NCBI RefSeq assembly: GCF_014645235.1
Contig: NZ_BMLM01000001.1
Location: 806,001 to 870,000, forward strand
DNA from: Agrococcus terreus
GTDB taxonomy: Bacteria > Actinomycetota > Actinomycetes > Actinomycetales > Microbacteriaceae
DNA length: 64,000 nt
Direction: 5' to 3'
The notes under the pieces are model-generated. The model was not told the DNA's origin. It did not search any database and saw only the letters and a list, made by a program, of their open reading frames with translations. Each line of letters begins with the position of its first letter. Positions within the stretch are counted from its first letter, which is position 1. Both the position numbers and the translations under genes were made by a program. Positions 1-64,000 of the stretch are shown piece by piece.

Positions 1-1239
<1,239 letters not shown>

Positions 1240-1320
1240 TGCGGCTGGCTGGGCGCTGCGGCGCGCCCGGCGGCCGCCGGGGCGCCGGGCGCCGGCAACC
1301 TCCCCGCAACCTGCGGCTTG

Positions 1321-1326
1321 TACGAT
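1321..1326 (+). promoter_or_regulatory. Candidate -10 for add
   Basis: TACGAT lies 38 bases before the adenosine deaminase ATG, with no clear -35. It would give a leader of about 30 bases carrying the GGAG ribosome-binding site at 1356-1359. A weak prediction. Confidence 0.35.
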
Positions 1327-1364
1327 CGACCCGCACCACTTCGCGATCGGACGATGGAGACGAG

Positions 1365-2471
1365 ATGAGCCGCTACGAGGTCGACGGCGTCGACATCCAG
1401 AGCCTGCCCAAGGTCAGCCTCCACGACCACCTCGACGGCGGGCTGCGGCCCCAGACGATCGTCGAGCTGGCCGACGAGGTGGGCCTCGAGCTGCCGGCCG
1501 CCGACGGCCCCTCGCTCGGCGCGTGGTTCGCGCAGCGGTCGAACTCCGGCTCGCTGCCCGAGTACCTCACGACCTTCGACATCACGACCGCGGTGATGCA
1601 GACCGAGCACGGCCTGCACCGCGTCGCGAAGGAGTTCGTGCTCGACCTCGCCGAGGACGGCGTCATCTACGGCGAGATCCGCTGGGCGCCCGAGCAGCAC
1701 CTGCAGCGCGGCCTCTCGCTCGACGCGGCCGTCGAGGCCGTCCAGGCGGGCATCGACGAGGCGATCGGGCTCGTCGAGACGCACGGCGGCAGCATCCGCG
1801 TGGGCCAGCTCATCAGCGCCATGCGCCACCTCGACCGCGGCGACGAGATCGCCGAGCTCGCGCTCCGGCACCGCGACGCGGGCGCCGTCGGCTTCGACAT
1901 CGCAGGCCCCGAGGCGGGCTTCCCGGCCTCGCGCCTCGCCTCCGCCTTCGACATCCTCGCCAAGGCGCACTTCCCGGCGACGGTGCACGCGGGCGAGGGC
2001 GACGGCATCGAGTCGATCAAGGACGCGCTCTTCTCGGGCCGCGCCCTGCGCCTCGGCCACGGCACGCGCATCGCCGAGGACATCGCCGTCGAGGAGGAGT
2101 CGGACGACGCGATCGTCGTGCGCCTCGGCGAGACGGCCGAGTGGGTGAAGGACCGCCAGATCGCCCTCGAGGTGAGCCCGAGCTCCAACCTGCAGACCGG
2201 CACGATCGCGCAGTGGGGCGAGGAGCTCGCCGACCACCCCATCGACCTGCTGCTCCAGCTCGGCTTCGCGGTGACCGTGAACGTCGACAACCGCCTGCAG
2301 TCGGGCACCTCGCTCACGCGCGAGCTCGGGCTGCTGGTGGAGGCGTTCGAGTGGGATCTCGACGACCTCGAGCAGGTGCAGCAGAACGCGGCCGCCGCGG
2401 CCTTCTGCTCCTTCGAGGAGCGCGAGGCGCTCGCCGACGAGATCGCCGACGGGTTCGACCGCCTGCGATGA
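1365..2471 (+). CDS. add: Adenosine deaminase
   Basis: Deaminates adenosine/deoxyadenosine to inosine/deoxyinosine in purine salvage (368 aa). The zinc-binding HxH is H20-D-H22. Other active-site blocks visible are VHAGEGDG, the LGHGTR histidine, EVSPSSN and VNVDNR near the C terminus. The ATG at 1365 is preceded by GGAG 5 bases upstream and gives the expected N terminus just ahead of the HxH strand. The stop overlaps the ATG of the next gene (ATGA), so add and the EIIA gene are probably translationally coupled. Confidence 0.95.
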   Translation: MSRYEVDGVDIQSLPKVSLHDHLDGGLRPQTIVELADEVGLELPAADGPSLGAWFAQRSNSGSLPEYLTTFDITTAVMQTEHGLHRVAKEFVLDLAEDGVIYGEIRWAPEQHLQRGLSLDAAVEAVQAGIDEAIGLVETHGGSIRVGQLISAMRHLDRGDEIAELALRHRDAGAVGFDIAGPEAGFPASRLASAFDILAKAHFPATVHAGEGDGIESIKDALFSGRALRLGHGTRIAEDIAVEEESDDAIVVRLGETAEWVKDRQIALEVSPSSNLQTGTIAQWGEELADHPIDLLLQLGFAVTVNVDNRLQSGTSLTRELGLLVEAFEWDLDDLEQVQQNAAAAAFCSFEEREALADEIADGFDRLR

Positions 2472-2905
2472 CCCTGCCCCTCGACGACGCCTCCTTCTCG
2501 CCGGGGGTGCACGCCGCCGACTGGCGCGCCGCCGTGCGCGCGGCCGGCGTCGACCTCGTGCACGCGGGCGCGGTCGGCCGCGCCTACGTCGACGAGATGG
2601 TGCGGCAGATCGAGGACGCCGGCCCCTACTGCGTCGTCGCGCCCGGCGTGGCCGTGCCGCACGCGAAGGCGAGCGCCGTGGTGCGCCGCGACGCGCTCGC
2701 GATCGTCGTGCTCGACGAGCCGGTCGCGTTCGGGCACGCGCACCACGACCCGGTGCGGGTCGTGATCGGGCTCGCCGCGACGAGCCCGCGCGGGCACCTG
2801 CGCATCCTCGCCGAGCTCGCGAACGAGCTCGACCGCCCCGGCGTCATCGAGCGGCTCGTGGCCGCCGAGTCGCGCGAGGCGGCGGTGGCGGCGCTCGGCG
2901 CCTGA
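2468..2905 (+). CDS. PTS EIIA domain protein (fructose/mannitol class)
   Basis: A 145-residue stand-alone EIIA of the mannitol/fructose class. The phosphoryl-accepting histidine is H65 in the GVAVPHAKA motif. EIIA normally relays phosphate from HPr to a sugar-specific EIIB, but no EIIB or EIIC gene is present in this window. It overlaps add by four bases, which suggests a link to nucleoside or pentose use, or a regulatory EIIA. It could instead partner a distant ascorbate/fructose-type permease. Fold assignment is firm; substrate is unknown. Confidence 0.85.
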   Translation: MTLPLDDASFSPGVHAADWRAAVRAAGVDLVHAGAVGRAYVDEMVRQIEDAGPYCVVAPGVAVPHAKASAVVRRDALAIVVLDEPVAFGHAHHDPVRVVIGLAATSPRGHLRILAELANELDRPGVIERLVAAESREAAVAALGA

Positions 2906-2921
2906 GCGGGCCGAACGCGGA

Positions 2922-3341
2922 TCAGTCGGTCATCGGGCGCGCGGCGGTGCGCAGGTGCGAGCCGTCGGGCGCGTGGCCCGGGTCGTGGCCGGTCTCGACG
3001 ATGCGGTTCGCGTCGTCGACGAACACCACCGAGGGGTGGAAGGCGCGCGCCTCCGCGTCGTCGAGCTGCGCGTAGGCGATGACGATGACGGTGTCGCCGA
3101 CGTGCACGAGCCGCGCGGCCGCGCCGTTGACGCACAGGATGCCGGACCCGCGCTCGCCGGGGATCGCGTAGGTCGTGAGCCGCGCGCCGTTGTCGACGTC
3201 GACGATGTCGACCTGCTGGCCGGGCAGGATGTCGGCCGCGTCGAGGAGGTCCTCGTCGACCGTGAGCGAGCCCACGTAGTGCAGCTCCGCCTGCGTCACC
3301 GTCGCCCGGTGGATCTTGCCCTGCAGCATCGTGCGCAGCAT
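2922..3341 (-). CDS. panD: Aspartate 1-decarboxylase
   Basis: Makes beta-alanine from L-aspartate for pantothenate/CoA synthesis. It is a 139-residue pyruvoyl enzyme made as a zymogen that self-cleaves between G24 and S25 ([11 protein letters not shown]), Ser25 becoming the pyruvoyl group. Residues K9 and R12, the [10 protein letters not shown] block and the [19 protein letters not shown] block all match the family. The ATG at 3341 was chosen over upstream in-frame starts because it gives the standard MLRTML start and has AGGGGA about 8 bases upstream. It is convergent with the EIIA gene, 16 bases apart. Confidence 0.95.
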
Positions 3342-3455
3342 CCGAAGGTCCCCTCTCGCCCGCCCCGGTCGGGCGGCTCCGGGGCTCAATCCTGCCACCG
3401 ACGGCGAGGGCCGGGCTCCGCCCTGAGCGAAGGCCGGCCCCCGATCCCGGATGCG

Positions 3456-5099
3456 TCAGCCGAGCAGCGGCCGCACGGCCTCGGCGATCGCGTCGACCTT
3501 CTCCTGCGCCGCGCGCACCCGCTGGGCGGGGGAGCCCTCGTGCGAGACGGCGTCGATGTACACCTTCACCTTCGGCTCGGTGCCGGAGGGCCGCACCATG
3601 ACGCGCGTGCCGTCGGCGAGCGCGAAGCGCAGGATGTCGCCGATCGACCCGTGCTCGGGCAGGGAGAGATCGTCGGCGGCGGTCACCGCGAGGCCCGCGA
3701 GCGAGGCGGGCGGCTCGGCGCGCAGCGCCGCCATGATCGCCGGGATGCGGGCGAGGTCGGTGACGCGCACCGACACCTGGCCCGACGCGAACGCCCCGAA
3801 CTCGCCTGCGAGCGCCAGCAGCTCCTCGGCGAGCGACGAGCCGCGCTCGTGCAGATCGCCGGCGAGGGTGAGCACGCGCACGAGCGCCGAGATGCCGTCC
3901 TTGTCGCGCACGGTGCCGGGGTTCACGAGGTAGCCGAGGGCCTCCTCGTAGCCGTACACGAGGTCCGGCACGCGCGAGACCCACTTGAAGCCCGTGAGCG
4001 TCTGCACGAACTCCAGCCCATGCGCCTCGGCGATCGCGCCGAGGCCGGGGGAGGAGACGACGGATGCGGCGAGCACGCCGCGGCCGCGGGCCGAGCGGGC
4101 GGCGTCCCAGCCGAGCAGCAGCCCCACCTCGTTGCCGGTGAGCATCCGCCAGCCGCCGTCCTCCGGCACGGCGACCGCGAGGCGGTCGGCGTCGGGGTCG
4201 TTGGCGAGCACGAGGTCGGCGTCCTCCGCGGTCGCGAGCGCGAACGCGAGGTCGAGCGCGCCCGGCTCCTCGGGGTTCGGGAAGTCGACGGTGGGGAAGG
4301 CTGCGTCCGGCTGCGCCTGCTCGGGCACGGTCGTGACGGGCGGGAAGCCTGCGGCGTCGAGCACCGCCTCGACCGTCTCGAGGCCGACGCCGTGCATGGG
4401 CGTGTAGACCACGCGCGGGCCGCCCTCGTGGGCCGGCTGGCCGAGCGACGCGGTGGCGGCGACGTACGCCTCCCACACGCCCTCGCCCGCCGTCTCCACC
4501 TGGCCGCGCGGGTACTCCGAGACGGGCGTCGCCGCCGCGCGCTCGATGAGCGCCGCGATCTCGCCGTCGACGGGCGGCACGATCTGGCTGCCCTCGTCGT
4601 CGCCGCCGAGGTACACCTTGTAGCCGTTGTCGCCGGGCGGGTTGTGGCTCGCCGTCACCATGACGCCCGCGCTCGTGCCGAGGTGCCGCACCGCGAACGC
4701 GGTCACGGGCGTCGGCAGCAGGCGCGGCAGCAGGATGGCGCGCACGCCCGCGCCCGCGAAGACCTCGGCGGCGTCGCGCGCGAACACCTCGGAGCCGCGA
4801 CGGCCGTCCCAGCCGATGACGATCGAGGGATGCGGCTCGCGCGCGAGCAGGAACGCGGCGAGGCCCGCGGAGGCCTGCTGCACCGTGACCCGGTTCATGC
4901 GGTTCGGGCCGGCGCCGATCGCGCCGCGCAGCCCGGCGGTGCCGAACTGCAGGCGCCCGCGGAACGCATCCGCGAGCTCCGCGACGGCCAGCTCGTCGCC
5001 GCCCTCGGCGGCCGCGATCGTCGCCTCGAGCTCGGCTCGCGTCTCCGCGTCGACGTCGGCCGCGGCCCAAGCGCGCGCGACCTCGACGGCGGAGCTCAC
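3456..5099 (-). CDS. Phospho-sugar mutase (phosphomannomutase/phosphoglucomutase family)
   Basis: Alpha-D-phosphohexomutase of 547 aa, interconverting sugar-6-phosphate and sugar-1-phosphate. The phosphoserine loop is TASHNP with S151, the metal loop is NDPDADR, the sugar-recognition GEE-type loop is degenerate here, and the C-terminal phosphate site is VRPSGTEPK. The GTG start overlaps the deoD stop (GTGA), so the two form a coupled unit. Next to a nucleoside phosphorylase it may act as a phosphopentomutase-like salvage enzyme (ribose-1-P to ribose-5-P). PgmB/ManB activity is the other reading and would serve the rhamnose/mannose glycan genes further right. Confidence 0.88.
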   Translation of the reverse strand: MSSAVEVARAWAAADVDAETRAELEATIAAAEGGDELAVAELADAFRGRLQFGTAGLRGAIGAGPNRMNRVTVQQASAGLAAFLLAREPHPSIVIGWDGRRGSEVFARDAAEVFAGAGVRAILLPRLLPTPVTAFAVRHLGTSAGVMVTASHNPPGDNGYKVYLGGDDEGSQIVPPVDGEIAALIERAAATPVSEYPRGQVETAGEGVWEAYVAATASLGQPAHEGGPRVVYTPMHGVGLETVEAVLDAAGFPPVTTVPEQAQPDAAFPTVDFPNPEEPGALDLAFALATAEDADLVLANDPDADRLAVAVPEDGGWRMLTGNEVGLLLGWDAARSARGRGVLAASVVSSPGLGAIAEAHGLEFVQTLTGFKWVSRVPDLVYGYEEALGYLVNPGTVRDKDGISALVRVLTLAGDLHERGSSLAEELLALAGEFGAFASGQVSVRVTDLARIPAIMAALRAEPPASLAGLAVTAADDLSLPEHGSIGDILRFALADGTRVMVRPSGTEPKVKVYIDAVSHEGSPAQRVRAAQEKVDAIAEAVRPLLG

Positions 5100-5926
5100 G
5101 CGGCCTCCCCGATCGCGCCGACGACGTCGGCGAGCAGGCGCGAGATGCGGCCCTCGGCGGCCTGGCCGGCCTCGATGACCTCCTCGTGCGAGAGGGGCGT
5201 CGACTGGATGCCGGCGGCGAGGTTCGTGATGAGCGAGAGGCCGAGCACCTCCATGCCCGCCTCCCGGGCGGCGATCGCCTCGAGCGCCGTCGACATGCCG
5301 CAGATGTGGCCGCCGATCGCCTTGGCCATCTGGACCTCCGCCGGCGTCTCGTAGTGGGGCCCGCGGAACTGCACGTAGACGCCCTCGTCGAGCGAGGCGT
5401 CGACGGTGCGGGCGATGTCGCGGAGGCGCGGCGCGTAGAGGTCGGTGAGGTCGACGAAGGTGGCGCCCTCGAGCGGCGAGTCGGCGGTGAGGTTGATGTG
5501 GTCGCTGATGAGCACGGGCTGGCCGGGCTCCCAGCGGTCCTTGATGCCGCCGGCGCCGTTCGTGAGCACCATCACCTTGGCGCCCGCCGCGGCGGCGGTG
5601 CGCACCGAGTGCACGACCCGGCGCACGCCGTGGCCCTCGTAGTAGTGGGTGCGCGCGCCGATGACGAGGGCGCGGCGGCCGTCGTCGAGCAGGATCGAGC
5701 GGAGCGTGCCCACGTGGCCCTCGAGCGCGGGCTTCGAGAAGCCGGTCACGTCGGTGGCGGGGATCGTGTGGGTCGTCTCGCCGAGCAGGTCGGCGGCCTT
5801 CGCCCAGCCGGAGCCGAGCGTCAGCGCGATGTCGTGGCTCTCGACGCCGGTGATGCGGCGGATGTCGTCGGCGGCGGCGGCGGCGACGGCCTTCGGGTCG
5901 GCGGGGTGGTCGAGCGGGTGCGTCAT
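5096..5926 (-). CDS. Purine nucleoside phosphorylase
   Basis: Phosphorolysis of inosine/guanosine-type nucleosides (276 aa, PNP/MTAP trimeric class). The phosphate site LTLGSGW, RTHYYEGH, the VLTNGAGGI block and the MSTALEAIAAREAG purine site are all visible. An in-frame GTG three codons upstream (5935) exists. I prefer the ATG at 5926 because TAGAGT (5934-5939) ends exactly seven bases before it, as in other leaderless genes here. It precedes the phospho-sugar mutase with a four-base overlap, which fits a nucleoside-salvage operon. Confidence 0.92.
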   Translation of the reverse strand: MTHPLDHPADPKAVAAAAADDIRRITGVESHDIALTLGSGWAKAADLLGETTHTIPATDVTGFSKPALEGHVGTLRSILLDDGRRALVIGARTHYYEGHGVRRVVHSVRTAAAAGAKVMVLTNGAGGIKDRWEPGQPVLISDHINLTADSPLEGATFVDLTDLYAPRLRDIARTVDASLDEGVYVQFRGPHYETPAEVQMAKAIGGHICGMSTALEAIAAREAGMEVLGLSLITNLAAGIQSTPLSHEEVIEAGQAAEGRISRLLADVVGAIGEAA

Positions 5927-5933
5927 GCCGCCC

Positions 5934-5939
5934 ACTCTA
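5934..5939 (-). promoter_or_regulatory. -10 hexamer of a leaderless promoter (PNP)
   Basis: TAGAGT on the minus strand, seven bases before the PNP ATG at 5926, with no Shine-Dalgarno between. It decides against the GTG at 5935, which would lie inside this box. Confidence 0.55.
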
Positions 5940-6005
5940 GGCGGCGGGCGCCGGGCATCCGGGGCGGACGCGGCGGACTCGGCGGGCGGGATCCTGCCGC
6001 TCGCC

Positions 6006-6011
6006 TAGGCT
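6006..6011 (+). promoter_or_regulatory. -10 hexamer of a leaderless promoter (yaeQ)
   Basis: TAGGCT ends seven bases before the YaeQ ATG at 6019; no ribosome-binding site is present. Confidence 0.55.
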
Positions 6012-6018
6012 CGATCGC

Positions 6019-6558
6019 ATGGCCATCGGCGCGACGATCCACACCTTCGACGTGCAGCTCTCGGACGTCGACCGCGGCGTCTACGAGGAGCTGACGCTCA
6101 AGGTCGCCCAGCACCCCTCCGAGACGGCGCAGTTCATGGTCACGCGCGTGCTCGCCCTCTGCCTCGAGCACGAGGAGGGCATCGGCTTCGGCGACGGCCT
6201 CTCGGGCGGCGACGAGCCCGCCGTGCTCGCCCGCGACCTCACCGGCGCCCTCACGGCCTGGATCGAGATCGGCGCGCCCGAGGCCGAGCGGGTGCACCGC
6301 GGCAGCATGGCCGCCGATCGCACCGCCGTGTACACGCACCGCGACCCCGACAAGGTGGCCGGCCGCTGGGTCGGGAAGCGCATCCACCGCGCCGAGGATG
6401 TCCGGCTCGTCTCGTTCGACCCCGGCTTCGTCGAGGCGGTCGCGGATGCGGTGACGCGGCGCACGAGCATGTCGGTGTCGCGCACCGAGGGCACCCTCTA
6501 CGTCGAGGTCAACGGCACGTCGCTCATGAGCGAGGTGCACGAGCGCACCGCGGGCTGA
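6019..6558 (+). CDS. YaeQ family protein
   Basis: A 179-residue protein matching the YaeQ family, a PD-(D/E)xK nuclease-like fold whose E. coli member was isolated as suppressing loss of RfaH; its biochemical role is unsettled. Visible family blocks are the N-terminal IHTFDVQLSDVDRGVYEEL, QHPSETAQFMVTRVLA and VARDLTGALTAWIEIG-like segments, and the C-terminal LYVEVNG strand. It is monocistronic, with its own leaderless-type promoter and about 30 bases before the next gene. The family call is good; the function is unknown. Confidence 0.88.
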   Translation: MAIGATIHTFDVQLSDVDRGVYEELTLKVAQHPSETAQFMVTRVLALCLEHEEGIGFGDGLSGGDEPAVLARDLTGALTAWIEIGAPEAERVHRGSMAADRTAVYTHRDPDKVAGRWVGKRIHRAEDVRLVSFDPGFVEAVADAVTRRTSMSVSRTEGTLYVEVNGTSLMSEVHERTAG

Positions 6559-6589
6559 CCGCTGGCGCCGCATCCCGTCAGGGTGCGGG

Positions 6590-8035
6590 ATGATGGAGCG
6601 CGTGAGTGCATTCGAGCGCAGGCAGCGCGTGGTCATCATCGGCGGCGGTCCCGGCGGCTACGAGGCCGCGCTCGCGGGCGCGAGGCTCGGGGCCGACGTG
6701 ACGCTCATCGAGCGCACGGGCGTCGGCGGCGCCGCGATCCTCACCGACGTCGTGCCCTCGAAGTCGCTCATCGCGACCGCCGAGTCGGCCGCCGCGATCC
6801 GCGACGCGAGCCAGCTCGGCGTGCAGTACTCGGTGCGGGGCGAGTCCGGGCGGCCGCAGCGGCCCGAGGTGAGCGTCAACCTCCGCGCCGTCAACCGTCG
6901 CCTGCTGTCGCTCGCGGCCAAGCAGTCGCTCGACATGAAGGCCGACCTCGAGAAGGCCGGCGTCACGATCGTGCAGGGCGAGGGCCGCCTCGAGGGCACG
7001 GGCCGCGTCGTCGTCTCCACCGGCAAGCAGGGCGCCGACTTCGACGAGTTCGAGGCCGACACGATCGTCGTCTCGGTCGGCGCGACGCCGCGCCAGCTGC
7101 CGAGCGCGATGCCCGACGGCGAGCGCATCCTCACCTGGACCCAGCTGTACGGCCTCGAGGAGGTGCCCGAGCACCTGATCGTCGTCGGCTCCGGCGTCAC
7201 GGGCGCCGAGTTCGCGAGCGCCTACTCGCTCATCGGCGCCGAGGTCACGCTCGTCTCGAGCCGCGACCAGGTGCTGCCGGGCGAGGACACCGATGCGGCC
7301 GCGGTCATCGAGGACGTCTTCCGGCGCCAGGGCATGCATGTGCTCTCGAAGTCGCGCGCCGAGCGCGTCGAGCGCACGGAGTCCGGGGTCGTCGTGCACC
7401 TCACCGACGGCCGCACCGTCGAGGGCTCGCACTGCCTCATGGCCGTCGGCTCGATCCCGAACACCGCGGGCATCGGCCTCGCGGAGGCGGGCATCGAGAT
7501 GGCGGAGTCCGGCCACATCCTCGTGAACCGCGTGGCCCGCACGAACCTCCCCAACGTCTACGCGGTCGGCGACTGCGCCGACGCGCTGCCGCTCGCGTCG
7601 GTCGCGTCGATGCAGGGCCGCACGGCGATGTTCCACGCGCTCGGCGACGCCGTGGACCCGATCTCGATGCGCACGGTCGCGTCGAACATCTTCACGCAGC
7701 CCGAGATCGCCACGGTCGGCTGGTCGCAGAAGCAGATCGAGGAGGGCGTCGCGCAGGGCGAGATCTACCGCATCGACCTCGCCACGAACGCCCGAGCGAA
7801 GATGATGGGCATCGAGGACGGCTTCGTGAAGCTCTTCGCCCGCACCGGCTCCGGCACGGTCATCGGCGGCGTCATCGTCGCCCCGAAGGCCTCCGAGCTC
7901 ATCTACCCTGTGACGATCGCGATGGAGCACCGCCTGACGGTCGACCAGCTCGCGCGCGTCTTCCCGGTCTTCCCGTCGCTCACCGGCTCGATCGCCGACG
8001 CGGCGCGCGCGATGCACCGCGTCGACGAGGGCTGA
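6590..8035 (+). CDS. LpdA-like flavoprotein (NAD(P)H-quinone dehydrogenase type) lacking redox cysteines
   Basis: A 481-residue member of the flavoprotein disulfide reductase superfamily: FAD-binding GGGPGG at 18-23, NAD-binding VVGSGVTGAEFA, and the FAD-closing AVGDCAD. The redox CxxxxC of true dihydrolipoyl dehydrogenases is gone; residues 49 and 54 are Ala and Val in the segment GGAAILTDVVPSK. The C-terminal His-Glu catalytic pair is also not evident. This matches the mycobacterial LpdA/Rv3303c type, which reduces quinones rather than disulfides. The first ATG has AGGG seven bases upstream; GTG 6602 is an alternative start. Confidence 0.88.
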   Translation: MMERVSAFERRQRVVIIGGGPGGYEAALAGARLGADVTLIERTGVGGAAILTDVVPSKSLIATAESAAAIRDASQLGVQYSVRGESGRPQRPEVSVNLRAVNRRLLSLAAKQSLDMKADLEKAGVTIVQGEGRLEGTGRVVVSTGKQGADFDEFEADTIVVSVGATPRQLPSAMPDGERILTWTQLYGLEEVPEHLIVVGSGVTGAEFASAYSLIGAEVTLVSSRDQVLPGEDTDAAAVIEDVFRRQGMHVLSKSRAERVERTESGVVVHLTDGRTVEGSHCLMAVGSIPNTAGIGLAEAGIEMAESGHILVNRVARTNLPNVYAVGDCADALPLASVASMQGRTAMFHALGDAVDPISMRTVASNIFTQPEIATVGWSQKQIEEGVAQGEIYRIDLATNARAKMMGIEDGFVKLFARTGSGTVIGGVIVAPKASELIYPVTIAMEHRLTVDQLARVFPVFPSLTGSIADAARAMHRVDEG

Positions 8036-8068
8036 CGCCGCGCGCCGCGACCCACGCCTCCCGCTGCT

Positions 8069-8126
8069 GGACCCGATCCTGCGCCGTGGACCCGAAGGTT
8101 CGGGTCCAGCGCGCAGGATCGGGTCC
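8069..8126. repeat. Nested palindrome, family A copy 1
   Basis: A 58-base hairpin with outer 16-base arms (GGACCCGATCCTGCGC at 8069-8084 and its exact complement at 8111-8126). They enclose an inner palindrome TGGACCCGAA/TTCGGGTCCA at 8087-8108. A near-identical element is at 17919-17978. It follows the LpdA-like gene and may end its transcript, though no T-run follows. The rest of 8036-8216 shows nothing else. Confidence 0.85.
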
Positions 8127-8216
8127 TTTCGCGTGCGCATGTCGAATCGGGGAGGCCCTCCGCGTCTTCCATGCGAGACTGCGACCGACGCGGTCCCTGA
8201 CGGAGAGGATGCGGCC

Positions 8217-8606
8217 ATGGTCGACCAGTACATGTTCCTGATCGTCGAGCCCGACTGGGACTCGGACGCCTACCAGGGCGACAGCGACCGCATCGAGGCG
8301 GAGTTCCCCGAGTTCGTGGTGTTCGAGCGCCGCGTCGAGGAGCTCGGGGCGAGGATCGTCGGCGGCAACGCCCTGCAGTCGCGGAAGCACGGCGGCACCG
8401 TGCGCCCCGGCCGAGACGGTCGCGAGCTGGAGGACGCCGTGTGGACCGATGGCGCGAGCCTCGAGAGCGATGAGGTGATCACGGGCTTCTACCTCGTCGA
8501 GGCGGAGTCGGACGAGGTGGCGAAGCAGCTCGCCGTCGGCGTGCCCACGGGCGGCCACGTCGAGTCGCGCAAGGTGTTCGACTTCGGCGGTGGCCAGGAG
8601 GGCTGA
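8217..8606 (+). CDS. YCII/DGPF-domain protein
   Basis: A 129-residue YCII-related (DGPF) protein, with the family's EVITGFYLVEAES strand and a variant of the D-G-P-F loop. Such proteins form small alpha-beta dimers and are characteristically encoded beside ECF42 sigma factors, which is exactly the case here: the sigma gene starts 83 bases downstream. The start at 8217 has GGAGAGG eight bases upstream. Upstream in-frame codons run back into the repeat region and are not credible. The molecular role of the family is not established; an accessory enzyme or a target of the sigma factor is likely. Confidence 0.85.
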   Translation: MVDQYMFLIVEPDWDSDAYQGDSDRIEAEFPEFVVFERRVEELGARIVGGNALQSRKHGGTVRPGRDGRELEDAVWTDGASLESDEVITGFYLVEAESDEVAKQLAVGVPTGGHVESRKVFDFGGGQEG

Positions 8607-8688
8607 GTCGGGTCCGAGGCGGGTGCCCCTGCCGGCGCCCGCCCACGGCCTCCTGACCCGTCCGGCCCGCGCGTGCCACGATGATCCC

Positions 8689-9945
8689 GTGCGCCCGGAC
8701 GACGCCGCCTTCCGTGCCGCGTGGCCGAGCGTCGTGCGGCAGCTCGCCGCGCACACCGGCTCCGTCGACGCGGGGGAGGAGCTCGCCGCCGAGGCGGTCG
8801 CCCGCGCTGTGGCGCATCCGGAGCCCATCGACGACCTCGTCGCCTGGTGCACGACCGTCGGCCGGCGCATCCACCTCGACGCCGTGCGGCACGGCGCGGT
8901 CGAGCGCCGCGCGCTGCCGGAGCTCGCGCGGCGCCGCGGCGGGGCGACCGCGGCCGACGCCGAGGGGACGGAGGCGGGCGCCACAATCGACGACCGGCTC
9001 GCGCTCCTCCACGTCGCGTGCGATCCCGCGCTCGGCGCCGGCAGCCGGCTGGTGCTCGCGCTGCGCCTCGTGTGCGGGCTCGACACCGCCCGCATCGCCT
9101 GGCACCTCGGCATCGACCCGCGCGCCGCCTCCGCGCGCCTGACGCGGGCGAAGCGGCAGCTGGCCGAGGCCGCCGGCGCGTTCCGCGTGCCGGGGCCCGA
9201 GGAGCGCGCGGCGCGGATGCCCGACGTGCTCGAGTGCATCGCCGCCGTGCACGCCGTCGGGCAGCGCGACGCGATGCGGCCCGAGGGGCCCGCCGACGAC
9301 CTCGGCCGCAGCGCCCTCACGCTCGCGACCGCGGCGGCGATCGACCGTCCGGGCGATCCGGAGGCCGCGGCGCTGCAGGCGGTCGTGCTGCTCGCGCTCG
9401 CCCGCCGGCCCGGCCGCTTCGACGCCGACGGCGCCGCGCTGCCGCTCGAGGAGGTCGACCGCACCCGGTGGGATCGCCGGCTGGCGCTCGCGGGACTCGA
9501 GCGCGCCGCCCAGACCGCCGGCAGCGGCGGGCGCTTCGCGCTCGAGGCCTCGATCGCGGCGCTCCACGTCGTGGCGCGCCGCGCCGACGGGACCGACTGG
9601 CGCGCGATCGCTGAGCTGCACGAGCGGCTCGTGGCGCTGCGCCCGACGCCGGCCGCGCGGGTCGCCGCCGCGATCGCCCGCGGCCGGGTGGCGCTCGGAT
9701 CCGGCGCGACCGGTCCCGGCGACGGCGCGCGCGACGAGGCCGCGCTCGACGAGGTCGCGGCGGCGCTCGCGGCGCTCGAGCACGACGGGCCGTCCGCCTC
9801 GCGGCGCGACGCGAGCCTCGCGCTCGCGGACCTCGACTGGCAGCGCGGCCGCCGTGCCGAGGCCGCCGCGCGCTACGCGGCGCTCGAGCCGCTCCTGCGG
9901 GCGCCGCTCGCCGCCTTCGTCCGCCGCCGCATCCGCGACGCCTGA
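8689..9945 (+). CDS. ECF42-type RNA polymerase sigma factor
   Basis: A 418-residue sigma-70 family ECF factor with region 2 at the N terminus and region 4 around RLVCGLDTARIAWHLGID. A long C-terminal helical extension of about 220 residues is typical of ECF42 and takes the place of an anti-sigma factor. Its DGPF partner lies immediately upstream. The GTG at 8689 is chosen because it starts just before region 2, and CACGAT ends six bases upstream like the leaderless promoters elsewhere in the window. The residues encoded upstream of it are Pro/Arg-rich and unlike the family. It is convergent with the carboxylase gene, 17 bases apart. Confidence 0.85.
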   Translation: MRPDDAAFRAAWPSVVRQLAAHTGSVDAGEELAAEAVARAVAHPEPIDDLVAWCTTVGRRIHLDAVRHGAVERRALPELARRRGGATAADAEGTEAGATIDDRLALLHVACDPALGAGSRLVLALRLVCGLDTARIAWHLGIDPRAASARLTRAKRQLAEAAGAFRVPGPEERAARMPDVLECIAAVHAVGQRDAMRPEGPADDLGRSALTLATAAAIDRPGDPEAAALQAVVLLALARRPGRFDADGAALPLEEVDRTRWDRRLALAGLERAAQTAGSGGRFALEASIAALHVVARRADGTDWRAIAELHERLVALRPTPAARVAAAIARGRVALGSGATGPGDGARDEAALDEVAAALAALEHDGPSASRRDASLALADLDWQRGRRAEAAARYAALEPLLRAPLAAFVRRRIRDA

Positions 9946-9962
9946 CCCCGCGGGCGCAGCGC

Positions 9963-11726
9963 CTACCCGGCGGCCGGCTCGATCGTGACGAGCGGGTGGC
10001 CCGACGGCACGGTCTGGCCGACGGGCGCGTCGACGAACGTGACGGTGCCGTCGATGGGCGCCTGCAGCGGCTGCTCCATCTTCATCGCCTCGAGCACGAC
10101 GAGCAGGTCGCCGGCGACGACCCGGTCGCCCTCCGCGACGGCCGCCTTCACGACGGTCGCCTGCATCGGCGAGACGATCGCGCCGCTCGCGGCGCCCGAG
10201 ATCGCGGCGCGGGTGCGGCGCGGGGCAGGGCCCTTCGCGTCCTTCGCGTCCGAGAACAGGCGCTTCGGCATCGACACCGCGATGCGCTTGCCGTCGGCCT
10301 CGACGACGACCGTGCGCCGCGCCTCCGGGCCGCCGAGCTCGCCCGGCTCGCCCGCCCACGCGGGGATGTCGTTGTCGAACTCGGTCTCGATCCACGAGGT
10401 GTAGACCTGGAACGGCTCGCCACCCTCGGGCGCGAACGCCGGGTGGTCGACGATGCGGCGGTGGAAGGGGAGCACGGTCGGCAGGCCGTCGACCTCGAAC
10501 TCGGCGAGCGCGCGGCGCGAGCGCTCGAGCGCCTCCTCGCGGGTGCGGCCCGTCACGATGAGCTTCGCGAGCATCGAGTCGAAGTTGCCGCCGATGACGT
10601 CGCCGGCGACGACGCCGGAGTCGACGCGGATGCCGGGTCCCGACGGTGCGCGGTAGATGCGCACGGGGCCGGGCTGCGGCATGAAGCCGGTGCCCGGGTC
10701 CTCGCCGTTGATGCGGAACTCGATGGAGTGGCCTGCTACCCGGGGGTCGTCGTAGCCGAGCGCCTCGCCCTCGGCGATGCGGAACTGCTCGCGCACGAGG
10801 TCGATGCCGGTGACCTCCTCGGAGACCGGGTGCTCGACCTGCAGGCGCGTGTTCACCTCGAGGAACGAGATGGTGCCGTCGGCGCCGATGAGGAACTCGC
10901 AGGTGCCGGCGCCGACGTACTCCGCGGCGCGCAGGATCTCCTTCGAGGCGCGGCGGAGCTCGGCCTCCTGCTCGGGCGTGACGAAGGGCGCGGGCGCCTC
11001 CTCGACGAGCTTCTGGTGGCGGCGCTGCAGCGAGCAGTCGCGGGTGGAGACGACGACGACGTTCCCGTGGGCGTCGGCGAGGCACTGGGTCTCGACGTGG
11101 CGCGGCTTGTCGAGGTACTTCTCGACGAAGCACTCGCCGCGGCCGAAGGCGGCGATCGCCTCGCGGGTCGCGGAGTCGAACTGCTGCGCGACCTCCTCGC
11201 GGGTGCGGGCGACCTTGAGGCCTCGGCCGCCGCCGCCGAACGCCGCCTTGATCGCGACCGGCAGGCCGTGCTGGTCGACGAACTCGAGCACCTCGTCGGC
11301 GCCCTCGACGGGGTTGATCGTGCCGGGCGCGAGGGGCGCGCCGACCGACTCGGCGATGTGGCGGGCCGAGACCTTGTCGCCGAGCTGCTCGATGGCCTCG
11401 GGGCTCGGGCCGATCCAGATGATGCCGGCGCCGATGACGGCGCGGGCGAAGTCGGCGTTCTCGGCGAGGAAGCCGTAGCCGGGGTGCACGGCGTCGGCGC
11501 CCGAGCGGCGGGCGACCGAGAGGATCTTGTCGATGCGCAGGTAGCTCTCTGCGCTCGTGGCGCCGCCCAGCGCATAGGCCTCGTCGGCGAGCTGCACGTG
11601 CTGCGCATCGCGGTCCGGCTCCGCGTACACGGCGACCGAGCCGATGCCCGCATCCTTGGCGGCGCGGATGATGCGGACGGCGATCTCGCCGCGGTTGGCG
11701 ATGAGGACCTTCGTGATGCGGGGCAT
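9963..11726 (-). CDS. Acyl-CoA carboxylase alpha subunit (biotin carboxylase + BCCP)
   Basis: A 587-residue fused subunit that carboxylates its own biotin with ATP and bicarbonate for acetyl-/propionyl-CoA carboxylation. Domains in order: N-terminal biotin-carboxylase fold ([10 protein letters not shown]), ATP-grasp with the glycine-rich loop [11 protein letters not shown], a C-terminal BC region, and a BCCP domain with the biotinyl lysine K549 in EAMKMEQ. It corresponds to AccA3/BccA of actinobacteria and should partner the beta and epsilon subunits at 21.9-23.7 kb; the biotin ligase gene is also near, at 23.8 kb. The ATG at 11726 gives the standard [13 protein letters not shown] start. Confidence 0.95.
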
Positions 11727-11897
11727 GGTTCCTCAGCCTAGGCGGCGGAGGGTGCGCCGCTCGGCAATCACCTCCACAGGATCCGCCGGAACGTTGTGGA
11801 GACCTCCAACAGCCGAGCGCCTCCCGCGAGCCCGGAGGTGAGCGGCGCCGGGGGACGCCGCGCGACACGCGGGATTCCGCGCGGCGCCACGAATCCC

Positions 11898-11927
11898 GCT
11901 AGGTGAGTGAGCGCTCACTCACCTAGC
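11898..11927. promoter_or_regulatory. TetR-family operator, 30-base perfect palindrome
   Basis: A perfect 30-base inverted repeat whose core is TGAGTGAGCGCTCACTCA, the classical half-site pattern of TetR-family operators. It overlaps the first bases of the -10 hexamer of the downstream tetR gene and would cover the -35 region, so it very likely mediates autorepression and control of the following ABC exporter genes. Confidence 0.9.
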
Positions 11928-11929
11928 AT
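11924..11929 (+). promoter_or_regulatory. -10 hexamer of a leaderless promoter (tetR)
   Basis: TAGCAT ends seven bases before the GTG at 11937 and overlaps the palindromic operator by four bases. Confidence 0.6.
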
Positions 11930-11936
11930 CGGAGCC

Positions 11937-12530
11937 GTGACCCCCCGCATGAGCTCGGACCAGCGGCGCGAGCAGATCCTCGACGCCGTGCTCGACGTCG
12001 CGCTCGAGCGCGGCCTCGCCGTCACCTCGAAGGAGCTCGCCGCGGCCGCGGGCGTCGCGGAGGGCACGCTCTACAAGGCGTTCGGCGACAAGGAGTCGCT
12101 GCTGCGCGCCCTCGTCGCCCGCGAGGGCCGCCGCGAGGATGCCGCCGGGCAGTGGATCCGCGCGGGCGGGGCCGAGGGCACGAGCCTCGAGGAGCTCGCC
12201 GCGGGCATCGCCGAGCTCGCCATCCTGCAGTACCGCCAGCAGTTCCGGATGCTCCAGATGCTCGGCTCGCTCATGCAGCAGCCGAGCCACGAGGACATCG
12301 CCGAGTTCGACCGCATGCTCGAGCCCTGGATCGACGCGCTCGACGCGCATCGCGACCGCCTCGGCATCGCGACCGCACGGGCCGCCGCGATGCTCCGGAT
12401 GCTCGTCATCGCCGCCTGCCACGACGGCGGCTGGGGCATCCCCATGACGCCCGCCGAGATCGTCCACGTCTTCCTGCACGGCGTCGCCTCGCGCGCCCAC
12501 GCGCCGGCCGCGCCGGCCGTGGCCGCCTGA
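11937..12530 (+). CDS. TetR/AcrR family transcriptional regulator
   Basis: A 197-residue regulator with an N-terminal TetR DNA-binding domain: helix-turn-helix SKELAAAAGVAEGTLYKAF at about residues 30-48. The C-terminal ligand-binding helices are of the type seen in exporter repressors. GTG at 11937 is chosen because the -10 TAGCAT lies seven bases upstream, implying a leaderless mRNA. The GGAG two bases before it is too close to act as a ribosome-binding site. A second in-frame ATG at 11949 is possible. A 65-base gap separates it from a two-gene ABC exporter, its probable target; the likely ligand is a drug or lipid-like exporter substrate. Confidence 0.92.
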   Translation: MTPRMSSDQRREQILDAVLDVALERGLAVTSKELAAAAGVAEGTLYKAFGDKESLLRALVAREGRREDAAGQWIRAGGAEGTSLEELAAGIAELAILQYRQQFRMLQMLGSLMQQPSHEDIAEFDRMLEPWIDALDAHRDRLGIATARAAAMLRMLVIAACHDGGWGIPMTPAEIVHVFLHGVASRAHAPAAPAVAA

Positions 12531-12595
12531 GCCGCCGCCCCGCCCACCCCGCCCGACCCGACCCACCTCCGACCACCCCAGGAGAGGACCCCCCC

Positions 12596-14320
12596 ATGCT
12601 GTGGACGCTCATCGTCCGCTACGTGAAGCCGAGCTGGCTGCTGCTGCTCGGCGTCATCGTCTTCCAGTTCGTGCAGGCGCTGCTGTCGCTCATGCTGCCC
12701 ACGATCAACGCCGACATCATCGACGAGGGCGTCCTCCAGGGCGACACCGGCACCATCTGGCGCCTCGGCGGCGAGATGCTCGGCATGAGCCTCGGCCAGG
12801 TCGTCGCGAACCTGCTCGCGATCCTGCTCGGCGCCCGCCTCGCCATGCGCGCCGGCCGCGACCTGCGCGCCGACGTCTTCGCCCGGGTCGGCGACTTCTC
12901 GGAGCAGGACGTGCAGCGCTTCGGCTCCGCGAGCCTCATCACGCGCACCACGAACGACGTGCAGCAGGTGCAGATGCTCATCCTCATGAGCTGCACCATG
13001 CTGCTCGCGGCGCCGCTGCTCGCGGTCGGCGGCATCGTCATGGCGGTGCGCGCCGACGGCACCCTCTCGTGGCTCATCGCCGTCGTCGTGCCCGTGATGC
13101 TCGGCGTCATGCTGCTCGTCGTGACGCGCCTCGTGCCGATCTTCCGCCTGCTGCAGGACCGCATCGACCGCATCAACCAGGTCATGCGCGAGCAGCTCAC
13201 CGGCATCCGCGTCGTCCGCGCCTTCGTGCAGGAACCCCGCGAGCGGCGACGCTTCGAGGAGGCGAACGACGGCGTCTACGACGCGATGCTGCGCACCGGC
13301 AACCTGTTCGTGCTGCTGTTCCCGCTCGTCATGCTCATCCTCAACGGCTCGTCGGTCGCGGTCATCTGGTTCGGCGGGCAGCTCGTCGACACGGGCGAGC
13401 TGCAGATCGGCACGATGATGGCGTTCCTGCAGTACCTCATGCAGATCCTCTTCGGCGTCATGATGCTCAGCTTCATGACGATGATGATCCCGAGGGCGGC
13501 GGTCTCGGCCCGCCGCATCGGCGAGGTGCTCGGCACGACCCCGTCGATCGAGCGCGGCATCGGCGACCTCGCCCCCGAGCCCGACGGCCGCGTCGTGTTC
13601 GACGACGTCACCTTCGCCTACCCCGGCGCGGACGCTCCGGTGCTCAAGGGCGTCTCGTTCACGGCCGAGCCCGGCGAGACCGTCGCCATCATCGGCTCCA
13701 CCGGCGCCGGCAAGACCACGATCGTCAACCTCCTCGCGCGCCTCTTCGACGTCACGGGAGGCTCGGTGCGCGTGGGCGGCGTCGACGTGCGCGAGTCGGA
13801 GGCCGACGCGCTGTGGGCGCAGATCGGCCTCGTGCCGCAGCGGCCCTACCTGTTCTCCGGCACCGTGGCCTCGAACCTCCGCTACGGCGACCCCGAGGCC
13901 GGCGACGACGCGCTGTGGTCGGCGCTCGAGACCGCGCAGGCCGCGGGCTTCGTGCGCGAGCGCGACGGCGAGCTGGAGTCCGTGATCGCCCAGGGCGGCA
14001 CGAACGTGTCCGGCGGCCAGCGCCAGCGGCTCTCGATCGCCCGCGCGCTCGTGAAGCGCCCGCCGGTGCTCGTCTTCGACGACTCCTTCAGCGCCCTCGA
14101 CCTCACGACCGACGCGCGCCTCCGCGCCGCGCTCGACCGCGACGTCGCCGGCACCACCCGCATCGTCGTCGCGCAGCGCGTCTCGACGATCGTCGACGCA
14201 GACCGGATCGTCGTCCTCGAGGACGGCCGGGTCGTGGGCCTCGGCACCCACGAGGAGCTGCTCGCCACGAACGACACGTACCGCGAGATCGCCGACTCGC
14301 AGATGGCAGTGGAGGCCTGA
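12596..14320 (+). CDS. ABC exporter half-transporter with degenerate ATP site
   Basis: Six-helix permease fused to an ATPase domain (574 aa), a type IV ABC exporter half. Walker A is GSTGAGKTT (367-375) and the signature VSGGQ is intact (471-475). The catalytic Glu after Walker B is Asp496 (VFDDS) and the switch histidine is Gln527 (AQR). Its partner has the opposite pattern, so the pair fits the asymmetric heterodimer class (TM287/288, BmrCD). The start has GGAGAGG eight bases upstream. A single base separates it from the next gene. It is probably a multidrug or lipid exporter under the upstream TetR protein. Confidence 0.92.
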   Translation: MLWTLIVRYVKPSWLLLLGVIVFQFVQALLSLMLPTINADIIDEGVLQGDTGTIWRLGGEMLGMSLGQVVANLLAILLGARLAMRAGRDLRADVFARVGDFSEQDVQRFGSASLITRTTNDVQQVQMLILMSCTMLLAAPLLAVGGIVMAVRADGTLSWLIAVVVPVMLGVMLLVVTRLVPIFRLLQDRIDRINQVMREQLTGIRVVRAFVQEPRERRRFEEANDGVYDAMLRTGNLFVLLFPLVMLILNGSSVAVIWFGGQLVDTGELQIGTMMAFLQYLMQILFGVMMLSFMTMMIPRAAVSARRIGEVLGTTPSIERGIGDLAPEPDGRVVFDDVTFAYPGADAPVLKGVSFTAEPGETVAIIGSTGAGKTTIVNLLARLFDVTGGSVRVGGVDVRESEADALWAQIGLVPQRPYLFSGTVASNLRYGDPEAGDDALWSALETAQAAGFVRERDGELESVIAQGGTNVSGGQRQRLSIARALVKRPPVLVFDDSFSALDLTTDARLRAALDRDVAGTTRIVVAQRVSTIVDADRIVVLEDGRVVGLGTHEELLATNDTYREIADSQMAVEA

Positions 14321-14321
14321 G

Positions 14322-16388
14322 ATGGCGCGCAAGGACCGGGCCCCGCAGGCCCCCGTCGAGGACAGCCGCTCCGAGGCCGAGCGCCTCGAGGACGAGCAGG
14401 CCGAGGCCGCGCGCCTCGGCGCCGGCGACTGGGAGGCGCCTCCCGGCAAGGCGAAGAGCTTCGGCCCGTCGATCAAGCGGATGCTGGGGCTGCTGCGCCC
14501 CTACCGCTGGCTCATGACCGCGGTGCTCGCCGTCGGCGCGGCCGGCGTCGTGCTCTCGGTGATCGGCCCCCGCATCCTCGGCGAGGCGACGAACATCATC
14601 GTGCAGGGCTTCGTGCAGCGGCAGCTGCCGGCCGGCGCCACCCAGGAGCAGGTCGTGGAGGGCCTGCGGCAGTCGGGCCAGGGCGACCTCGCGAACATCG
14701 TCGAGGCGATGCCGGGGCTCCAGCCCGGCGCAGGCATCGACTTCGAGGCGCTCGGCGGCATCCTCGTGGCCGTCATCGCGATCTACGCGCTCGCCTCCCT
14801 GTTCCAGTGGATCCAGGGCTACGTGATCAACGGGATCGTGCAGCGCACCGTCAAGGGCCTGCGCACCGAGGTCGAGGAGAAGGTGCACCGCCTGCCGCTG
14901 TCGTACTACGACCGCATGCCGCGCGGCGAGCTGCTGAGCCGCCTCACGAACGACCTCGACAACGTCGGCCAGACGATGTCGCAGACCATCTCGCAGATCG
15001 TCACGGGCGTGCTCACGATCGTCGGCGTGCTCGTGATGATGTTCACGATCAACCCGTGGCTCGCGCTCATCGCGCTCATCTCGGTGCCGCTCACCGCGGT
15101 CATCGTCGGGCTCGTCATGGGCCGCGCGCAGTCGCTGTTCAAGGAGCAGTGGCGCCGCACGGGCCGCCTCAACGCGATCGTCGAGGAGACGTTCACCGGC
15201 CACGCGCTCGTCAAGGTCTTCGGCCGCGAGCGCGAGGTGCGGGAGCGCTTCCGCGAGGAGAACGAGGCCGTCTTCCAGGCGTCGTTCAAGGCGCAGTTCC
15301 TCTCGGGCCTCGTCTTCCCGCTCATGACCTTCGTCGGCAACATCGGCTACGTGCTCGTCGCGGTCGCGGGCGGCCTCTTCGTCGCCGCGGGCCAGATCCG
15401 CGTCGGCGACGTGCAGGCGTTCATCCAGTACTCGCAGCAGTTCTCGCAGAACCTGGGCCAGATCGGCCAGACCTTCGCGATGGTGCAGTCGGGCGTCGCG
15501 AGCGCCGAGCGCGTCTTCGAGCTGCTCGACGCCGACGAGCAGGGCTCCGACGAGGGCGGCGCGACGCCGACGCCCGGCGCGGGCCGCGTCGCCTTCGAGC
15601 GCGTGCGCTTCTCGTACTCGCCCGTGCGGCCGCTCATCGAGGACCTCTCGCTCGCGGTCGAGCCCGGGCAGACGGTCGCGATCGTCGGCCCGACCGGCGC
15701 CGGCAAGACCACGCTCGTGAACCTCCTCATGCGGTTCTACGAGATCGACGGCGGCCGCATCCTGCTCGACGGCGTCGACACGGCGACCATGACGCGGGAT
15801 GCGCTGCGCAGGCAGACCGGGATGGTGCTGCAGGACACGTGGCTGTTCGGCGGCACGATCCGCGACAACATCGCCTACGGCCGCCCCGACGCGACGGAGG
15901 AGGAGATCCTCGAGGCGGCGCGCGCCACCTACGTCGACCGCTTCGTGCACTCGCTGCCCGACGGCTACGACACGCTCATCGACGAGGACGCCTCCAACCT
16001 GTCGGCGGGCGAGAAGCAGCTGGTCACGATCGCGCGCGCGTTCCTCGCGCGGCCGAGCGTGCTCATCCTCGACGAGGCGACCTCGAGCGTCGACACCCGC
16101 ACGGAGCAGCTGCTGCAGCACGCGATGGCGGCGCTGCGGACCGACCGCACGTCGTTCGTGATCGCGCACCGCCTGTCGACGATCCGCGACGCCGACCTCA
16201 TCCTCGTGATGGAGCAGGGCGCGATCGTCGAGCAGGGCTCGCACGACGAGCTCGTCGCCGCGCGCGGCGCCTACTGGCGCCTGCTCAACGCGCAGTTCGA
16301 GCAGGCCGTGGCCGACCTCGACCTCGAGCCCGAGGACGACGCCGCGACGGGCGCGCCCACGGGCGCGGTGCCGCAGCAGACGACCTGA
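14322..16388 (+). CDS. ABC exporter half-transporter, catalytic partner
   Basis: The 688-residue second half of the exporter. About 60 charged cytosolic residues precede the six membrane helices, and a roughly 40-residue insertion follows the first helix (QLPAGATQEQVVEGL region). The ATPase has a canonical Walker A (GPTGAGKTT), Walker B with catalytic Glu (LILDEATSS) and switch His (AHRLST). Its signature is altered to LSAGEKQ. That places the single competent ATP site between this Walker motif set and the intact signature of the partner. The tail is Glu/Asp-rich. It is the last gene of the tetR-ABC-ABC group. Confidence 0.92.
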   Translation: MARKDRAPQAPVEDSRSEAERLEDEQAEAARLGAGDWEAPPGKAKSFGPSIKRMLGLLRPYRWLMTAVLAVGAAGVVLSVIGPRILGEATNIIVQGFVQRQLPAGATQEQVVEGLRQSGQGDLANIVEAMPGLQPGAGIDFEALGGILVAVIAIYALASLFQWIQGYVINGIVQRTVKGLRTEVEEKVHRLPLSYYDRMPRGELLSRLTNDLDNVGQTMSQTISQIVTGVLTIVGVLVMMFTINPWLALIALISVPLTAVIVGLVMGRAQSLFKEQWRRTGRLNAIVEETFTGHALVKVFGREREVRERFREENEAVFQASFKAQFLSGLVFPLMTFVGNIGYVLVAVAGGLFVAAGQIRVGDVQAFIQYSQQFSQNLGQIGQTFAMVQSGVASAERVFELLDADEQGSDEGGATPTPGAGRVAFERVRFSYSPVRPLIEDLSLAVEPGQTVAIVGPTGAGKTTLVNLLMRFYEIDGGRILLDGVDTATMTRDALRRQTGMVLQDTWLFGGTIRDNIAYGRPDATEEEILEAARATYVDRFVHSLPDGYDTLIDEDASNLSAGEKQLVTIARAFLARPSVLILDEATSSVDTRTEQLLQHAMAALRTDRTSFVIAHRLSTIRDADLILVMEQGAIVEQGSHDELVAARGAYWRLLNAQFEQAVADLDLEPEDDAATGAPTGAVPQQTT

Positions 16389-16398
16389 GCCGGATGCG

Positions 16399-16430
16399 CG
16401 GAGGGCGTGGCCGAGCGGCTCCGCCCTCCG
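16399..16430. terminator. Hairpin between convergent genes
   Basis: CGGAGGGC (16399-16406) pairs with GCCCTCCG (16423-16430) in the 98-base gap between the ABC exporter and the convergent hydrolase-like gene; no T-run. Plausible two-way terminator. Confidence 0.5.
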
Positions 16431-16486
16431 TCGTCTCCGCCCTCGCCGCCACCCGCACATGTGCAGGCAGGGACGCGGAGCGCTCG

Positions 16487-17209
16487 TCAGGCGAGCGCGC
16501 GCCAGTGGTCGTAGTCGTGGATCGCCGTGCCGGCGAACGCGCGGGCGCCGGCCAGCGCCGCCTCGATCGCTGCGAGCTCGCGCTCGAGCACGGCGCGGCC
16601 GTCGTCGGCGAAGGTCTCGGCCGGCGCCTCGGACGGCAGCACATCGACGCCGATGCGGCAGGGCTTCCCCACCCGGGCGACGATCGCGCGCGCTGCCGCG
16701 CTGATCGCGAGCACGTCGGCGGCGCGGTCGCGGTAGGCCATGAGCGCGACGCGGTCGGCGCGCCGGACGATGCGGCCGAACTCGTCCGGGTAGGCGTCGG
16801 CGAGCCAGGGGGAGAGGTCGACCTCGACCGGCAGCGCCGTGCGTCCGGCGACGTCCTTCACGGTGCGCTCGAGGCCCGCGAGCAGCTCGCGCTCGCGGCC
16901 CGCCCAGTCGCGCCGCGTCCACGGCTCGATGTCGAGGTGCACGGCGTCGAACAGGAACGACGCGGTCGCCCGCTGCAGCCAGGTGACCGCATCCGATCCG
17001 GACGTCCACGCGGGGTCGCCGCCGAGCGCGGCGACGCGCACGCCGCGGCCGCGGAGCGCGGCGACGCAGCGGTGCGTCTCGGCGTCGGGGCCGGTCCACG
17101 GCACGCTCACGAACGCCTCGCCGACGCGCTGCGCGTCGACGTGGGCGACGAGGGCCGCCGTGTCGAGCGTCGTGCCTGCCTGCATCCAGATCCACATCGC
17201 GCGCGCCAT
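16487..17209 (-). CDS. Hypothetical protein, glycoside-hydrolase-like TIM barrel
   Basis: I do not recognise a named family with certainty. The 240 residues read as alternating beta strands and helices of a TIM barrel. HLDIEPW at 91-97 (D93, E95) resembles the DxE acid-base motif of GH18-like folds, and GVDVLPSE and AIHDYDHW follow on later strands. There is no signal peptide or membrane segment, so it is cytosolic unless exported otherwise. The ATG at 17209 has a strong GGAGGAG upstream. It follows maf on the same strand, 27 bases apart, so the two are probably cotranscribed. Confidence 0.6.
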   Translation of the reverse strand: MARAMWIWMQAGTTLDTAALVAHVDAQRVGEAFVSVPWTGPDAETHRCVAALRGRGVRVAALGGDPAWTSGSDAVTWLQRATASFLFDAVHLDIEPWTRRDWAGRERELLAGLERTVKDVAGRTALPVEVDLSPWLADAYPDEFGRIVRRADRVALMAYRDRAADVLAISAAARAIVARVGKPCRIGVDVLPSEAPAETFADDGRAVLERELAAIEAALAGARAFAGTAIHDYDHWRALA

Positions 17210-17236
17210 GGGTGCTCCTCCGGTCGGTCCCGCGGA

Positions 17237-17872
17237 TCAGGATTCCGCGAGTGCGGGCCAGGGTACGCCCAGCTCCCGAGCGAGTCGGCGGACGGCCGGG
17301 ATCGACATGCCGATGACCGTCGACGGATCGCCCGAGATCGTGTCGATGAACGCGGCGCCGCGACCGTCGATCGTGAACGCGCCCGCGACCTGCAGCGGCT
17401 CGCCGGTGGCGACGTACGCGTCGATCTCGGCCTCGTCGATGTCGGCCGAGAAGCGCAGCGTCGTCGCCGTCGCGACGTGCGCGGAGTCCTCGATGCGGCC
17501 GCCCTGCACGCGCAGCATCCAGTGCCCCGAGTGCAGGGTCGCCTCGCGGCCGCGCTGCTGCAGCCAGCGCTCCTTGGCGCGCTCGGGCGTGTGGGGCTTG
17601 CCGAGCATCGCGCCGTCGAGCTCGAGCGACGAGTCGCCGCCGAGCACGAGGCCGTCGAAGCCGGTGAGCGGATCCTGGTCGAGCAGCGCCTCGGCCTTCG
17701 CGCGCGCGAGCAGCAGCACGTACGCGTCGGCGGCGAGCGGCCCGTGCTCGGCCTCGTGCGCCTCGACGAGCAGGTCCTCGTCGACGTCCGTCGGCCGCAC
17801 GATCGGCTCGATGCCGGCCTGGCGCAGCAGGGCGAGGCGGGCGGGGGAGGCGGAGGCGAGGATGAGCTGCAC
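17237..17872 (-). CDS. Maf-like nucleotide pyrophosphatase
   Basis: A 211-residue Maf/Ham1-superfamily hydrolase that cleaves non-canonical or methylated NTPs to NMP and PPi. The motifs are LASASPAR at the N terminus, the catalytic-base region VLGGDSS, GKPHTPERAKE, and the C-terminal DPSTVIGMSI block. GTG 17872 is chosen because it puts the first strand VQLILASASPAR at the start and has GAGGAT six bases upstream. An ATG 10 codons earlier is possible. Maf near acyl-CoA carboxylase genes is recurrent in actinobacteria. Confidence 0.9.
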   Translation of the reverse strand: MQLILASASPARLALLRQAGIEPIVRPTDVDEDLLVEAHEAEHGPLAADAYVLLLARAKAEALLDQDPLTGFDGLVLGGDSSLELDGAMLGKPHTPERAKERWLQQRGREATLHSGHWMLRVQGGRIEDSAHVATATTLRFSADIDEAEIDAYVATGEPLQVAGAFTIDGRGAAFIDTISGDPSTVIGMSIPAVRRLARELGVPWPALAES

Positions 17873-17918
17873 GACCCGATCCTCGCATCCGCGGCTCCGC
17901 ACGTCCGGTCACCGCCGC

Positions 17919-17978
17919 TGGACCCGATCCTGCGTCGTGGACCCGAGATCTCGGGTCCACCGCTCAGGATCGGGTCCA
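17919..17978. repeat. Nested palindrome, family A copy 2
   Basis: Outer arms TGGACCCGATCCTG (17919-17932) and its complement (17965-17978) enclose a perfect 22-base palindrome at 17938-17959 built on TGGACCCGAGA. It is the same architecture and outer sequence as the element at 8069-8126. Here it lies between the divergent maf and methyltransferase genes, so it is not simply a terminator. Confidence 0.88.
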
Positions 17979-18017
17979 CGAGCGAGGCGGCGCGCCGCCG
18001 GATGGGAGGATGGGGGC

Positions 18018-19286
18018 ATGCCCTCCGACATCCAGCCCGGTCAGATCGTCGAGCTCCAGATCGACAACGTCGCCCACGGCGGCCGCTTCGTCGGCCGGCA
18101 CGGCGCGACCGAGGACGAGCGGGGGCGCGTCGTGTTCGTGCCCGACACGATGCCGGGCGAGCGCGTGCGCGCGCAGATCGTCGACGTGAAGAAGTCGTTC
18201 GCCTCGGCCGTCGCGCTCGAGGTCGTCGAGGCCTCGCCCGACCGCGTCGAGCACGTGTGGCCCGAGGCGTCGATCGAGCGGGCGCCGCTCGAGCGCGCCG
18301 GCGGCGCCGAGCTCGGGCACATCCGCCTCGCCCGCCAGCGCGAGCTGAAGCAGCGGGTGCTCGAGGACGCGCTGCAGCGCACGGGCGGCATGACGCGCGA
18401 GGTGCGCGTGCGGCCGGCGCCCGGCGACGACGGGCGCGGCGGCCTCGGCTGGCGCACCCGCGTGCGCCTGCACGTCGACGACCGCGGGCGCCAGGGGCCG
18501 TTCGCGCCCCGCAGCCACGAGGTCGTGCCGGTCGCCTCGCTGCCGCTCGCGACTCGCGGCATCCAGCTCGCCGCCCAGCTCGACCAGCGGCTGCCGGGCG
18601 TCACCGCGGTCGACTACGTCGAGCGGTCCGACGGCGAGGTCGACGTGATCGCGTTCGAGGGCGAGCCCGACCGCGGCCGCTCCGACACGATCGTCGAGAC
18701 CGTCGGCGAGCGCGAGTTCCAGCTCGACCGTGCCGGCTTCTGGCAGGTGCACCGCGAGGCCCCCGCCGTGCTCACGGCGGCGGTGCGCCGCGCGATCGAC
18801 ACCGATCGCATCGACCCGGCCGGCTGGAGCCTCGACCTCTACGGCGGCGTCGGCCTCTTCGCCGCCACCATCGCCGAGGCGCTCGGCGACCGCACCCGCA
18901 TCACGAGCGTCGAGGCCGACGAGGTCGCGACCGACCACGCCGCCGAGAACCTCGCGGAGTGGCTGGGCGCGAGTGCCGAGACCGCGCGCGTCGACCGCTG
19001 GCTGCAGTCGCTCGCCGATCGCGCCAGCCGCGCCGAGCGGGAGCGCCTCGCGAGCGGCGTCGTCGTGCTCGATCCGCCGCGCGCGGGCGCCGGCCGCGAG
19101 GTCATCGAGCGGCTGGATGCGCTCCACCCCGCGCAGATCGTCTACGTCGCCTGCGACCCGGTCGCGCTCGCCCGCGACGCGAAGCTGCTCGTGGGGGCGG
19201 GCTGGGAGGTCGGGTCGCTCGAGGCGTTCGACCTGTTCCCGCACACCCACCACATGGAGGCGGTGGCCTCCTTCCGCAAGGCGTAG
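18018..19286 (+). CDS. TRAM-domain class I RNA (uracil-5-)-methyltransferase
   Basis: A TrmA/RumA-family m5U methyltransferase of 422 aa. It has an N-terminal TRAM domain (residues 1-60: GQIVELQIDNVAHGGRFVGR), a central domain, and a SAM-binding DLYGGVGLFA. The catalytic motifs are LDPPRAG and the nucleophile Cys in YVACDP, with HTHHMEAVASF at the C terminus. The iron-sulfur cysteine cluster of RlmD-type members is absent. The ATG at 18018 has GGGAGG upstream. The target uridine (tRNA or 23S rRNA) cannot be told from sequence. Its last 45 bases are repeated twice more downstream. Confidence 0.9.
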   Translation: MPSDIQPGQIVELQIDNVAHGGRFVGRHGATEDERGRVVFVPDTMPGERVRAQIVDVKKSFASAVALEVVEASPDRVEHVWPEASIERAPLERAGGAELGHIRLARQRELKQRVLEDALQRTGGMTREVRVRPAPGDDGRGGLGWRTRVRLHVDDRGRQGPFAPRSHEVVPVASLPLATRGIQLAAQLDQRLPGVTAVDYVERSDGEVDVIAFEGEPDRGRSDTIVETVGEREFQLDRAGFWQVHREAPAVLTAAVRRAIDTDRIDPAGWSLDLYGGVGLFAATIAEALGDRTRITSVEADEVATDHAAENLAEWLGASAETARVDRWLQSLADRASRAERERLASGVVVLDPPRAGAGREVIERLDALHPAQIVYVACDPVALARDAKLLVGAGWEVGSLEAFDLFPHTHHMEAVASFRKA

Positions 19287-19292
19287 CGGCTG

Positions 19293-19350
19293 CCGCGGCC
19301 CTGCGGGCCGCGGCGCTGGGGTCGCGGCGGAGGTCCGCAGGACCTCCGCC
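19293..19350 (+). terminator. Double hairpin, repeat unit 1
   Basis: Two hairpins follow the methyltransferase stop. CCGCGGCCC/GGGCCGCGG (19293-19313) has a TGC loop. GGCGGAGGTCC/GGACCTCCGCC (19326-19350) has a GCA loop and an 11-base perfect stem. Probable terminator of the gene. Confidence 0.65.
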
Positions 19351-19416
19351 CTCAGCTCCACCGCGCACACCCACCACGTGGAGGCGGTGGCCTCCTTCCG
19401 CAAGGCGTAGCGGCTG

Positions 19417-19460
19417 CCGCGGCCCTGCGGGCCGCGGCGGAGGTCCGCAGGACCTCCGCC
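19417..19460 (+). terminator. Double hairpin, repeat unit 2
   Basis: A second copy of the same pair of hairpins: 19417-19437, and 19436-19460 with the same 11-base stem. It arises from the tandem duplication. Confidence 0.6.
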
Positions 19461-19539
19461 CTCAGCTCCACCGCGCACACCCACCACATGGAGGCGGTGG
19501 CCTCCTTCCGCAAGGCGTAGCCTCCGTCGGTCGAGCCGC

Positions 19540-19652
19540 TCCGCCGCCGCAGGCGGCTGAGCGAGTCGAGACCACAGCGTGCCTCGCTGCTCGCAGCGCT
19601 GGTGGTCTCGAGACGCGGCCGGCTGCGCCGGCAGCTCCTCGACCAGCGGTGG
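19540..19652. repeat. Intergenic palindromic cluster (TCGAGACCAC type)
   Basis: A run of short inverted repeats. TCGAGACCAC (19566-19575) pairs with GTGGTCTCGA (19602-19611). GCCGGC-TGC-GCCGGC is at 19618-19632. GGTCGAG near 19529-19535 mirrors CTCGACC near 19638-19644. From memory, this pattern resembles dispersed intergenic repeats common in Microbacteriaceae. Together with the tandem repeats it fills the 380 bases between the methyltransferase and monooxygenase genes. Confidence 0.65.
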
Positions 19653-19666
19653 GGCGGAAGAGGGCG

Positions 19667-20806
19667 CTACGCCCGCGTCGTCACGCCGCCCGCCGCGCGC
19701 GCCACGAGCTGCGTGACGCCCGGCACCGCCGTCGCCCGCCACAGCGCCCGCTGCGCCTCGAGCTCCACGCGCGTCGCCGGCGCGAACGCCGCCGCAGCCC
19801 GCCGACCGCGCGCCTGCTCCCGCTCGACCACCGGCCGCCAGTCGCGCTCGAACGCCTCGAGCCCCGCCCGCACGTCGCTCGGGTGCCGCGCGTACGCGAG
19901 CTCCTCCGCGAGCCGCGCCGCCCCCGCGAGCGCGAGCGACGCGCCCTGCCCCGCCACGAGCGACACCGCCGCGCAGGCGTCGCCCAGTAGCACCGTGCGC
20001 CCGCGCACCCACGGCGCCACCTCGGTCTGCGCGACCCGGTCGACGTAGGGGGCGCGGATCGCGCGCACCGCGCGGCGGCCGAGCACGCCCATCCCGGCGA
20101 TCGCTCCGCGCGCCTCCGACGCGGGCACGCCCCGCAGCACGGCGAGGCCCGACACCTCCGTCGCGCCCAGCGGCGCCACGAGCAGCTGCCTGCCGAGCTC
20201 CACCTGCGTCGCGACGCGTCCGCCGAGATCGGCCGCCAGCTGCGGATCCTCGCCGATCCACGCGACGGCGAGCAGGTCGGCGACCGGCCGCACCGCATCC
20301 GCATCTGCGCCCCACAGCAGCCGTCGCACACGCGAGCCGATGCCGTCGGCGCCCACGAGCACGTCGCCCTCGAGCCGCTCGCCGTCGGAGAGCAGGGCGG
20401 TGATGCGCTCGCCGTCGTCGTGCACCGTCTCGATCTGCGCCCCGTGCCGCACGCGCACCGCCTCGGGCAGCGACTCCTCGAGCGCCTCGACGAGCTGCGG
20501 GCGCAGCACCGTGAGCCAGCGGCCGCCGACCGCGCCGCCCAGCGCCCCGATCGGCACGCGCCCGCGCACTCGGCCCGCGGCGTCGACGGCGCGCAGTTCG
20601 GCGAACGACTCCGCCCGCGCCTCGATCGCGGCGAGCACGCCGAGCTCCTCGGCGGCGTCGTGCCCGAGGCCCCAGAGGTCCACGAGGTAGCCTGCCGCGC
20701 GGGGCGACGCCGCCCGCTCCACGACCTCGACGGTCCAGCCGTCCCGCCCGAGGCGCCCGGCGAGCGCGAGGCCCGCGACCCCTGCTCCCGAGACGATCGC
20801 GTGCAT
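19667..20806 (-). CDS. FAD-dependent monooxygenase
   Basis: A 379-residue class A flavin monooxygenase (PHBH/UbiH-like fold). It has the dinucleotide-binding GAGVAGLALAG at 8-18, the DG motif VLVGADGIGSRVR, and the FAD ribityl-binding GDACAAVSL. Such enzymes hydroxylate aromatic or polyketide substrates with NAD(P)H; the substrate cannot be told. TAGCGT ends six bases before the ATG, so it has its own leaderless-type promoter. It follows topoisomerase IB with 71 bases between. Confidence 0.9.
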   Translation of the reverse strand: MHAIVSGAGVAGLALAGRLGRDGWTVEVVERAASPRAAGYLVDLWGLGHDAAEELGVLAAIEARAESFAELRAVDAAGRVRGRVPIGALGGAVGGRWLTVLRPQLVEALEESLPEAVRVRHGAQIETVHDDGERITALLSDGERLEGDVLVGADGIGSRVRRLLWGADADAVRPVADLLAVAWIGEDPQLAADLGGRVATQVELGRQLLVAPLGATEVSGLAVLRGVPASEARGAIAGMGVLGRRAVRAIRAPYVDRVAQTEVAPWVRGRTVLLGDACAAVSLVAGQGASLALAGAARLAEELAYARHPSDVRAGLEAFERDWRPVVEREQARGRRAAAAFAPATRVELEAQRALWRATAVPGVTQLVARAAGGVTTRA

Positions 20807-20812
20807 GCCGCG

Positions 20813-20818
20813 ACGCTA
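20813..20818 (-). promoter_or_regulatory. -10 hexamer of a leaderless promoter (monooxygenase)
   Basis: TAGCGT on the minus strand, six bases before the monooxygenase ATG at 20806. Confidence 0.5.
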
Positions 20819-20877
20819 TCCGGCCTCGCTGGGCACCGACCGCACGGCGCGCCCGCCCGGTCGCGGCCCCCAGCCGC

Positions 20878-21840
20878 TCAGCGCAGCAGGTCGAGCAGCG
20901 CCCGCTCGCGCGCGCCCTTGAGCGCGATCGTCTCGCCCGCCTCGAAGCGCTCGAAGACCTCCGGATCGATGTACGACGACTTCGCGACCGTCGGCGTGTT
21001 GCCGAGCGCCTCCGCAGCCTCGTCGATCGCGGCCTTGATCGCGCGCTTCCGCTCGGCCGCCGTGCCCACCTCCCGCGCCCGCGCGAGCGCGACCGCCGCC
21101 ACGATCGTGCCGTGCAGCGTGCGGAAGTCCTTCGCGGTGAACTCGCCGCCCGTCGCCTCCTTGACCGCCGCGTTCAGCGACGCGTCGCGGAGCGGGTGGG
21201 CGCCCTCGTCGTCGCGCCACGCGAGCAGCCGGGAGCGGCCCGAGCGGCCCGCCTTGAGGTCCTCGACGCAGCGCGCGAGCGGGCCGTCGTCGATCGTGGT
21301 GTCGAAGCGCTGGCCCGACTTCGCGGGGAACTTCAGCCGGATGGTGTCGTCCGTGACCGTCGCGTGCCGGCACAGCAGCGTCATGAGCCCGTGCGAGCCG
21401 TTCGCCTCGGCGTACGCGTCGCCGCCCGCGCGGATCGCGACGAGGTCGAGCATCCGCAGCGCCGCCGCGAGCACCCGTTCGCGCGGCAGGCCCTCGAGCG
21501 AGAGGTCGCGGGTGACGCGCCGCCGCATCGCGGGCAGCGCCTCCGCGAGGTCGAGCGCCCGCTCGTGCTTCATCCGGTCGCGGCGCTCGCGCCACTCGGG
21601 GTGGTAGCGGTACTGCGTGCGGCCCGCGTCGTCGACGCCGATCACCTGGATGTGCGCGCGCTCGTCGGCGGCGATCCACACGTCGCGCCATGCCGGCGGG
21701 ATGGCGAGCGACTGCGCGCGCTCGCGGTCGGCCGCGGAGACGGGCCTCCCGCTGTCGTGCCGGAACGACCAGCCCGAGCCCGCCCTCCGACGACGGATGC
21801 CGGGATCGTCGTTCGGATGCGCGCGCCGCAGTCTCGCCAT
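20878..21840 (-). CDS. DNA topoisomerase IB (poxvirus type)
   Basis: Relaxes supercoils by transient 3'-phosphotyrosine cleavage. At 320 aa it is the compact bacterial/poxvirus form. The N-terminal DNA-binding part contains the RYHPEWRERRDRMK block. The catalytic part contains the Arg of MLDLVAIRAGGDAY, the Lys of RLKFPAKSG, KDFRTLHGT, and the nucleophile Tyr290 in SSYIDPEVF; the usual SYIHP has Asp for His. The residues needed for catalysis appear present. It has its own -10 (TAGCAT) and lies 42 bases after the carboxylase epsilon gene. Confidence 0.93.
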   Translation of the reverse strand: MARLRRAHPNDDPGIRRRRAGSGWSFRHDSGRPVSAADRERAQSLAIPPAWRDVWIAADERAHIQVIGVDDAGRTQYRYHPEWRERRDRMKHERALDLAEALPAMRRRVTRDLSLEGLPRERVLAAALRMLDLVAIRAGGDAYAEANGSHGLMTLLCRHATVTDDTIRLKFPAKSGQRFDTTIDDGPLARCVEDLKAGRSGRSRLLAWRDDEGAHPLRDASLNAAVKEATGGEFTAKDFRTLHGTIVAAVALARAREVGTAAERKRAIKAAIDEAAEALGNTPTVAKSSYIDPEVFERFEAGETIALKGARERALLDLLR

Positions 21841-21847
21841 GGGCGCG

Positions 21848-21853
21848 ATGCTA
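21848..21853 (-). promoter_or_regulatory. -10 hexamer of a leaderless promoter (topoisomerase IB)
   Basis: TAGCAT on the minus strand, ending seven bases before the ATG at 21840. Confidence 0.55.
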
Positions 21854-21882
21854 GCCGCGGCCGGGGGGCAGGAGGCTGAGCG

Positions 21883-22101
21883 TCAGGCGCGCTTCCAGCG
21901 GTGCCCGGTGGGCGTGCGCGACCGCGCCTGCCACTCCGACTCCGTGTCGAGCACGGTGCGGTGCTTCGTCTCGGCCCACTCGTCGGCCATGCCGGTGAGC
22001 ACGGCCTCGACGGCGGCGCGCTCCTCCGGCGTGGGGGAGCCGCTGACGACCTGCATGATCGGCTGGTCGTCGCGCGGCTCGCTCGCGGTCGGGTCGACCA
22101 T
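21883..22101 (-). CDS. Acyl-CoA carboxylase epsilon subunit
   Basis: A 72-residue epsilon subunit of the actinobacterial biotin-dependent carboxylase. It stabilises the alpha-beta assembly and raises activity; no catalysis of its own is known. Seen are a Pro/Asp-rich N terminus, then the VVSGSPTPEERAAVEAVL helix typical of AccE/PccE, and a W-rich basic tail. Its ATG overlaps the last base of the beta-subunit stop (TGATG), so it is translationally coupled to that gene. Confidence 0.9.
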   Translation of the reverse strand: MVDPTASEPRDDQPIMQVVSGSPTPEERAAVEAVLTGMADEWAETKHRTVLDTESEWQARSRTPTGHRWKRA

Positions 22102-23702
22102 CAGAGCGGGATGTTCCCGTGCTTGCGCTCGGGGCGCTGCACGCGCTTCGTGCGCAGGGCGCGGAACGCGCGGGTGACGGCCACGCGGGTCTCGGCCGGC
22201 TCGATGATGCCGTCGAGCTCGCCGCGCTCGGCCGCGAGGAACGGGGAGGCCACGTTGTACGTGTACTCGCTCGCGAGGCGCGAGCGCACCTCCGCCACGT
22301 CGTGCCCGTCGGCCTCCGCCTGCTTGATCTCGTTGCGGTAGAGGATGTTCACGGCGCCCTGGCCGCCCATCACCGCGATCTCGGCCGACGGCCACGCGAT
22401 GTTGATGTCGGCGCCGAGCTGCTTCGAGCCCATGACGATGTACGCGCCGCCGTAGGCCTTGCGCGTGATGACCGTCACCATCGGCACGGTCGCCTCGGCG
22501 TACGCGTACAGCAGCTTCGCGCCGCGGCGGATGACGCCCGACCACTCCTGGTCGGTGCCGGGCAGGTAGCCGGGCACGTCGACGACCGTGAGGATCGGGA
22601 TCGAGAAGGAGTCGCAGAAGCGCACGAAGCGGGCGGCCTTCTCGCCGGCCTCGATGTTCAGCGTGCCCGCCATCTGCTTGGGCTGGTTCGCGATGACGCC
22701 GATCGTGCGGCCCTCGAGCCGGCCGAACCCGATGACGATGTTCGGCGCGTAGAGCGGCTGCACCTCGAGGAACTCGCGGTCGTCCATGAGCGTCTCGATG
22801 ATCGTCAGCACGTCGTACGGCTGGTTCGGCGAGTCGGGGATGACCGTGTTGAGGCGGCGGTCCGCGTCGTTGACGACGCGCTCGGCCGTGTGGTCGTACG
22901 CCGGCACCTCCGACTGGTTGTTGTCCGGGAGGTACGCGAGCAGGGCGCGCACGTAGTCGAGCGCGTCGTCCTCGTCGGCGGCCAGGTAGTGGCTCACGCC
23001 CGAGACGGTGTTGTGGGTGCGGCCGCCGCCGAGGTCCTCGAAGCCGACCTCCTCGCCCGTGACCGTCTTGATGACGTCGGGGCCGGTGACGAACATGTGG
23101 CTCGACTTGTCGACCATGACGACGAAGTCGGTGAGCGCGGGGGAGTAGACGGCGCCGCCGGCGGCCGGGCCCATCACGATCGAGATCTGCGGGATGACGC
23201 CCGAGGCGGCCGTGTTGCGGCGGAAGATCTCGCCGTACTTGCCGAGCGCGACCACGCCCTCCTGGATGCGCGCGCCGCCCGAGTCGAGCATGCCGACGAT
23301 GGGCACGCCCACCTTCATCGCGTAGTCCTGGATCTTGATGATCTTCTCGCCGGCGACCTCGCCGAGCGAGCCGCCGAACGTGGTGAAGTCCTGCGCGAAG
23401 ACGGCGACGCGGCGGCCGTGGACCGTACCGATGCCCGTGACGACGGCGTCGCCGTAGGGGCGGTTGCGCTCCATGCCGAACGCGGTCGTGCGGTGGCGCA
23501 CGTAGGCGTCGAACTCGACGAACGAGCCCTGGTCGACGAACTGCTCGATGCGCTCGCGGGCGGTCTTCTTGCCCTTCGCGCCCTGCTTCTCGCGGGCCTT
23601 CTGCTCCTTGTCGGTCACCGCCTCGCGGTGTCGGTCACGGAGGTCGTCGATGCGGGAGGCCGTCGTCGACAGGGGTGCGGCAGCGGTCGTCTCGTCGGTC
23701 AC
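22101..23702 (-). CDS. Acyl-CoA (propionyl/acetyl-CoA) carboxylase beta subunit
   Basis: The 533-residue carboxyltransferase that moves CO2 from biotin to acyl-CoA, giving malonyl- or methylmalonyl-CoA. There are two crotonase-like halves. The N half has GMLDSGGARIQEGV and GPAAGGAVYSPALTDF. The C half has VDVPGYLPGTDQEW and RKAYGGAYIVMGSK. The oxyanion glycines of both halves are intact. GTG 23702 is chosen because TAGAGT ends seven bases upstream; the in-frame GTG at 23711 sits against that box. The next gene on the same strand is the epsilon subunit, and birA is divergent. Confidence 0.95.
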   Translation of the reverse strand: MTDETTAAAPLSTTASRIDDLRDRHREAVTDKEQKAREKQGAKGKKTARERIEQFVDQGSFVEFDAYVRHRTTAFGMERNRPYGDAVVTGIGTVHGRRVAVFAQDFTTFGGSLGEVAGEKIIKIQDYAMKVGVPIVGMLDSGGARIQEGVVALGKYGEIFRRNTAASGVIPQISIVMGPAAGGAVYSPALTDFVVMVDKSSHMFVTGPDVIKTVTGEEVGFEDLGGGRTHNTVSGVSHYLAADEDDALDYVRALLAYLPDNNQSEVPAYDHTAERVVNDADRRLNTVIPDSPNQPYDVLTIIETLMDDREFLEVQPLYAPNIVIGFGRLEGRTIGVIANQPKQMAGTLNIEAGEKAARFVRFCDSFSIPILTVVDVPGYLPGTDQEWSGVIRRGAKLLYAYAEATVPMVTVITRKAYGGAYIVMGSKQLGADINIAWPSAEIAVMGGQGAVNILYRNEIKQAEADGHDVAEVRSRLASEYTYNVASPFLAAERGELDGIIEPAETRVAVTRAFRALRTKRVQRPERKHGNIPL

Positions 23703-23709
23703 GGATGCC

Positions 23710-23715
23710 ACTCTA
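23710..23715 (-). promoter_or_regulatory. -10 hexamer of a leaderless promoter (carboxylase beta)
   Basis: TAGAGT on the minus strand, seven bases before the GTG at 23702; it decides the start. Confidence 0.55.
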
Positions 23716-23817
23716 GACGCCGCCCCATGCACGGCCTTTGTGGACTGCCACAGCGTCATCCCCGCATCCGTAGGCGGAGCTCTCCAGTCCCGCCGTGCCG
23801 CGTCGCGGCCCGCGGCC

Positions 23818-23823
23818 TAGGCT
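23818..23823 (+). promoter_or_regulatory. -10 hexamer of a leaderless promoter (birA)
   Basis: TAGGCT ends six bases before the birA ATG at 23830. GGGGG lies between but is too close to serve as a ribosome-binding site. Confidence 0.55.
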
Positions 23824-23829
23824 GGGGGC

Positions 23830-24555
23830 ATGCTCTTCCCCGGTGCCGCGCGGGTCTCGACCGTCGTCGAGCTCGGCACCGTCGGCTCGACGTTCGACGC
23901 CGTCGACGACCGCGCCGAGCACCTCACCGCGTGGGCGACGCTCGACCAGCGCGCCGGCCGCGGCCGGCTCGGCCGCGAGTGGGTGTCGCCCGCCGGCAAG
24001 TGCCTCGCCGCCACCGTGCTCGTGCGCACGAAGCGCCTCTCGGAGGACGCGATCGGCTGGCTCCCGCTCGCCGCGGGCCTCGCGCTCGCCGACGCGCTCG
24101 ACCCGCTCGTCGCCGACCGCGCGCGCCTGAAGTGGCCCAACGACGTCCTCGTCGACGGGCGCAAGGTCGCCGGGATCCTCTGCGAGCGGCGCTCGACGGG
24201 CGTCGCCGTCGGCTTCGGCGTCAACCTCACCCTCACCGAGGCGGAGCTGCCGACGGATGCGTCGACCTCGCTCACGATCGAGGGCGCCGACGCCACCGCG
24301 CCCGTGCTCGCCGACTGCGTGCTGGCCCACGTCATCCGCTCGCTCGACGACCTGCTGCCGGCGCTCGGCACCGAGCCGCTGCGCGCCGCCGTCGCGGCGA
24401 GCCTCGACACGATCGGGCGCGACGTGCGCGTGCTGCTGCCCGCCGGCGAGCTGCGGGGGCGCGCGGTCGGGCTCGGGTCGCACGGCGAGCTGCAGGTCGA
24501 CGACGGGAGCGGGATCGTCGACGTGCGGGCCGGTGACGTCGTCCACGTGCGCTGA
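23830..24555 (+). CDS. birA: Biotin-[acetyl-CoA carboxylase] ligase
   Basis: Attaches biotin to the BCCP lysine of the carboxylase via biotinyl-AMP. The 241 residues form the monofunctional class, with no N-terminal helix-turn-helix, so it is not a repressor. Motifs are GSTFDAV, GRGRLGREWVSP (adenylate loop), the catalytic Lys in LKWPNDV, GRKVAGIL, and the C-terminal SH3-like beta barrel (GRAVGLGSHGEL). It is divergent from the carboxylase beta gene, an arrangement that places ligase and substrate genes together. Confidence 0.95.
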   Translation: MLFPGAARVSTVVELGTVGSTFDAVDDRAEHLTAWATLDQRAGRGRLGREWVSPAGKCLAATVLVRTKRLSEDAIGWLPLAAGLALADALDPLVADRARLKWPNDVLVDGRKVAGILCERRSTGVAVGFGVNLTLTEAELPTDASTSLTIEGADATAPVLADCVLAHVIRSLDDLLPALGTEPLRAAVAASLDTIGRDVRVLLPAGELRGRAVGLGSHGELQVDDGSGIVDVRAGDVVHVR

Positions 24556-24572
24556 TCGGGCAGAATCGACGG

Positions 24573-25049
24573 GTGCCAGCCGTCGACGAGCGCGTGATCG
24601 CGCGCATGCGACCGCACGCGCGCGTCCTGGTGCTCCCGGTGCTCGTGCTGTGGGGGTCGCTCGGCCTGGCGACGCTGCTCGTCGACCGCGTCGACTGGCC
24701 GCTGTGGAACGTCGCGGTGCTCACGGTCGCGGGGATCGTCGTGGTGCTGCTCACGATCGTGCCGACGCTCGCGTGGCTGTCGCGCGGCTTCACCTTCACG
24801 ACGGAGCGGGTGGTGACGAGGTCGAGCTTCGGCGGCACGCGGCGCGAGACGATGCTCGCGCGCGTGCACGACGTGACGGTGCGGCGGCGCGGCATGCAGG
24901 CGCTGTTCGGCGCCGGCGACGTGCTGCTCTCGACGGGCGGCGACCGCGCGGTCGTGCTCTCGGACGTGCCGCACGCCTCCCTCGTGCAGCGCATGCTCTC
25001 GGAGCAGCTGGGCTCGCGCGGGCGCGCGCTGCCCGAGACCGAGGCGTGA
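24573..25049 (+). CDS. PH (bPH2/DUF304) domain membrane protein
   Basis: A 158-residue protein: two membrane helices (about 18-36 and 48-68), then a bacterial PH domain with the typical FTFTTERVVTRSSFGG opening and LARVHDVTVRRRGMQALFGAGDVLL block. The function of the family is unknown. It recurs between birA and purK in actinobacteria. GTG 24573 lies six bases after a CAGAAT box. About 90 bases separate it from purK. Confidence 0.85.
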   Translation: MPAVDERVIARMRPHARVLVLPVLVLWGSLGLATLLVDRVDWPLWNVAVLTVAGIVVVLLTIVPTLAWLSRGFTFTTERVVTRSSFGGTRRETMLARVHDVTVRRRGMQALFGAGDVLLSTGGDRAVVLSDVPHASLVQRMLSEQLGSRGRALPETEA

Positions 25050-25137
25050 CGCCCGCCCGGCGGGCGACGACGGATGCGCGCGCGGCGACGCGCGGGAGGG
25101 CAGGATCGATGGACGTGGAGACGAAGGAGGCGGCGGC

Positions 25138-26259
25138 ATGATCGTCGGCGTGGTGGGCGGCGGACAGCTGGCCCGGATGATGATCCCCGCAGCGGTCGAG
25201 CTCGGCATCGAGCTGCGCGTGCTCGCGGAGGGCGAGGGGATGTCGGCCTCGCTCGCGGCCACGGCGGTCGGCGACTACCGCGACGCGGCGACGGTGCTCG
25301 CGTTCGCCGAGGGCGTCGACGTCGTCACCTTCGACCACGAGCACGTGCCGCAGGCGGTGCTGCGCGCGCTCGTCGAGGCCGGCCACGCCGTGCACCCCGG
25401 GCCCGATGCGCTCCGCTTCGCGCAGGACAAGCGCGAGATGCGTGCCCGGATGGCCGAGCTCGGCGCGCCGCAGCCCGACTGGGCTCCGGTCGACTCGGCC
25501 GACGACCTCGCCGCGTTCCTCGCCGACCACGGCGGCGTCGGCGTCGTGAAGACCGCGACGGGCGGCTACGACGGCAAGGGCGTGCGCGTCGTCCGCTCGG
25601 TCGAGGATGCGGCCGACTGGCTCGAGGGCGCCGCCGCGGGAGGACCGCGCCTGCTCGTCGAGGAGCTCGTCGACTTCCGCCGCGAGCTCGCGCAGCTCGT
25701 CGCCCGCCGACCCTCGGGCGAGGCGGTCGTCTGGCCGCTCGTGCAGACCGTGCAGCGCGACTCGATCTGCGCCGAGGTGCTCGCGCCCGCGCCCGACGCG
25801 GCCCGCATCCAGCCCGTCGTCGACGACATCGCCCGCCAGGTGGCCGAGGGCCTCGGCGTGACCGGCGTCCTCGCGGTCGAGCTGTTCGAGACGACCGACG
25901 GCCGCGTGCTCGTGAACGAGCTCGCCATGCGGCCGCACAACTCGGGCCACTGGTCGATCGACGGAGCGATCACGAGCCAGTTCGAGCAGCACCTGCGGGC
26001 CGTGCTCGACCTGCCGCTCGGCTCGACGGCGCTCGTCGCGCCCGCGAGCGTCATGGTGAACGTGATCGGCGGGCCCGCCTCGGGCGCCATGGCCGACCGG
26101 TACGCCGGCGCGCTCGCCGCGCATCCCGACGTCAAGGTGCACTCGTACGCGAAGTCGACGCGCGCCGGCCGCAAGGTCGGGCACGTGACGGCGATCGGCG
26201 ACGACCTCGACGAGGTCGCGTACCGCGCCCGCGCGGCGGCCGCGCACTTCGACGCCTGA
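25138..26259 (+). CDS. purK: 5-(carboxyamino)imidazole ribonucleotide synthase
   Basis: ATP- and bicarbonate-dependent carboxylation of AIR to N5-CAIR in purine synthesis. The 373-residue ATP-grasp enzyme has GGGQLARMM at the N terminus, VKTATGGYDGKG for the ATP loop, and the metal/ATP-binding segments ELFE and VNELAMRPHNSGHW. A strong AAGGAGG precedes the ATG. Its partner purE, normally adjacent in actinobacteria, is 1.5 kb downstream because an oppositely oriented nuclease-like gene lies between them. Confidence 0.95.
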   Translation: MIVGVVGGGQLARMMIPAAVELGIELRVLAEGEGMSASLAATAVGDYRDAATVLAFAEGVDVVTFDHEHVPQAVLRALVEAGHAVHPGPDALRFAQDKREMRARMAELGAPQPDWAPVDSADDLAAFLADHGGVGVVKTATGGYDGKGVRVVRSVEDAADWLEGAAAGGPRLLVEELVDFRRELAQLVARRPSGEAVVWPLVQTVQRDSICAEVLAPAPDAARIQPVVDDIARQVAEGLGVTGVLAVELFETTDGRVLVNELAMRPHNSGHWSIDGAITSQFEQHLRAVLDLPLGSTALVAPASVMVNVIGGPASGAMADRYAGALAAHPDVKVHSYAKSTRAGRKVGHVTAIGDDLDEVAYRARAAAAHFDA

Positions 26260-26307
26260 GGCGGTCGCGCAGCCAACCGGCCCTGCGAGTCCCTGCCCGT
26301 CGGATGC

Positions 26308-26362
26308 GTGTGGTCACAGAGCGCCCTCGTCGCGCCCCTACAGGGGCGTTCTCTGACCACAC
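26308..26362. repeat. Palindrome, family B copy 1
   Basis: GTGTGGTCA (26308-26316) and TGACCACAC (26354-26362) form the ends. An inner hairpin CGCCCC/GGGGCG sits at 26333-26348. It lies just after the purK stop. Confidence 0.85.
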
Positions 26363-26398
26363 CGCCACCCGCGTAGCGCTGCATCGCGGCCGGCGGAT

Positions 26399-26467
26399 GC
26401 GGGTGTGGTCAGAGCACGCCCCGATCGAGCCGCGTCGGGGGCGTCCTCCGACCACACCGTCACCCGC
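26399..26467. repeat. Palindrome, family B copy 2
   Basis: GGTGTGGTC (26402-26410) and GACCACACC (26450-26458), extended by GCGGGTG/CACCCGC at 26399-26405 and 26461-26467. The interior ACGCCCCGA/TCGGGGGCGT also pairs. It lies 21 bases before the stop codon of the nuclease-like gene. Confidence 0.85.
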
Positions 26468-26488
26468 ACGCCGAGCGGGCCGCGCGGA

Positions 26489-27436
26489 TCAGCGCCTCGG
26501 CCGGTCGGGTGCGAGGCAGGGCGACCAAAAGCCGCGCAGTGCGATCGGAGTCGTCGCGGCGGCCGCAGCGCGTGCCCGGACCTCTGCGACGAAGTCCGAG
26601 AGCGCGGCTCTGCCCTCCGGCCGGTGATGGTGCGCTCCGAACTTCCGGATGCGCCAGCCGAGCGCCTGCGGACGCTCGAGCCGATCCAGGTCCTTGGCGC
26701 GCTGCTGCGGGTCCGACCAGTGCTGCTCGCCGTCGTACTCCCAGCCTGCGCGCAGCTCCGGCCAGCCGCCGTCGAGCCGCATGAGGAAGGTGCCGTCCTC
26801 GTCGAAGATCGTCAGGTTGAGCTCCGCTGTGGGGAGCCCGAGGTCCTTCAGGAGCAGACGGTGCCTCGTCTCCCGCGGTGATTCGCTGCCGACCGCGCAG
26901 TCGCGCACGGCGGCGACGGCGGCTGCGATCCGAGGCGCGCCCCGACGTCGCTCGCAGTGCGCGAGGAGGTCGGCGGGCTCGATCCGCTCGGCGCCGCGCC
27001 GATGGGAGACGAGCCAGTCGGCGACGGCGACGAGGGAGCCGTGGTCGAGGAGCGTCGCGAGGTGCACGAACGTGTCGATCCGGCTGGTCACCGGCAAGCC
27101 GGCCGCGCTCTCGACGCGAGTCCGGAGCCGATGGCCCACGACGCCGCGTCGACGCATCCGGCTGCCCGCGGTCGGGGCCGCGACATGCACCTCGCCCGCG
27201 CGGGTCCGAGCGGGCAGCGGCATGCCGTGCAGCGCCGCTGCGGTGGTGTGCGAGAAGCAGTGGTCGTCGCGGGCGACGAGCGCGAGCGCGTCGAGCACGA
27301 GCCGGTCGTCGTCGACCGCCGCCCGCAGCACGCGGACGCCGTGAGCGGGCGCGGCGAAGCGGCCCGCCCTGAGCTGCTTGGGCGTTGCGCCAGCGGCGCG
27401 CGCCTCGGAGACGAGGAAGGGGGAGGCGAGGTCCAT
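26489..27436 (-). CDS. AbiEi/DUF559-like protein with Vsr-type nuclease domain
   Basis: A 315-residue protein of a type frequent and variable in actinobacteria. The N-terminal half (to about 165) resembles AbiEi-like winged-helix antitoxin proteins (FSHTTAAALHGMPLP, then EVHVAAP). The C-terminal part (about 185-290) resembles Vsr/DUF559 PD-(D/E)xK nucleases, with candidate catalytic residues E189 (SPRETRH), D222 (RLDGG) and E233 (EYDGEQHW). No partner toxin is adjacent. CACCCT ends six bases before the ATG. It sits inverted between purK and purE, with two GTGTGGTCA hairpins on each side. The role may be defence or DNA processing; not proven. Confidence 0.7.
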   Translation of the reverse strand: MDLASPFLVSEARAAGATPKQLRAGRFAAPAHGVRVLRAAVDDDRLVLDALALVARDDHCFSHTTAAALHGMPLPARTRAGEVHVAAPTAGSRMRRRGVVGHRLRTRVESAAGLPVTSRIDTFVHLATLLDHGSLVAVADWLVSHRRGAERIEPADLLAHCERRRGAPRIAAAVAAVRDCAVGSESPRETRHRLLLKDLGLPTAELNLTIFDEDGTFLMRLDGGWPELRAGWEYDGEQHWSDPQQRAKDLDRLERPQALGWRIRKFGAHHHRPEGRAALSDFVAEVRARAAAAATTPIALRGFWSPCLAPDRPRR

Positions 27437-27521
27437 GGGCGCAGGGTGCCCCGCCCCGCCGGACGGCGTGCGGCGTGCCCTCGTCGCTGTGGACAGCTGC
27501 GGCCGCCTCGTTCCAGCCCGC

Positions 27522-27574
27522 TGTGGTCACAGATGGCCCCCGCGGGATCGATCAGAGGGCCATCTGTGACCACA
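27522..27574. repeat. Palindrome, family B copy 3
   Basis: Perfect 18-base arms, starting TGTGGTCACAGATGG, at 27522-27539 and 27557-27574, with a 17-base loop. It lies in the divergent gap between the nuclease-like gene and purE. Confidence 0.9.
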
Positions 27575-27592
27575 CCCCGAACTGCGGTGGAT

Positions 27593-27653
27593 GGGGTGTG
27601 GTCAGAGAGTGCCCCGGATGCGCCGGGCGGAGGGCCATCTGTGACCACACCCC
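27593..27653. repeat. Palindrome, family B copy 4
   Basis: Perfect 12-base arms GGGGTGTGGTCA (27593-27604) and TGACCACACCCC (27642-27653). It starts 18 bases after copy 3, and its right half repeats the GGGCCATCTGTGACCACA arm of copy 3. The rest of the 361-base gap (27437-27797) holds only the purE promoter. Confidence 0.9.
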
Positions 27654-27784
27654 TGACCGCGCGGCGGGCGAGGGGGCGGGCGCAGGTCAGCGGCGCGGGT
27701 GGGGCTGCGACGCGGGGCTGCGGGCGGTGCGGAGGTGAGCGGCGCGCCGCGCGGCCCGCGTCGGCGGCGGGCGCAGGGCCGGTC

Positions 27785-27790
27785 TACCCT
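27785..27790 (+). promoter_or_regulatory. -10 hexamer of a leaderless promoter (purE)
   Basis: TACCCT ends seven bases before the purE ATG at 27798, giving purE its own promoter, apart from purK. Confidence 0.5.
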
Positions 27791-27797
27791 GGTGGGC

Positions 27798-28298
27798 ATG
27801 CCTGCGGTCAGCATCATCATGGGATCCGACTCCGACTGGCGGGTCATGGAGGCGGCGAAGGCCGCGCTCGACGAGCTCGGCGTCGCGGCGGAGGTCGACG
27901 TCGTCTCGGCGCACCGCACGCCCGACAAGATGGTCGACTTCGCGCGCGGGGCGGCGGACCGCGGCGTCCGCGTCATCATCGCCGGCGCCGGCGGCGCCGC
28001 CCACCTGCCCGGCATGGTCGCGTCGATGACGCGCCTGCCCGTCATCGGCGTGCCCGTGCCGCTCGAGCGCCTCGACGGCCTCGACAGCCTCCTCTCAATC
28101 GTCCAGATGCCCGCCGGGATCCCCGTCGCGACCGTCTCGATCGGCGGGGCCCGCAACGCCGGCATCCTCGCCGCGCGCATCCTCGGCACGACCGACCCGG
28201 CGATCGCCGATCGGCTCGACGCCTTCGCCGCCGACCTCGAGCGCCAGGTCGGCGACAAGGCCGCCGCGCTGCGGGAGCGCGTCGGCGGCGACGCATGA
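27798..28298 (+). CDS. purE: N5-carboxyaminoimidazole ribonucleotide mutase
   Basis: Rearranges N5-CAIR (made by PurK) to CAIR in purine biosynthesis. At 166 aa it is class I PurE. Motifs are MGSDSDW (phosphate and carboxylate site), SAHRTPD with the catalytic His, and [10 protein letters not shown]. The ATG at 27798 gives the standard [13 protein letters not shown] start. Its stop overlaps the next gene's ATG by four bases, coupling it to the LCP gene. Confidence 0.95.
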
Positions 28299-29662
28299 CC
28301 CTGCTCCAGGCGCGCTCGCCGATGCGCGATCCCGATCAGCGCGACGCGGTGGTCATGCAGCGTCGCGGCTGGTGGCTCGTCGGCGTCGGCTTCCTGCTGC
28401 CCGGTAGCGCCCAGGTGCTCGCCGGCAGCCGGCGGCTCGGCCGCTTCGGCATCGCGGCCACGCTCGCGCTGCTCGCCCTCCTCGCGCTCGCGGGCATCCT
28501 CTGGGCGGTCTGGCGCACGGCGCTGCTCACGGTCGTCGGCAACGCCATCGGCCTGCTCGTCCTCGAGGTGCTGCTCGTCGCCTACGCCCTCCTGTGGCTC
28601 GTGCTCGGCATCGACACGATCCGCCTCGCCCGGCTGCCGAAGGTGCAGGGCGGCGCCCGGGCCGCGATCGCGGCCGTCGCGGTCATCGCCACGGTCGCGC
28701 CCGCCGCGCTCGCCGGCTACGGCGCCAGCCTCGTCGACGCCTCCCGCGGCCTCGTCTCCGACCTCTTCACCGCCTCCGGCCCGCCGGTCGAGCCGATCGA
28801 CGGCCGGTACACCTTCCTGCTCCTGGGCGGCGACGCCGGCGACGACCGCGTCGGGCTGCGCGCGGACTCGATGACCGTGGTCACCGTGAACGCCGAGACC
28901 GGGGCGGCGACCATGATCGGCGTGCCCCGCAACATGCGCGACGCGCCCTTCTCCGAGGGCTCGCCCATGTGGGGGCCGTGGCCGAACGGCTTCGACTGCG
29001 ACTCGAGCGACTGCTACCTCAACGGCACGTACACGTACGGCGAGGCGCACCCCGAGCTCTACCCGGATGCGGCGGCCCAGGGCTCGAGCCCGGGCATCGA
29101 GGCGACGCGCGACGCCGTCGAGGGCGTGACCGGCCTGGAGCTCCAGTTCTTCGTCCTCGTCGACATGCACGGCTTCGAGGACCTCATCGACGCGCTCGGC
29201 GGCCTGCGCCTCGAGGTGACGGAGCGGGTGCCGATCGCGGTCGAGGACGAACCGGTCCGCGACTGGATCGAGCCGGGCACGCAGGTGCTCGACGGCCACG
29301 ACGCGCTCTGGTACGCCCGGAGCCGTGCGGGTGCGAACGACTACGCCCGCATGGAGCGCCAGCGGCAGGTGCAGGAGGCGCTCATCCGCACCTTCACGCC
29401 GCAGGTGCTGCTGACGAAGTACTCCGAGCTGGCGCGGGCCGGCACGGACATGGTCGAGACCGACATCCCGCAGTCGATGATCGGCTCCCTGTCGGAGCTG
29501 GCGCTCAGGACGCGCGAGCTGCCGATCACGAACCTCGAGCTCGTGCCCGACTCCGGCGTCACGACCGGCGACCCGGACTTCGACCAGATCCACGCGATGG
29601 TGCAGGCGGCGATCGCCGAGGCGGACGCCGTCGCTGCGCCCACGGAGACGCCCGAGCCGTAG
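28295..29662 (+). CDS. LytR-CpsA-Psr (LCP) family glycopolymer transferase
   Basis: A 455-residue membrane enzyme that attaches polyprenyl-linked glycopolymers to the cell wall. There are four predicted helices in residues 30-155 (unusually many for the family), then an extracellular LCP domain from about 165. Its conserved parts are [19 protein letters not shown], the IGVPRNMRD arginine, the [13 protein letters not shown] loop, [15 protein letters not shown] and [17 protein letters not shown]. It is the first gene of the surface-glycan region and overlaps purE, an arrangement seen in other actinobacteria. Confidence 0.92.
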
Positions 29663-29682
29663 CGCGTCGGCGGCCCGTCGGG

Positions 29683-30792
29683 CTACAGCTCGGCGTGCAG
29701 CTGCCACACCTGGGCGGCCGCGGCCTCCCAGGTGAACGCGCGCGCCCGGTCCTGCGCCAGCAGGCCGAGCCGGACGCGCTCCTCCTCGTCGCCCAGGAGC
29801 CCGGCGAGGGCCGCCGCGAGCCGCTCGGTGCCGCCGAGCGCGGCGACGCTCGCGCCCCCGCCGATCTCGAGCAGGGACCGCGACGACGGATGCACGGTGG
29901 GCGTGCCGAGCGCCGCGGCCTCGAGCAGCGTGAGGCCGAGCGCGTCGACGTCCGAGACGTGGAGGTGCGCGAGCGCCCGCCTGTAGGCGACGGCGAGGTC
30001 GGCGTCGTCGAGGTCGCCGAGCATCACGAGGCGGCCCGCGGCGATGCCGGCCTCGACCGCCAGCGCGGCGAGGGTCGTCTCGCCCCACTCCACCGGCCCG
30101 GCGACGACGACCCGGACGTCGGGCATCGATCGGCTGGCGATCGTCTCGACGAGCCGCTCCGCCTGCACCGACGCGCCCGGCGCCGTGATCGCGAGCACGT
30201 ACTCCGCGGGGAGCGCGAGCCTGCGGGCGACGGCGTCGTCGTCCTCGGGCACGTGCAGCCAGGACGAGGGCGCGGGATGCACGACACGGACGCGCGAGCC
30301 GACGTCGGCGCGCTCCGCGAGATCCTCGGCCACGGCGGTCGTCGGCACGACGATGCCGTCGGCGTGCTGCACCGCGCGCCGCAGCGCCCGCTCGAACCAG
30401 CGGGCCTTGCGCGAGGAGCGGTCGGAGAGCGGGTGGAGGCCGTGGAGGGTGACGGTGCGCTGGTCGCCCACCTGGCGGTCGCGCGTGAGCGGCGCGAGCA
30501 GGCTCGTCGAGTGCACGAGCCCGCGCACCGGCAGCGTCGCGATCGAGTGGAGCCACGCCTGCCGCAGCTCGCGCGCGGGCACGGCCGTCTGCCGCAGGTC
30601 GGCGAGGCCCGGGACGAGCGCGGCGATCCGCTCCGCGCGGCGTTCGGAGACGCTCGGGCTCAGGCCCGCGACCTCGACGCCCTCGGGCGCCGTGCGCACG
30701 AGCGCCGCGGCGAGCTCGGCGCCGTAGCGGCCGACCATGGTGGTGCTGCGCTCGCCGACCTCGTCGAGCACGACCGTGAGCCGCGCGCTCAC
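29683..30792 (-). CDS. Glycosyltransferase, GT4-like
   Basis: A 369-residue GT-B fold transferase. The N-terminal Rossmann domain has a GRYGAELAAALVR acceptor region. The C-terminal donor-binding domain is marked by YVLAITAPGA, VVVAGPVEWGETTL, HVSDVDALGLTLLEAAALGTP (the EX7E-like site) and the closing helix FTWEAAAAQVW. Acceptor and sugar are unknown. The GTG start overlaps the stop of the RmlB-like gene (GTGA), so both come from one transcript starting near 31820. Confidence 0.88.
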   Translation of the reverse strand: MSARLTVVLDEVGERSTTMVGRYGAELAAALVRTAPEGVEVAGLSPSVSERRAERIAALVPGLADLRQTAVPARELRQAWLHSIATLPVRGLVHSTSLLAPLTRDRQVGDQRTVTLHGLHPLSDRSSRKARWFERALRRAVQHADGIVVPTTAVAEDLAERADVGSRVRVVHPAPSSWLHVPEDDDAVARRLALPAEYVLAITAPGASVQAERLVETIASRSMPDVRVVVAGPVEWGETTLAALAVEAGIAAGRLVMLGDLDDADLAVAYRRALAHLHVSDVDALGLTLLEAAALGTPTVHPSSRSLLEIGGGASVAALGGTERLAAALAGLLGDEEERVRLGLLAQDRARAFTWEAAAAQVWQLHAEL

Positions 30793-31781
30793 AGCGCCGC
30801 CCGCTCCTTGAGCGGCGCCCACCAGGAGCGGTGCTCGTCGTACCAGCGCACGGTCTCGGCGAGGCCCGCCTCGATGAGCACCTCGGGCATCCAGCCGAGC
30901 TCGGCGCGCGCCTTGGCGGCGTCGACGGCGCGGCGCCCCTCGAAGCCCGGCAGCTCGCGGCTGGGCCGCTCCGGCGCCGCCTGGGGGGAGCCGGGCTCGC
31001 GCCCGGCCGCGGCCACGAGCAGCTCGCCGAGCCGGCCGTGCGTGAGGGCGTCGCCGCCGCCGATGTTGTAGACCTCGCCGGGGCGTCCGACGGTGAGCGC
31101 GAGCGCGATGCCGCGGCAGTGGTCGTCGACGTGCACCCAGTCGCGCACCTGGTCGCCCGCTGCCGGCATCGGCTCGTCGTCGAGCAGCGCGGTGATCGAG
31201 CGCGCGACGCGCTGCTCGGGCGCCTGGTGCGGGCCGTAGGCGCTCGAGTGGCGGGTGATGCGCACGTCGAGGCCGTGGAAGCGGTGGTACGAGCGGGCGA
31301 GGAGGTCGCTGCCGGCCTTCGAGGCGGCGGCGGGGCTGCCGGGCGTCAGCGGTGCGTCCTCGGCCCACGCGCCGGCGTCGATCGAGCCGTACACCTCGTC
31401 GGTGGAGACGTGGAGCACGCGGCGCACGTCGTGGCGCAGGGCCGCGTCGAGGAGGCGCTGCGTGCCGACCACGTTCGTCTCGACGAACACGGAGGCGTCG
31501 CGCACGGAACGGTCGACGTGGCTCTCCGCGGCGACGTGGACGATCGCGTCGACGCCCGGCAGCACGCGGTCGAGCAGGCCCGTGTCGCGGATGTCGCCGT
31601 GCACGAAGGCGTAGTGCGGATGCTCGGCGACCGCCGCGAGGTTCTGCGGGTTGCCCGAGTAGGTCAGCGCGTCGAGCACGGTGACCGAGGCGCCCTCGAG
31701 GCCCGGCAGGCGGTCGGCGAGGGCCATCCGCACGAGGTCGGAGCCGATGAACCCGGCGCCGCCGGTGACGAGGATGTGCAC
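30789..31781 (-). CDS. RmlB-like SDR (dTDP-glucose 4,6-dehydratase family) lacking the catalytic Tyr
   Basis: A 330-residue extended SDR that looks like dTDP-glucose 4,6-dehydratase: GGAGFIG (7-13), the T127-D128-E129 triad (STDEVYG), AAESHVD and a C-terminal sugar-binding domain. The YxxxK pair is broken: where RmlB has P-Y-S-A-S-K this protein has P-A-A-A-S-K, so Tyr is Ala151 while Lys155 remains. The next block, usually RCSNNYGP, is RHSSAYGP. A canonical paralogue with intact Y148 lies at 58835-59833. The GTG start has AAGGGAG upstream. Function is probably altered: a different NDP-sugar step, a binding role, or an inactive enzyme. Confidence 0.85.
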   Translation of the reverse strand: MHILVTGGAGFIGSDLVRMALADRLPGLEGASVTVLDALTYSGNPQNLAAVAEHPHYAFVHGDIRDTGLLDRVLPGVDAIVHVAAESHVDRSVRDASVFVETNVVGTQRLLDAALRHDVRRVLHVSTDEVYGSIDAGAWAEDAPLTPGSPAAASKAGSDLLARSYHRFHGLDVRITRHSSAYGPHQAPEQRVARSITALLDDEPMPAAGDQVRDWVHVDDHCRGIALALTVGRPGEVYNIGGGDALTHGRLGELLVAAAGREPGSPQAAPERPSRELPGFEGRRAVDAAKARAELGWMPEVLIEAGLAETVRWYDEHRSWWAPLKERAAL

Positions 31782-31826
31782 GGGCTGCGCTCCCTTCCGC
31801 GTCGGCTCGCCGACGCACGGCCCACC

Positions 31827-31832
31827 AGTGTA
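31827..31832 (-). promoter_or_regulatory. Candidate -10 for the RmlB-like/GT operon
   Basis: TACACT on the minus strand, 45 bases before the GTG at 31781; it leaves a leader of about 40 bases that carries the AAGGGAG ribosome-binding site. Confidence 0.4.
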
Positions 31833-31845
31833 GGCGGGTGCGCCG

Positions 31846-32796
31846 CTACCAGAGGCCCAGCGCGAGAGCGATCGAGAGCAGCCGCCGCTCCGACGGCTCC
31901 CGGCGCAGCTCGGGCGCGAGCCGACGCAGCGCCGCGCGCGATCCCCGATCGCTACGCTCGAAGAGCGGTGCGACGCGCTCGAGCCGCTGCTGGAGCGGTG
32001 GCTGCGCGAGCGACGCCGCGAGCCTGGCGACGGCCGCGCACTGCGAGCGGTAGTCGCCGTTGGCGAGGCGGCGGACGCGGGTGAGCACCGCGCCGAGGCC
32101 GCGGTTCGCCCCCGTCACGTTGCCGCCGTGCTGCCGGTAGTCGAGCGTCGGCTCCGGATCGATCCGCCAACGCCTGCCCGTCGCGCGGGCGATGGCGTAG
32201 ACCGTCCAGTCGTGGGGGACCCGCGCGTCGACGAGCGGGTGGGATCGCACCACCTCGCGGACCATGGTGAACGCGGCGGCGGTGAGCACGAAGGTGCACC
32301 CCGGGCCGGCGGATTCGAGCAGAAAGTCGAGCTGCGTCTGCGGGTCCGACTTGCCCACGTAGTCGGTGCGCTCCGACCCGTCCGCGCGCGTCCAGAAGGC
32401 CGTGACGCTCGACGAGACGGCGTCGACATCGTGTCGGGCGATGAGCGCGAGCTGTCGTGCGAGCCGGTCGCGATGCCAGCGGTCGTCCTGGTCGGCGAAC
32501 GCGACGGCGGTCGCCCCCGCGACGTCCGCATCGCGGACGAGCCGCAGGAAGTTCGCGGAGGCCGAGCCCGACCGGAGCGGGGGCAGCACGACGATCCGCG
32601 GATCGTCCATCGCCTCGACGACGCCGAGGGTCCCATCCGTGGAGCCGTCGTCCGAGACCACGACTCGGACGTCCACGCCGTCCTGGTCGAGGATCGTGCG
32701 CAGCTGCTCCTCCACGAAGGCAGCCCCGTCGTAGGTCGCCATCAGCACGGCCACCACAGGGCGGTCGGCGCGTGCGCCGGACTGGATGTCGCTCAG
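31846..32796 (-). CDS. Glycosyltransferase family 2
   Basis: An inverting GT-A enzyme of the rhamnosyltransferase-like GT2 type: VLMATYDGAAFVEEQL, nucleotide-binding VVSDDGSTDGT, a DxD-type AFADQDDRW, and a PHDWTVYAIAR acceptor block. The start is odd. GTG 32757 would begin exactly at the first strand but has no ribosome-binding site. CTG 32796 has GGAGG five bases upstream and adds 13 residues, so I prefer it (316 aa). It is divergent from the rgpF-like gene with 117 bases between. Confidence 0.85.
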   Translation of the reverse strand: MSDIQSGARADRPVVAVLMATYDGAAFVEEQLRTILDQDGVDVRVVVSDDGSTDGTLGVVEAMDDPRIVVLPPLRSGSASANFLRLVRDADVAGATAVAFADQDDRWHRDRLARQLALIARHDVDAVSSSVTAFWTRADGSERTDYVGKSDPQTQLDFLLESAGPGCTFVLTAAAFTMVREVVRSHPLVDARVPHDWTVYAIARATGRRWRIDPEPTLDYRQHGGNVTGANRGLGAVLTRVRRLANGDYRSQCAAVARLAASLAQPPLQQRLERVAPLFERSDRGSRAALRRLAPELRREPSERRLLSIALALGLW

Positions 32797-32900
32797 GAGT
32801 GCCTCCGTGCTGCTTCGGTCCGACGGGCGTCGTCCGACCTCCGAGCCTATCGGCGGGCGTGGTCCGGGGCCGGTCCGACGGTGCTCCGACACGGCCCGGA

Positions 32901-32906
32901 TACGCT
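32901..32906 (+). promoter_or_regulatory. -10 hexamer of a leaderless promoter (rgpF-like)
   Basis: TACGCT ends seven bases before the ATG at 32914. Confidence 0.5.
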
Positions 32907-32913
32907 GGGCGCG

Positions 32914-34692
32914 ATGAGCCCCGACGTCGACGCCCCCCGCATCGCGATCGTCGCGCACCGAGACCCGCGCGGCGACGTCGGTGCACGCGTCGCGCTGATC
33001 GCCGAGCAGCTGCGCGGCATGGTCGACCGGGTGGTGCTCGTCGCCGACGGCCTCTCGGACGCCGGGCGCCAGCGCGCCGAGGCGATCGCCGACCGAGTGG
33101 TGGTGGCTCCGGGGCCGACCGCGATCGCGCTGCTCGCCGCCGGCCTCACTGCCGTCGACGCGGAGATGCGCGATGCCGGGGCGGCGCTCGTGACCGACAC
33201 CGAGCGCTATCCGATCGGCGATCACCGGGATCCCGGTCGAGCGCAGGACCCCTCCGGATCGCGACCGGACGCATGGGTGCTCGTCCCGACGGCGCCCCGG
33301 CAGCCGCTCGAGCCCTCGCCGTGGCTCTGGGCGTCGCGCGCCGTGCTCGACGACGCGGCGTGGGCCCAGTGGTGGCGAAGCGCGCGCGACGACCGCGGCG
33401 CGCTCGGCATGCATGACCTCGTCGGCGCGCTCGAGGCGGCGGGCCGCAGCGTCGCCGCGCTCGCGGAGACAGGGGAGCGGTCGGTCCGCGCGAGCCTCGA
33501 GTCGCCCGGCACGGCCGGCTTCGTGGAGCGGGTGCTGCTCACCGCGGATCCGCTCGAGCTCGAGGAGCAGGCGCTCGACAGCCGCTCCGCCGCCCGGTCG
33601 CTGCGCGGCAGCGCGTGGCAGGGCATCCTGCCGGAGGACCTGCGCCTGGCCGCCCCGCCGCGGCAGGTGCACACGGCGGTCGGCGGGATGGCGATCCCGG
33701 TCGGCGTCGGGAGGCTCAGCGGGCCGGTGCGCCTCGGCGTGCTCTCGCACGTCTTCTATCCGGACGCCCTGGCCGAGATCGGGAGCGCGCTGCGCGGGAT
33801 GCCCACAGGGTGGGACTGGATCGTGACCACCGGCTCCGAGGCCTCGAAGGCCGATATCGAGCGCCGGCTCGAGACCGAGGCGCCGCGGTTGCAGGGGCTC
33901 GAGCGGATCGAGGTCCGCGTCGTGGCGTCGAATCGCGGCCGCGACATCTCGGCGTTCCTCCTCGGCTGCGCCGATCTGCTGCGGCCGGACGCGGGCGGGC
34001 GGTTCGCGTACGACGTCGTGCTCAAGCTGCACTCGAAGCGGTCGCCGCAGGATCCCATCGCGCGCGCCGAGCGGTTCCAGCGGCATGCGCTCGGCAGCAT
34101 CACGGGCTCGCTCGACGGCATGCTGCAGCTGTTCCTCGACGAGCCAGAGCTCGGCATGGCCATGCCGCCGCAGATCCACGTGGGCTACCCCACGCTCGGT
34201 CGCGCGTGGTTCGGCAACCGCCCCGCCGCCGAGCGCATGGCGAGCCGGCTCAGCATCGACGTGCCCTTCGACGAGGGCTCGCCGCTCGCGCCGTACGGCT
34301 CGATGTTCGCTGCGCGGCCGGCGGCGCTCGCGCCGCTCGTCGACCGCCTAGGCTGGCGCGACTTCCCCGATGAGTCCGGCTACCGCGACGGCGGCGCCGC
34401 CCACGTCGTCGAGCGGCTGTTCGCCTACGCGGCCATCGGCGAGGGCTTCGCGGTGCGCACGGTGACCACGCCCGAGCTCGCAGCCGAGTCGCACCAGGTG
34501 CTCGAGTGGAAGCTCCAGGAGATCCTGCGCGACGTGCCTGGCACGTCCAGGCAGCAGGTGCTGCTGGCCGCGGTGGCAACGCGCGCCGCGGCCTTCGCCT
34601 CCGGCGCGGCGGTCCGAGCGGCGCGCATCGCGGGACGGGCGCCCGGGCGGCTCGCGCGGAGCGCGCGGCGCACGCTGAGGAGGCGCGGCTGA
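32914..34692 (+). CDS. Rhamnan synthesis protein F (RgpF) family
   Basis: A 592-residue protein of the RgpF family, which takes part in rhamnose-containing wall polysaccharide synthesis. The diagnostic C-terminal half (about 270-520) has GVLSHVFYPDALAEIGSALR, RVVASNRGRDISAFLLG, the KLHSKRSP motif and GSMFAARPAAL. The N-terminal 250 residues are less conserved. It ends in a basic Arg-rich helix, perhaps membrane-associated. The stop shares one base with the next gene's ATG. Together with the rml genes it suggests a rhamnose polymer. Confidence 0.88.
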   Translation: MSPDVDAPRIAIVAHRDPRGDVGARVALIAEQLRGMVDRVVLVADGLSDAGRQRAEAIADRVVVAPGPTAIALLAAGLTAVDAEMRDAGAALVTDTERYPIGDHRDPGRAQDPSGSRPDAWVLVPTAPRQPLEPSPWLWASRAVLDDAAWAQWWRSARDDRGALGMHDLVGALEAAGRSVAALAETGERSVRASLESPGTAGFVERVLLTADPLELEEQALDSRSAARSLRGSAWQGILPEDLRLAAPPRQVHTAVGGMAIPVGVGRLSGPVRLGVLSHVFYPDALAEIGSALRGMPTGWDWIVTTGSEASKADIERRLETEAPRLQGLERIEVRVVASNRGRDISAFLLGCADLLRPDAGGRFAYDVVLKLHSKRSPQDPIARAERFQRHALGSITGSLDGMLQLFLDEPELGMAMPPQIHVGYPTLGRAWFGNRPAAERMASRLSIDVPFDEGSPLAPYGSMFAARPAALAPLVDRLGWRDFPDESGYRDGGAAHVVERLFAYAAIGEGFAVRTVTTPELAAESHQVLEWKLQEILRDVPGTSRQQVLLAAVATRAAAFASGAAVRAARIAGRAPGRLARSARRTLRRRG

Positions 34693-35741
34693 TGCGCGTC
34701 GTCGTCTTCCCGGCCTACCGCGAGAACCCCTTCCTCGGGATGCTGCTGTCGGGTGCTAAGCGCGACGGCGCCGAGATCGTCGACACCCGCACGCTCGACG
34801 AGCTGGCGGCCGCCCTCGCGGTGCGGCCCGAGTCCACCGTGCTCAGCGTCCACTGGACCAACCCGGTCGCGCAGTCGACCCGGAATCCGGCGATCGCGGT
34901 GCGGAACGCGCTGCAGTTCCGACGCATCCTGCGATCGGCGAAGGCCGCGGGGGCGCACGTGGTGTGGACCGTGCACAACGTGCTCCCGCATGGCGCCCGG
35001 TTCCCGCGCATCGAGCGCTGGCTCCACCGCCTGCTCGCCGCCCAAGCCGACCGGATCCACGTGATGCACCCCGACACCGCCGCGCTCACGGCGCCGCACT
35101 ACCGCCTGCCGGACGACCGCGTGCGCCTCGTGCCGCACCCGAGCTACGTGGGCGCCGTCGGACCCCGAGCAGACCGAGAGGTCGAGCGCGCGCGCCTCGG
35201 CCTCGGAGCGAGGGAGGCGGCGGTGCTGCTGCTCGGGCAGATGCGGCCGTACAAGGGCGTGCTCGAGCTCATCGACGCAGCGGGCGCCGCGCACCGTCCC
35301 GGCGGTCTGACGCTGCTGCTCGCGGGCAACGCGACGCCCGACGAGGCCGCGGCGATCGAGGCCGCGATCGCGGCGCGGCCCGGCCTCCGAGCGGTCTGTC
35401 AGCTGCGCTACATCGACGATGCGGAGCTGCCCCGCTGGTTCGCAGCGGCCGACGTCGTGGCGCTGCCGTATCGCCGCATCCTCAACTCGGGCAGCGCGCT
35501 GCTCGCAGCGACCTTCGGCACGCCGGTGCTGCTGCCGGACGAGCCGCATCTCGCTGACCTCGGTGCCCACGACTGGGTGACGCTGTTCAGCGGCGCGGAC
35601 GGACTCCGCGCGGCGCTCGAGGCGGTTCGTGTGGATGATGCGGCGGCCCGGGCGTCCGCCATCGCCTTCGCGTCAACCTGGACCGGCGAGGACGCCGGAG
35701 ACGCCTACCGAGAGCTCCTGCACGAGGCGCTCGTGTCCTGA
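34692..35741 (+). CDS. Glycosyltransferase, GT-B fold
   Basis: A 349-residue transferase with hallmarks VHWTNPV, VWTVHNVLPH, LLLGQMRPYKGV and YRRILNSGSALLAATFGTPVLLPDE. It is a clear paralogue of the C-terminal domain of the neighbouring 979-residue protein (WTIHNVLPH, GQIRPYKG, YRNILNSGTMHLAATYGLPVMLPDE). The two genes converge with only four bases between their stops, forming an inverted pair. The start overlaps the rgpF-like stop. Donor and acceptor are unknown. Confidence 0.88.
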   Translation: MRVVVFPAYRENPFLGMLLSGAKRDGAEIVDTRTLDELAAALAVRPESTVLSVHWTNPVAQSTRNPAIAVRNALQFRRILRSAKAAGAHVVWTVHNVLPHGARFPRIERWLHRLLAAQADRIHVMHPDTAALTAPHYRLPDDRVRLVPHPSYVGAVGPRADREVERARLGLGAREAAVLLLGQMRPYKGVLELIDAAGAAHRPGGLTLLLAGNATPDEAAAIEAAIAARPGLRAVCQLRYIDDAELPRWFAAADVVALPYRRILNSGSALLAATFGTPVLLPDEPHLADLGAHDWVTLFSGADGLRAALEAVRVDDAAARASAIAFASTWTGEDAGDAYRELLHEALVS

Positions 35742-35745
35742 GCGC

Positions 35746-38685
35746 TCACCGCCGCCTGAGGAGGCGGCGCCATGCCGAGATGTGCGGCTGGTCTGCTCGC
35801 CGAGGTGCCGCGACCTGCTCGACCTCATCGAGCAGCGCCAGGTACCCCTGTCCCATGCGGTACGGCGACCGCTCGCGCGCGTAGGCGAGCGCGGCCTCGC
35901 GGACCGCAGGGTCCCGGTACCAGCCGGAGGCGAGCAGCTCGGCGATGGAGCTCGCGGGGTCCTCGGTGTCGAAGAAGCGGATCCAGGTCTGGTCGCCGTA
36001 GTCTGCGGTGATGGTGTGCTCGTCGGGGAGCATCACGGGCAGCCCATAGGTGGCCGCGAGGTGCATCGTCCCCGAGTTGAGGATGTTGCGGTAGGGGAGC
36101 ACGGCGACGTCGGCGGCAGAGAACCACGCAGCGATCTCGTCGTCCTCGAGGTAGCGCAGCGCGGCCGTGACCTCCACCTCCGAGTCGACGAACCGCTCGA
36201 CCTCGTCGCGCACCTTGGGGGCCGGCTTGCCCGCGAGCAGCACCTCGATGGGGGTCGCACTGCCATGGAGGCGCCGAGCGGCCTCGAAGAGGTGCTCGAT
36301 GCCCTTGTAGGGGCGGATCTGCCCGAAGAAGAGCGCCTGGGTGGTCGCTGCTCCTGCGCCGATCTCGACCCGCGCGCTCGAGCGGTCGAGACGCGCGCCG
36401 TAGATGCCCGCGTAGCTCGAGTGCGGCAGGACGCGCACCTTCTCGGCCGGCAGCGTGTAGAGGTCGCCGATCGCCTCCTGCGCGGTCGAGCCGAGCGTGT
36501 GGATCAGATCGGCGCGGGCAGCGAGGCCCCGGTGCAAGCGGATGGCGGTGTCGCGGAACCGAGAATCGTGAGGCAGGACGTTGTGGATCGTCCACAGGAT
36601 GGGACGCCCGTGCGCGCGCGCGACGTCGATGGCGGCGAGCACGCGGTCGACCGTCTCGTCCGCGTGCGCCTGATCCCGGGCGCGCTCCGTGAACGGGCTC
36701 GTCCACTGGATGTGCACGACGCCCTCGGCGCTGGGCTTCTCCAGGTCGCCGATCAGCGCATCCGGCTTCTCCGAGCCGGGGAACGCGATCCCCGCCCCGC
36801 GCGCAGCCAGCTGGAGGATGGCAACGTACGGGTTCTCACCCCAGTTGGGGAACGAATAGACCCGGCGATGCTCGCGCTCCGGCCGCGGCGCGACCTCGAC
36901 GTCGGAGGCGCGCCGCGTCGTGGTCCATCGCAGGGGCGTGGCGCCCTCGAAGACCACCTCGACCCGCTGGCCGTCGATCGCGTCCTCGATCGCGAGAGCG
37001 TCCGGAGCGGTGTCCGCGACGAGGGGAAGCTCGATGGAGCCGCGCTGGCGACGGTCGCGCCGCAACCACGCCCGCAGCGTCCGGCCGCTGAGGCGAGCGT
37101 CGCTCGGCAGCGGCGCGCTGAAGGCGGTGAGGGCAGCATCGCTGGCGCTCGGCGTCGCCCACGCGGGCGCCGAGTGGCGCACCGTGCCGTCGGACGATCG
37201 GACCACGACGCTCAAGCCGTCGGCGGCGCTCAGCGGCCGGCCGAGGTCCGCGACGCCGCGCAGCACGAGGCCGCGGTGCTCGAGGCGCACGCTGGTCACG
37301 CGCGCCTCGCGGACTCGGAGGCGGTCGATCAGCGCTCGCGCCCGCCTAGCGCCTTCGCCCCGGGCCGCGCGATCCGGCGCGGCGGGGACGGCGACGCCAG
37401 TGAGCGCCTCGCTCGGCAGCGCGGCGATGGCACGCTCGGCGTCGGCGAGCAGCTCGACGTCGTCGAGCAGGCCGAAGGCGATCGGCGCGACGACGCGGGA
37501 GACCAGCATCTCGGCCGCCAGGCGCGCTTCGATCGGCTCCTCGTCCACGAGGAGCTCGGCGGCACGCAGCGCTGCGACGGCCGTCACCGAGGCAGTGCGC
37601 GGGGTCGGGTTCGCGAGCGGGCTCGCGATCACCGCTTCCCTGCCCTCCCACGCCCTGCGCTCCTCGTCCCCGAGGCCGGCCAGCGCCGCGCGCAGCTCTC
37701 CCCAGCGGCGCGTCGCGACCCCGGCGGCGAAGGCCTCGAGCGCGGCGCCGCGCACGGGATCCAGCTCGTCGACGTCGTTGCCGAGCACCTCGACCATCCG
37801 GGCGGCGAGGCGCTCGACGCCCGCGAGGAGCGACGAGTCCTCGACCAGGTGGACCAGCTCGGCTCGCGTCCACCACTGCCCGAGCGTGTGGCTCGCCACG
37901 TAGTGCACGGTCGCTGCTCTGTCGCCATGGGCCTCGACGAGATCGATGGTCGCGATCGCCTGGTCGACCCAGTCGCCGAGCGTGGAGGGCCGCAAGTAAT
38001 CGGCGCTCACCGTCGCCTCGTGGCGGCGGTGCAGGTAGACCTCGCGCGGGACCACCGCGATGGTCTCGGCGGCGAGCTGCAGGCGAAGCATCGGCGCGAT
38101 GTCCTCGCAGTGGATGCCCTCGGGGAAGCGCAGGCCGATCCGATCCAGGAGCTCGCGCCGGAACAGCTTCGCCCACACCACGTGGTCCTCGAGCAGCGAC
38201 GGCATGTCGGCGAGGCGGTAGCTGCCCCAGCCGCGCGAGAACTGCTCCCCGCGCATCGTCCAGTAGCGCGCCCGGCGGCCGTCGGGGAAGAAGTCCGTGC
38301 CGATGCCGGTCGCCATGTCGGCGCTCGACCCGTGCAGCGCGGTGACGAGGATCTCGAGCGCCGTCGGGATGAGGACGTCGTCGGCGTCGCAGAACGCAAC
38401 GAGCGAGCCCGTCGCGTGGTCGAGGCCGATGTTGCGCGCTCGACCGATCCCGCCGTTCTCCGTCGAGACGACTCGGAAGCGCGCATCGCGCGCCTGGTAG
38501 GAGCGTGCGACCGCCTCCGAGCCGTCGGGCGATCCATCGATGACCAGCACCGCCTCCCACTGGTCCCAAGTCTGCGCGAGCATCGAGTCGAGCAGCTCGC
38601 CGAGCACTGCCTCGACGTTGTACACGGGTACGATGATCGAGATCAGCGGCCGGTCGCTCTGCTCGTGCGTCGAGGGGATCGACAA
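35746..38685 (-). CDS. Bifunctional glycosyltransferase (GT2 + GT-B)
   Basis: A 979-residue two-enzyme fusion. Residues 1-230 are a GT2 domain (SIIVPVYNVEAVL, VIDGSPDGS, DADDVLIP, HCEDIAPM). Residues 230-470 are helical. About 470-600 form a beta domain of unknown type. Residues 607-979 (35746-36867) are a GT-B domain paralogous to the gene facing it at 34692-35741. It starts at TTG 38685 with GGAG seven bases upstream, and the divergent gene 53 bases away also starts with TTG. It probably adds two successive sugars to the surface polymer. Confidence 0.88.
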   Translation of the reverse strand: MSIPSTHEQSDRPLISIIVPVYNVEAVLGELLDSMLAQTWDQWEAVLVIDGSPDGSEAVARSYQARDARFRVVSTENGGIGRARNIGLDHATGSLVAFCDADDVLIPTALEILVTALHGSSADMATGIGTDFFPDGRRARYWTMRGEQFSRGWGSYRLADMPSLLEDHVVWAKLFRRELLDRIGLRFPEGIHCEDIAPMLRLQLAAETIAVVPREVYLHRRHEATVSADYLRPSTLGDWVDQAIATIDLVEAHGDRAATVHYVASHTLGQWWTRAELVHLVEDSSLLAGVERLAARMVEVLGNDVDELDPVRGAALEAFAAGVATRRWGELRAALAGLGDEERRAWEGREAVIASPLANPTPRTASVTAVAALRAAELLVDEEPIEARLAAEMLVSRVVAPIAFGLLDDVELLADAERAIAALPSEALTGVAVPAAPDRAARGEGARRARALIDRLRVREARVTSVRLEHRGLVLRGVADLGRPLSAADGLSVVVRSSDGTVRHSAPAWATPSASDAALTAFSAPLPSDARLSGRTLRAWLRRDRRQRGSIELPLVADTAPDALAIEDAIDGQRVEVVFEGATPLRWTTTRRASDVEVAPRPEREHRRVYSFPNWGENPYVAILQLAARGAGIAFPGSEKPDALIGDLEKPSAEGVVHIQWTSPFTERARDQAHADETVDRVLAAIDVARAHGRPILWTIHNVLPHDSRFRDTAIRLHRGLAARADLIHTLGSTAQEAIGDLYTLPAEKVRVLPHSSYAGIYGARLDRSSARVEIGAGAATTQALFFGQIRPYKGIEHLFEAARRLHGSATPIEVLLAGKPAPKVRDEVERFVDSEVEVTAALRYLEDDEIAAWFSAADVAVLPYRNILNSGTMHLAATYGLPVMLPDEHTITADYGDQTWIRFFDTEDPASSIAELLASGWYRDPAVREAALAYARERSPYRMGQGYLALLDEVEQVAAPRRADQPHISAWRRLLRRR

Positions 38686-38738
38686 GGGATTGCTCCATCG
38701 GTCGGGGGCGGGATACCGGACAATTGTAGGGAGTCCTC

Positions 38739-40256
38739 TTGAGCCAGAGCACGTTCCAACCGCGCGGCGCCGACGGCGTCGACGGGCCGACCGTCTCGGT
38801 GATCATCCCCACGAAGAACGTGGGGGAGTGGATCCCGCAAACCGTGGAATCGCTCAAGGGCCAGACGCTCTCCGACATCGAGGTCCTCGTCGTCGACGAC
38901 GGCTCGACGGACGACACCGTCGAGCGCTTCGAGGAGGCGGCTGCGGACGACCCGCGGTTCCGGATCCTCCCGAACCCCGGCATCGGCGGCGCGCAGGCGC
39001 GGAACCACGCGATCGCCATGGCTCGGGGTGAGTTCCTCGCGTTCGCCGACGGGGACGACATCATCCCGTCCGGGGCGTACCGTATGCTGGTCGAGCAGGC
39101 GAGGGCCTCGGGCTCGGAGATGGTCATCGGCAACCATCTCGTCATGGAGCCGCAGCAGATCACGTCGCGGGATCGCTCGGTGCCGCTCTACCGCGGTGTG
39201 CGGGCCGGTATCACGCTGCTCGACGAGCCCCGCTTCCTGCGCGACCGGGTGTGCTGGAACCGCATCATCCGCCGGAGCTCCTGGCACGCCGCTGGCCTCG
39301 CCTTCGCCGACTCGCGGCGCTCGAACGACATCCAGGCGATGACGCACGCGTACTGCGCATTCGCGTTCGACGTCATCCCCGAGCCCGTCTACGCCTACCG
39401 TCGCCGCATCGGGCGGACGTCGATGACATGGTCGAAGCACCAGCCGGGACCGCTCCTGGATCATTTCCGGCAGGAGCTCGCCTGCCTGGAGCCGGTTCGG
39501 CGGCTCGCTGACGAGCGGGTGCTCGAGCAGTACTTCGCGGGCATCCTCGAGTTCGACATCTGGGCGCACGGCGTGGTCGCCATCGAGTCCGACGGCGACG
39601 AGTTCGAGGAGGTCCGCGATCTCCTGGTGGAGCTGGTCACCGCAGCTCCTCAGCGAGCCCGCGACCGCCTGCCGCTCCGACCGCGGCTCGCCTACGGCCT
39701 CGTCGCGAAGCGCCAGTGGGAGCTCGCGCGCCTCATCCTCGGCGAGCCGGGCGTCGCGATGGCGGAGGCGCTCGAGCGGATCGACGTCGAGACCCTGATC
39801 CGCGCGAGCGTCGAGTCGGACCCCGGCTCGCACGAGGCGCTCGCCGACCTCGTCCGCACCGCATGCCTGGCGCCCATCGCGAACGGCACGGCCGACGAGG
39901 GGCACGTGGGGCGGCTGCACGCGCTCGCCCAGCGGATGCATCGTGCCGGCATCGTGGACCAGGCGTTCACGCGCAGGGAGCTGCACCTCCTGGCGATCGA
40001 GGACGACATCCCGGTCGAGGAGCTGCGGCTGCGCGCCGTGGAGGCACTTCCCGCGGAGACGCTGCAGTCGGCCGTCACTGCGACGCGCGAGGCGCTCGCG
40101 CGCGTGCGACGCGGCGGCGCTCGCGAGCTCCTGCGCGTCGCCGCCCGCGTCCGGCCGCGCCACGTGCTGGTGATCGCTCGCGAGACCAGGCCGCGGCACC
40201 TCGCCGCCGCGGCGCGCTCGGCCGCCCGTATCGCGCGTCGGCGTCTCGGCCGCTGA
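38739..40256 (+). CDS. Glycosyltransferase family 2 with long C-terminal helical domain
   Basis: 505 aa. The N-terminal GT2 domain has SVIIPTKNVGEWI, VVDDGSTDDT, FADGDDIIP, and W/D blocks at about 150-220. Then come about 270 residues of helical sequence with a basic, Arg-rich end resembling teichoic-acid or wall-polysaccharide transferases. It starts at TTG with AGGGAG five bases upstream. It shares the TGATG junction with the acyltransferase gene. Donor and acceptor unknown. Confidence 0.87.
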   Translation: MSQSTFQPRGADGVDGPTVSVIIPTKNVGEWIPQTVESLKGQTLSDIEVLVVDDGSTDDTVERFEEAAADDPRFRILPNPGIGGAQARNHAIAMARGEFLAFADGDDIIPSGAYRMLVEQARASGSEMVIGNHLVMEPQQITSRDRSVPLYRGVRAGITLLDEPRFLRDRVCWNRIIRRSSWHAAGLAFADSRRSNDIQAMTHAYCAFAFDVIPEPVYAYRRRIGRTSMTWSKHQPGPLLDHFRQELACLEPVRRLADERVLEQYFAGILEFDIWAHGVVAIESDGDEFEEVRDLLVELVTAAPQRARDRLPLRPRLAYGLVAKRQWELARLILGEPGVAMAEALERIDVETLIRASVESDPGSHEALADLVRTACLAPIANGTADEGHVGRLHALAQRMHRAGIVDQAFTRRELHLLAIEDDIPVEELRLRAVEALPAETLQSAVTATREALARVRRGGARELLRVAARVRPRHVLVIARETRPRHLAAAARSAARIARRRLGR

Positions 40257-42331
40257 TGCCGCGCTCCACCGACACCTCGACGGCCCCAGCTCCGGCTCGG
40301 CCGCAGCGACCGCGCGCGGCCGAGGTCGCACGCGAGGGCCCGCGCCGTGACATCCAGGGCCTGCGGATGCTCGCGGTCGTGAGCGTCATCGCCAACCACG
40401 CCTCCGGATGGCCCATCGGCGGATTCGTGGGCGTCGACGTGTTCTTCGTCATCTCGGGCTTCCTCATCACGGGGCTGCTCCTGCGCGAGCACGACCGCAC
40501 GGGTCGGATCTCGTTCTCTAGCTTCTACCGCAGGCGCATCAAGCGGCTGATGCCCGCCGCGCTCACCGTCCTGCTCGTGACCGTCCTGATCGGCGCCTTC
40601 GTGCTGCCGCGCACGCGCGCGGTCGAGGCTGCCATCGATTCCGTCTTCGCCGCGCTCTTCTCGGTGAACTGGCGGCTGGCTACCGTCGGCACCGACTACT
40701 TCGCCGCCGGACAGGCTCCCTCGCCGATCCAGCACTACTGGTCGCTGTCGGTCGAGGAGCAGTTCTACGTGGTGTGGCCGATCATCATCGTGCTGGTGCT
40801 CTGGGCGGCAGGTCGCGCAGCCATCGGACGTGCCGGGCGTGGCGCGATCGTGCTCGGCGCCGCTTCGCTCATCACGGTCGCCTCGTTCGCGTGGGCGATG
40901 TGGGAGACGCGCGCCGACGAGGCCTTCGCCTACTTCTCGACGATCTCGCGTGCCTGGGAGCTCGGCGTCGGTGCGATCGTCGCGATCGTCGCGCAGCACT
41001 CCTCTCGACGCATCCCTGCCGCGATCGCGCCCTGGGCTGGTCTGGTGGGCACCGCGGGCATCCTCATGTCCTTCCTCGTGGTCGTGCCGTCGCCCGGGTT
41101 CCCGGCACCGAGCGGCCTGCTGCCGGTGCTGTCGACCGCGCTGGTCCTGGCAGCCGGCTTGACCGGAGGCGAGCGCTACGAGCGGGTCAACGTCCTGCTC
41201 ACCAACCGTCTCGCGAACTCCGTGGGCGACATCTCGTACTCGCTCTACCTCTGGCACTTCCCGGTCATCGTCCTCGGCGCAGCCTTCGTCGCGCAGGACT
41301 CGGGCTGGTTCCTCGTCGGCGCAGTCGCCGTCACCGTCGTCCTCGCAGCGGCGAGCTACCGCTGGATCGAGGACCCGGCTCGCCGCTCCGCATGGCTGAC
41401 GCCGACCTGGCGCTGGACGCCTCGCATCGCCGGGGCGTCGGCGGCTGTCGCGGCGCTCGTCGTGGTGGCGATCGCGGCCACGGGCATCCGCCTCGCGACC
41501 CCGCCGGCCGAGGCGCAGCCGGGCGACGTCGCGGTGGCGTCGTGCGTCGGCTACGGGGCGCTCGCGAACGGCTGCGGACCTGACGACCTCACGGGGCTCG
41601 TCACGCCCAGCCCCGATCGCCTCACCCAGGACACGGGCGACGCGTACGCCTGCTGGCGGGAGGAAGGCACCGAGCTCGAGACCTGCTCGCTCGGCAGCGA
41701 CGCGGCGGACGCGCGCCGCGTCGCGATCATCGGCGACAGCCATGCCGCGATGCTCATGCCTGCCATCGAGCCGGAGCTCGAGGAGCTGGGGTGGAGCCTC
41801 GACACCTTCATCGGCTACGGCTGCCAGTGGAGGGTCCCGGATCCGTCCAGCGACTGCGCAGCGGTCATGGACGAGGCGTCCGCGCGTGTCAGCAGCGGCG
41901 ACTACGACGTCATCATCACGACCGCGGCGCGATGGTCGGACTCCGGGTCCGGTGCCGTCGATGCCTACGCCGAGGCGTGGTCTCGCGCGGCGGCGGGAGG
42001 TTCTCGCGTCGTGGTGGTCGGCGACGCCCCGACCGTCAGCGAGGAGGCGCTCGCGTGCGTCGCTCGCGTGGGCTTCGACCCGAGGGAGGACGACTGCTCC
42101 ACGCCGCGCGAGGAGGCGATGCAGCCGGTCGACCCCCTCGTCGCTGCGAGCGAGCGCGTGGAGGGAGCTGAGCTGGTGGAGGTCGCCGACCTCTACTGCA
42201 GCGGAGACTCGTGCCCTGCCGCCATCGGCGGCGTTCTGGTGTACCGCGATGCAGTCGGCCATGTCACCGCCACCTACATGCGCTCCGCGGGGCCGACGCT
42301 GGTCGAGCGCATCGCGACCGCGGCCGGTTGA
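40256..42331 (+). CDS. Acyltransferase 3 with C-terminal SGNH domain (OafA/OatA type)
   Basis: A membrane O-acetyltransferase of 691 aa. The N-terminal acyltransferase-3 part (about ten helices, residues 35-410) carries IQGLRMLAVVSVIANH with the catalytic His, GGFVGVDVFFVISGFLIT, RRRIKRLMPA and SLSVEEQFYVVWP. The extracellular SGNH hydrolase-like part has GDSHAAM (Ser-Asp) and ends with DAVGHVTATYMRS, the Asp/His block. It would acetylate the exported glycan or peptidoglycan. The start overlaps the preceding transferase by one base, so they are coupled. Confidence 0.92.
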   Translation: MPRSTDTSTAPAPARPQRPRAAEVAREGPRRDIQGLRMLAVVSVIANHASGWPIGGFVGVDVFFVISGFLITGLLLREHDRTGRISFSSFYRRRIKRLMPAALTVLLVTVLIGAFVLPRTRAVEAAIDSVFAALFSVNWRLATVGTDYFAAGQAPSPIQHYWSLSVEEQFYVVWPIIIVLVLWAAGRAAIGRAGRGAIVLGAASLITVASFAWAMWETRADEAFAYFSTISRAWELGVGAIVAIVAQHSSRRIPAAIAPWAGLVGTAGILMSFLVVVPSPGFPAPSGLLPVLSTALVLAAGLTGGERYERVNVLLTNRLANSVGDISYSLYLWHFPVIVLGAAFVAQDSGWFLVGAVAVTVVLAAASYRWIEDPARRSAWLTPTWRWTPRIAGASAAVAALVVVAIAATGIRLATPPAEAQPGDVAVASCVGYGALANGCGPDDLTGLVTPSPDRLTQDTGDAYACWREEGTELETCSLGSDAADARRVAIIGDSHAAMLMPAIEPELEELGWSLDTFIGYGCQWRVPDPSSDCAAVMDEASARVSSGDYDVIITTAARWSDSGSGAVDAYAEAWSRAAAGGSRVVVVGDAPTVSEEALACVARVGFDPREDDCSTPREEAMQPVDPLVAASERVEGAELVEVADLYCSGDSCPAAIGGVLVYRDAVGHVTATYMRSAGPTLVERIATAAG

Positions 42332-42409
42332 CGTGAGCCACAGGGACTCCGCAGGTATCATCCAGGGCAGTGCATCGCCGGCCCTGGCGGGCCGGCCGAC
42401 TGGAGGAGC

Positions 42410-43279
42410 ATGACTGCGGGCTTGGAGCGCGAGCGATCGGGATCGCGGACGATCACCGTCAACCTGCTCAAGAACCTCACCCTTCGGGAGGTGCGCTCGG
42501 AGTACAAGCGCACGGCGCTCGGACGGCTCTGGTCGCTGATCAATCCGCTCGCGCAGATCGCGATCTACGGCGTGGTCTTCGGCGTGATCTTCGGCGCGGA
42601 GCCCGAGCCAGGCATCAACTCGGGGATCCATCTGTTCGCGCTGTGGCTCGGCGTCGGGATCGTGACGTGGGGCTTCATCAACGGCGGCATCCGCGAGGCG
42701 ATGCAGTCGTTCCTGAGCTATCAGGGGCTGCTGAAGAAGGTGTCGCTGCCCCGCTGGACCCTTCCCGCGTCGAAGGTGCTCGCCAAGGGGATCACGTACC
42801 TGACCGAGATCCTCGTCGTGGCCATCATCTGCGGCGTCCTGGGCGGCTGGGAGATCCTGCTGCGCATCTGGATGCTGGTCCCGCTCCTCGCGCTCACCGC
42901 CATGTTCATCTACGGGATCGGCCTCGTCCTGGCGATCGGGATCGTCTACTTCCGCGACCTGGAGCACTTCTGGGGCATCTTGACGCAGATCTTCTTCTAC
43001 GCCTCGGGCATCATGATCCCCAGGACTACCGTGGAGGCCGCGCAGGCGAGCCTCGACGCCGGTGGGCACACCCTCCTCGGCGCGCCGATCCCGCTGCTGG
43101 CGCTCTTCGAGGCGAACCCGGTGTACCAGTTCCTCACCGCCTACCGGCGCGTCGTCTACGACTTCGCGTTCCCCGAGTGGCAGATCATGCTCTCGCTGGC
43201 GCTGTGGTCCATCGGCGCGCTCGTGGTGGGTCTGTTCGTCTACTCGCGCTACCAGGCGAAGATCGTGGAGGAGCTCTGA
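42410..43279 (+). CDS. Polysaccharide ABC exporter permease (Wzm type)
   Basis: A 289-residue ABC-2 permease: the amphipathic N-terminal interface segment VNLLKNLTLREVRSEYKRTALGRLWSLINPL family block, six membrane helices, and YFRDLEHFWGI before the last pair. This is the Wzm/TagG/RfbA class that exports undecaprenyl-linked polysaccharide. A strong GGAGGAG precedes the ATG. The four-base TGATGA-type overlap with the ATPase gene shows they make one transporter. The 78-base gap upstream has a TATCAT box but no well-spaced -35. Confidence 0.92.
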   Translation: MTAGLERERSGSRTITVNLLKNLTLREVRSEYKRTALGRLWSLINPLAQIAIYGVVFGVIFGAEPEPGINSGIHLFALWLGVGIVTWGFINGGIREAMQSFLSYQGLLKKVSLPRWTLPASKVLAKGITYLTEILVVAIICGVLGGWEILLRIWMLVPLLALTAMFIYGIGLVLAIGIVYFRDLEHFWGILTQIFFYASGIMIPRTTVEAAQASLDAGGHTLLGAPIPLLALFEANPVYQFLTAYRRVVYDFAFPEWQIMLSLALWSIGALVVGLFVYSRYQAKIVEEL

Positions 43280-44496
43280 TGACCGACAACGCCGTCGAGG
43301 TGCGGAACGTCTCGAAGACCTTCCGCGTCTACCACGACCGCAACCAGTCGATCAAGGCGACCGTGCTCAAGGGCGGTCGCGCGAAGTACGAGGAGTTCTG
43401 GGCGCTGCGCGACGTGTCCCTCGAGGTGCCGAAGGGCCTGACGTTCGGACTGCTCGGCCTCAACGGCTCCGGCAAGTCGACGCTCCTGAAGTGCATCGCC
43501 GGCATCCTGCAGCCGAACGAGGGGTCCATCACCACGCGAGGCCGCATGGCGGCCATGCTCGAGGTGGGCTCCGGCTTCCACCCTGAGCTGTCGGGTCGCG
43601 AGAACGTGTACCTCAACGGAGCGATTCTGGGCATGAGCGATCGGGAGATCGACCGCAAGCTCGACTCGATCATCGACTTCGCGGGTGTCGAGCGCTTCAT
43701 CGACCATCCGGTGAAGAACTACTCGAGCGGCATGTACGTGCGGCTCGGCTTCTCGGTCGCGATCCATACCCAGCCGGAGCTCATGCTCGTCGACGAGGTG
43801 CTCGCCGTCGGCGACAAGGACTTCCAAGCCAAGTGCCTCAGCAAGTTCGACGAGCTCAAGGAGGAGGGCAAGACGGTCGTGGTCGTGTCGCACTCGATGG
43901 GCACGATGCGGACGTTCTGCGATCGCGCCGCGTGGCTGCAGGAAGGCGAGCTGCAGTCGGTGGGCACGGCCGCGGAGGTCGTCGACCAGTACGCAGGCTC
44001 CGGCGAGCCCGTGATCGAACTGCCTGGCGGAGGCAAGCGCCGCGGTTCCGGTGAGGCGATCTTCACGAGGATCCAGGTCCTCGGCGCAGATGGGCTCCCG
44101 CGCGACGAGTTCGCGCCGGACGAGCCGGTGCGGCTGCGCCTCGACTTCGAGGCGAAGGAACGCATCAACCGTCCGGTGTTCTCGGCGTCGGTCGTGAATG
44201 CGCATCAGCTCAACATGTTCCGCATCAACGGCATCGACCGCAAGTGGATCCCGGACGTGCTCGAGCCGGGGTTCGGATCCCTCGAGATCGAGGTGTCGTC
44301 GCTGCCGTTCGCATCGGGCGACTACCACGTCAATGCTGAGCTGCGCGAGCAGGGGAGCCCTGTGCCCGCCGATGATCTGCGCGAAGCATGTCCGATCAAG
44401 CTCCGGCGAGGTGATCAGTGGACCGCTCGCTCGCTGGTCTACGTGCCGTCCGCGTTCGACGGCCTAAAGATGGGTCTGAGCGCTCCCCGCTCCTGA
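43279..44496 (+). CDS. Polysaccharide ABC exporter ATPase with carbohydrate-binding domain (Wzt type)
   Basis: 405 aa. The ATPase domain (1-250) has Walker A GLNGSGKST, signature YSSGMYVRL, Walker B LMLVDEVLAVGD and the switch VVVSHSMGT. Residues about 265-405 form a Wzt-C-like beta-sandwich that recognises the glycan end group (FTRIQVLGADGLP, FSASVVNAHQLNMFRING). An extended N-terminal variant (YHDRNQSIKATVLK) is typical of teichoic-acid/O-antigen exporters. It pairs with the upstream permease. Confidence 0.93.
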   Translation: MTDNAVEVRNVSKTFRVYHDRNQSIKATVLKGGRAKYEEFWALRDVSLEVPKGLTFGLLGLNGSGKSTLLKCIAGILQPNEGSITTRGRMAAMLEVGSGFHPELSGRENVYLNGAILGMSDREIDRKLDSIIDFAGVERFIDHPVKNYSSGMYVRLGFSVAIHTQPELMLVDEVLAVGDKDFQAKCLSKFDELKEEGKTVVVVSHSMGTMRTFCDRAAWLQEGELQSVGTAAEVVDQYAGSGEPVIELPGGGKRRGSGEAIFTRIQVLGADGLPRDEFAPDEPVRLRLDFEAKERINRPVFSASVVNAHQLNMFRINGIDRKWIPDVLEPGFGSLEIEVSSLPFASGDYHVNAELREQGSPVPADDLREACPIKLRRGDQWTARSLVYVPSAFDGLKMGLSAPRS

Positions 44497-44579
44497 ACCA
44501 GCGTCGCTGAGCGCTCCTCGACGACACGCCGAACCGGAATCCGGCGCCGGAAACCCTCGAGCGATGCTTCAGGGTTCGC

Positions 44580-44585
44580 TAGCCT
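44580..44585 (+). promoter_or_regulatory. Candidate -10 for the secreted repeat protein
   Basis: TAGCCT lies 34 bases before the chosen ATG at 44620, leaving a leader of about 28 bases. An in-frame TTG at 44596 would be only ten bases after it. Confidence 0.35.
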
Positions 44586-44619
44586 GGGCAGGTCCTTGCC
44601 GAACGATCATCGGACCGCC

Positions 44620-47373
44620 ATGCGCCTCGCTCGAGCCTCGCTCGCCCTGCTGCTCGCTCTCGTCACCGTCGCCGCGGCGCTCGTCGCCGTTCCGCCCGCC
44701 AGTCGAGCGGAGGCGGCGGTGGCGAGCGACTTCGACCCCGGCTTCATCATCAGCGATGAGCAGTTCTTCGACGGCCTCGCGATGGGCGGCGCGCAGATCC
44801 AGTCGTTCCTCGACTCCCAGGTCCGCGCATGCGAGCGCGGCTACACCTGCTTGAAGGACTACTCGCAGCACACGCCGCAGATGCCGGCGAGCCTCTACTG
44901 CTCATCCATGCCGCAGCGCACCGATCAATCGGCGGCGGCGATCATCTACCACGTCGCGCGTGCCTGCGACATCAGTCCGAAGGTGCTCCTGGTCCTGCTC
45001 CAGAAGGAGCAGAGCCTCGTGACGCTGACAGCGCCGTCGCCGGTCCGGTATGAGCGGGCCACGGGCTTCGCGTGCCCTGACACCGCTCCGTGCGACGCGA
45101 GCTTCGGAGGGTTCTTCTATCAGATCTACTACGCCGCGCGACAGTTCCAGCGCTACGCGGAGCATCCCACGAACTACCAGCACCGGGCCGGCCATGTCAA
45201 TCGGGTGCTCTACAACCCGAACGCGGACTGCGGGTCGAGCCAGGTGTTCATCCGCAACCAGGCGACAGCGGGCCTGTACAACTACACGCCGTACCAGCCG
45301 AACGCGTCCGCGCTGCGGAACCTGTACGGCACCGGCGACGCCTGCTCGGCGTACGGCAACCGCAACTTCTGGCGGATGTGGACCGATTGGTTCGGGTCCC
45401 CGACCGGCGTCGGCCCGCTCGTCCGGGTCGATGGCACGTCGGAGCACTACCTGATCGATGGCAGCACTCGCTTCCGCTTCACGTCCACCGCCCTGGTCGG
45501 GGAGTTTTCACGCCTCTCCTCGGTGCAGGCCGTCTCGCGCGCATGGCTCGGCACGACTCGCGATGGCGGCGAGCTGAGCCGAGTCCTGCGATCGTCCGAC
45601 GGCCGAACGTTCTTCGTCGACGAGAGCAAGCGCTTCCAGTTCTCCTCATGCGCACAGATGGAGGCGTGGGGCTACCGGTGCGGTGGCCCGACGGTGAGCG
45701 CCGGGATCCTCGACGGTCTCCAGGACGGCGGGCGGCTCAACGACCTCGTCGGATGGGAGGGGGCCTGGTGGCAGGTCGCCGGCGGCGAGAGGCGCGAGGT
45801 CGCCGACACTGCCGTCTTGGGAGCGATGGGGATGTCCTACACCAATTCCTGGATGTCGCCGGGAGCGCTCGACCACCTGCGGATCGGCCCGCCGCTCCTC
45901 GCGCCCGGCTGGGGTGTGCGCGACGCGGGACGGACGCAGGCGCTCATGGGCGGCGGCAACGGCACGATCGTGGCGCTCGACGCGGGCCAGGCTCGGCTGA
46001 GCGCGTTCGCAGGATTCGCGGTCGCATCGGAGCAGTCGCTCGCGGCCGGTCGCGCCGAGGCGACCGCGCTGCCCAACCGCATCGACTACGGCGACACCGC
46101 ATGGATCGTCACCGACCGCGGTGTCCTGCAGGTCTCCGAGGACCAGTACGGCGGTGACGCCTTCTTCACGGATCTGGCCTACCCGGCGTTGCGTGGCGTC
46201 CCGCAAGCGGGCGCGACGTCCGCGCGCGATCACTTCCAGGCAGAGGTGGGTTCGAGCACGGCCTGGCTCATCACCGGCGGCAAGCGGCAGCCGATCGCGG
46301 TCGCCCAGGTCCCCGCACAGGCGAGCCAACGGGGGCTGTCGTCGACGATCCACCGCGGCGCGCCCGGATACCTGAGCTGGATTCCCGAGCACTCGGACTT
46401 CGCCGCGGGCAGCCTCCTCCGCGACGAGCTCAGCGGACAGCTGCTCCTGACGTCGCGCAGCACGACGATCCGGGTCGACTCGATCGCCTCCCTCGCACAG
46501 CTCGGTCTCAGCACAGAGGCCACCACGGTGTCGCGCTCGGTGCGCAATGGCCTGCCTCCTGTCGGGCCGGTCCTCGACGACCCGGGGGTGACGTGCGAAG
46601 GCACCTCGGCCCTCGGCAGCGGCGGACGGCTGGTGGGCTTCTCGAGCGCGTCGTCGCGCGACGCGTGGCGCTTCACCTACGAGACGCTGCCCGCCGACGT
46701 CTGCCGGCTCCTGCGTCAGAGCGGGGTGCAGACCGGACCGGTGGTCACGGACCCGGCCGGCGCGCTCTGGCTCATCGAGGCGGGGGTGCGACGGCCCATC
46801 GACACCGCGAGGACGGCGGACCGCATCGCGGCGGCGTCGGGCGTCGCACGTGCGAGCATCAGCGGCACGACGCTGTACCTGCTGCCGCGCGGGCCGATGG
46901 TGACGCCGTACTGGTACACCGGCTCGCACGTGCAGGGCCACGGGCAGGCGGTGTCGTACATGGTCGACCAGGGTCGACTGCTCACGACGAACTCGACCGT
47001 CATGTGGGAGCTGGGATTCGCTCACCGTCCGACGGGCGTGCCCATCGAGGCGATCCAGGTCTCCAACCGCTCCGGATCGCTGCAGTCGACGCTCATCTCC
47101 TGCGGCGGCATCGCCTACGCCGCCGTGGACCAGCGCCTGATGCGCTTCCCCTGGCGGACGGCTCTCGAGTACGGCGACCGCTTCGCAGAGGTCTCATCGA
47201 CGCTGTGCGGCAAGGTTCCCGTCGCCGGTTGGATGTCGCAGTACATCCGCGATACGTCGGGACAGGCGTGGCTCGTCGCGGGAGGGAGCCGCACGCGCGT
47301 GTCGTCGGTTCCGACCGGGAGCTTCGCCCCGGTCGTCGACCAGACGATGCTGAGCGCCATCCCGGCACGCTGA
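44620..47373 (+). CDS. Large secreted repeat protein with transglycosylase-like N-terminal domain
   Basis: 917 aa, with a Sec signal peptide (about 1-32, ending PPASRAEA). The next 230 residues are cysteine-containing and lysozyme-like: SPKVLLVLLQKEQSL with candidate catalytic E130, then YQIYYAARQFQRYA. From about 45,420 to the end are repeats of a W-x-x-x-G-x-x-R type unit (WWQVAGGERREV, AWLITGGKRQPI, LWLIEAGVRRPI, AWLVAGGSRTRV, YLIDGSTRFRF). I know such proteins only as actinobacterial hypothetical surface proteins. No anchor or C-terminal membrane helix. Its place right after Wzm/Wzt suggests a wall-remodelling or glycan-binding role. Confidence 0.75.
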   Translation: MRLARASLALLLALVTVAAALVAVPPASRAEAAVASDFDPGFIISDEQFFDGLAMGGAQIQSFLDSQVRACERGYTCLKDYSQHTPQMPASLYCSSMPQRTDQSAAAIIYHVARACDISPKVLLVLLQKEQSLVTLTAPSPVRYERATGFACPDTAPCDASFGGFFYQIYYAARQFQRYAEHPTNYQHRAGHVNRVLYNPNADCGSSQVFIRNQATAGLYNYTPYQPNASALRNLYGTGDACSAYGNRNFWRMWTDWFGSPTGVGPLVRVDGTSEHYLIDGSTRFRFTSTALVGEFSRLSSVQAVSRAWLGTTRDGGELSRVLRSSDGRTFFVDESKRFQFSSCAQMEAWGYRCGGPTVSAGILDGLQDGGRLNDLVGWEGAWWQVAGGERREVADTAVLGAMGMSYTNSWMSPGALDHLRIGPPLLAPGWGVRDAGRTQALMGGGNGTIVALDAGQARLSAFAGFAVASEQSLAAGRAEATALPNRIDYGDTAWIVTDRGVLQVSEDQYGGDAFFTDLAYPALRGVPQAGATSARDHFQAEVGSSTAWLITGGKRQPIAVAQVPAQASQRGLSSTIHRGAPGYLSWIPEHSDFAAGSLLRDELSGQLLLTSRSTTIRVDSIASLAQLGLSTEATTVSRSVRNGLPPVGPVLDDPGVTCEGTSALGSGGRLVGFSSASSRDAWRFTYETLPADVCRLLRQSGVQTGPVVTDPAGALWLIEAGVRRPIDTARTADRIAAASGVARASISGTTLYLLPRGPMVTPYWYTGSHVQGHGQAVSYMVDQGRLLTTNSTVMWELGFAHRPTGVPIEAIQVSNRSGSLQSTLISCGGIAYAAVDQRLMRFPWRTALEYGDRFAEVSSTLCGKVPVAGWMSQYIRDTSGQAWLVAGGSRTRVSSVPTGSFAPVVDQTMLSAIPAR

Positions 47374-47385
47374 TCTCGCGTGCCC

Positions 47386-47424
47386 GGCTGCGCGGGGCGC
47401 CTCCCTAGGGCGCCCTGCGCAGCC
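47386..47424. terminator. Strong bidirectional terminator hairpin
   Basis: Arms 47386-47401 and 47409-47424 (GGCTGCGC outer, GGGGCGCC inner, one G-T pair) with a seven-base loop. It lies in the 120-base gap between the convergent secreted-protein and ligase genes. Confidence 0.7.
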
Positions 47425-47493
47425 GATCGGATGAGCGCGCACCAAGACGCTGCTGGCGGGCTCCCTTCGCTCGATGGGCAGCCGGGAGCCCGA

Positions 47494-48780
47494 TCAGCCG
47501 GCGGCGGTCGTGGTGATCGCCTCCGTGCTGGGCGCGCGCGGCGCGATCTGCCGCCGCAGCGGGCCGATGGCGAAGATCGTGAGGAACAGCATCCCGATCT
47601 CGATCCAGGGGCGCGACTCCGCGAGCCCCTGGACGAAGAGCGCGACCCACAGCAGCAGCGGGATGGCGTTGAGCGCGTGCGTCCCGGGGGCCGCGCGGTA
47701 GAGCGCGCCCAGCGAGTTGGAGACGGCACGGTACTGGATGGCGCCCCACACGAGCACGCCCACGATGCCGAGCTGCATGAACACGTCGAGCCAGACGTCG
47801 TGCGCCTGCAGGTAGACCATGCCGTGCAGCTCGCCGAGGGAGTCGAAGGGCGGCACCCACGGGATCCAGTAGCCGAGGTAGCCCACGCCGACGACGGGGC
47901 TCGTGAGGCCGAGCGCGATGACCCGCTCCCAGATGTCGAAGCGGCCGGTCATGTCGGCGTCGCGGCCGAGGAACTCGGTGACGTGCTCCCAGCCGCCCAC
48001 GATGAGGCCGACGCACACGAGGCCCGCCGCGATCGCGACGCCGAAGATCCGGTAGAAGACGGCGCCGCGCCAGCGCACCCACGCGATGACGAGGAAGGCG
48101 AGCACCGCGACCATCGCCGTGGCGAACAGCACGGTGGCGCTGCGGGTGAGGGCCTGCGTGAGCAGCGGCAGCCCCATCCACAGCGGCCACAGGCGGTCGA
48201 TGCGCGCGGCCGTCCGGCAGCCGGCGATGATGAGCGCGAAGAGCGCGACCATGCCCAGCAGGTTCGCGTTGCCCATGAGGCCCGAGATGCGGCCTCCCGC
48301 CAGGATCGCGCCGCTCGACCAGTGGAGCTCGGCGCTCACGTCGGCCGGGTAGTCGGCCCAGAGCGGGAACAGCGGCCGCCGCAGCACGAGCGCGACCCAC
48401 AGCTCGAACAGCAGCGAGCCGGCGACGAGCCCCTGCATGACCCAGTGGGCGATGTCGAGGATCGTGCGGTAGGGGAGCGAGGCGACGAGCACCGCGGAGG
48501 CCATGGTGCCGACGAGGATGAGGGTGCCGACGAGCGACCACAGCGGCGAGATCGCCCAGGCGGCCGACACGAGCGCAAGGGCCGCGAAGGCCACGAGCGG
48601 CACCGGCAGGCGCCAGAGCCGGACGCGCAGCAGCACGAGCTCGACCGCGACCCAGACGAAGGTCGCGAGCACCACGGCGCCCCAGGCCGGGTAGCCGATG
48701 ATGTTCCGCACCATGTCGCCGCAGGCGGCGTTCGCGAGGATCCACGTCGCGAGGACGGTCCTGCGGGTCTGGCTCGGCAC
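47494..48780 (-). CDS. O-antigen ligase/polymerase-like membrane protein (Wzy_C)
   Basis: A 428-residue integral membrane protein with about ten to twelve helices and a large extracytoplasmic loop (GRDADMTGRFDIWERVI through LQAHDVWLDVFMQLG) matching the Wzy_C/O-antigen ligase family. The conserved GRF-type motif and H-x-x-x-L-x-x-x-x-x-G block are visible. In Gram-positives such proteins polymerise or ligate wall glycans. GTG 48780 has GGGAG nine bases upstream; upstream in-frame codons belong to the divergent gene region. Confidence 0.85.
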   Translation of the reverse strand: MPSQTRRTVLATWILANAACGDMVRNIIGYPAWGAVVLATFVWVAVELVLLRVRLWRLPVPLVAFAALALVSAAWAISPLWSLVGTLILVGTMASAVLVASLPYRTILDIAHWVMQGLVAGSLLFELWVALVLRRPLFPLWADYPADVSAELHWSSGAILAGGRISGLMGNANLLGMVALFALIIAGCRTAARIDRLWPLWMGLPLLTQALTRSATVLFATAMVAVLAFLVIAWVRWRGAVFYRIFGVAIAAGLVCVGLIVGGWEHVTEFLGRDADMTGRFDIWERVIALGLTSPVVGVGYLGYWIPWVPPFDSLGELHGMVYLQAHDVWLDVFMQLGIVGVLVWGAIQYRAVSNSLGALYRAAPGTHALNAIPLLLWVALFVQGLAESRPWIEIGMLFLTIFAIGPLRRQIAPRAPSTEAITTTAAG

Positions 48781-48886
48781 CGGACCATGCTCCCACGCCC
48801 CTGCCCCCGGAGCGCCCAACCGGGGGACGCCCGGAGGTCGGTGTGCGAAGATGATGCGCTGCCGCCGCCGACAGGACTGGAACCAC

Positions 48887-49654
48887 ATGCGCGTCGTCGT
48901 CCTCGTGCCTACGTACAACGAGCGCGACGCCCTGCCCGTGACCATGGACCGGCTGCTCGCCGCGGCCCCCAACGTCGAGGTCGTCGTGATCGACGACGCG
49001 AGCCCCGACGGCACCGGCGCGCTCGCCGACGCGATGGCCGCCGCCGACCCCCGCGTCTCGGTGCTGCACCGCCCTGCGAAGCAGGGGCTGGGCGCCGCGT
49101 ACGTCGACGGCATGCTGCTCGCGCTCGAGCGCGGCGCCGACGTCGTCGTCGAGTTCGACGCCGACGGCTCGCACCCGGCTGAGGCCGTGCCGCGCATGGT
49201 CGAGCTGCTCGGCCCGGACGGCCCCGCCGACCTCGTGATCGGCTCGCGCTGGGTGCGCGGGGGCGGCATCGTCGACTGGCCGTGGCATCGCGAGGCGATC
49301 TCCCGGCTCGGCAACCTCTACGCCATGGCGATGCTCGGCTCCGGGGTGCGCGACATGACGGCCGGCTGCCGCGCGTACTCGGCGGAGCTCCTGCGCGCCA
49401 TCCCGCTCGAGGAGGTGCGGAGCCAGGGCTACTGCTTCCAGATCGACATGACGCGGCGCGCCCAGGACGCGGGCGCCGTCGTCGCGGAGGTGCCGATCCT
49501 GTTCCGAGAGCGCGAGGTCGGGGTCTCGAAGATGACACCCGGCATCGTGCGCGAGGCGCTCGTCCAGGTGACGGGCTGGGGCGTCGGCCGCGGCGTCCGG
49601 GCCCTGCGCGGCTGGCGCCGTCCGCTCGCGCTGGGACAGGCGGCGCCGCGCTGA
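48887..49654 (+). CDS. Polyprenol-phosphate mannosyltransferase-like GT2
   Basis: A 255-residue member of the dolichol-phosphate mannose synthase family: LVPTYNERDALP, VIDDASPDGTG, FDADGSHPAEAVP (metal site), GSRWVRGGGIVDWP, MTAGCRAYS, and the lipid-site arginine region FREREVGVSKM. It probably makes polyprenyl-phosphate-mannose (Ppm1-like catalytic domain; no fused acyltransferase). It is divergent from the ligase-like gene and convergent with the acyl-CoA dehydrogenase. ManA at 51 kb would help supply GDP-mannose. Confidence 0.9.
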   Translation: MRVVVLVPTYNERDALPVTMDRLLAAAPNVEVVVIDDASPDGTGALADAMAAADPRVSVLHRPAKQGLGAAYVDGMLLALERGADVVVEFDADGSHPAEAVPRMVELLGPDGPADLVIGSRWVRGGGIVDWPWHREAISRLGNLYAMAMLGSGVRDMTAGCRAYSAELLRAIPLEEVRSQGYCFQIDMTRRAQDAGAVVAEVPILFREREVGVSKMTPGIVREALVQVTGWGVGRGVRALRGWRRPLALGQAAPR

Positions 49655-49666
49655 GGGACCGGGCCG

Positions 49667-50845
49667 TCAGGCGAAGGCCGAGCGCCCGGTGATCGCCCTT
49701 CCGACGATCAGCGCGTTCATCTGCGCGGTCCCCTCGTAGGTGTAGAGCGCCTCGGCATCGGCGAAGAAGCGCGCGACGTCGTAGTCGGTGACGATGCCGT
49801 TGCCGCCGCACACCTCGCGGCACCAGGCGACGACCTCGCGCATCCGCGCCGTCGTGAAGGCCTTCGCGAGCGCCGAGTGCGCATCCTCCTGCCGGCCCTG
49901 GTCGAGCATGCGCGAGACCTGCACGCACAGCGCGATCGACGCCGTGATGTGCCCGAGCGACTTGGCGAGCAGGTCCTGCACGAGCTGGTGGCCGGCGATC
50001 GGCTGGCCGAACTGCACGCGCTCGGAGGTGTAGCGGACGGCCGCCTCGTACGCGCCGACCATGACGCCGACGGCGCTCCAGGCCACCTCTGCGCGCGTGA
50101 GCCGCAGCACGCGGGCGGTGTCGCGGAAGCTCGACGCGCCCTGCAGCCGCAGCGACTCCGGCACGCGCACGCCCTCGAGCTCGATGTCGGCGTTCTGCAC
50201 CATGCGGAGCGAGATCTTGCGCTCGATCCGGGTCGCGCGGAAGCCGGGCGAGGTCGTCGGCACGATGAAGCCCTTCACCTGGCCGTCCTCGACGTCCTTC
50301 GCCCAGATGACGACGACATCGGCGTGGGTCGCGTTGCCGATCCAGCGCTTCGCGCCGTCGAGCACCCACTCGTCGCCCTCGCGCCGGGCGGTCGTGAGCA
50401 GCCCCTGCGCGGAGTCGGAGCCGGAGAGCGGCTCGGTGAGGCCGAAGGCGCCGATCGTCGAGCAGTCGGCGAGGCGCGGCAGCCACTCGGCGCGCTGCTC
50501 GGGGCTCCCGGCGACGCCGATGGACCCCGCGACCAGGCCGTTCTGCACACCGACGAAGGTCGAGATCGAGGCGTCGACGCGGCTCATCTCCAGCGCCACC
50601 CAGCCGCGGTAGACGGCGGAGTTCTCGAAGCGCGCCGTCTCGGCCCAGCCGGGGCCCACCACGCCGAGCGCGGCGATGCCGGGGATCAGGTGCTCGGGGA
50701 ACGCGTCGCGGTGCCAGTGCTCCTGGATCTCGGGCGCGACCCGCTCCTCCATGAAGGCGCGCACCTCGGCGAGCGATGCCCGCTCGGCCTCGGTGAGGTC
50801 GGCGGCGAACCCGTAGAAGTCGCTCGCGAGCGGCGTGAACTCCAT
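49667..50845 (-). CDS. Acyl-CoA dehydrogenase (glutaryl-CoA dehydrogenase-like)
   Basis: 392-residue FAD enzyme that oxidises acyl-CoA to enoyl-CoA. Blocks are FGLTEPLSGSDSA and KRWIGNATHADV (FAD/CoA site), RVQFGQPIAGHQLVQ, and the catalytic Glu in YEGTAQMN. It is closest in style to glutaryl-CoA dehydrogenases. The ATG at 50845 has GAGGAG upstream. The position beside manA is recurrent in actinobacteria and probably only positional. Confidence 0.93.
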   Translation of the reverse strand: MEFTPLASDFYGFAADLTEAERASLAEVRAFMEERVAPEIQEHWHRDAFPEHLIPGIAALGVVGPGWAETARFENSAVYRGWVALEMSRVDASISTFVGVQNGLVAGSIGVAGSPEQRAEWLPRLADCSTIGAFGLTEPLSGSDSAQGLLTTARREGDEWVLDGAKRWIGNATHADVVVIWAKDVEDGQVKGFIVPTTSPGFRATRIERKISLRMVQNADIELEGVRVPESLRLQGASSFRDTARVLRLTRAEVAWSAVGVMVGAYEAAVRYTSERVQFGQPIAGHQLVQDLLAKSLGHITASIALCVQVSRMLDQGRQEDAHSALAKAFTTARMREVVAWCREVCGGNGIVTDYDVARFFADAEALYTYEGTAQMNALIVGRAITGRSAFA

Positions 50846-50884
50846 TGCTCCTCGTCTCCCGGCCGTCGTCGGCCGTCCCGCGTC

Positions 50885-50890
50885 AGCGTA
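50885..50890 (-). promoter_or_regulatory. Candidate -10 for acyl-CoA dehydrogenase
   Basis: TACGCT on the minus strand, about 40 bases before the ATG, with the GAGGAG ribosome-binding site in the leader. Confidence 0.4.
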
Positions 50891-50922
50891 GGGCCGCGGG
50901 CAGGCGGCCGCCCGCCCGTTGG

Positions 50923-50928
50923 TACGGT
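50923..50928 (+). promoter_or_regulatory. Candidate -10 for manA
   Basis: TACGGT, 31 bases before the ATG at 50959; the leader carries GGAAGGAG. Contrast the leaderless genes. Confidence 0.45.
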
Positions 50929-50958
50929 GGAGCCAAGCGAACGGAAGGAGCCGACGGC

Positions 50959-52125
50959 ATGTTCGTGCCCATCGCCAACGCGCCGCGCTCCTACGCCTGG
51001 GGCAGCACGTCGCTCATCGCCGACTACCTCGGGTCCGAGCCCTCGGGCGGGCCGGAGGCCGAGGTGTGGCTGGGTGCGCATCCGGGCTGTCCCGCCCGCG
51101 TCGTGGGCGGCCCGCATCGCGGCGCCGGGCTCGACGAGGCGATCGCGGCGGAGCGCCGGCCGCAGCCCGCGCTGCTGCTCAAGGTGCTGGCCGCCGCCGA
51201 GCCGCTGTCCCTGCAGGCGCACCCGGACGACGTGCGCGCTCGCGCCGGCTTCGCGCGGGAGGACGCCGCCGGGATCCCGCGGGACGCGCCGCACCGCTCC
51301 TACCGCGATCCCTTCGCCAAGCCCGAGCTCATCGTCGCGGTCACCCCGTTCGAGGCGCTGTGCGGCTTCCGGGATCCGGCGCTGGCGCTGGAGGTGCTCG
51401 ACGCCCTCGCCGCGGTCGACGCGCGGGTGGCACCCGCCGCGGCTCGCCTGCGGGCGGGCGATGCGCTCGAGTGGCTGCTATCGGGCGCTCCCGACGTCGC
51501 GGACGCGGTCGGCGCGGCGACCGGCGCCGGACCCGCCATCGCTGCGCAGCATCCGCGGGACGCCGACACGATCGCGCGCATCGCCGCGACGCACCCCGGC
51601 GACGCCGGACTGCTGGTCGCGCTGCTCATGCATCGGGTGCGGCTCGAGCCCGGGGAGGCGCTGTACCTGCCCGCGGGCAACCTGCACGCCTACCTCGAGG
51701 GCCTCGGGATCGAGCTGATGGGCCCGAGCGACAACGTGCTGCGCGGCGGACTGACGCCGAAGCACGTCGACGTGCCGGAGCTGCTGGCGGTCGTCGACCG
51801 GTCCACGCTCGCGGATCCGAGGCTGCCGTCGCTCGAGCTGGACGGCGCGACCGCGTATCGGCCCGAGGCTCCCTTCGAGCTGCGCCGGGTGCGCGGCCTG
51901 CACCGCCTCGGCGAGCCCGGCCGTCGGCTCCGCGGCGTCGTGCTCGCGATCTCCGGAGCGTCCGTCGAGCTCGAGGGGGCGAGGCACGAGCTCGCGCCCG
52001 CCGGCGCCGCGTGGATCGACGCCGACGGCACCGCGGAGATCGCGGCGCGGGACGCGTGGATCGCGCTCGAGCGCGACACGCCCGCGCGACCCGACAATCC
52101 CGGGGATGCGGGGCGACACTCCTAG
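50959..52125 (+). CDS. manA: Mannose-6-phosphate isomerase, class I
   Basis: Interconverts fructose-6-P and mannose-6-P, feeding GDP-mannose and glycan synthesis. A 388-residue zinc cupin: SLQAHPDD (metal ligands Q and H), YRDPFAKPEL (Glu ligand), YLPAGNLHAYLEG (His ligand) and NVLRGGLTPKHVD. GGAAGGAG lies eight bases before the ATG. It precedes whiB, as manA does near whiB2 in mycobacteria. The phosphomannomutase often found with it is not here; a phospho-sugar mutase lies at 3.5-5.1 kb. Confidence 0.95.
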   Translation: MFVPIANAPRSYAWGSTSLIADYLGSEPSGGPEAEVWLGAHPGCPARVVGGPHRGAGLDEAIAAERRPQPALLLKVLAAAEPLSLQAHPDDVRARAGFAREDAAGIPRDAPHRSYRDPFAKPELIVAVTPFEALCGFRDPALALEVLDALAAVDARVAPAAARLRAGDALEWLLSGAPDVADAVGAATGAGPAIAAQHPRDADTIARIAATHPGDAGLLVALLMHRVRLEPGEALYLPAGNLHAYLEGLGIELMGPSDNVLRGGLTPKHVDVPELLAVVDRSTLADPRLPSLELDGATAYRPEAPFELRRVRGLHRLGEPGRRLRGVVLAISGASVELEGARHELAPAGAAWIDADGTAEIAARDAWIALERDTPARPDNPGDAGRHS

Positions 52126-52135
52126 GATCCCCGAC

Positions 52136-52165
52136 TTGACGCGAGGCGAATCACACCGGTGTAAT
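52136..52165 (+). promoter_or_regulatory. whiB promoter with palindrome over the -10
   Basis: TTGACG (52136-52141), an 18-base spacer and TGTAAT (52160-52165) make the best sigma-A-type promoter in the window. A perfect 10-base palindrome ACACCGGTGT (52153-52162) overlaps the -10, a likely operator. The leader is about 45 bases. Confidence 0.65.
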
Positions 52166-52215
52166 TGTCGCAACGCGGGGCCCGGCCGGGGGCCCGCAGA
52201 ACCCGGGGGAACGCC

Positions 52216-52569
52216 ATGCGAGAGGGACTGCAGCGCAGCACGTCGGCCGCGGACGAGACCCGCAGCCCGCTGCATCGGGGCGTGCCGGGCGACTGGTTCG
52301 TCGACCCCGTCATGCTCGGCGTGCCGGGCGTGCGCTCCGAGACCGCCGACCAGCCGCTCGGGTGGCAGGCCGACGCGCTCTGCGCCGAGACCGACCCGGA
52401 GGCGTTCTTCCCCGAGAAGGGCGGCTCGACCCGCGACGCCAAGCGCATCTGCGACTCGTGCGACGTGCGGCAGCAGTGCCTCGAGTACGCGCTCGAGAAC
52501 GACGAGCGCTTCGGCATCTGGGGCGGGCTCTCCGAGCGCGAGCGCCGCAAGCTGCGCAAGCGCGCCTAG
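52216..52569 (+). CDS. whiB2: WhiB-family iron-sulfur regulator (WhiB2/WhmD-like)
   Basis: A 117-residue transcription factor whose four cysteines C56, C79, C82 and C88 bind a [4Fe-4S] cluster and which docks on the principal sigma factor. The C-terminal GIWGGLSERERRKLRKR gives the turn plus basic DNA-contact tail. The ATG at 52216 has GGGGGA six bases upstream. Neighbours (manA, glycosyltransferase, DUF5719, DUF3499, ahcY) match the whiB2/whmD locus, which in mycobacteria is required for septation; assignment to that subfamily rests on synteny. Confidence 0.9.
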   Translation: MREGLQRSTSAADETRSPLHRGVPGDWFVDPVMLGVPGVRSETADQPLGWQADALCAETDPEAFFPEKGGSTRDAKRICDSCDVRQQCLEYALENDERFGIWGGLSERERRKLRKRA

Positions 52570-52580
52570 GGAGCCCCCGA

Positions 52581-53660
52581 GTGCGCGTCGTCCTGACGAT
52601 GATGGTCCGCGACGAGGCGGACGTGATCGCGGCCACGATCGAGCACCACCTCGCCGAGGGCGTGGACCACATCCTGGTGACCGACAACGCATCCGTCGAC
52701 GGCACCCGCGAGATCCTGTCCGACTACGCGCGCGTCGCCCCGATCACGGTGCTGGACGACCCCGAGCACCGCAAGCAGCAGGCAGAGGTCGTCACGCGGA
52801 TGGCGCGCCGCGCCGCGACCGAGCTCGGCGCCGACTGGGTCATCAACGGCGACGCCGACGAGTTCGTGCTCGCGGGCGACCGCACCGTCGCCGAGGCGCT
52901 GGCAGAGGCGTCGCCGCGGATCGGGTGGTTCCCCGTGCCGGTGCGGAACCTCGTGGGGCCGACCGCGCGCAGCGGCTCGGGGCTCATGACGCGGATGCGC
53001 TGGCGCGACGAGCGGACGCCCGAGCAGCTGCTCGCGGCCGGGGTGCACGCGCATCCCTCGAGCAACGCCGTGCATGCGGCCGACCCGCGCGTCGAGGTCT
53101 CGCAGGGCAACCACGCCGTCACGACGCCCCAGCGCGGTGCCGCGCCCGATGCGTTCGGCCTCGAGGTGCTGCACGTGCCGTGGCGGTCATGGACGCAGTT
53201 CGAGCGCAAGACGGTCAACATGGGCCGCGGCTACGAGGCCTCACCGTCCCTCGACCCCAGCCCCAACCATCACGGCATGCGCGACTGGCGCAGGTGGAAG
53301 GCCGGCGTGCTGCTGCCCTTCTACCTCGCTCGCACGCCGCTCGACGACTCGGGCTTCGGCGACGGCTTCGTGCGGGACGAGCGGCTCGCGGAGCGCCTGG
53401 GGAGGCTCAAGCCGGTCCTGCGGGATCGGCTCGCGGATGCGGTCGATCCCGCGCGCGACGAGCCGTTCGACCTCGACGAGGTCGAGAGGATGCTCGCGCA
53501 GGAGCGCGCCGTGCACGACGTCGACGAGGCCTTCCACGCCCAGGTGGTGCGGGAGATCGAGCGTCGGCAGGCGGCCGAGCGCCGGGTGCTGACGCCGCAG
53601 CGCATCGCCCGTGGTGCGAGGCGGGCGGCCACCGCGCTGGTGCGGCGGGTGCGCCGCTGA
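52581..53660 (+). CDS. Glycosyltransferase family 2 (GT92/DUF4422-like)
   Basis: A 359-residue GT-A enzyme: LTMMVRDEADVIAATIEHHL, VTDNASVDGT, and WVINGDADEFV holding the DxD-type motif, the arrangement seen in GT2/GT92-like transferases. It ends in a helical, Arg-rich tail. GTG 52581 has AGGGAG seven bases upstream, only 11 bases after the whiB stop, so it is cotranscribed with whiB. Sugar and acceptor unknown. Confidence 0.85.
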   Translation: MRVVLTMMVRDEADVIAATIEHHLAEGVDHILVTDNASVDGTREILSDYARVAPITVLDDPEHRKQQAEVVTRMARRAATELGADWVINGDADEFVLAGDRTVAEALAEASPRIGWFPVPVRNLVGPTARSGSGLMTRMRWRDERTPEQLLAAGVHAHPSSNAVHAADPRVEVSQGNHAVTTPQRGAAPDAFGLEVLHVPWRSWTQFERKTVNMGRGYEASPSLDPSPNHHGMRDWRRWKAGVLLPFYLARTPLDDSGFGDGFVRDERLAERLGRLKPVLRDRLADAVDPARDEPFDLDEVERMLAQERAVHDVDEAFHAQVVREIERRQAAERRVLTPQRIARGARRAATALVRRVRR

Positions 53661-53665
53661 TCCCG

Positions 53666-53681
53666 TTGGGCGGCACACCGC
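53666..53681 (+). terminator. Small hairpin after the GT gene
   Basis: GGGCGG-CACA-CCGCCC in the 65-base gap, followed by a second possible pairing CCGCC/GGCGG. Possible attenuator before the next promoter. Confidence 0.4.
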
Positions 53682-53713
53682 CCTCAAGGCGGAGGCGTCG
53701 CCCGTCGCGCACC

Positions 53714-53719
53714 TAGCCT
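53714..53719 (+). promoter_or_regulatory. -10 hexamer of a leaderless promoter (large GT)
   Basis: TAGCCT ends six bases before the GTG at 53726. Confidence 0.5.
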
Positions 53720-53725
53720 TGCCGG

Positions 53726-56500
53726 GTGCTCCCGAGGGTCTTCGCCGTGCTCGCCGTCAGCGACGGTGCAGCCGCCCTGCCCGCGACCCTCGCCGCGGTC
53801 GCTGCGCAGACCGTCGCGCCCGAGCGCGTGATCGCGGTCGACGGCGGCTCGCGCGACGGCTCGCGCGAGCTCCTCGAGGCCTCGGCGGCGCGCACCGTGC
53901 TCCACGAGCGGCGCCTGCCGTACGGCACGCTCGTCGCGCGCGGCGTCGCGGCGCTGCCCGAGGCGGAGCCGGGCGACTGGCTGTGGCTGCTCGCCCACGA
54001 CGCGGCGCCCCACCCCCGCGCGCTGCAGGCGCTCCTCGGCCACGTCGACGCGCATCCGAGCGTCGCGCTCGTCGGCCCGAAGGTGATGCGCGCCGACGAG
54101 CCGGACCGCTTCGCCGAGCTCGGGCAGACGATGACGCCGTTCGGCCGGAGCATCCTGCTGCACGAGGGCGAGCTCGACCAGGGCCAGCACGACGACGTGT
54201 CGGACGTGCTCGGCGTCGCCGAGACGGGCGTGCTCGTGCGCCGCGACGCGTTCGATGCCCTCGGCGGCTTCGACCCCGCTCTGCGATCGATCGACGCCGG
54301 CCTCGACCTCGGCGTGCGCGCGCGCCTCGCCGGCCATCGGGTCGCGGTCGAGCCTCGCGCCCGCGTGCGCCGCGCCGGCGGGCCCGAGCACTTCCAGGCG
54401 CGCTCGGTGAGCGACGCCCAGCGCGTCGCCGTCGCCCGCCGCGCGCAGCTGCACCGCCGGCTCGCGTACGCGCACCCCGTCGCGCTCGTCGCGCACTGGC
54501 TCCTCCTGCTGCCGCTCGCGGTCGTGCGCAGCCTCCTGCACCTGCTCGCCAAGCGGCCCGCAGCGGTGCTGGCGGAGTGGCGCGCGACCCTCGCCTCCGT
54601 CGTCTCGTTCGGTGCCACCGCTCGCGCCCGACGCAGGATCGCCGCCGCGCGCGAGGCCGGCTGGCGCACGCTGCGGCCGCTGCGGATCCGCTGGCGGCAG
54701 GTGCGCTCCGGGCGCCGGGCGCTCGGCGACCCCGTCCGCGCCCAGCATCCGGTCGACGAGCGCGTCGGCTTCGTCGAGGGCGCGGGCCTGTGGGTGACCG
54801 CGCTCGCCGTCGTCGTCGGCATCGTCCTCTCGCCGCAGCTCATCGGCGCCGCCCGCGCGACCGGCGGCGCGCTGCTGCCGCTCTCGGGCACGCCCGCCGA
54901 GCTGTGGACCAACGCGCTCGCCGGCCCGCGGGACGCGCTCGGCGCGGTCGTCGGCCCCGCCGACGCCTTCGCCATCGTGCTCGCCCTGCTCGGCACGCTG
55001 ACGCCGTGGCAGCCGTCGACGAGCATCGTGCTGCTGCTCATGCTCGCGCCCGCGATCGCATCCGTGACGGCCTTCTTCGCGGTGCGGCGGCTCACGGCCT
55101 CGCGGTGGGCGCCCGCGGTCGCGGCCGCCGTCTGGGCGCTCGCACCGACGCTCCTCGCCGCGATCGTCGAGGGCCGCGTCGGGCCGATCGTCGCCCACCT
55201 CGCGCTGCCGCTCGCCGTGGCCGGCATGCTCGCCGCCCACCGCTCCTGGCGCGCCGCCGGCGCGGCGGCGATCCCGGTCGCGCTCGTCGCCGCTTCGGCG
55301 CCCGTGCTGCTGCCCGCGCTCGTCGTGCTGCTCGTGCTCGCCGTCGCGCTCGGCTGGCGCAGCCCGCTCCGCCCGCTCGCCGCGGCGGTGCCCGCGGCGG
55401 CGCTCGTCGTGCCGGTCGCGGTCGACCGCTGGCTCGCCGGCGTCCCGCTCGCGGCGCTCGCGGACCCGGGCGTGCCCCGGCCGGGCGACGCGCCGACCGC
55501 CGTGGAGGCCGCGCTGCTCGCGCCGGAGGGCACGATGGCCGGCCTCGAGGCCGTCGTCGCCGCGCTCGCGCCCGGGACCGATGCGGCATGGGTCGCCCTC
55601 GGGCTCCTCGTGCCGCTCGCCGCCGCGGCGCTCGCGGGCGTGGTGCTGCGGCCCGGCCGAGCCTGGCCATGGCTCGTGCTGCTGCTCGCGGGCTACGCGA
55701 CCGCCGTGGGCGCGACGCGCCTCGCGCTGACGAGCCTCGAGGGCGAGCCGGCGACGGTGTGGGCCGGATCCGGTGCCTCGCTCGTGCTCGCGGCGCTCGT
55801 CGCGCTCGCGGTGGTCGCCGTCGACGTGGACGACCGGCGTGGGGCCGCGCCCGGCGCGCTCGTCGCGATCGCGGCGGTCGCCGCATCCGTGCCGGTCATC
55901 GCGACGTCGTTCCTCGCGCCCGCGGTCGTCGTCGCCGCGCCCGAGCGCCGGATGCCGGCGTTCGTCGACGCGGCTGCCGACGAGGACGCGCGCGTCGGCG
56001 TGCTCGTCCTGCACCCGCTCGCGGAGGGCGTCATCGCCATCGACGTCGAGCGCGGCGACGGACGGACGCTCGATGACCTGTCGACGGCCGATCTCGTGCG
56101 CACCGCGGCGGATCCGGTCGAGGCCGAGCTCGCGCAGGCCGCGGTCGACCTCGCCGCCGGCGGCGACGTCGACGTCGCGCGGCTGCTCGACGACCAGCGC
56201 ATCCGGTTCGTGCTGCTCGAGCAGGAGCGCGAGGGGGCGGCAGGCGTGCACGACCGGGCGCAGCGCTCGCTCGACGCGCGCGGCGACCTGGAGGCCATCG
56301 GCCAGACCGAGGCGGGCCTGCTGTGGCAGCGCGACGCCGACGACGTCGGCGCGCCCGCCGAGCGGCCCGCGTGGGCCGGCTGGCTCCTGGTGGGCCAGCT
56401 CGCCGCGCTCGCCGGCGCGGTCGTCGCAGCGCTGCCGTCGCTGCGCCGCGGCGACCGGACGCGCACGCGCAGGACCGACGGGACGGGGGAGTGGCGATGA
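53726..56500 (+). CDS. Large membrane glycosyltransferase (GT2 + multi-helix domain)
   Basis: 924 aa. Residues 1-260 form a cytosolic GT2 domain (VFAVLAVSDGAAALPATL, VDGGSRDGS, WLWLLAHDAAPHPRAL, ETGVLVRRDAFDALGGFDP). After a helix pair at about 255-280 comes a long integral part with roughly ten helices (350-690) and an extracytoplasmic C-terminal domain (about 715-880). A last helix precedes a basic tail. It corresponds to the glycosyltransferase found between whiB2 and DUF5719 in actinobacteria. It overlaps the DUF5719 gene by four bases. The polymer it builds is unknown. Confidence 0.87.
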   Translation: MLPRVFAVLAVSDGAAALPATLAAVAAQTVAPERVIAVDGGSRDGSRELLEASAARTVLHERRLPYGTLVARGVAALPEAEPGDWLWLLAHDAAPHPRALQALLGHVDAHPSVALVGPKVMRADEPDRFAELGQTMTPFGRSILLHEGELDQGQHDDVSDVLGVAETGVLVRRDAFDALGGFDPALRSIDAGLDLGVRARLAGHRVAVEPRARVRRAGGPEHFQARSVSDAQRVAVARRAQLHRRLAYAHPVALVAHWLLLLPLAVVRSLLHLLAKRPAAVLAEWRATLASVVSFGATARARRRIAAAREAGWRTLRPLRIRWRQVRSGRRALGDPVRAQHPVDERVGFVEGAGLWVTALAVVVGIVLSPQLIGAARATGGALLPLSGTPAELWTNALAGPRDALGAVVGPADAFAIVLALLGTLTPWQPSTSIVLLLMLAPAIASVTAFFAVRRLTASRWAPAVAAAVWALAPTLLAAIVEGRVGPIVAHLALPLAVAGMLAAHRSWRAAGAAAIPVALVAASAPVLLPALVVLLVLAVALGWRSPLRPLAAAVPAAALVVPVAVDRWLAGVPLAALADPGVPRPGDAPTAVEAALLAPEGTMAGLEAVVAALAPGTDAAWVALGLLVPLAAAALAGVVLRPGRAWPWLVLLLAGYATAVGATRLALTSLEGEPATVWAGSGASLVLAALVALAVVAVDVDDRRGAAPGALVAIAAVAASVPVIATSFLAPAVVVAAPERRMPAFVDAAADEDARVGVLVLHPLAEGVIAIDVERGDGRTLDDLSTADLVRTAADPVEAELAQAAVDLAAGGDVDVARLLDDQRIRFVLLEQEREGAAGVHDRAQRSLDARGDLEAIGQTEAGLLWQRDADDVGAPAERPAWAGWLLVGQLAALAGAVVAALPSLRRGDRTRTRRTDGTGEWR

Positions 56501-58080
56501 GCGATCGCGATCGGGCTGAGGGCCCGGACCCGCTCGAGCTCGACGGCTCGCAGGAGTTCGACGACGCGTCGTCGATCGAGGACGACGAGGAGCCGCGCGC
56601 GCACCGCGCTCGGCAGCGCGAGCTCGAGGTCGAGGCGGCGTCCGCCGACCTCGCGAGCGACGTCGAGCTCACCGACCGCGAGGCTGCCGCCAACTCCGCG
56701 GCGGAGGCGGCGCGCGGCCCGCAGCGCCGAGACGCCCTCCGCTGGGCCCTCCGCGCGGGCGCCGGCCTGGCCGCGGCGGGCGTCGCGACCGCGGCCGTGC
56801 TCGGCGCGGGTGCGCTGCCCGAGGACGCCGCCGTGCGCGCCGAGCCGCCGACCACGCTCGTCCAGCCGGCCGCGCCGCTGCAGTCCCGCGTCTGCGCGGG
56901 CCCCGCCGTGCGCATCGGCACGGCCGACGGCCAGGATGCGCTCGCCCGTGCCGCGATCGCGCAGCCGCAGGTGGCCGTCGGCAGCCTCGGCGGAGAGGTC
57001 GCCGAGGAGGCGCTCGTCGCGCCCGACGGCTCCGAGGCGTCCACCGCCGTCGACCAGCGCGGCGAGAGCTCGACGCTCTCGGCCGCGCAGTCGCTCGACG
57101 TCGGCGTCGACGCCGCGCGCGGCTTCGCGGCGAGCGAGTGCGCCGAGACGAGCCTCGACCAGTGGCTCGTCGGCGGCTCGACCCGCACCGGCCGGCAGTC
57201 CGTGCTCACGATCGCCAACGCCTCCGACGTCTCGGCGAGCGTCGACATCACCGTGCACGGCGCCGACGGCCCCGTGCCGTCGGTCGGCTCGAGCGGCGTC
57301 GCCGTCGCGCCCGGCGCGGTCGAGACGATCGACCTCGCGGCGATCGCGCCCGGCGTCGAGGACGCCGTCGTCCACGTCGCGTCGACCGGCGCGCCCGTCG
57401 CGGCGCACCTCCAGCAGACCACCACGCGCGGCCTCGCGCGCGGCGGCTTCGACGTCATCGATCCCGTGCAGGCGCTCACGACCGCGGTGCTCGCCGGCAT
57501 CGCGATCGAGGCGCCCACGGGCGTCGAGACCGAGCCCGACCACGACGACACCGTGCCCGTCCTGCGCCTGCTGTCGCCCTCGGGCGGCGCCGTGACGGTC
57601 GAGCTTCGGTCCGCGGACGGCACCGTCACGACCTCCGAGGGCACGCTCGAGGCAGGGCGCGTCACCGACTTCCCGCTCGAGGAGATCCCGCTCGGCGACC
57701 TCGTGCTCCGCATCGAGTCCGACGCCCCGGTCGTCGCGGGCGCGCGCGCCGTCGCCAACGACGCCGCCGGGCTCGACCTGGACTGGGTCGCCGGCGGCCA
57801 GCCGCGCTCGGGCGCCTCGGCGATCGCGGTGCCCGCGGGGCCGTCGCCGACGCTGCACGTCGTGAGCGCCTCCGACGAGGCGCAGGAGGTCGTCGTCGAC
57901 GGCGAGCGGATCGCGCTGCCCGCCGGCGGCGCGATCGTGCGCGATGTCGCGCCCGGCACGGTCGACGTGGAGGGCGCCGACGTCGTGCTCGCCGTCGCCT
58001 ACCGGGGCGACGGCCTCGTCGGCGGGTTCACCGCGAGCCCGCAGGGTCCGACCGCGGAGGGCATCCGCGTCGTGCACTGA
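56497..58080 (+). CDS. DUF5719 family protein
   Basis: 527 aa. An acidic cytosolic N-terminal region of about 75 residues precedes one membrane helix (about 83-105). The rest is an extracellular beta-rich domain with repeated TIANAS/VHGADG-like strands and two cysteines (about 128 and 211). The family is uncharacterised and lies beside the large glycosyltransferase in many actinobacteria, suggesting a joint envelope function. The ATG overlaps the glycosyltransferase stop (ATGA), so they are coupled. It is convergent with the next gene, six bases apart. Confidence 0.85.
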   Translation: MSDRDRAEGPDPLELDGSQEFDDASSIEDDEEPRAHRARQRELEVEAASADLASDVELTDREAAANSAAEAARGPQRRDALRWALRAGAGLAAAGVATAAVLGAGALPEDAAVRAEPPTTLVQPAAPLQSRVCAGPAVRIGTADGQDALARAAIAQPQVAVGSLGGEVAEEALVAPDGSEASTAVDQRGESSTLSAAQSLDVGVDAARGFAASECAETSLDQWLVGGSTRTGRQSVLTIANASDVSASVDITVHGADGPVPSVGSSGVAVAPGAVETIDLAAIAPGVEDAVVHVASTGAPVAAHLQQTTTRGLARGGFDVIDPVQALTTAVLAGIAIEAPTGVETEPDHDDTVPVLRLLSPSGGAVTVELRSADGTVTTSEGTLEAGRVTDFPLEEIPLGDLVLRIESDAPVVAGARAVANDAAGLDLDWVAGGQPRSGASAIAVPAGPSPTLHVVSASDEAQEVVVDGERIALPAGGAIVRDVAPGTVDVEGADVVLAVAYRGDGLVGGFTASPQGPTAEGIRVVH

Positions 58081-58086
58081 CGCGCG

Positions 58087-58509
58087 TCAGTGGTGGCGCC
58101 AGCGGTCGGGCGCGACCTCCCACGGGTCGCGGCCCAGGAGCTCGCCCGCGGCGCGGAACACGGCGCCCTCGATGGCGATCTGCCGGTGCCATGCGTCATC
58201 GACGTGCACGCGCGGCAGCCGCTGCAGCGGCAGCCGGAACACGGTGATCGAGCGGCGGTGCGGGTCGACGGCGAAGTCCGGCACCTCGACGACCTCGTCC
58301 GCGAGGATGCCCGGCGGCATGTCGGCCCACAGGAAGTCGACGTCGCCGAGCTCGTCCGGCCACAGCGACTGCACGTAGTCGGCGGCGTCGGCCGCGACGT
58401 CCTCGAAGCGCGTCTCGCGAGAGGAGAGGTAGGGCAGCACCGGCCCCGCGACGGACGAGCGGAGCTCGCGGCCGTGGCGCGACCGGCGCGCTCGAGCGCG
58501 GCCGGGCAT
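58087..58509 (-). CDS. Degenerate metallopeptidase-family protein
   Basis: 140 aa, matching the small zincin-like metallopeptidase family of the whiB2 locus: Arg-rich start, then RFEDVAADAADYVQSLW, WADMPPG and the strand SITVFRLPL. The HExxH zinc motif is not present; its place is taken by HRQIAIEGAVFRAAGELLG. It is therefore unlikely to be an active metalloprotease. The ATG lies six bases after TAGGAT. It is convergent with DUF5719 and divergent from DUF3499. Confidence 0.8.
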   Translation of the reverse strand: MPGRARARRSRHGRELRSSVAGPVLPYLSSRETRFEDVAADAADYVQSLWPDELGDVDFLWADMPPGILADEVVEVPDFAVDPHRRSITVFRLPLQRLPRVHVDDAWHRQIAIEGAVFRAAGELLGRDPWEVAPDRWRHH

Positions 58510-58515
58510 GCCGCC

Positions 58516-58521
58516 ATCCTA
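58516..58521 (-). promoter_or_regulatory. -10 hexamer of a leaderless promoter (metallopeptidase-like)
   Basis: TAGGAT on the minus strand, six bases before the ATG at 58509. Confidence 0.5.
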
Positions 58522-58537
58522 CGCGCGGCGCGGCCGG

Positions 58538-58543
58538 TAGCCT
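58538..58543 (+). promoter_or_regulatory. -10 hexamer of a leaderless promoter (DUF3499)
   Basis: TAGCCT ends seven bases before the ATG at 58551; it is only 16 bases from the opposing -10 at 58516-58521. Confidence 0.5.
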
Positions 58544-58550
58544 GAGGCGG

Positions 58551-58775
58551 ATGGACGGCAGGACCTGCGCTCGCCCCGGGTGCCGGCGGTACGCGGACCG
58601 CACGGTGACCGTCGACTACGACGCGCGGATGCTGGTCGTCGGCCCCCTCCAGGCCGCCTCGCGGCAGGGCGCGATCGAGGGCAGCTACGACCTGTGCGAC
58701 CCGCACGCGGAGCGCGCGACCGGCCCCGAGGGCTGGACGGTCGTGCGGCACGAGCCCGACCGCGCGCTCCCGTAG
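58551..58775 (+). CDS. DUF3499 family small protein
   Basis: A 74-residue protein with C6, C11, C49 and H52 (TCARPGC and LCDPHAER), a likely zinc-binding treble-clef or ribbon. Family DUF3499 is conserved across actinobacteria between the metallopeptidase-like gene and sugar genes; its role is unknown. The short Cys-x4-Cys start and DxCxxH end match the family. Confidence 0.85.
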   Translation: MDGRTCARPGCRRYADRTVTVDYDARMLVVGPLQAASRQGAIEGSYDLCDPHAERATGPEGWTVVRHEPDRALP

Positions 58776-58822
58776 CGGGCCTCCGGGGATCCCGAGCGGG
58801 GCCGCCGGCGGCGCTGCGCGGA

Positions 58823-59833
<1,011 letters not shown>

Positions 59834-59835
59834 GC

Positions 59836-60750
59836 GTGGTCGCCGCCGCATCCGGGGGTCCCGCCCGCGTCGTCGTCCTCGGCGCGAACGGCCAGCTGGG
59901 TCGCGCGCTCCGCGCCCGCTGGGCCGAGCGCGACGACGTCGCCTGGCTCGGCCGCGACCAGGCCGACCTCGAGCGCCCCGAGTCGCTCGGCTCGATCGAC
60001 TGGACGGGCTGCGAGGCGATCGTCAACGCGGCCGCGTACACCGCGGTCGACGCCGCCGAGACGCCCGAGGGCCGGATCGCGGCGTGGCAGGTCAACGCCG
60101 TCGCCCCGGCCGCGCTCGCGCGCATCGCCGCCGACCAGGGCATCGGGCTCGTGCACGTCTCGAGCGACTACGTCTTCGACGGCACCCGCCCGGAGCACCG
60201 CGAGGACGAGCCCTTCAGCCCGCTCAGCGTGTACGGCCAGTCGAAGGCCGCCGGCGACATCGCCGTCGCGACCGCGCCGCGGCACTGGATCGTCCGCACC
60301 TCCTGGGTCGTGGGGGAGGGCAGGAACTTCGTCGCCACGATGGCGTCGCTCGCCGAGCGCGGCATCGACCCGACGGTCGTCGGCGACCAGGTCGGGCGGC
60401 TCACCTTCGCCGCCGAGCTCGCGCGCGCCATCGACCACCTGCTCGCCGTCGACGCGCCGGCAGGCACCTACAACGTGTCGAACGCGGGCGAGCCGCGAAG
60501 CTGGGCCGAGATCGCGCAGCGCGTCTTCGAGCGCACCGGCCACGACCCGGCCCGCGTGACGCCCGTCACCACCGCTGCGTACTTCGCAGGCAAGGACGGC
60601 ATCGCGCCCCGCCCCGAGCAGAGCGCCATGGACCTCTCGCGCCTCCGCGCCACCGGCTTCGAGCCGGAGGACCACGAGGCCGCGCTCGACGCGTACGTGG
60701 ATGCGCTGTCGGCCGGAGGCCCCCCGCAGGACGCCGCCGCGGTCCGCTGA
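59836..60750 (+). CDS. rmlD: dTDP-4-dehydrorhamnose reductase
   Basis: Last step of dTDP-L-rhamnose synthesis (304 aa). SDR motifs: [33 protein letters not shown], and the catalytic [14 protein letters not shown] and the C-terminal sugar-binding region match RmlD. Some actinobacterial homologues are fused to RmlC; no RmlC domain is present here, so the epimerase must be encoded elsewhere. The GTG start lies two bases after the rmlB stop. Confidence 0.93.
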
Positions 60751-60770
60751 CGAGGTGGGAGGATGGCGGC

Positions 60771-62204
<1,434 letters not shown>

Positions 62205-62234
62205 GCGATCGGCAGCGACGGTGGGGGCTCGACG

Positions 62235-62669
62235 GTGAGCGCGCTGCGGCTGCGCGCGAGGCTGCCGCTGGTCTACCCGGCCGTGGCGCTCGCCGCCGCG
62301 GCGGCCGGTGCGATCGCGATCGTGCGCGACGTGCCGGTGCTCGCGGCGCTGCTGGGCGCCGCGCTCGTGGTCGCCGTGGTGCTGGGGGTGCGGGCCGCGA
62401 CGACCCGCGTCGTCGTCGAGGTCGGCGCGGAGCCGACGATCGCGGTCGGCAGCGCCTTCGCCCGTCGACGGGTGCCGGTCGCCGCGGTCGCCGTCGCGCG
62501 GCGTCGCCCGCTGCCGGCGCTCGTGCCGCTGCGCGTCGCGCGCTGGGAGCTCGCCGGGCGCGACGGCGCGCCGCTCGCCGCGTTCCTCGACGAGGGCATC
62601 TCGGAGCGCGATGTGCGCGCGCTCGAGACCGAGCTCGGGGGCCTCGGCATCCCGATCGACCGCGGCTGA
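62235..62669 (+). CDS. Small membrane protein of unknown function
   Basis: 144 aa, GTG start 30 bases after ahcY. Two membrane helices (about 10-30 and 34-54) are followed by a beta-rich C-terminal region (TTRVVVEVGAEPTIAVGSA and later) resembling the PH-like fold of small actinobacterial envelope proteins. No catalytic motif. Possibly cotranscribed with ahcY. Confidence 0.65.
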   Translation: MSALRLRARLPLVYPAVALAAAAAGAIAIVRDVPVLAALLGAALVVAVVLGVRAATTRVVVEVGAEPTIAVGSAFARRRVPVAAVAVARRRPLPALVPLRVARWELAGRDGAPLAAFLDEGISERDVRALETELGGLGIPIDRG

Positions 62670-62705
62670 CCCTCGGTCGCGAGCCGCGGATCCGCACGCC
62701 GCGAT

Positions 62706-62766
62706 CCGGACCCCATCGCGCGAACCGGACCCCGCGCACCGGTCCGCGTCGCGCGATCGGATCCGG
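62706..62766. repeat. Nested palindrome, family A-like copy 3
   Basis: CCGGA (62706-62710) and ATCGCGCGA (62715-62723) pair with TCGCGCGAT (62749-62757) and TCCGG (62762-62766). An inner hairpin CGGACC/GGTCCG is at 62726-62746. It has the same two-level design and GGACC core as the copies at 8069 and 17919, but different outer arms. It lies between convergent genes. Confidence 0.6.
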
Positions 62767-62767
62767 T

Positions 62768-63259
62768 TCAGACGATCGCGTCGGCGAGCACCCGCAGCAG
62801 GCCGGCGAGGCGAGCCTGGTCGTCGGCGGGGATCGAGCGCAGCAGGCGCCGCTCGGCCTCGAGCAGCGCGTCGAGCGCGACGTCGACCCGGTCGACGCCC
62901 TCGTCGGTGAGCTGCACGAGCCGCACGCGCCGGTCGGTCGAGCCCTGCACGCGCTCGACGAGGCCGGAGGCGACGAGGTTGTCGATGCGGTTCGTCATCG
63001 TGCCGCTCGTGACCATCGTCTGCGCGATGAGGTCCTTGGGGCTCAGCGGTCCGCCCGAGCGGCGCAGCGCCGCGAGCACGTCCCACTCCCACGGGTCGAG
63101 CCCGGCCTGCGTGAACGCCTCGGCGCGCACCCGGCCGAGCTGGCGCGAGATGCGCGTCATGCGGCTGAGCACCGCGAGGGGCGTGACGTCGGCGTCGGGG
63201 CGCACGCGCATCCACTGCTCCATGATGCGGTCGACGTCGTCGCCCCCGGATGCGCTCAT
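62768..63259 (-). CDS. MarR family transcriptional regulator
   Basis: A 163-residue winged-helix dimer regulator. The DNA-binding part shows WEWDVLAALRRSGGPLSPKDLIAQTMVTSGTMTNRIDNL followed by the wing (GLVERVQGSTDRRVRLVQLTDEG). The ATG at 63259 has AGGA seven bases upstream and CAGGAT six bases upstream. It lies four bases after the membrane protein gene on the same strand, so probably in its operon. Ligand and targets unknown. Confidence 0.9.
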   Translation of the reverse strand: MSASGGDDVDRIMEQWMRVRPDADVTPLAVLSRMTRISRQLGRVRAEAFTQAGLDPWEWDVLAALRRSGGPLSPKDLIAQTMVTSGTMTNRIDNLVASGLVERVQGSTDRRVRLVQLTDEGVDRVDVALDALLEAERRLLRSIPADDQARLAGLLRVLADAIV

Positions 63260-63263
63260 GCCG

Positions 63264-63881
63264 TCATCCTGCCAGCAGCGCCCACCAGCTGAGCTGCTCG
63301 GTGGTCGCGACGAGCAGGAGCATGACGGCACCGGCGACGAGGGCCGACGCGAGGACGGCGAGGCCCGGATGCCGCACGTGCCAGGGGGCGCCCGTCGGCA
63401 GGGCGCCGATGCGACGGGCGAGGCCGTAGGGGATGCGCTCGCCGGGCACGAGGCGGCGGGCGCGCTCGACGTCGGCGGGGTCGAGGCCGATGGTCGGCGC
63501 GGTGCCGAGCGAGGTGCCGTCGTGGCCGACGAGGTGCCACAGCTCGCTGTCGCGGGTCACGGGGACGCCGCGGCTGGAGGCGCCGGGGTTCACCTGCTCG
63601 ATGACGCCGCCGATGTCGGCGAGGCGCACGGAGCGGCGCGCGTCGACGCCCCAGCGGAACCGCGCATCCGGCCCCGGGGCGTCCACCTCCCAGCGGATGC
63701 GGCGCCCGCGGCTCCACGACACGGGGGCGAGCAGGAGCAGGGCGCCGAAGACGAGCGCCCAGAGCGGGCCGATCAGCAGCATCGCCGCGAGCACGACGAA
63801 GCCGAGCCACGCGAGGGGCCGCGCCCACCAGCCGGCGAAGCGGTGGCGCGCGGAGGCGCGGGCGACGAGGGCGGGTGGCAC
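63264..63881 (-). CDS. Membrane protein of unknown function
   Basis: 205 aa from GTG 63881 (start uncertain; the frame stays open back into the tRNA region, which is not coding). Two helices near 20-50, a beta-rich cytosolic middle (RIRWEVDAPGPDARFRWGVD, IGLDPADVERARRLVPGERIPYGLARRIG), and a helix at the C terminus. Not recognised. Its 3' end abuts the marR start. Confidence 0.6.
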   Translation of the reverse strand: MPPALVARASARHRFAGWWARPLAWLGFVVLAAMLLIGPLWALVFGALLLLAPVSWSRGRRIRWEVDAPGPDARFRWGVDARRSVRLADIGGVIEQVNPGASSRGVPVTRDSELWHLVGHDGTSLGTAPTIGLDPADVERARRLVPGERIPYGLARRIGALPTGAPWHVRHPGLAVLASALVAGAVMLLLVATTEQLSWWALLAG

Positions 63882-63948
63882 GGGACGAGGATCGCACGGC
63901 CGGACCTCGCTCGCGCGGCGACGCAGCGCGGGACGGCCCAGCTGCTGC

Positions 63949-64000
63949 TGGCTCCGCCACCAGGATTCGAACCTGGGCCTCACGGCTCCAAAGGCCGTCG
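63949..64000 (-). tRNA. tRNA-Gln(UUG), 5' part outside window
   Basis: On the minus strand the last 52 bases of a tRNA are visible: the anticodon stem ACGGC/GCCGT with loop CTTTGGA (anticodon UUG, bases 63989-63991), a five-base variable loop, T-arm CCAGG-TTCGAAT-CCTGG, acceptor strand TGGCGGA, discriminator G and an encoded CCA ending at 63949. The D-arm and 5' acceptor strand lie beyond base 64000. Confidence 0.92.

Follow-up and report, generated by a model that had tools for sequence, protein, structure and literature searches.

A probable REPtron-like system in Agrococcus terreus: a Vsr/DUF559-type nuclease gene and its dispersed inverted-pair repeats

The window analyzed here, a stretch of 64,000 nucleotides from Agrococcus terreus, contains a gene for a nuclease-like protein in opposite orientation between purK and purE, with palindromic repeats on each of its sides. 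The question raised by this locus is whether enzyme and repeats belong together and, if so, what the repeats are to the enzyme. The first-pass annotation read the whole as a cassette, a nuclease with its own palindromic ends or targets, similar in logic to REP/RAYT modules. That logic is supported by matched flanks, empty junctions, restriction of the motif to certain genomes, and covariation of protein and repeat. The system is probably REPtron-like, with a Vsr/DUF559-type nuclease in place of the HUH transposase.

The purK-purE locus and its repeats

The three genes of the locus were confirmed. Both purK (25138-26259) and purE (27798-28298, start codon chosen by reading) match the respective NCBIfam models and lie on the forward strand, and the nuclease gene that splits them (26489-27436, 315 amino acids) lies on the reverse strand. 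Neither DDE nor HUH domains were present among the profile hits. The four repeats are real, and all are exactly 55 bp long; they carry no strand assignment. Repeat 1 (26308-26362) is located between the convergent purK and nuclease genes, and repeat 2 (26403-26457) starts 95 bp past the start of repeat 1. Repeat 3 (27521-27575, with 18 paired bases per side) and repeat 4 (27596-27650, starting 75 bp past the start of repeat 3) occupy the divergent gap between the nuclease gene and purE, where two of the four had been placed before. The coordinates of repeats 2, 3, and 4 were adjusted from 26399-26467, 27522-27574, and 27593-27653. The shared termini were also found, the 9-mer GTGTGGTCA being exact at the ends of six of the eight arms and carrying one mismatch each in the right arm of repeat 2 and the left arm of repeat 3. 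Within the window, the exact 9-mer is confined to the four repeats.

In the whole window genome (G000 in the genome comparisons), the pattern TGTGGTC-N36..46-GACCACA has 10 matches, against none for the reversed control, and three copies with one mismatch bring the total to 13 elements at six sites. At several of these sites the elements are in tandem, with starts 73-75 bp apart, or 95 bp in the 5' pair of the window. For each window copy, none of 200 shuffles folds as well (z -3.9 to -6.3). The repeats had been described as hairpins, of which the inverted pairing stands and the strict hairpin does not. Among 27 elements, columns 8-14 of the arms are unpaired in 5 to 12, compared with 0 to 2 for the outer seven columns and columns 15-18, and a strict hairpin under selection was ruled out for this reason. 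The pair score exceeds all 500 shuffles, which is also expected if the arms are copies of one motif. Inner arms within one element differ at 2.1 of 7 bases in G000 and at 3.3 of 7 in G019, another Agrococcus genome with a nuclease at this junction; between elements of the same genome the values are 3.2 and 3.0, so that the differences within an element are somewhat smaller in G000 and not smaller in G019. As the inner arms often fail to pair, the unit adopted here is the arm, set in an inverted pair, and not the strict hairpin; and as the inner arms within one element frequently resemble each other no better than those from different elements, the site may be double-stranded DNA.

Two other explanations of the repeats were tried and rejected. 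Terminators are not the whole story, as the first reading had argued, since there is no T-run terminator at the locus, the inner arms are unpaired in many elements, and the motif tracks the nuclease. A structured RNA would be represented by four miRNA-family matches at E<=1 (best E 0.006), all far under their gathering scores and taken as chance. The repeat periods of 20, 32, 63, 74, and 83 bp are close to 2, 3, 6, 7, and 8 helical turns, an observation that is suggestive only.

The purE gene was found in 23 of 24 Agrococcus genomes. At 16 of these 23 loci the junction is empty, with purK and purE 39-331 bp apart, the uninterrupted state that the first-pass annotation had proposed to look for in strains lacking the gene. 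Five genomes carry a nuclease at the junction: G000, G019 (73% identity), G004 (frameshifted), G006 (33%), and G002 (31%). Its presence in G020 is very probable from the contig ends, and in G014 purE has a different neighbour. The G019 nuclease has a pair of elements of its own around it, and the junction palindrome of G006 and G002 is a different one (GAGCTTCCCC..GGGGAAGCTC). GTGGTC, GACCAC, and GCTTCCC were sought on both strands of the 16 empty gaps and are absent from all of them. The search of relatives proposed by the first-pass annotation located the exact 53-55 bp TGTGGTC pattern in only two of the 24 genus genomes, those with the closest nucleases. Filled and empty junctions are both seen, and neither an insertion end, to the base, nor a target duplication emerged from the sites compared.

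The nuclease and its kinship

The protein combines two regions of different affinity. The N-terminal half contains, by profile matches, an AbiEi-like antitoxin region (residues 7-126 approximately; 27059-27418, reverse strand). Two PADLOC AbiEi models match the window protein, one with E 8e-5 (residues 11-126) and one with E 2e-4, covering residues 7-126 together, and the two commonest of these models each match 21 of 42 homologues. The C-terminal half is assigned to the Vsr/DUF559/MTES_1575 nuclease superfamily from profiles and a conserved core. MTES_1575 was detected in 30 and DUF559 in 23 of the 42 homologues (profile search, E<=0.01), the window protein's own match of this type being weak (E 0.084, under the curated cut-off). 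In the nuclease domain (approximately residues 205-295; 26552-26824, reverse strand), D222, E233, G236, H239, and D249 are invariant across an alignment of 23 homologues; in the wider set of 42 proteins, D222, G236, H239, and D249 are invariant and E233 is present in at least 90%. D222, E233, H239, and D249 are presumably the catalytic residues of this nuclease family.

The AlphaFold2 model of the protein is confident (pLDDT 91.1, pTM 0.87). Its comparison with the PDB by Foldseek returned nothing below E 0.001, and the best match among solved structures was the domain 3r3p of I-Bth0305I (E 0.12, prob 0.97, TM 0.61 by target length). The PDB profile matches were 3hrl (E 5e-4) and 3r3p (E 0.098), and TnsA gave a weak Foldseek match (prob 0.12). 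The HUH domain is absent from the Pfam, PADLOC, Foldseek, and PDB profile results for the nuclease. In PMC3710099, the MTES_1575 Vsr-REase is described as part of another fusion.

Each half of the protein recalls a known system. I-Bth0305I, a Vsr-like homing endonuclease, is the best structural match of the nuclease, and an enzyme favouring its own site would be homing-like; in contrast to I-Bth0305I, the gene lies outside any intron or intein here, is accompanied by many short repeats instead of one target, and has a different DNA-reading half. The N-terminal half scores as an AbiEi antitoxin of type IV toxin-antitoxin systems, but the AbiEii nucleotidyltransferase partner is absent at the window locus, where the neighbours are purK and purE, the AbiEi-like region is fused to a nuclease domain, and the repeats are scattered throughout the genome. 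Kinship with the AbiEi and restriction-enzyme models of the defence library, as well as the many specificities across species, could point to defence, in which the nuclease would attack invading DNA and the genomic repeats would titrate, tether, or mark self. This role is improbable, as no partner methylase or toxin gene is present at the window locus and an active nuclease with targets in its own genome would normally need protection. Among 50,697 phage records none matches the nuclease protein, and two plasmid records do; the possibility of phage or plasmid cargo was ruled out on these counts; the zero in phage records has no direct bearing on defence.

Repeats across homologues and genomes

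A search at E<=1e-20, its query assembled by hand and close to L040, found homologues in 125 of 199 Microbacteriaceae genomes and in 60 of 85 genera. In order to see which of them are flanked by repeats, the similarity between the left and right flanks of each gene was compared with that of cross-locus pairs, keeping the nature of the DNA. This flank alignment was used in place of an initial 8-mer count, which is blind to single palindromes. In the first set of 98 homologues, 49 beat all 60 cross-locus pairs in inverted and 44 in direct orientation, with approximately 1.6 expected. Outside Agrococcus, all 50 controls were beaten by 66 of 116 homologues in inverted orientation, 71 in direct, and 82 in either, with approximately 2.3 expected per test. 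Each homologue with matched flanks carries its own motif. To the question whether homologues are always flanked by their own repeats the answer is often, not always: the test detected no matched flanks in 34 of the 116, nor in much of the Agrococcus clade of 34% identity. Matched flanks are also present in Mycolicibacterium elephantis and Specibacter, and in direct orientation only in Micrococcus; a second Mycolicibacterium homologue (L187) has none.

The set of 98 omits L049, L052, L124, L131, and L182 (short flanks), L129 (same place as L087), and 14 named loci repeating genus genomes. The set of 116 derives from 117 loci, one being too short, with L168, L175, and L182 absent; 30 loci in the range L160-L192 are common to both sets, and about 12 further Agrococcus homologues are outside all analyses. 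As a control within the window, 14 of 1559 pseudo-gene positions score at least 53, seven at the nuclease locus and seven at 35191-35431, and the flank score alone is therefore not unique in the window.

Within Agrococcus, a second locus (locus 2) gives a different view of the association. Eighteen of 32 homologues (at least 40% identity), from 18 genomes, have the same two neighbours, and one more shares one side. In many cases the gene lies between tandem arrays of a 20-bp unit whose copies read forward 5' of it and inverted 3' of it; the core varies by species (TGGTC, TGGCG, or TGGCC). Scattered copies of the unit occur without the gene, and in the eight stretches of the window genome that were inspected forward units run into inverted units. 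The constancy of neighbours in 18 genomes with changing repeats indicates that the locus-2 nuclease behaves as a resident gene and not as a hopping cassette. The term cassette is thus only partly apt.

Dispersed copies of the repeats follow the motif of the nuclease. Allowing one mismatch on both strands, AGTGGCGCCTCCCGCA has 50, 74, 23, 54, and 9 copies in G002, G003, G010, G011, and G013, and 21, 16, 11, and 41 copies in G016, G017, G021, and G022. All nine of these genomes have locus-2 flanks with the TGGCG core, and 13 of the other 15 contain 0-1 copies, the reversed control giving 0-5 per genome. Against this trend, G018 has 31 copies despite TGGTC flanks of its nuclease, and G015 has 4 with TGGCC flanks. 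G019 has none despite a TGGCG core at locus 2, because the rest of its unit differs; it contains 17 elements of its own repeat. A second motif, GAGATGCCACTT-N14..38-AAGTGGCATCTC, was found 83 times in G068, 87 times in G192, once in G138, and not at all in 17 other genomes or in the control. The nuclease sits between two GAGATGCCACTT/AAGTGGCATCTC copies in G068 and G192, and G138 carries the flanking motif yet has one exact copy in its genome. In the genome of Mycolicibacterium elephantis, which encodes homologue L184, the arm has 14 forward and 16 reverse matches, compared with 1 and 0 for the control; paired up, these amount to about 13 palindromes, of which two surround the nuclease.

With every element counted a single time, 46 of the 50 examined are intergenic (12 of 12 in the window genome, 16 of 17 in G019, 9 of 10 in G068 and G192, and 9 of 11 in Mycolicibacterium), and 7 of the 10 distinct elements inspected from G068 and G192 are between convergent genes; these figures come from a crude GC3 gene caller and are indicative only, because it misread some neighbours in the window genome. 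As in REPtrons, the nuclease gene is flanked by cognate, dispersed, and mainly intergenic repeats.

The same sites can carry different motifs. Six element sites of the window genome were compared with eight of G019, and four of the six are common to both: purK-purE, a folD/SRPBCC-like junction, a deoR/metB-like junction, and L001/L059. The folD/SRPBCC and deoR/metB names are those that we take the translations to indicate. The deoR/metB-like junction holds three tandem elements in each of the two genomes, and the sites L063 and L064 of the window genome have no partner among the eight of G019. The arm cores differ at 5.3 of 7 bases between G000 and G019, compared with 2.1-3.3 within a genome. 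The deoR/metB-like genes of G013 adjoin each other, and its folD/SRPBCC-like pair is 17 bp apart. From these comparisons, the common sites would either have been rewritten in place or have been filled twice as hot spots.

The intergenic position of 46 of the 50 elements would also be expected if terminator-like palindromes gathered independently in intergenic hot spots and the nuclease were there by chance. Such passive co-location is very improbable and already disfavoured. The motif tracks the lineage of the nuclease and not the site, identical G000 and G019 sites bear different arms, the matching of flanks is specific to each nuclease locus, and residues of the protein covary with bases of the repeat.

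Another explanation regards the protein as an AbiEi-type repressor, its flanking repeats as operators and perhaps bidirectional terminators, and the scattered copies as its regulon, the nuclease domain having another job. The AbiEi-like N-terminal half and the two divergent-gap sites beside the start of the nuclease gene are in its favour, and covariation between residues and bases suits any DNA-binding protein. Yet sites are found on both sides of the gene, 7 of the 10 distinct elements inspected from G068 and G192 fall between convergent genes by the crude caller, and operators in sets of over 80 near-identical palindromes per genome would be unusual. The window locus was also searched for terminator-like sites with a T run, of which it has none, and the putative catalytic residues are conserved. 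Regulation through operators is considered unlikely.

A putative recognition code and its possible consequences

Covariation was studied first within Agrococcus, where core labels were given to 27 of the 32 homologues with 40% identity or more. L029, L038, L052, L098, and L101 were left out, and L050 and L051, with tied core counts, were labelled from their palindromes. The tree of these 27 proteins has five changes of core label by parsimony. All 17 TGGTC/TGGCC proteins have R at column 93 (L010 numbering; R95 in the window protein), and all 10 TGGCG proteins have Q, H, or V there. Column 89 (G91 in the window protein) is R in 10 of 10 TGGCG proteins, G, T, or A in 13 of 13 TGGTC proteins, and R or T in the four TGGCC proteins.

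Outside Agrococcus, the arms start with CGA[GAC] plus the core in 66 of 117 loci. Removal of the doubtful L174, L198, L207, L214, L217, L239, L246, L267, L268, L274, and L276 left a test set of 55, in which L203, L221, L247, and L264 were set by hand. The strongest pairs of residue and arm position were 91-pos3, 32-pos8, 90-pos3, 85-pos4, 101-pos2, 277-pos3, and 93-pos6. Of the 48 loci with C at position 5, 43 have R93, against 2 of the 7 others; R32 is present in 14 of 20 loci with T at position 8, and H32 in 18 of 22 with A. The window protein has H32 with A at position 8, and its G019 orthologue has R32 with mostly T, in GCTTCGC/GCTCCGC arms. The top z was 8.0, against 7.8 for the best of 200 shuffles, which ignore phylogeny. 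With the set thinned to less than 70% identity, the shuffled 95% level is exceeded by five pairs (residues 90, 85, 32, 91, and 101). Below 55% it is exceeded by none (5.7 against 5.8), with the same residues leading, and below 50% the leading pair (residue 30 with position 7) reaches that level without passing it. The mean z of segment 84-103 is above that of the rest at less than 70, 55, and 50% identity (p 9e-5, 5e-4, and 8e-4), and the covariation claim at low identity rests on this enrichment, because the top pairs no longer exceed the shuffled level. High-ranking residues outside the segment are 277, 253, 6, and 149 in the 55 loci, and 262 and 158 by mean z in the thinned sets.

In the predicted structure, the putative reading segment (window residues 87-103, corresponding to L010 residues 85-101; 27128-27178, reverse strand) forms a strand-loop-strand, with R93, R95, R96, and R97 in the loop between strands 83-87 and 99-103. 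From the covariation, the AbiEi-like half of the nuclease very probably reads the repeat, and binding is suggested.

A mechanism can be proposed that would link the architecture of the locus, the breadth across genomes, the motif-specific dispersal, the covariation, the conserved putative catalytic residues, and the common sites with lineage motifs, features that are all shown by sequence. The AbiEi-like half would read a bipartite arm (here TGTGGTCACAGATGGCCC) directly as double-stranded DNA, residue 32 and the strand-loop-strand segment 87-103 contacting different bases. Two inverted arms, 53-55 bp overall, would set two nuclease domains to face each other, and tandem arrays of single arms could serve the same placing in relatives. 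The nuclease domain would most likely nick or cut at arm sites, and repair from other copies would duplicate, spread, and homogenize them, so that sites would follow the changing specificity of the enzyme. Binding, the double-stranded site, the pairing geometry, cutting, and repair-driven spread and homogenization are all inferred steps. More tentatively, the nuclease might be an engine of concerted evolution, in which a mutating reading segment and cut-and-copy repair would rewrite tens of sites per genome in place. By analogy, such an engine could be compared with PRDM9 in its fast-changing specificity, possibly with the opposite outcome, as the repeats would follow the enzyme over species time.

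REPtrons, as described in PMC8266576, consist of a chromosomal enzyme with repeats that flank it and are dispersed between genes, as inverted pairs or clustered in tandem, and enzyme and repeat co-evolve. The system from Agrococcus resembles that description: its enzyme gene is chromosomal and lies between inverted copies of its own repeat, its repeats are mostly intergenic and form inverted pairs or clusters in tandem, enzyme and repeat change together, and the nuclease is nearly absent from plasmids. Unlike a REPtron, it has an AbiEi-like and Vsr/DUF559-type nuclease and not an HUH/Y1 transposase, and no GTAG end, the arms being TGTGGTC.. in the window genome and CGA[GAC] plus core in the majority of the other loci. 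Its inner arms need not pair, suggesting a double-stranded site, and its copy numbers are in the tens, in contrast to the hundreds to thousands of REPs. A REPtron has an HUH/Y1 tyrosine transposase gene between its repeats and a GTAG-type tetranucleotide before each repeat, and its enzyme cleaves repeat hairpins in single-stranded form. As the HUH enzyme and the GTAG tag are lacking, the system shares the workings of a REPtron without belonging to that class. An enzyme gene between inverted repeats, with solo copies elsewhere, is also reminiscent of TIRtrons/MITEs and of Tn7 and Mu ends. Tn7 and Mu are transposons whose ends contain arrays of binding sites, to which the arrays of 20-bp units that enclose the gene in the Agrococcus locus-2 clade are similar. 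Unlike all of these, it has no DDE or HUH profile match, and the locus-2 neighbours are identical in 18 genomes.

A Vsr/DUF559 nuclease with cognate repeats was not found described in the open-licence PMC papers searched; the logic itself is already known. If this interpretation is correct, dispersed palindromes of Actinobacteria would gain a named enzyme, and the REP/RAYT logic would have arisen at least twice, from unrelated enzymes. The dozens of natural enzyme/site pairs would constitute a testable recognition code, connecting residue 32 and segment 85-101 with arm bases 2-8, and the common sites with different motifs would make the concerted evolution of intergenic repeats directly testable. 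The gene family annotated as DUF559/AbiEi-like, found in 125 of the 199 Microbacteriaceae genomes sampled, would thereby gain a function to test.

Repeats elsewhere in the window

The window harbors a nested palindrome, GGACCCGATCCTGCG..., in two copies located at 8069-8126 and 17919-17978. It encloses a smaller palindrome, GGACCCGA..TCGGGTCC, and bears no relation to the GTGTGGTCA family that brackets the nuclease gene between purK and purE. Possibly, it represents an additional repeat family whose enzyme is encoded elsewhere. Inverted similarity, approximately 1 kb apart, was found at 35191-35431 and 55591-56151. When flank similarity was scored at pseudo-gene positions throughout the window, the former reached at least the score of the nuclease flanks, and the latter scored 45-46. 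A 110-bp tandem repeat is present at 19307-19521 in two copies with 96% matches, and includes the palindrome GGAGGTCC/GGACCTCC.

Nuclease homologues and repeats in other Agrococcus genomes

In the genome G018, the TGGCG repeat unit is scattered in 31 copies, yet the flanks and residues of its nuclease (L030) are of the TGGTC type; these scattered copies might be leftovers from an earlier specificity. Two nuclease copies of G004 (L029 and L101) are split across separate frames. The exact 53-bp element is absent from the G004 genome, and its purK-purE junction carries repeats at 32-bp spacing. Different repeats, of the GTCTCGATACGCC and GTCTCGTGACGG types, were detected at the folD-like junction in other genomes of the genus (L378, L382, L386, and L385), and are apparently additional families occupying one and the same junction.

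A third nuclease in A. terreus

The genome of A. terreus itself encodes a third nuclease (36% identity; contig C2, 248.7-250.4 kb; L390 and L391). The arms beside it are of a different type again, TGCACCGAA..GGCCCC, and thus three nuclease/repeat pairs appear to exist within one genome.
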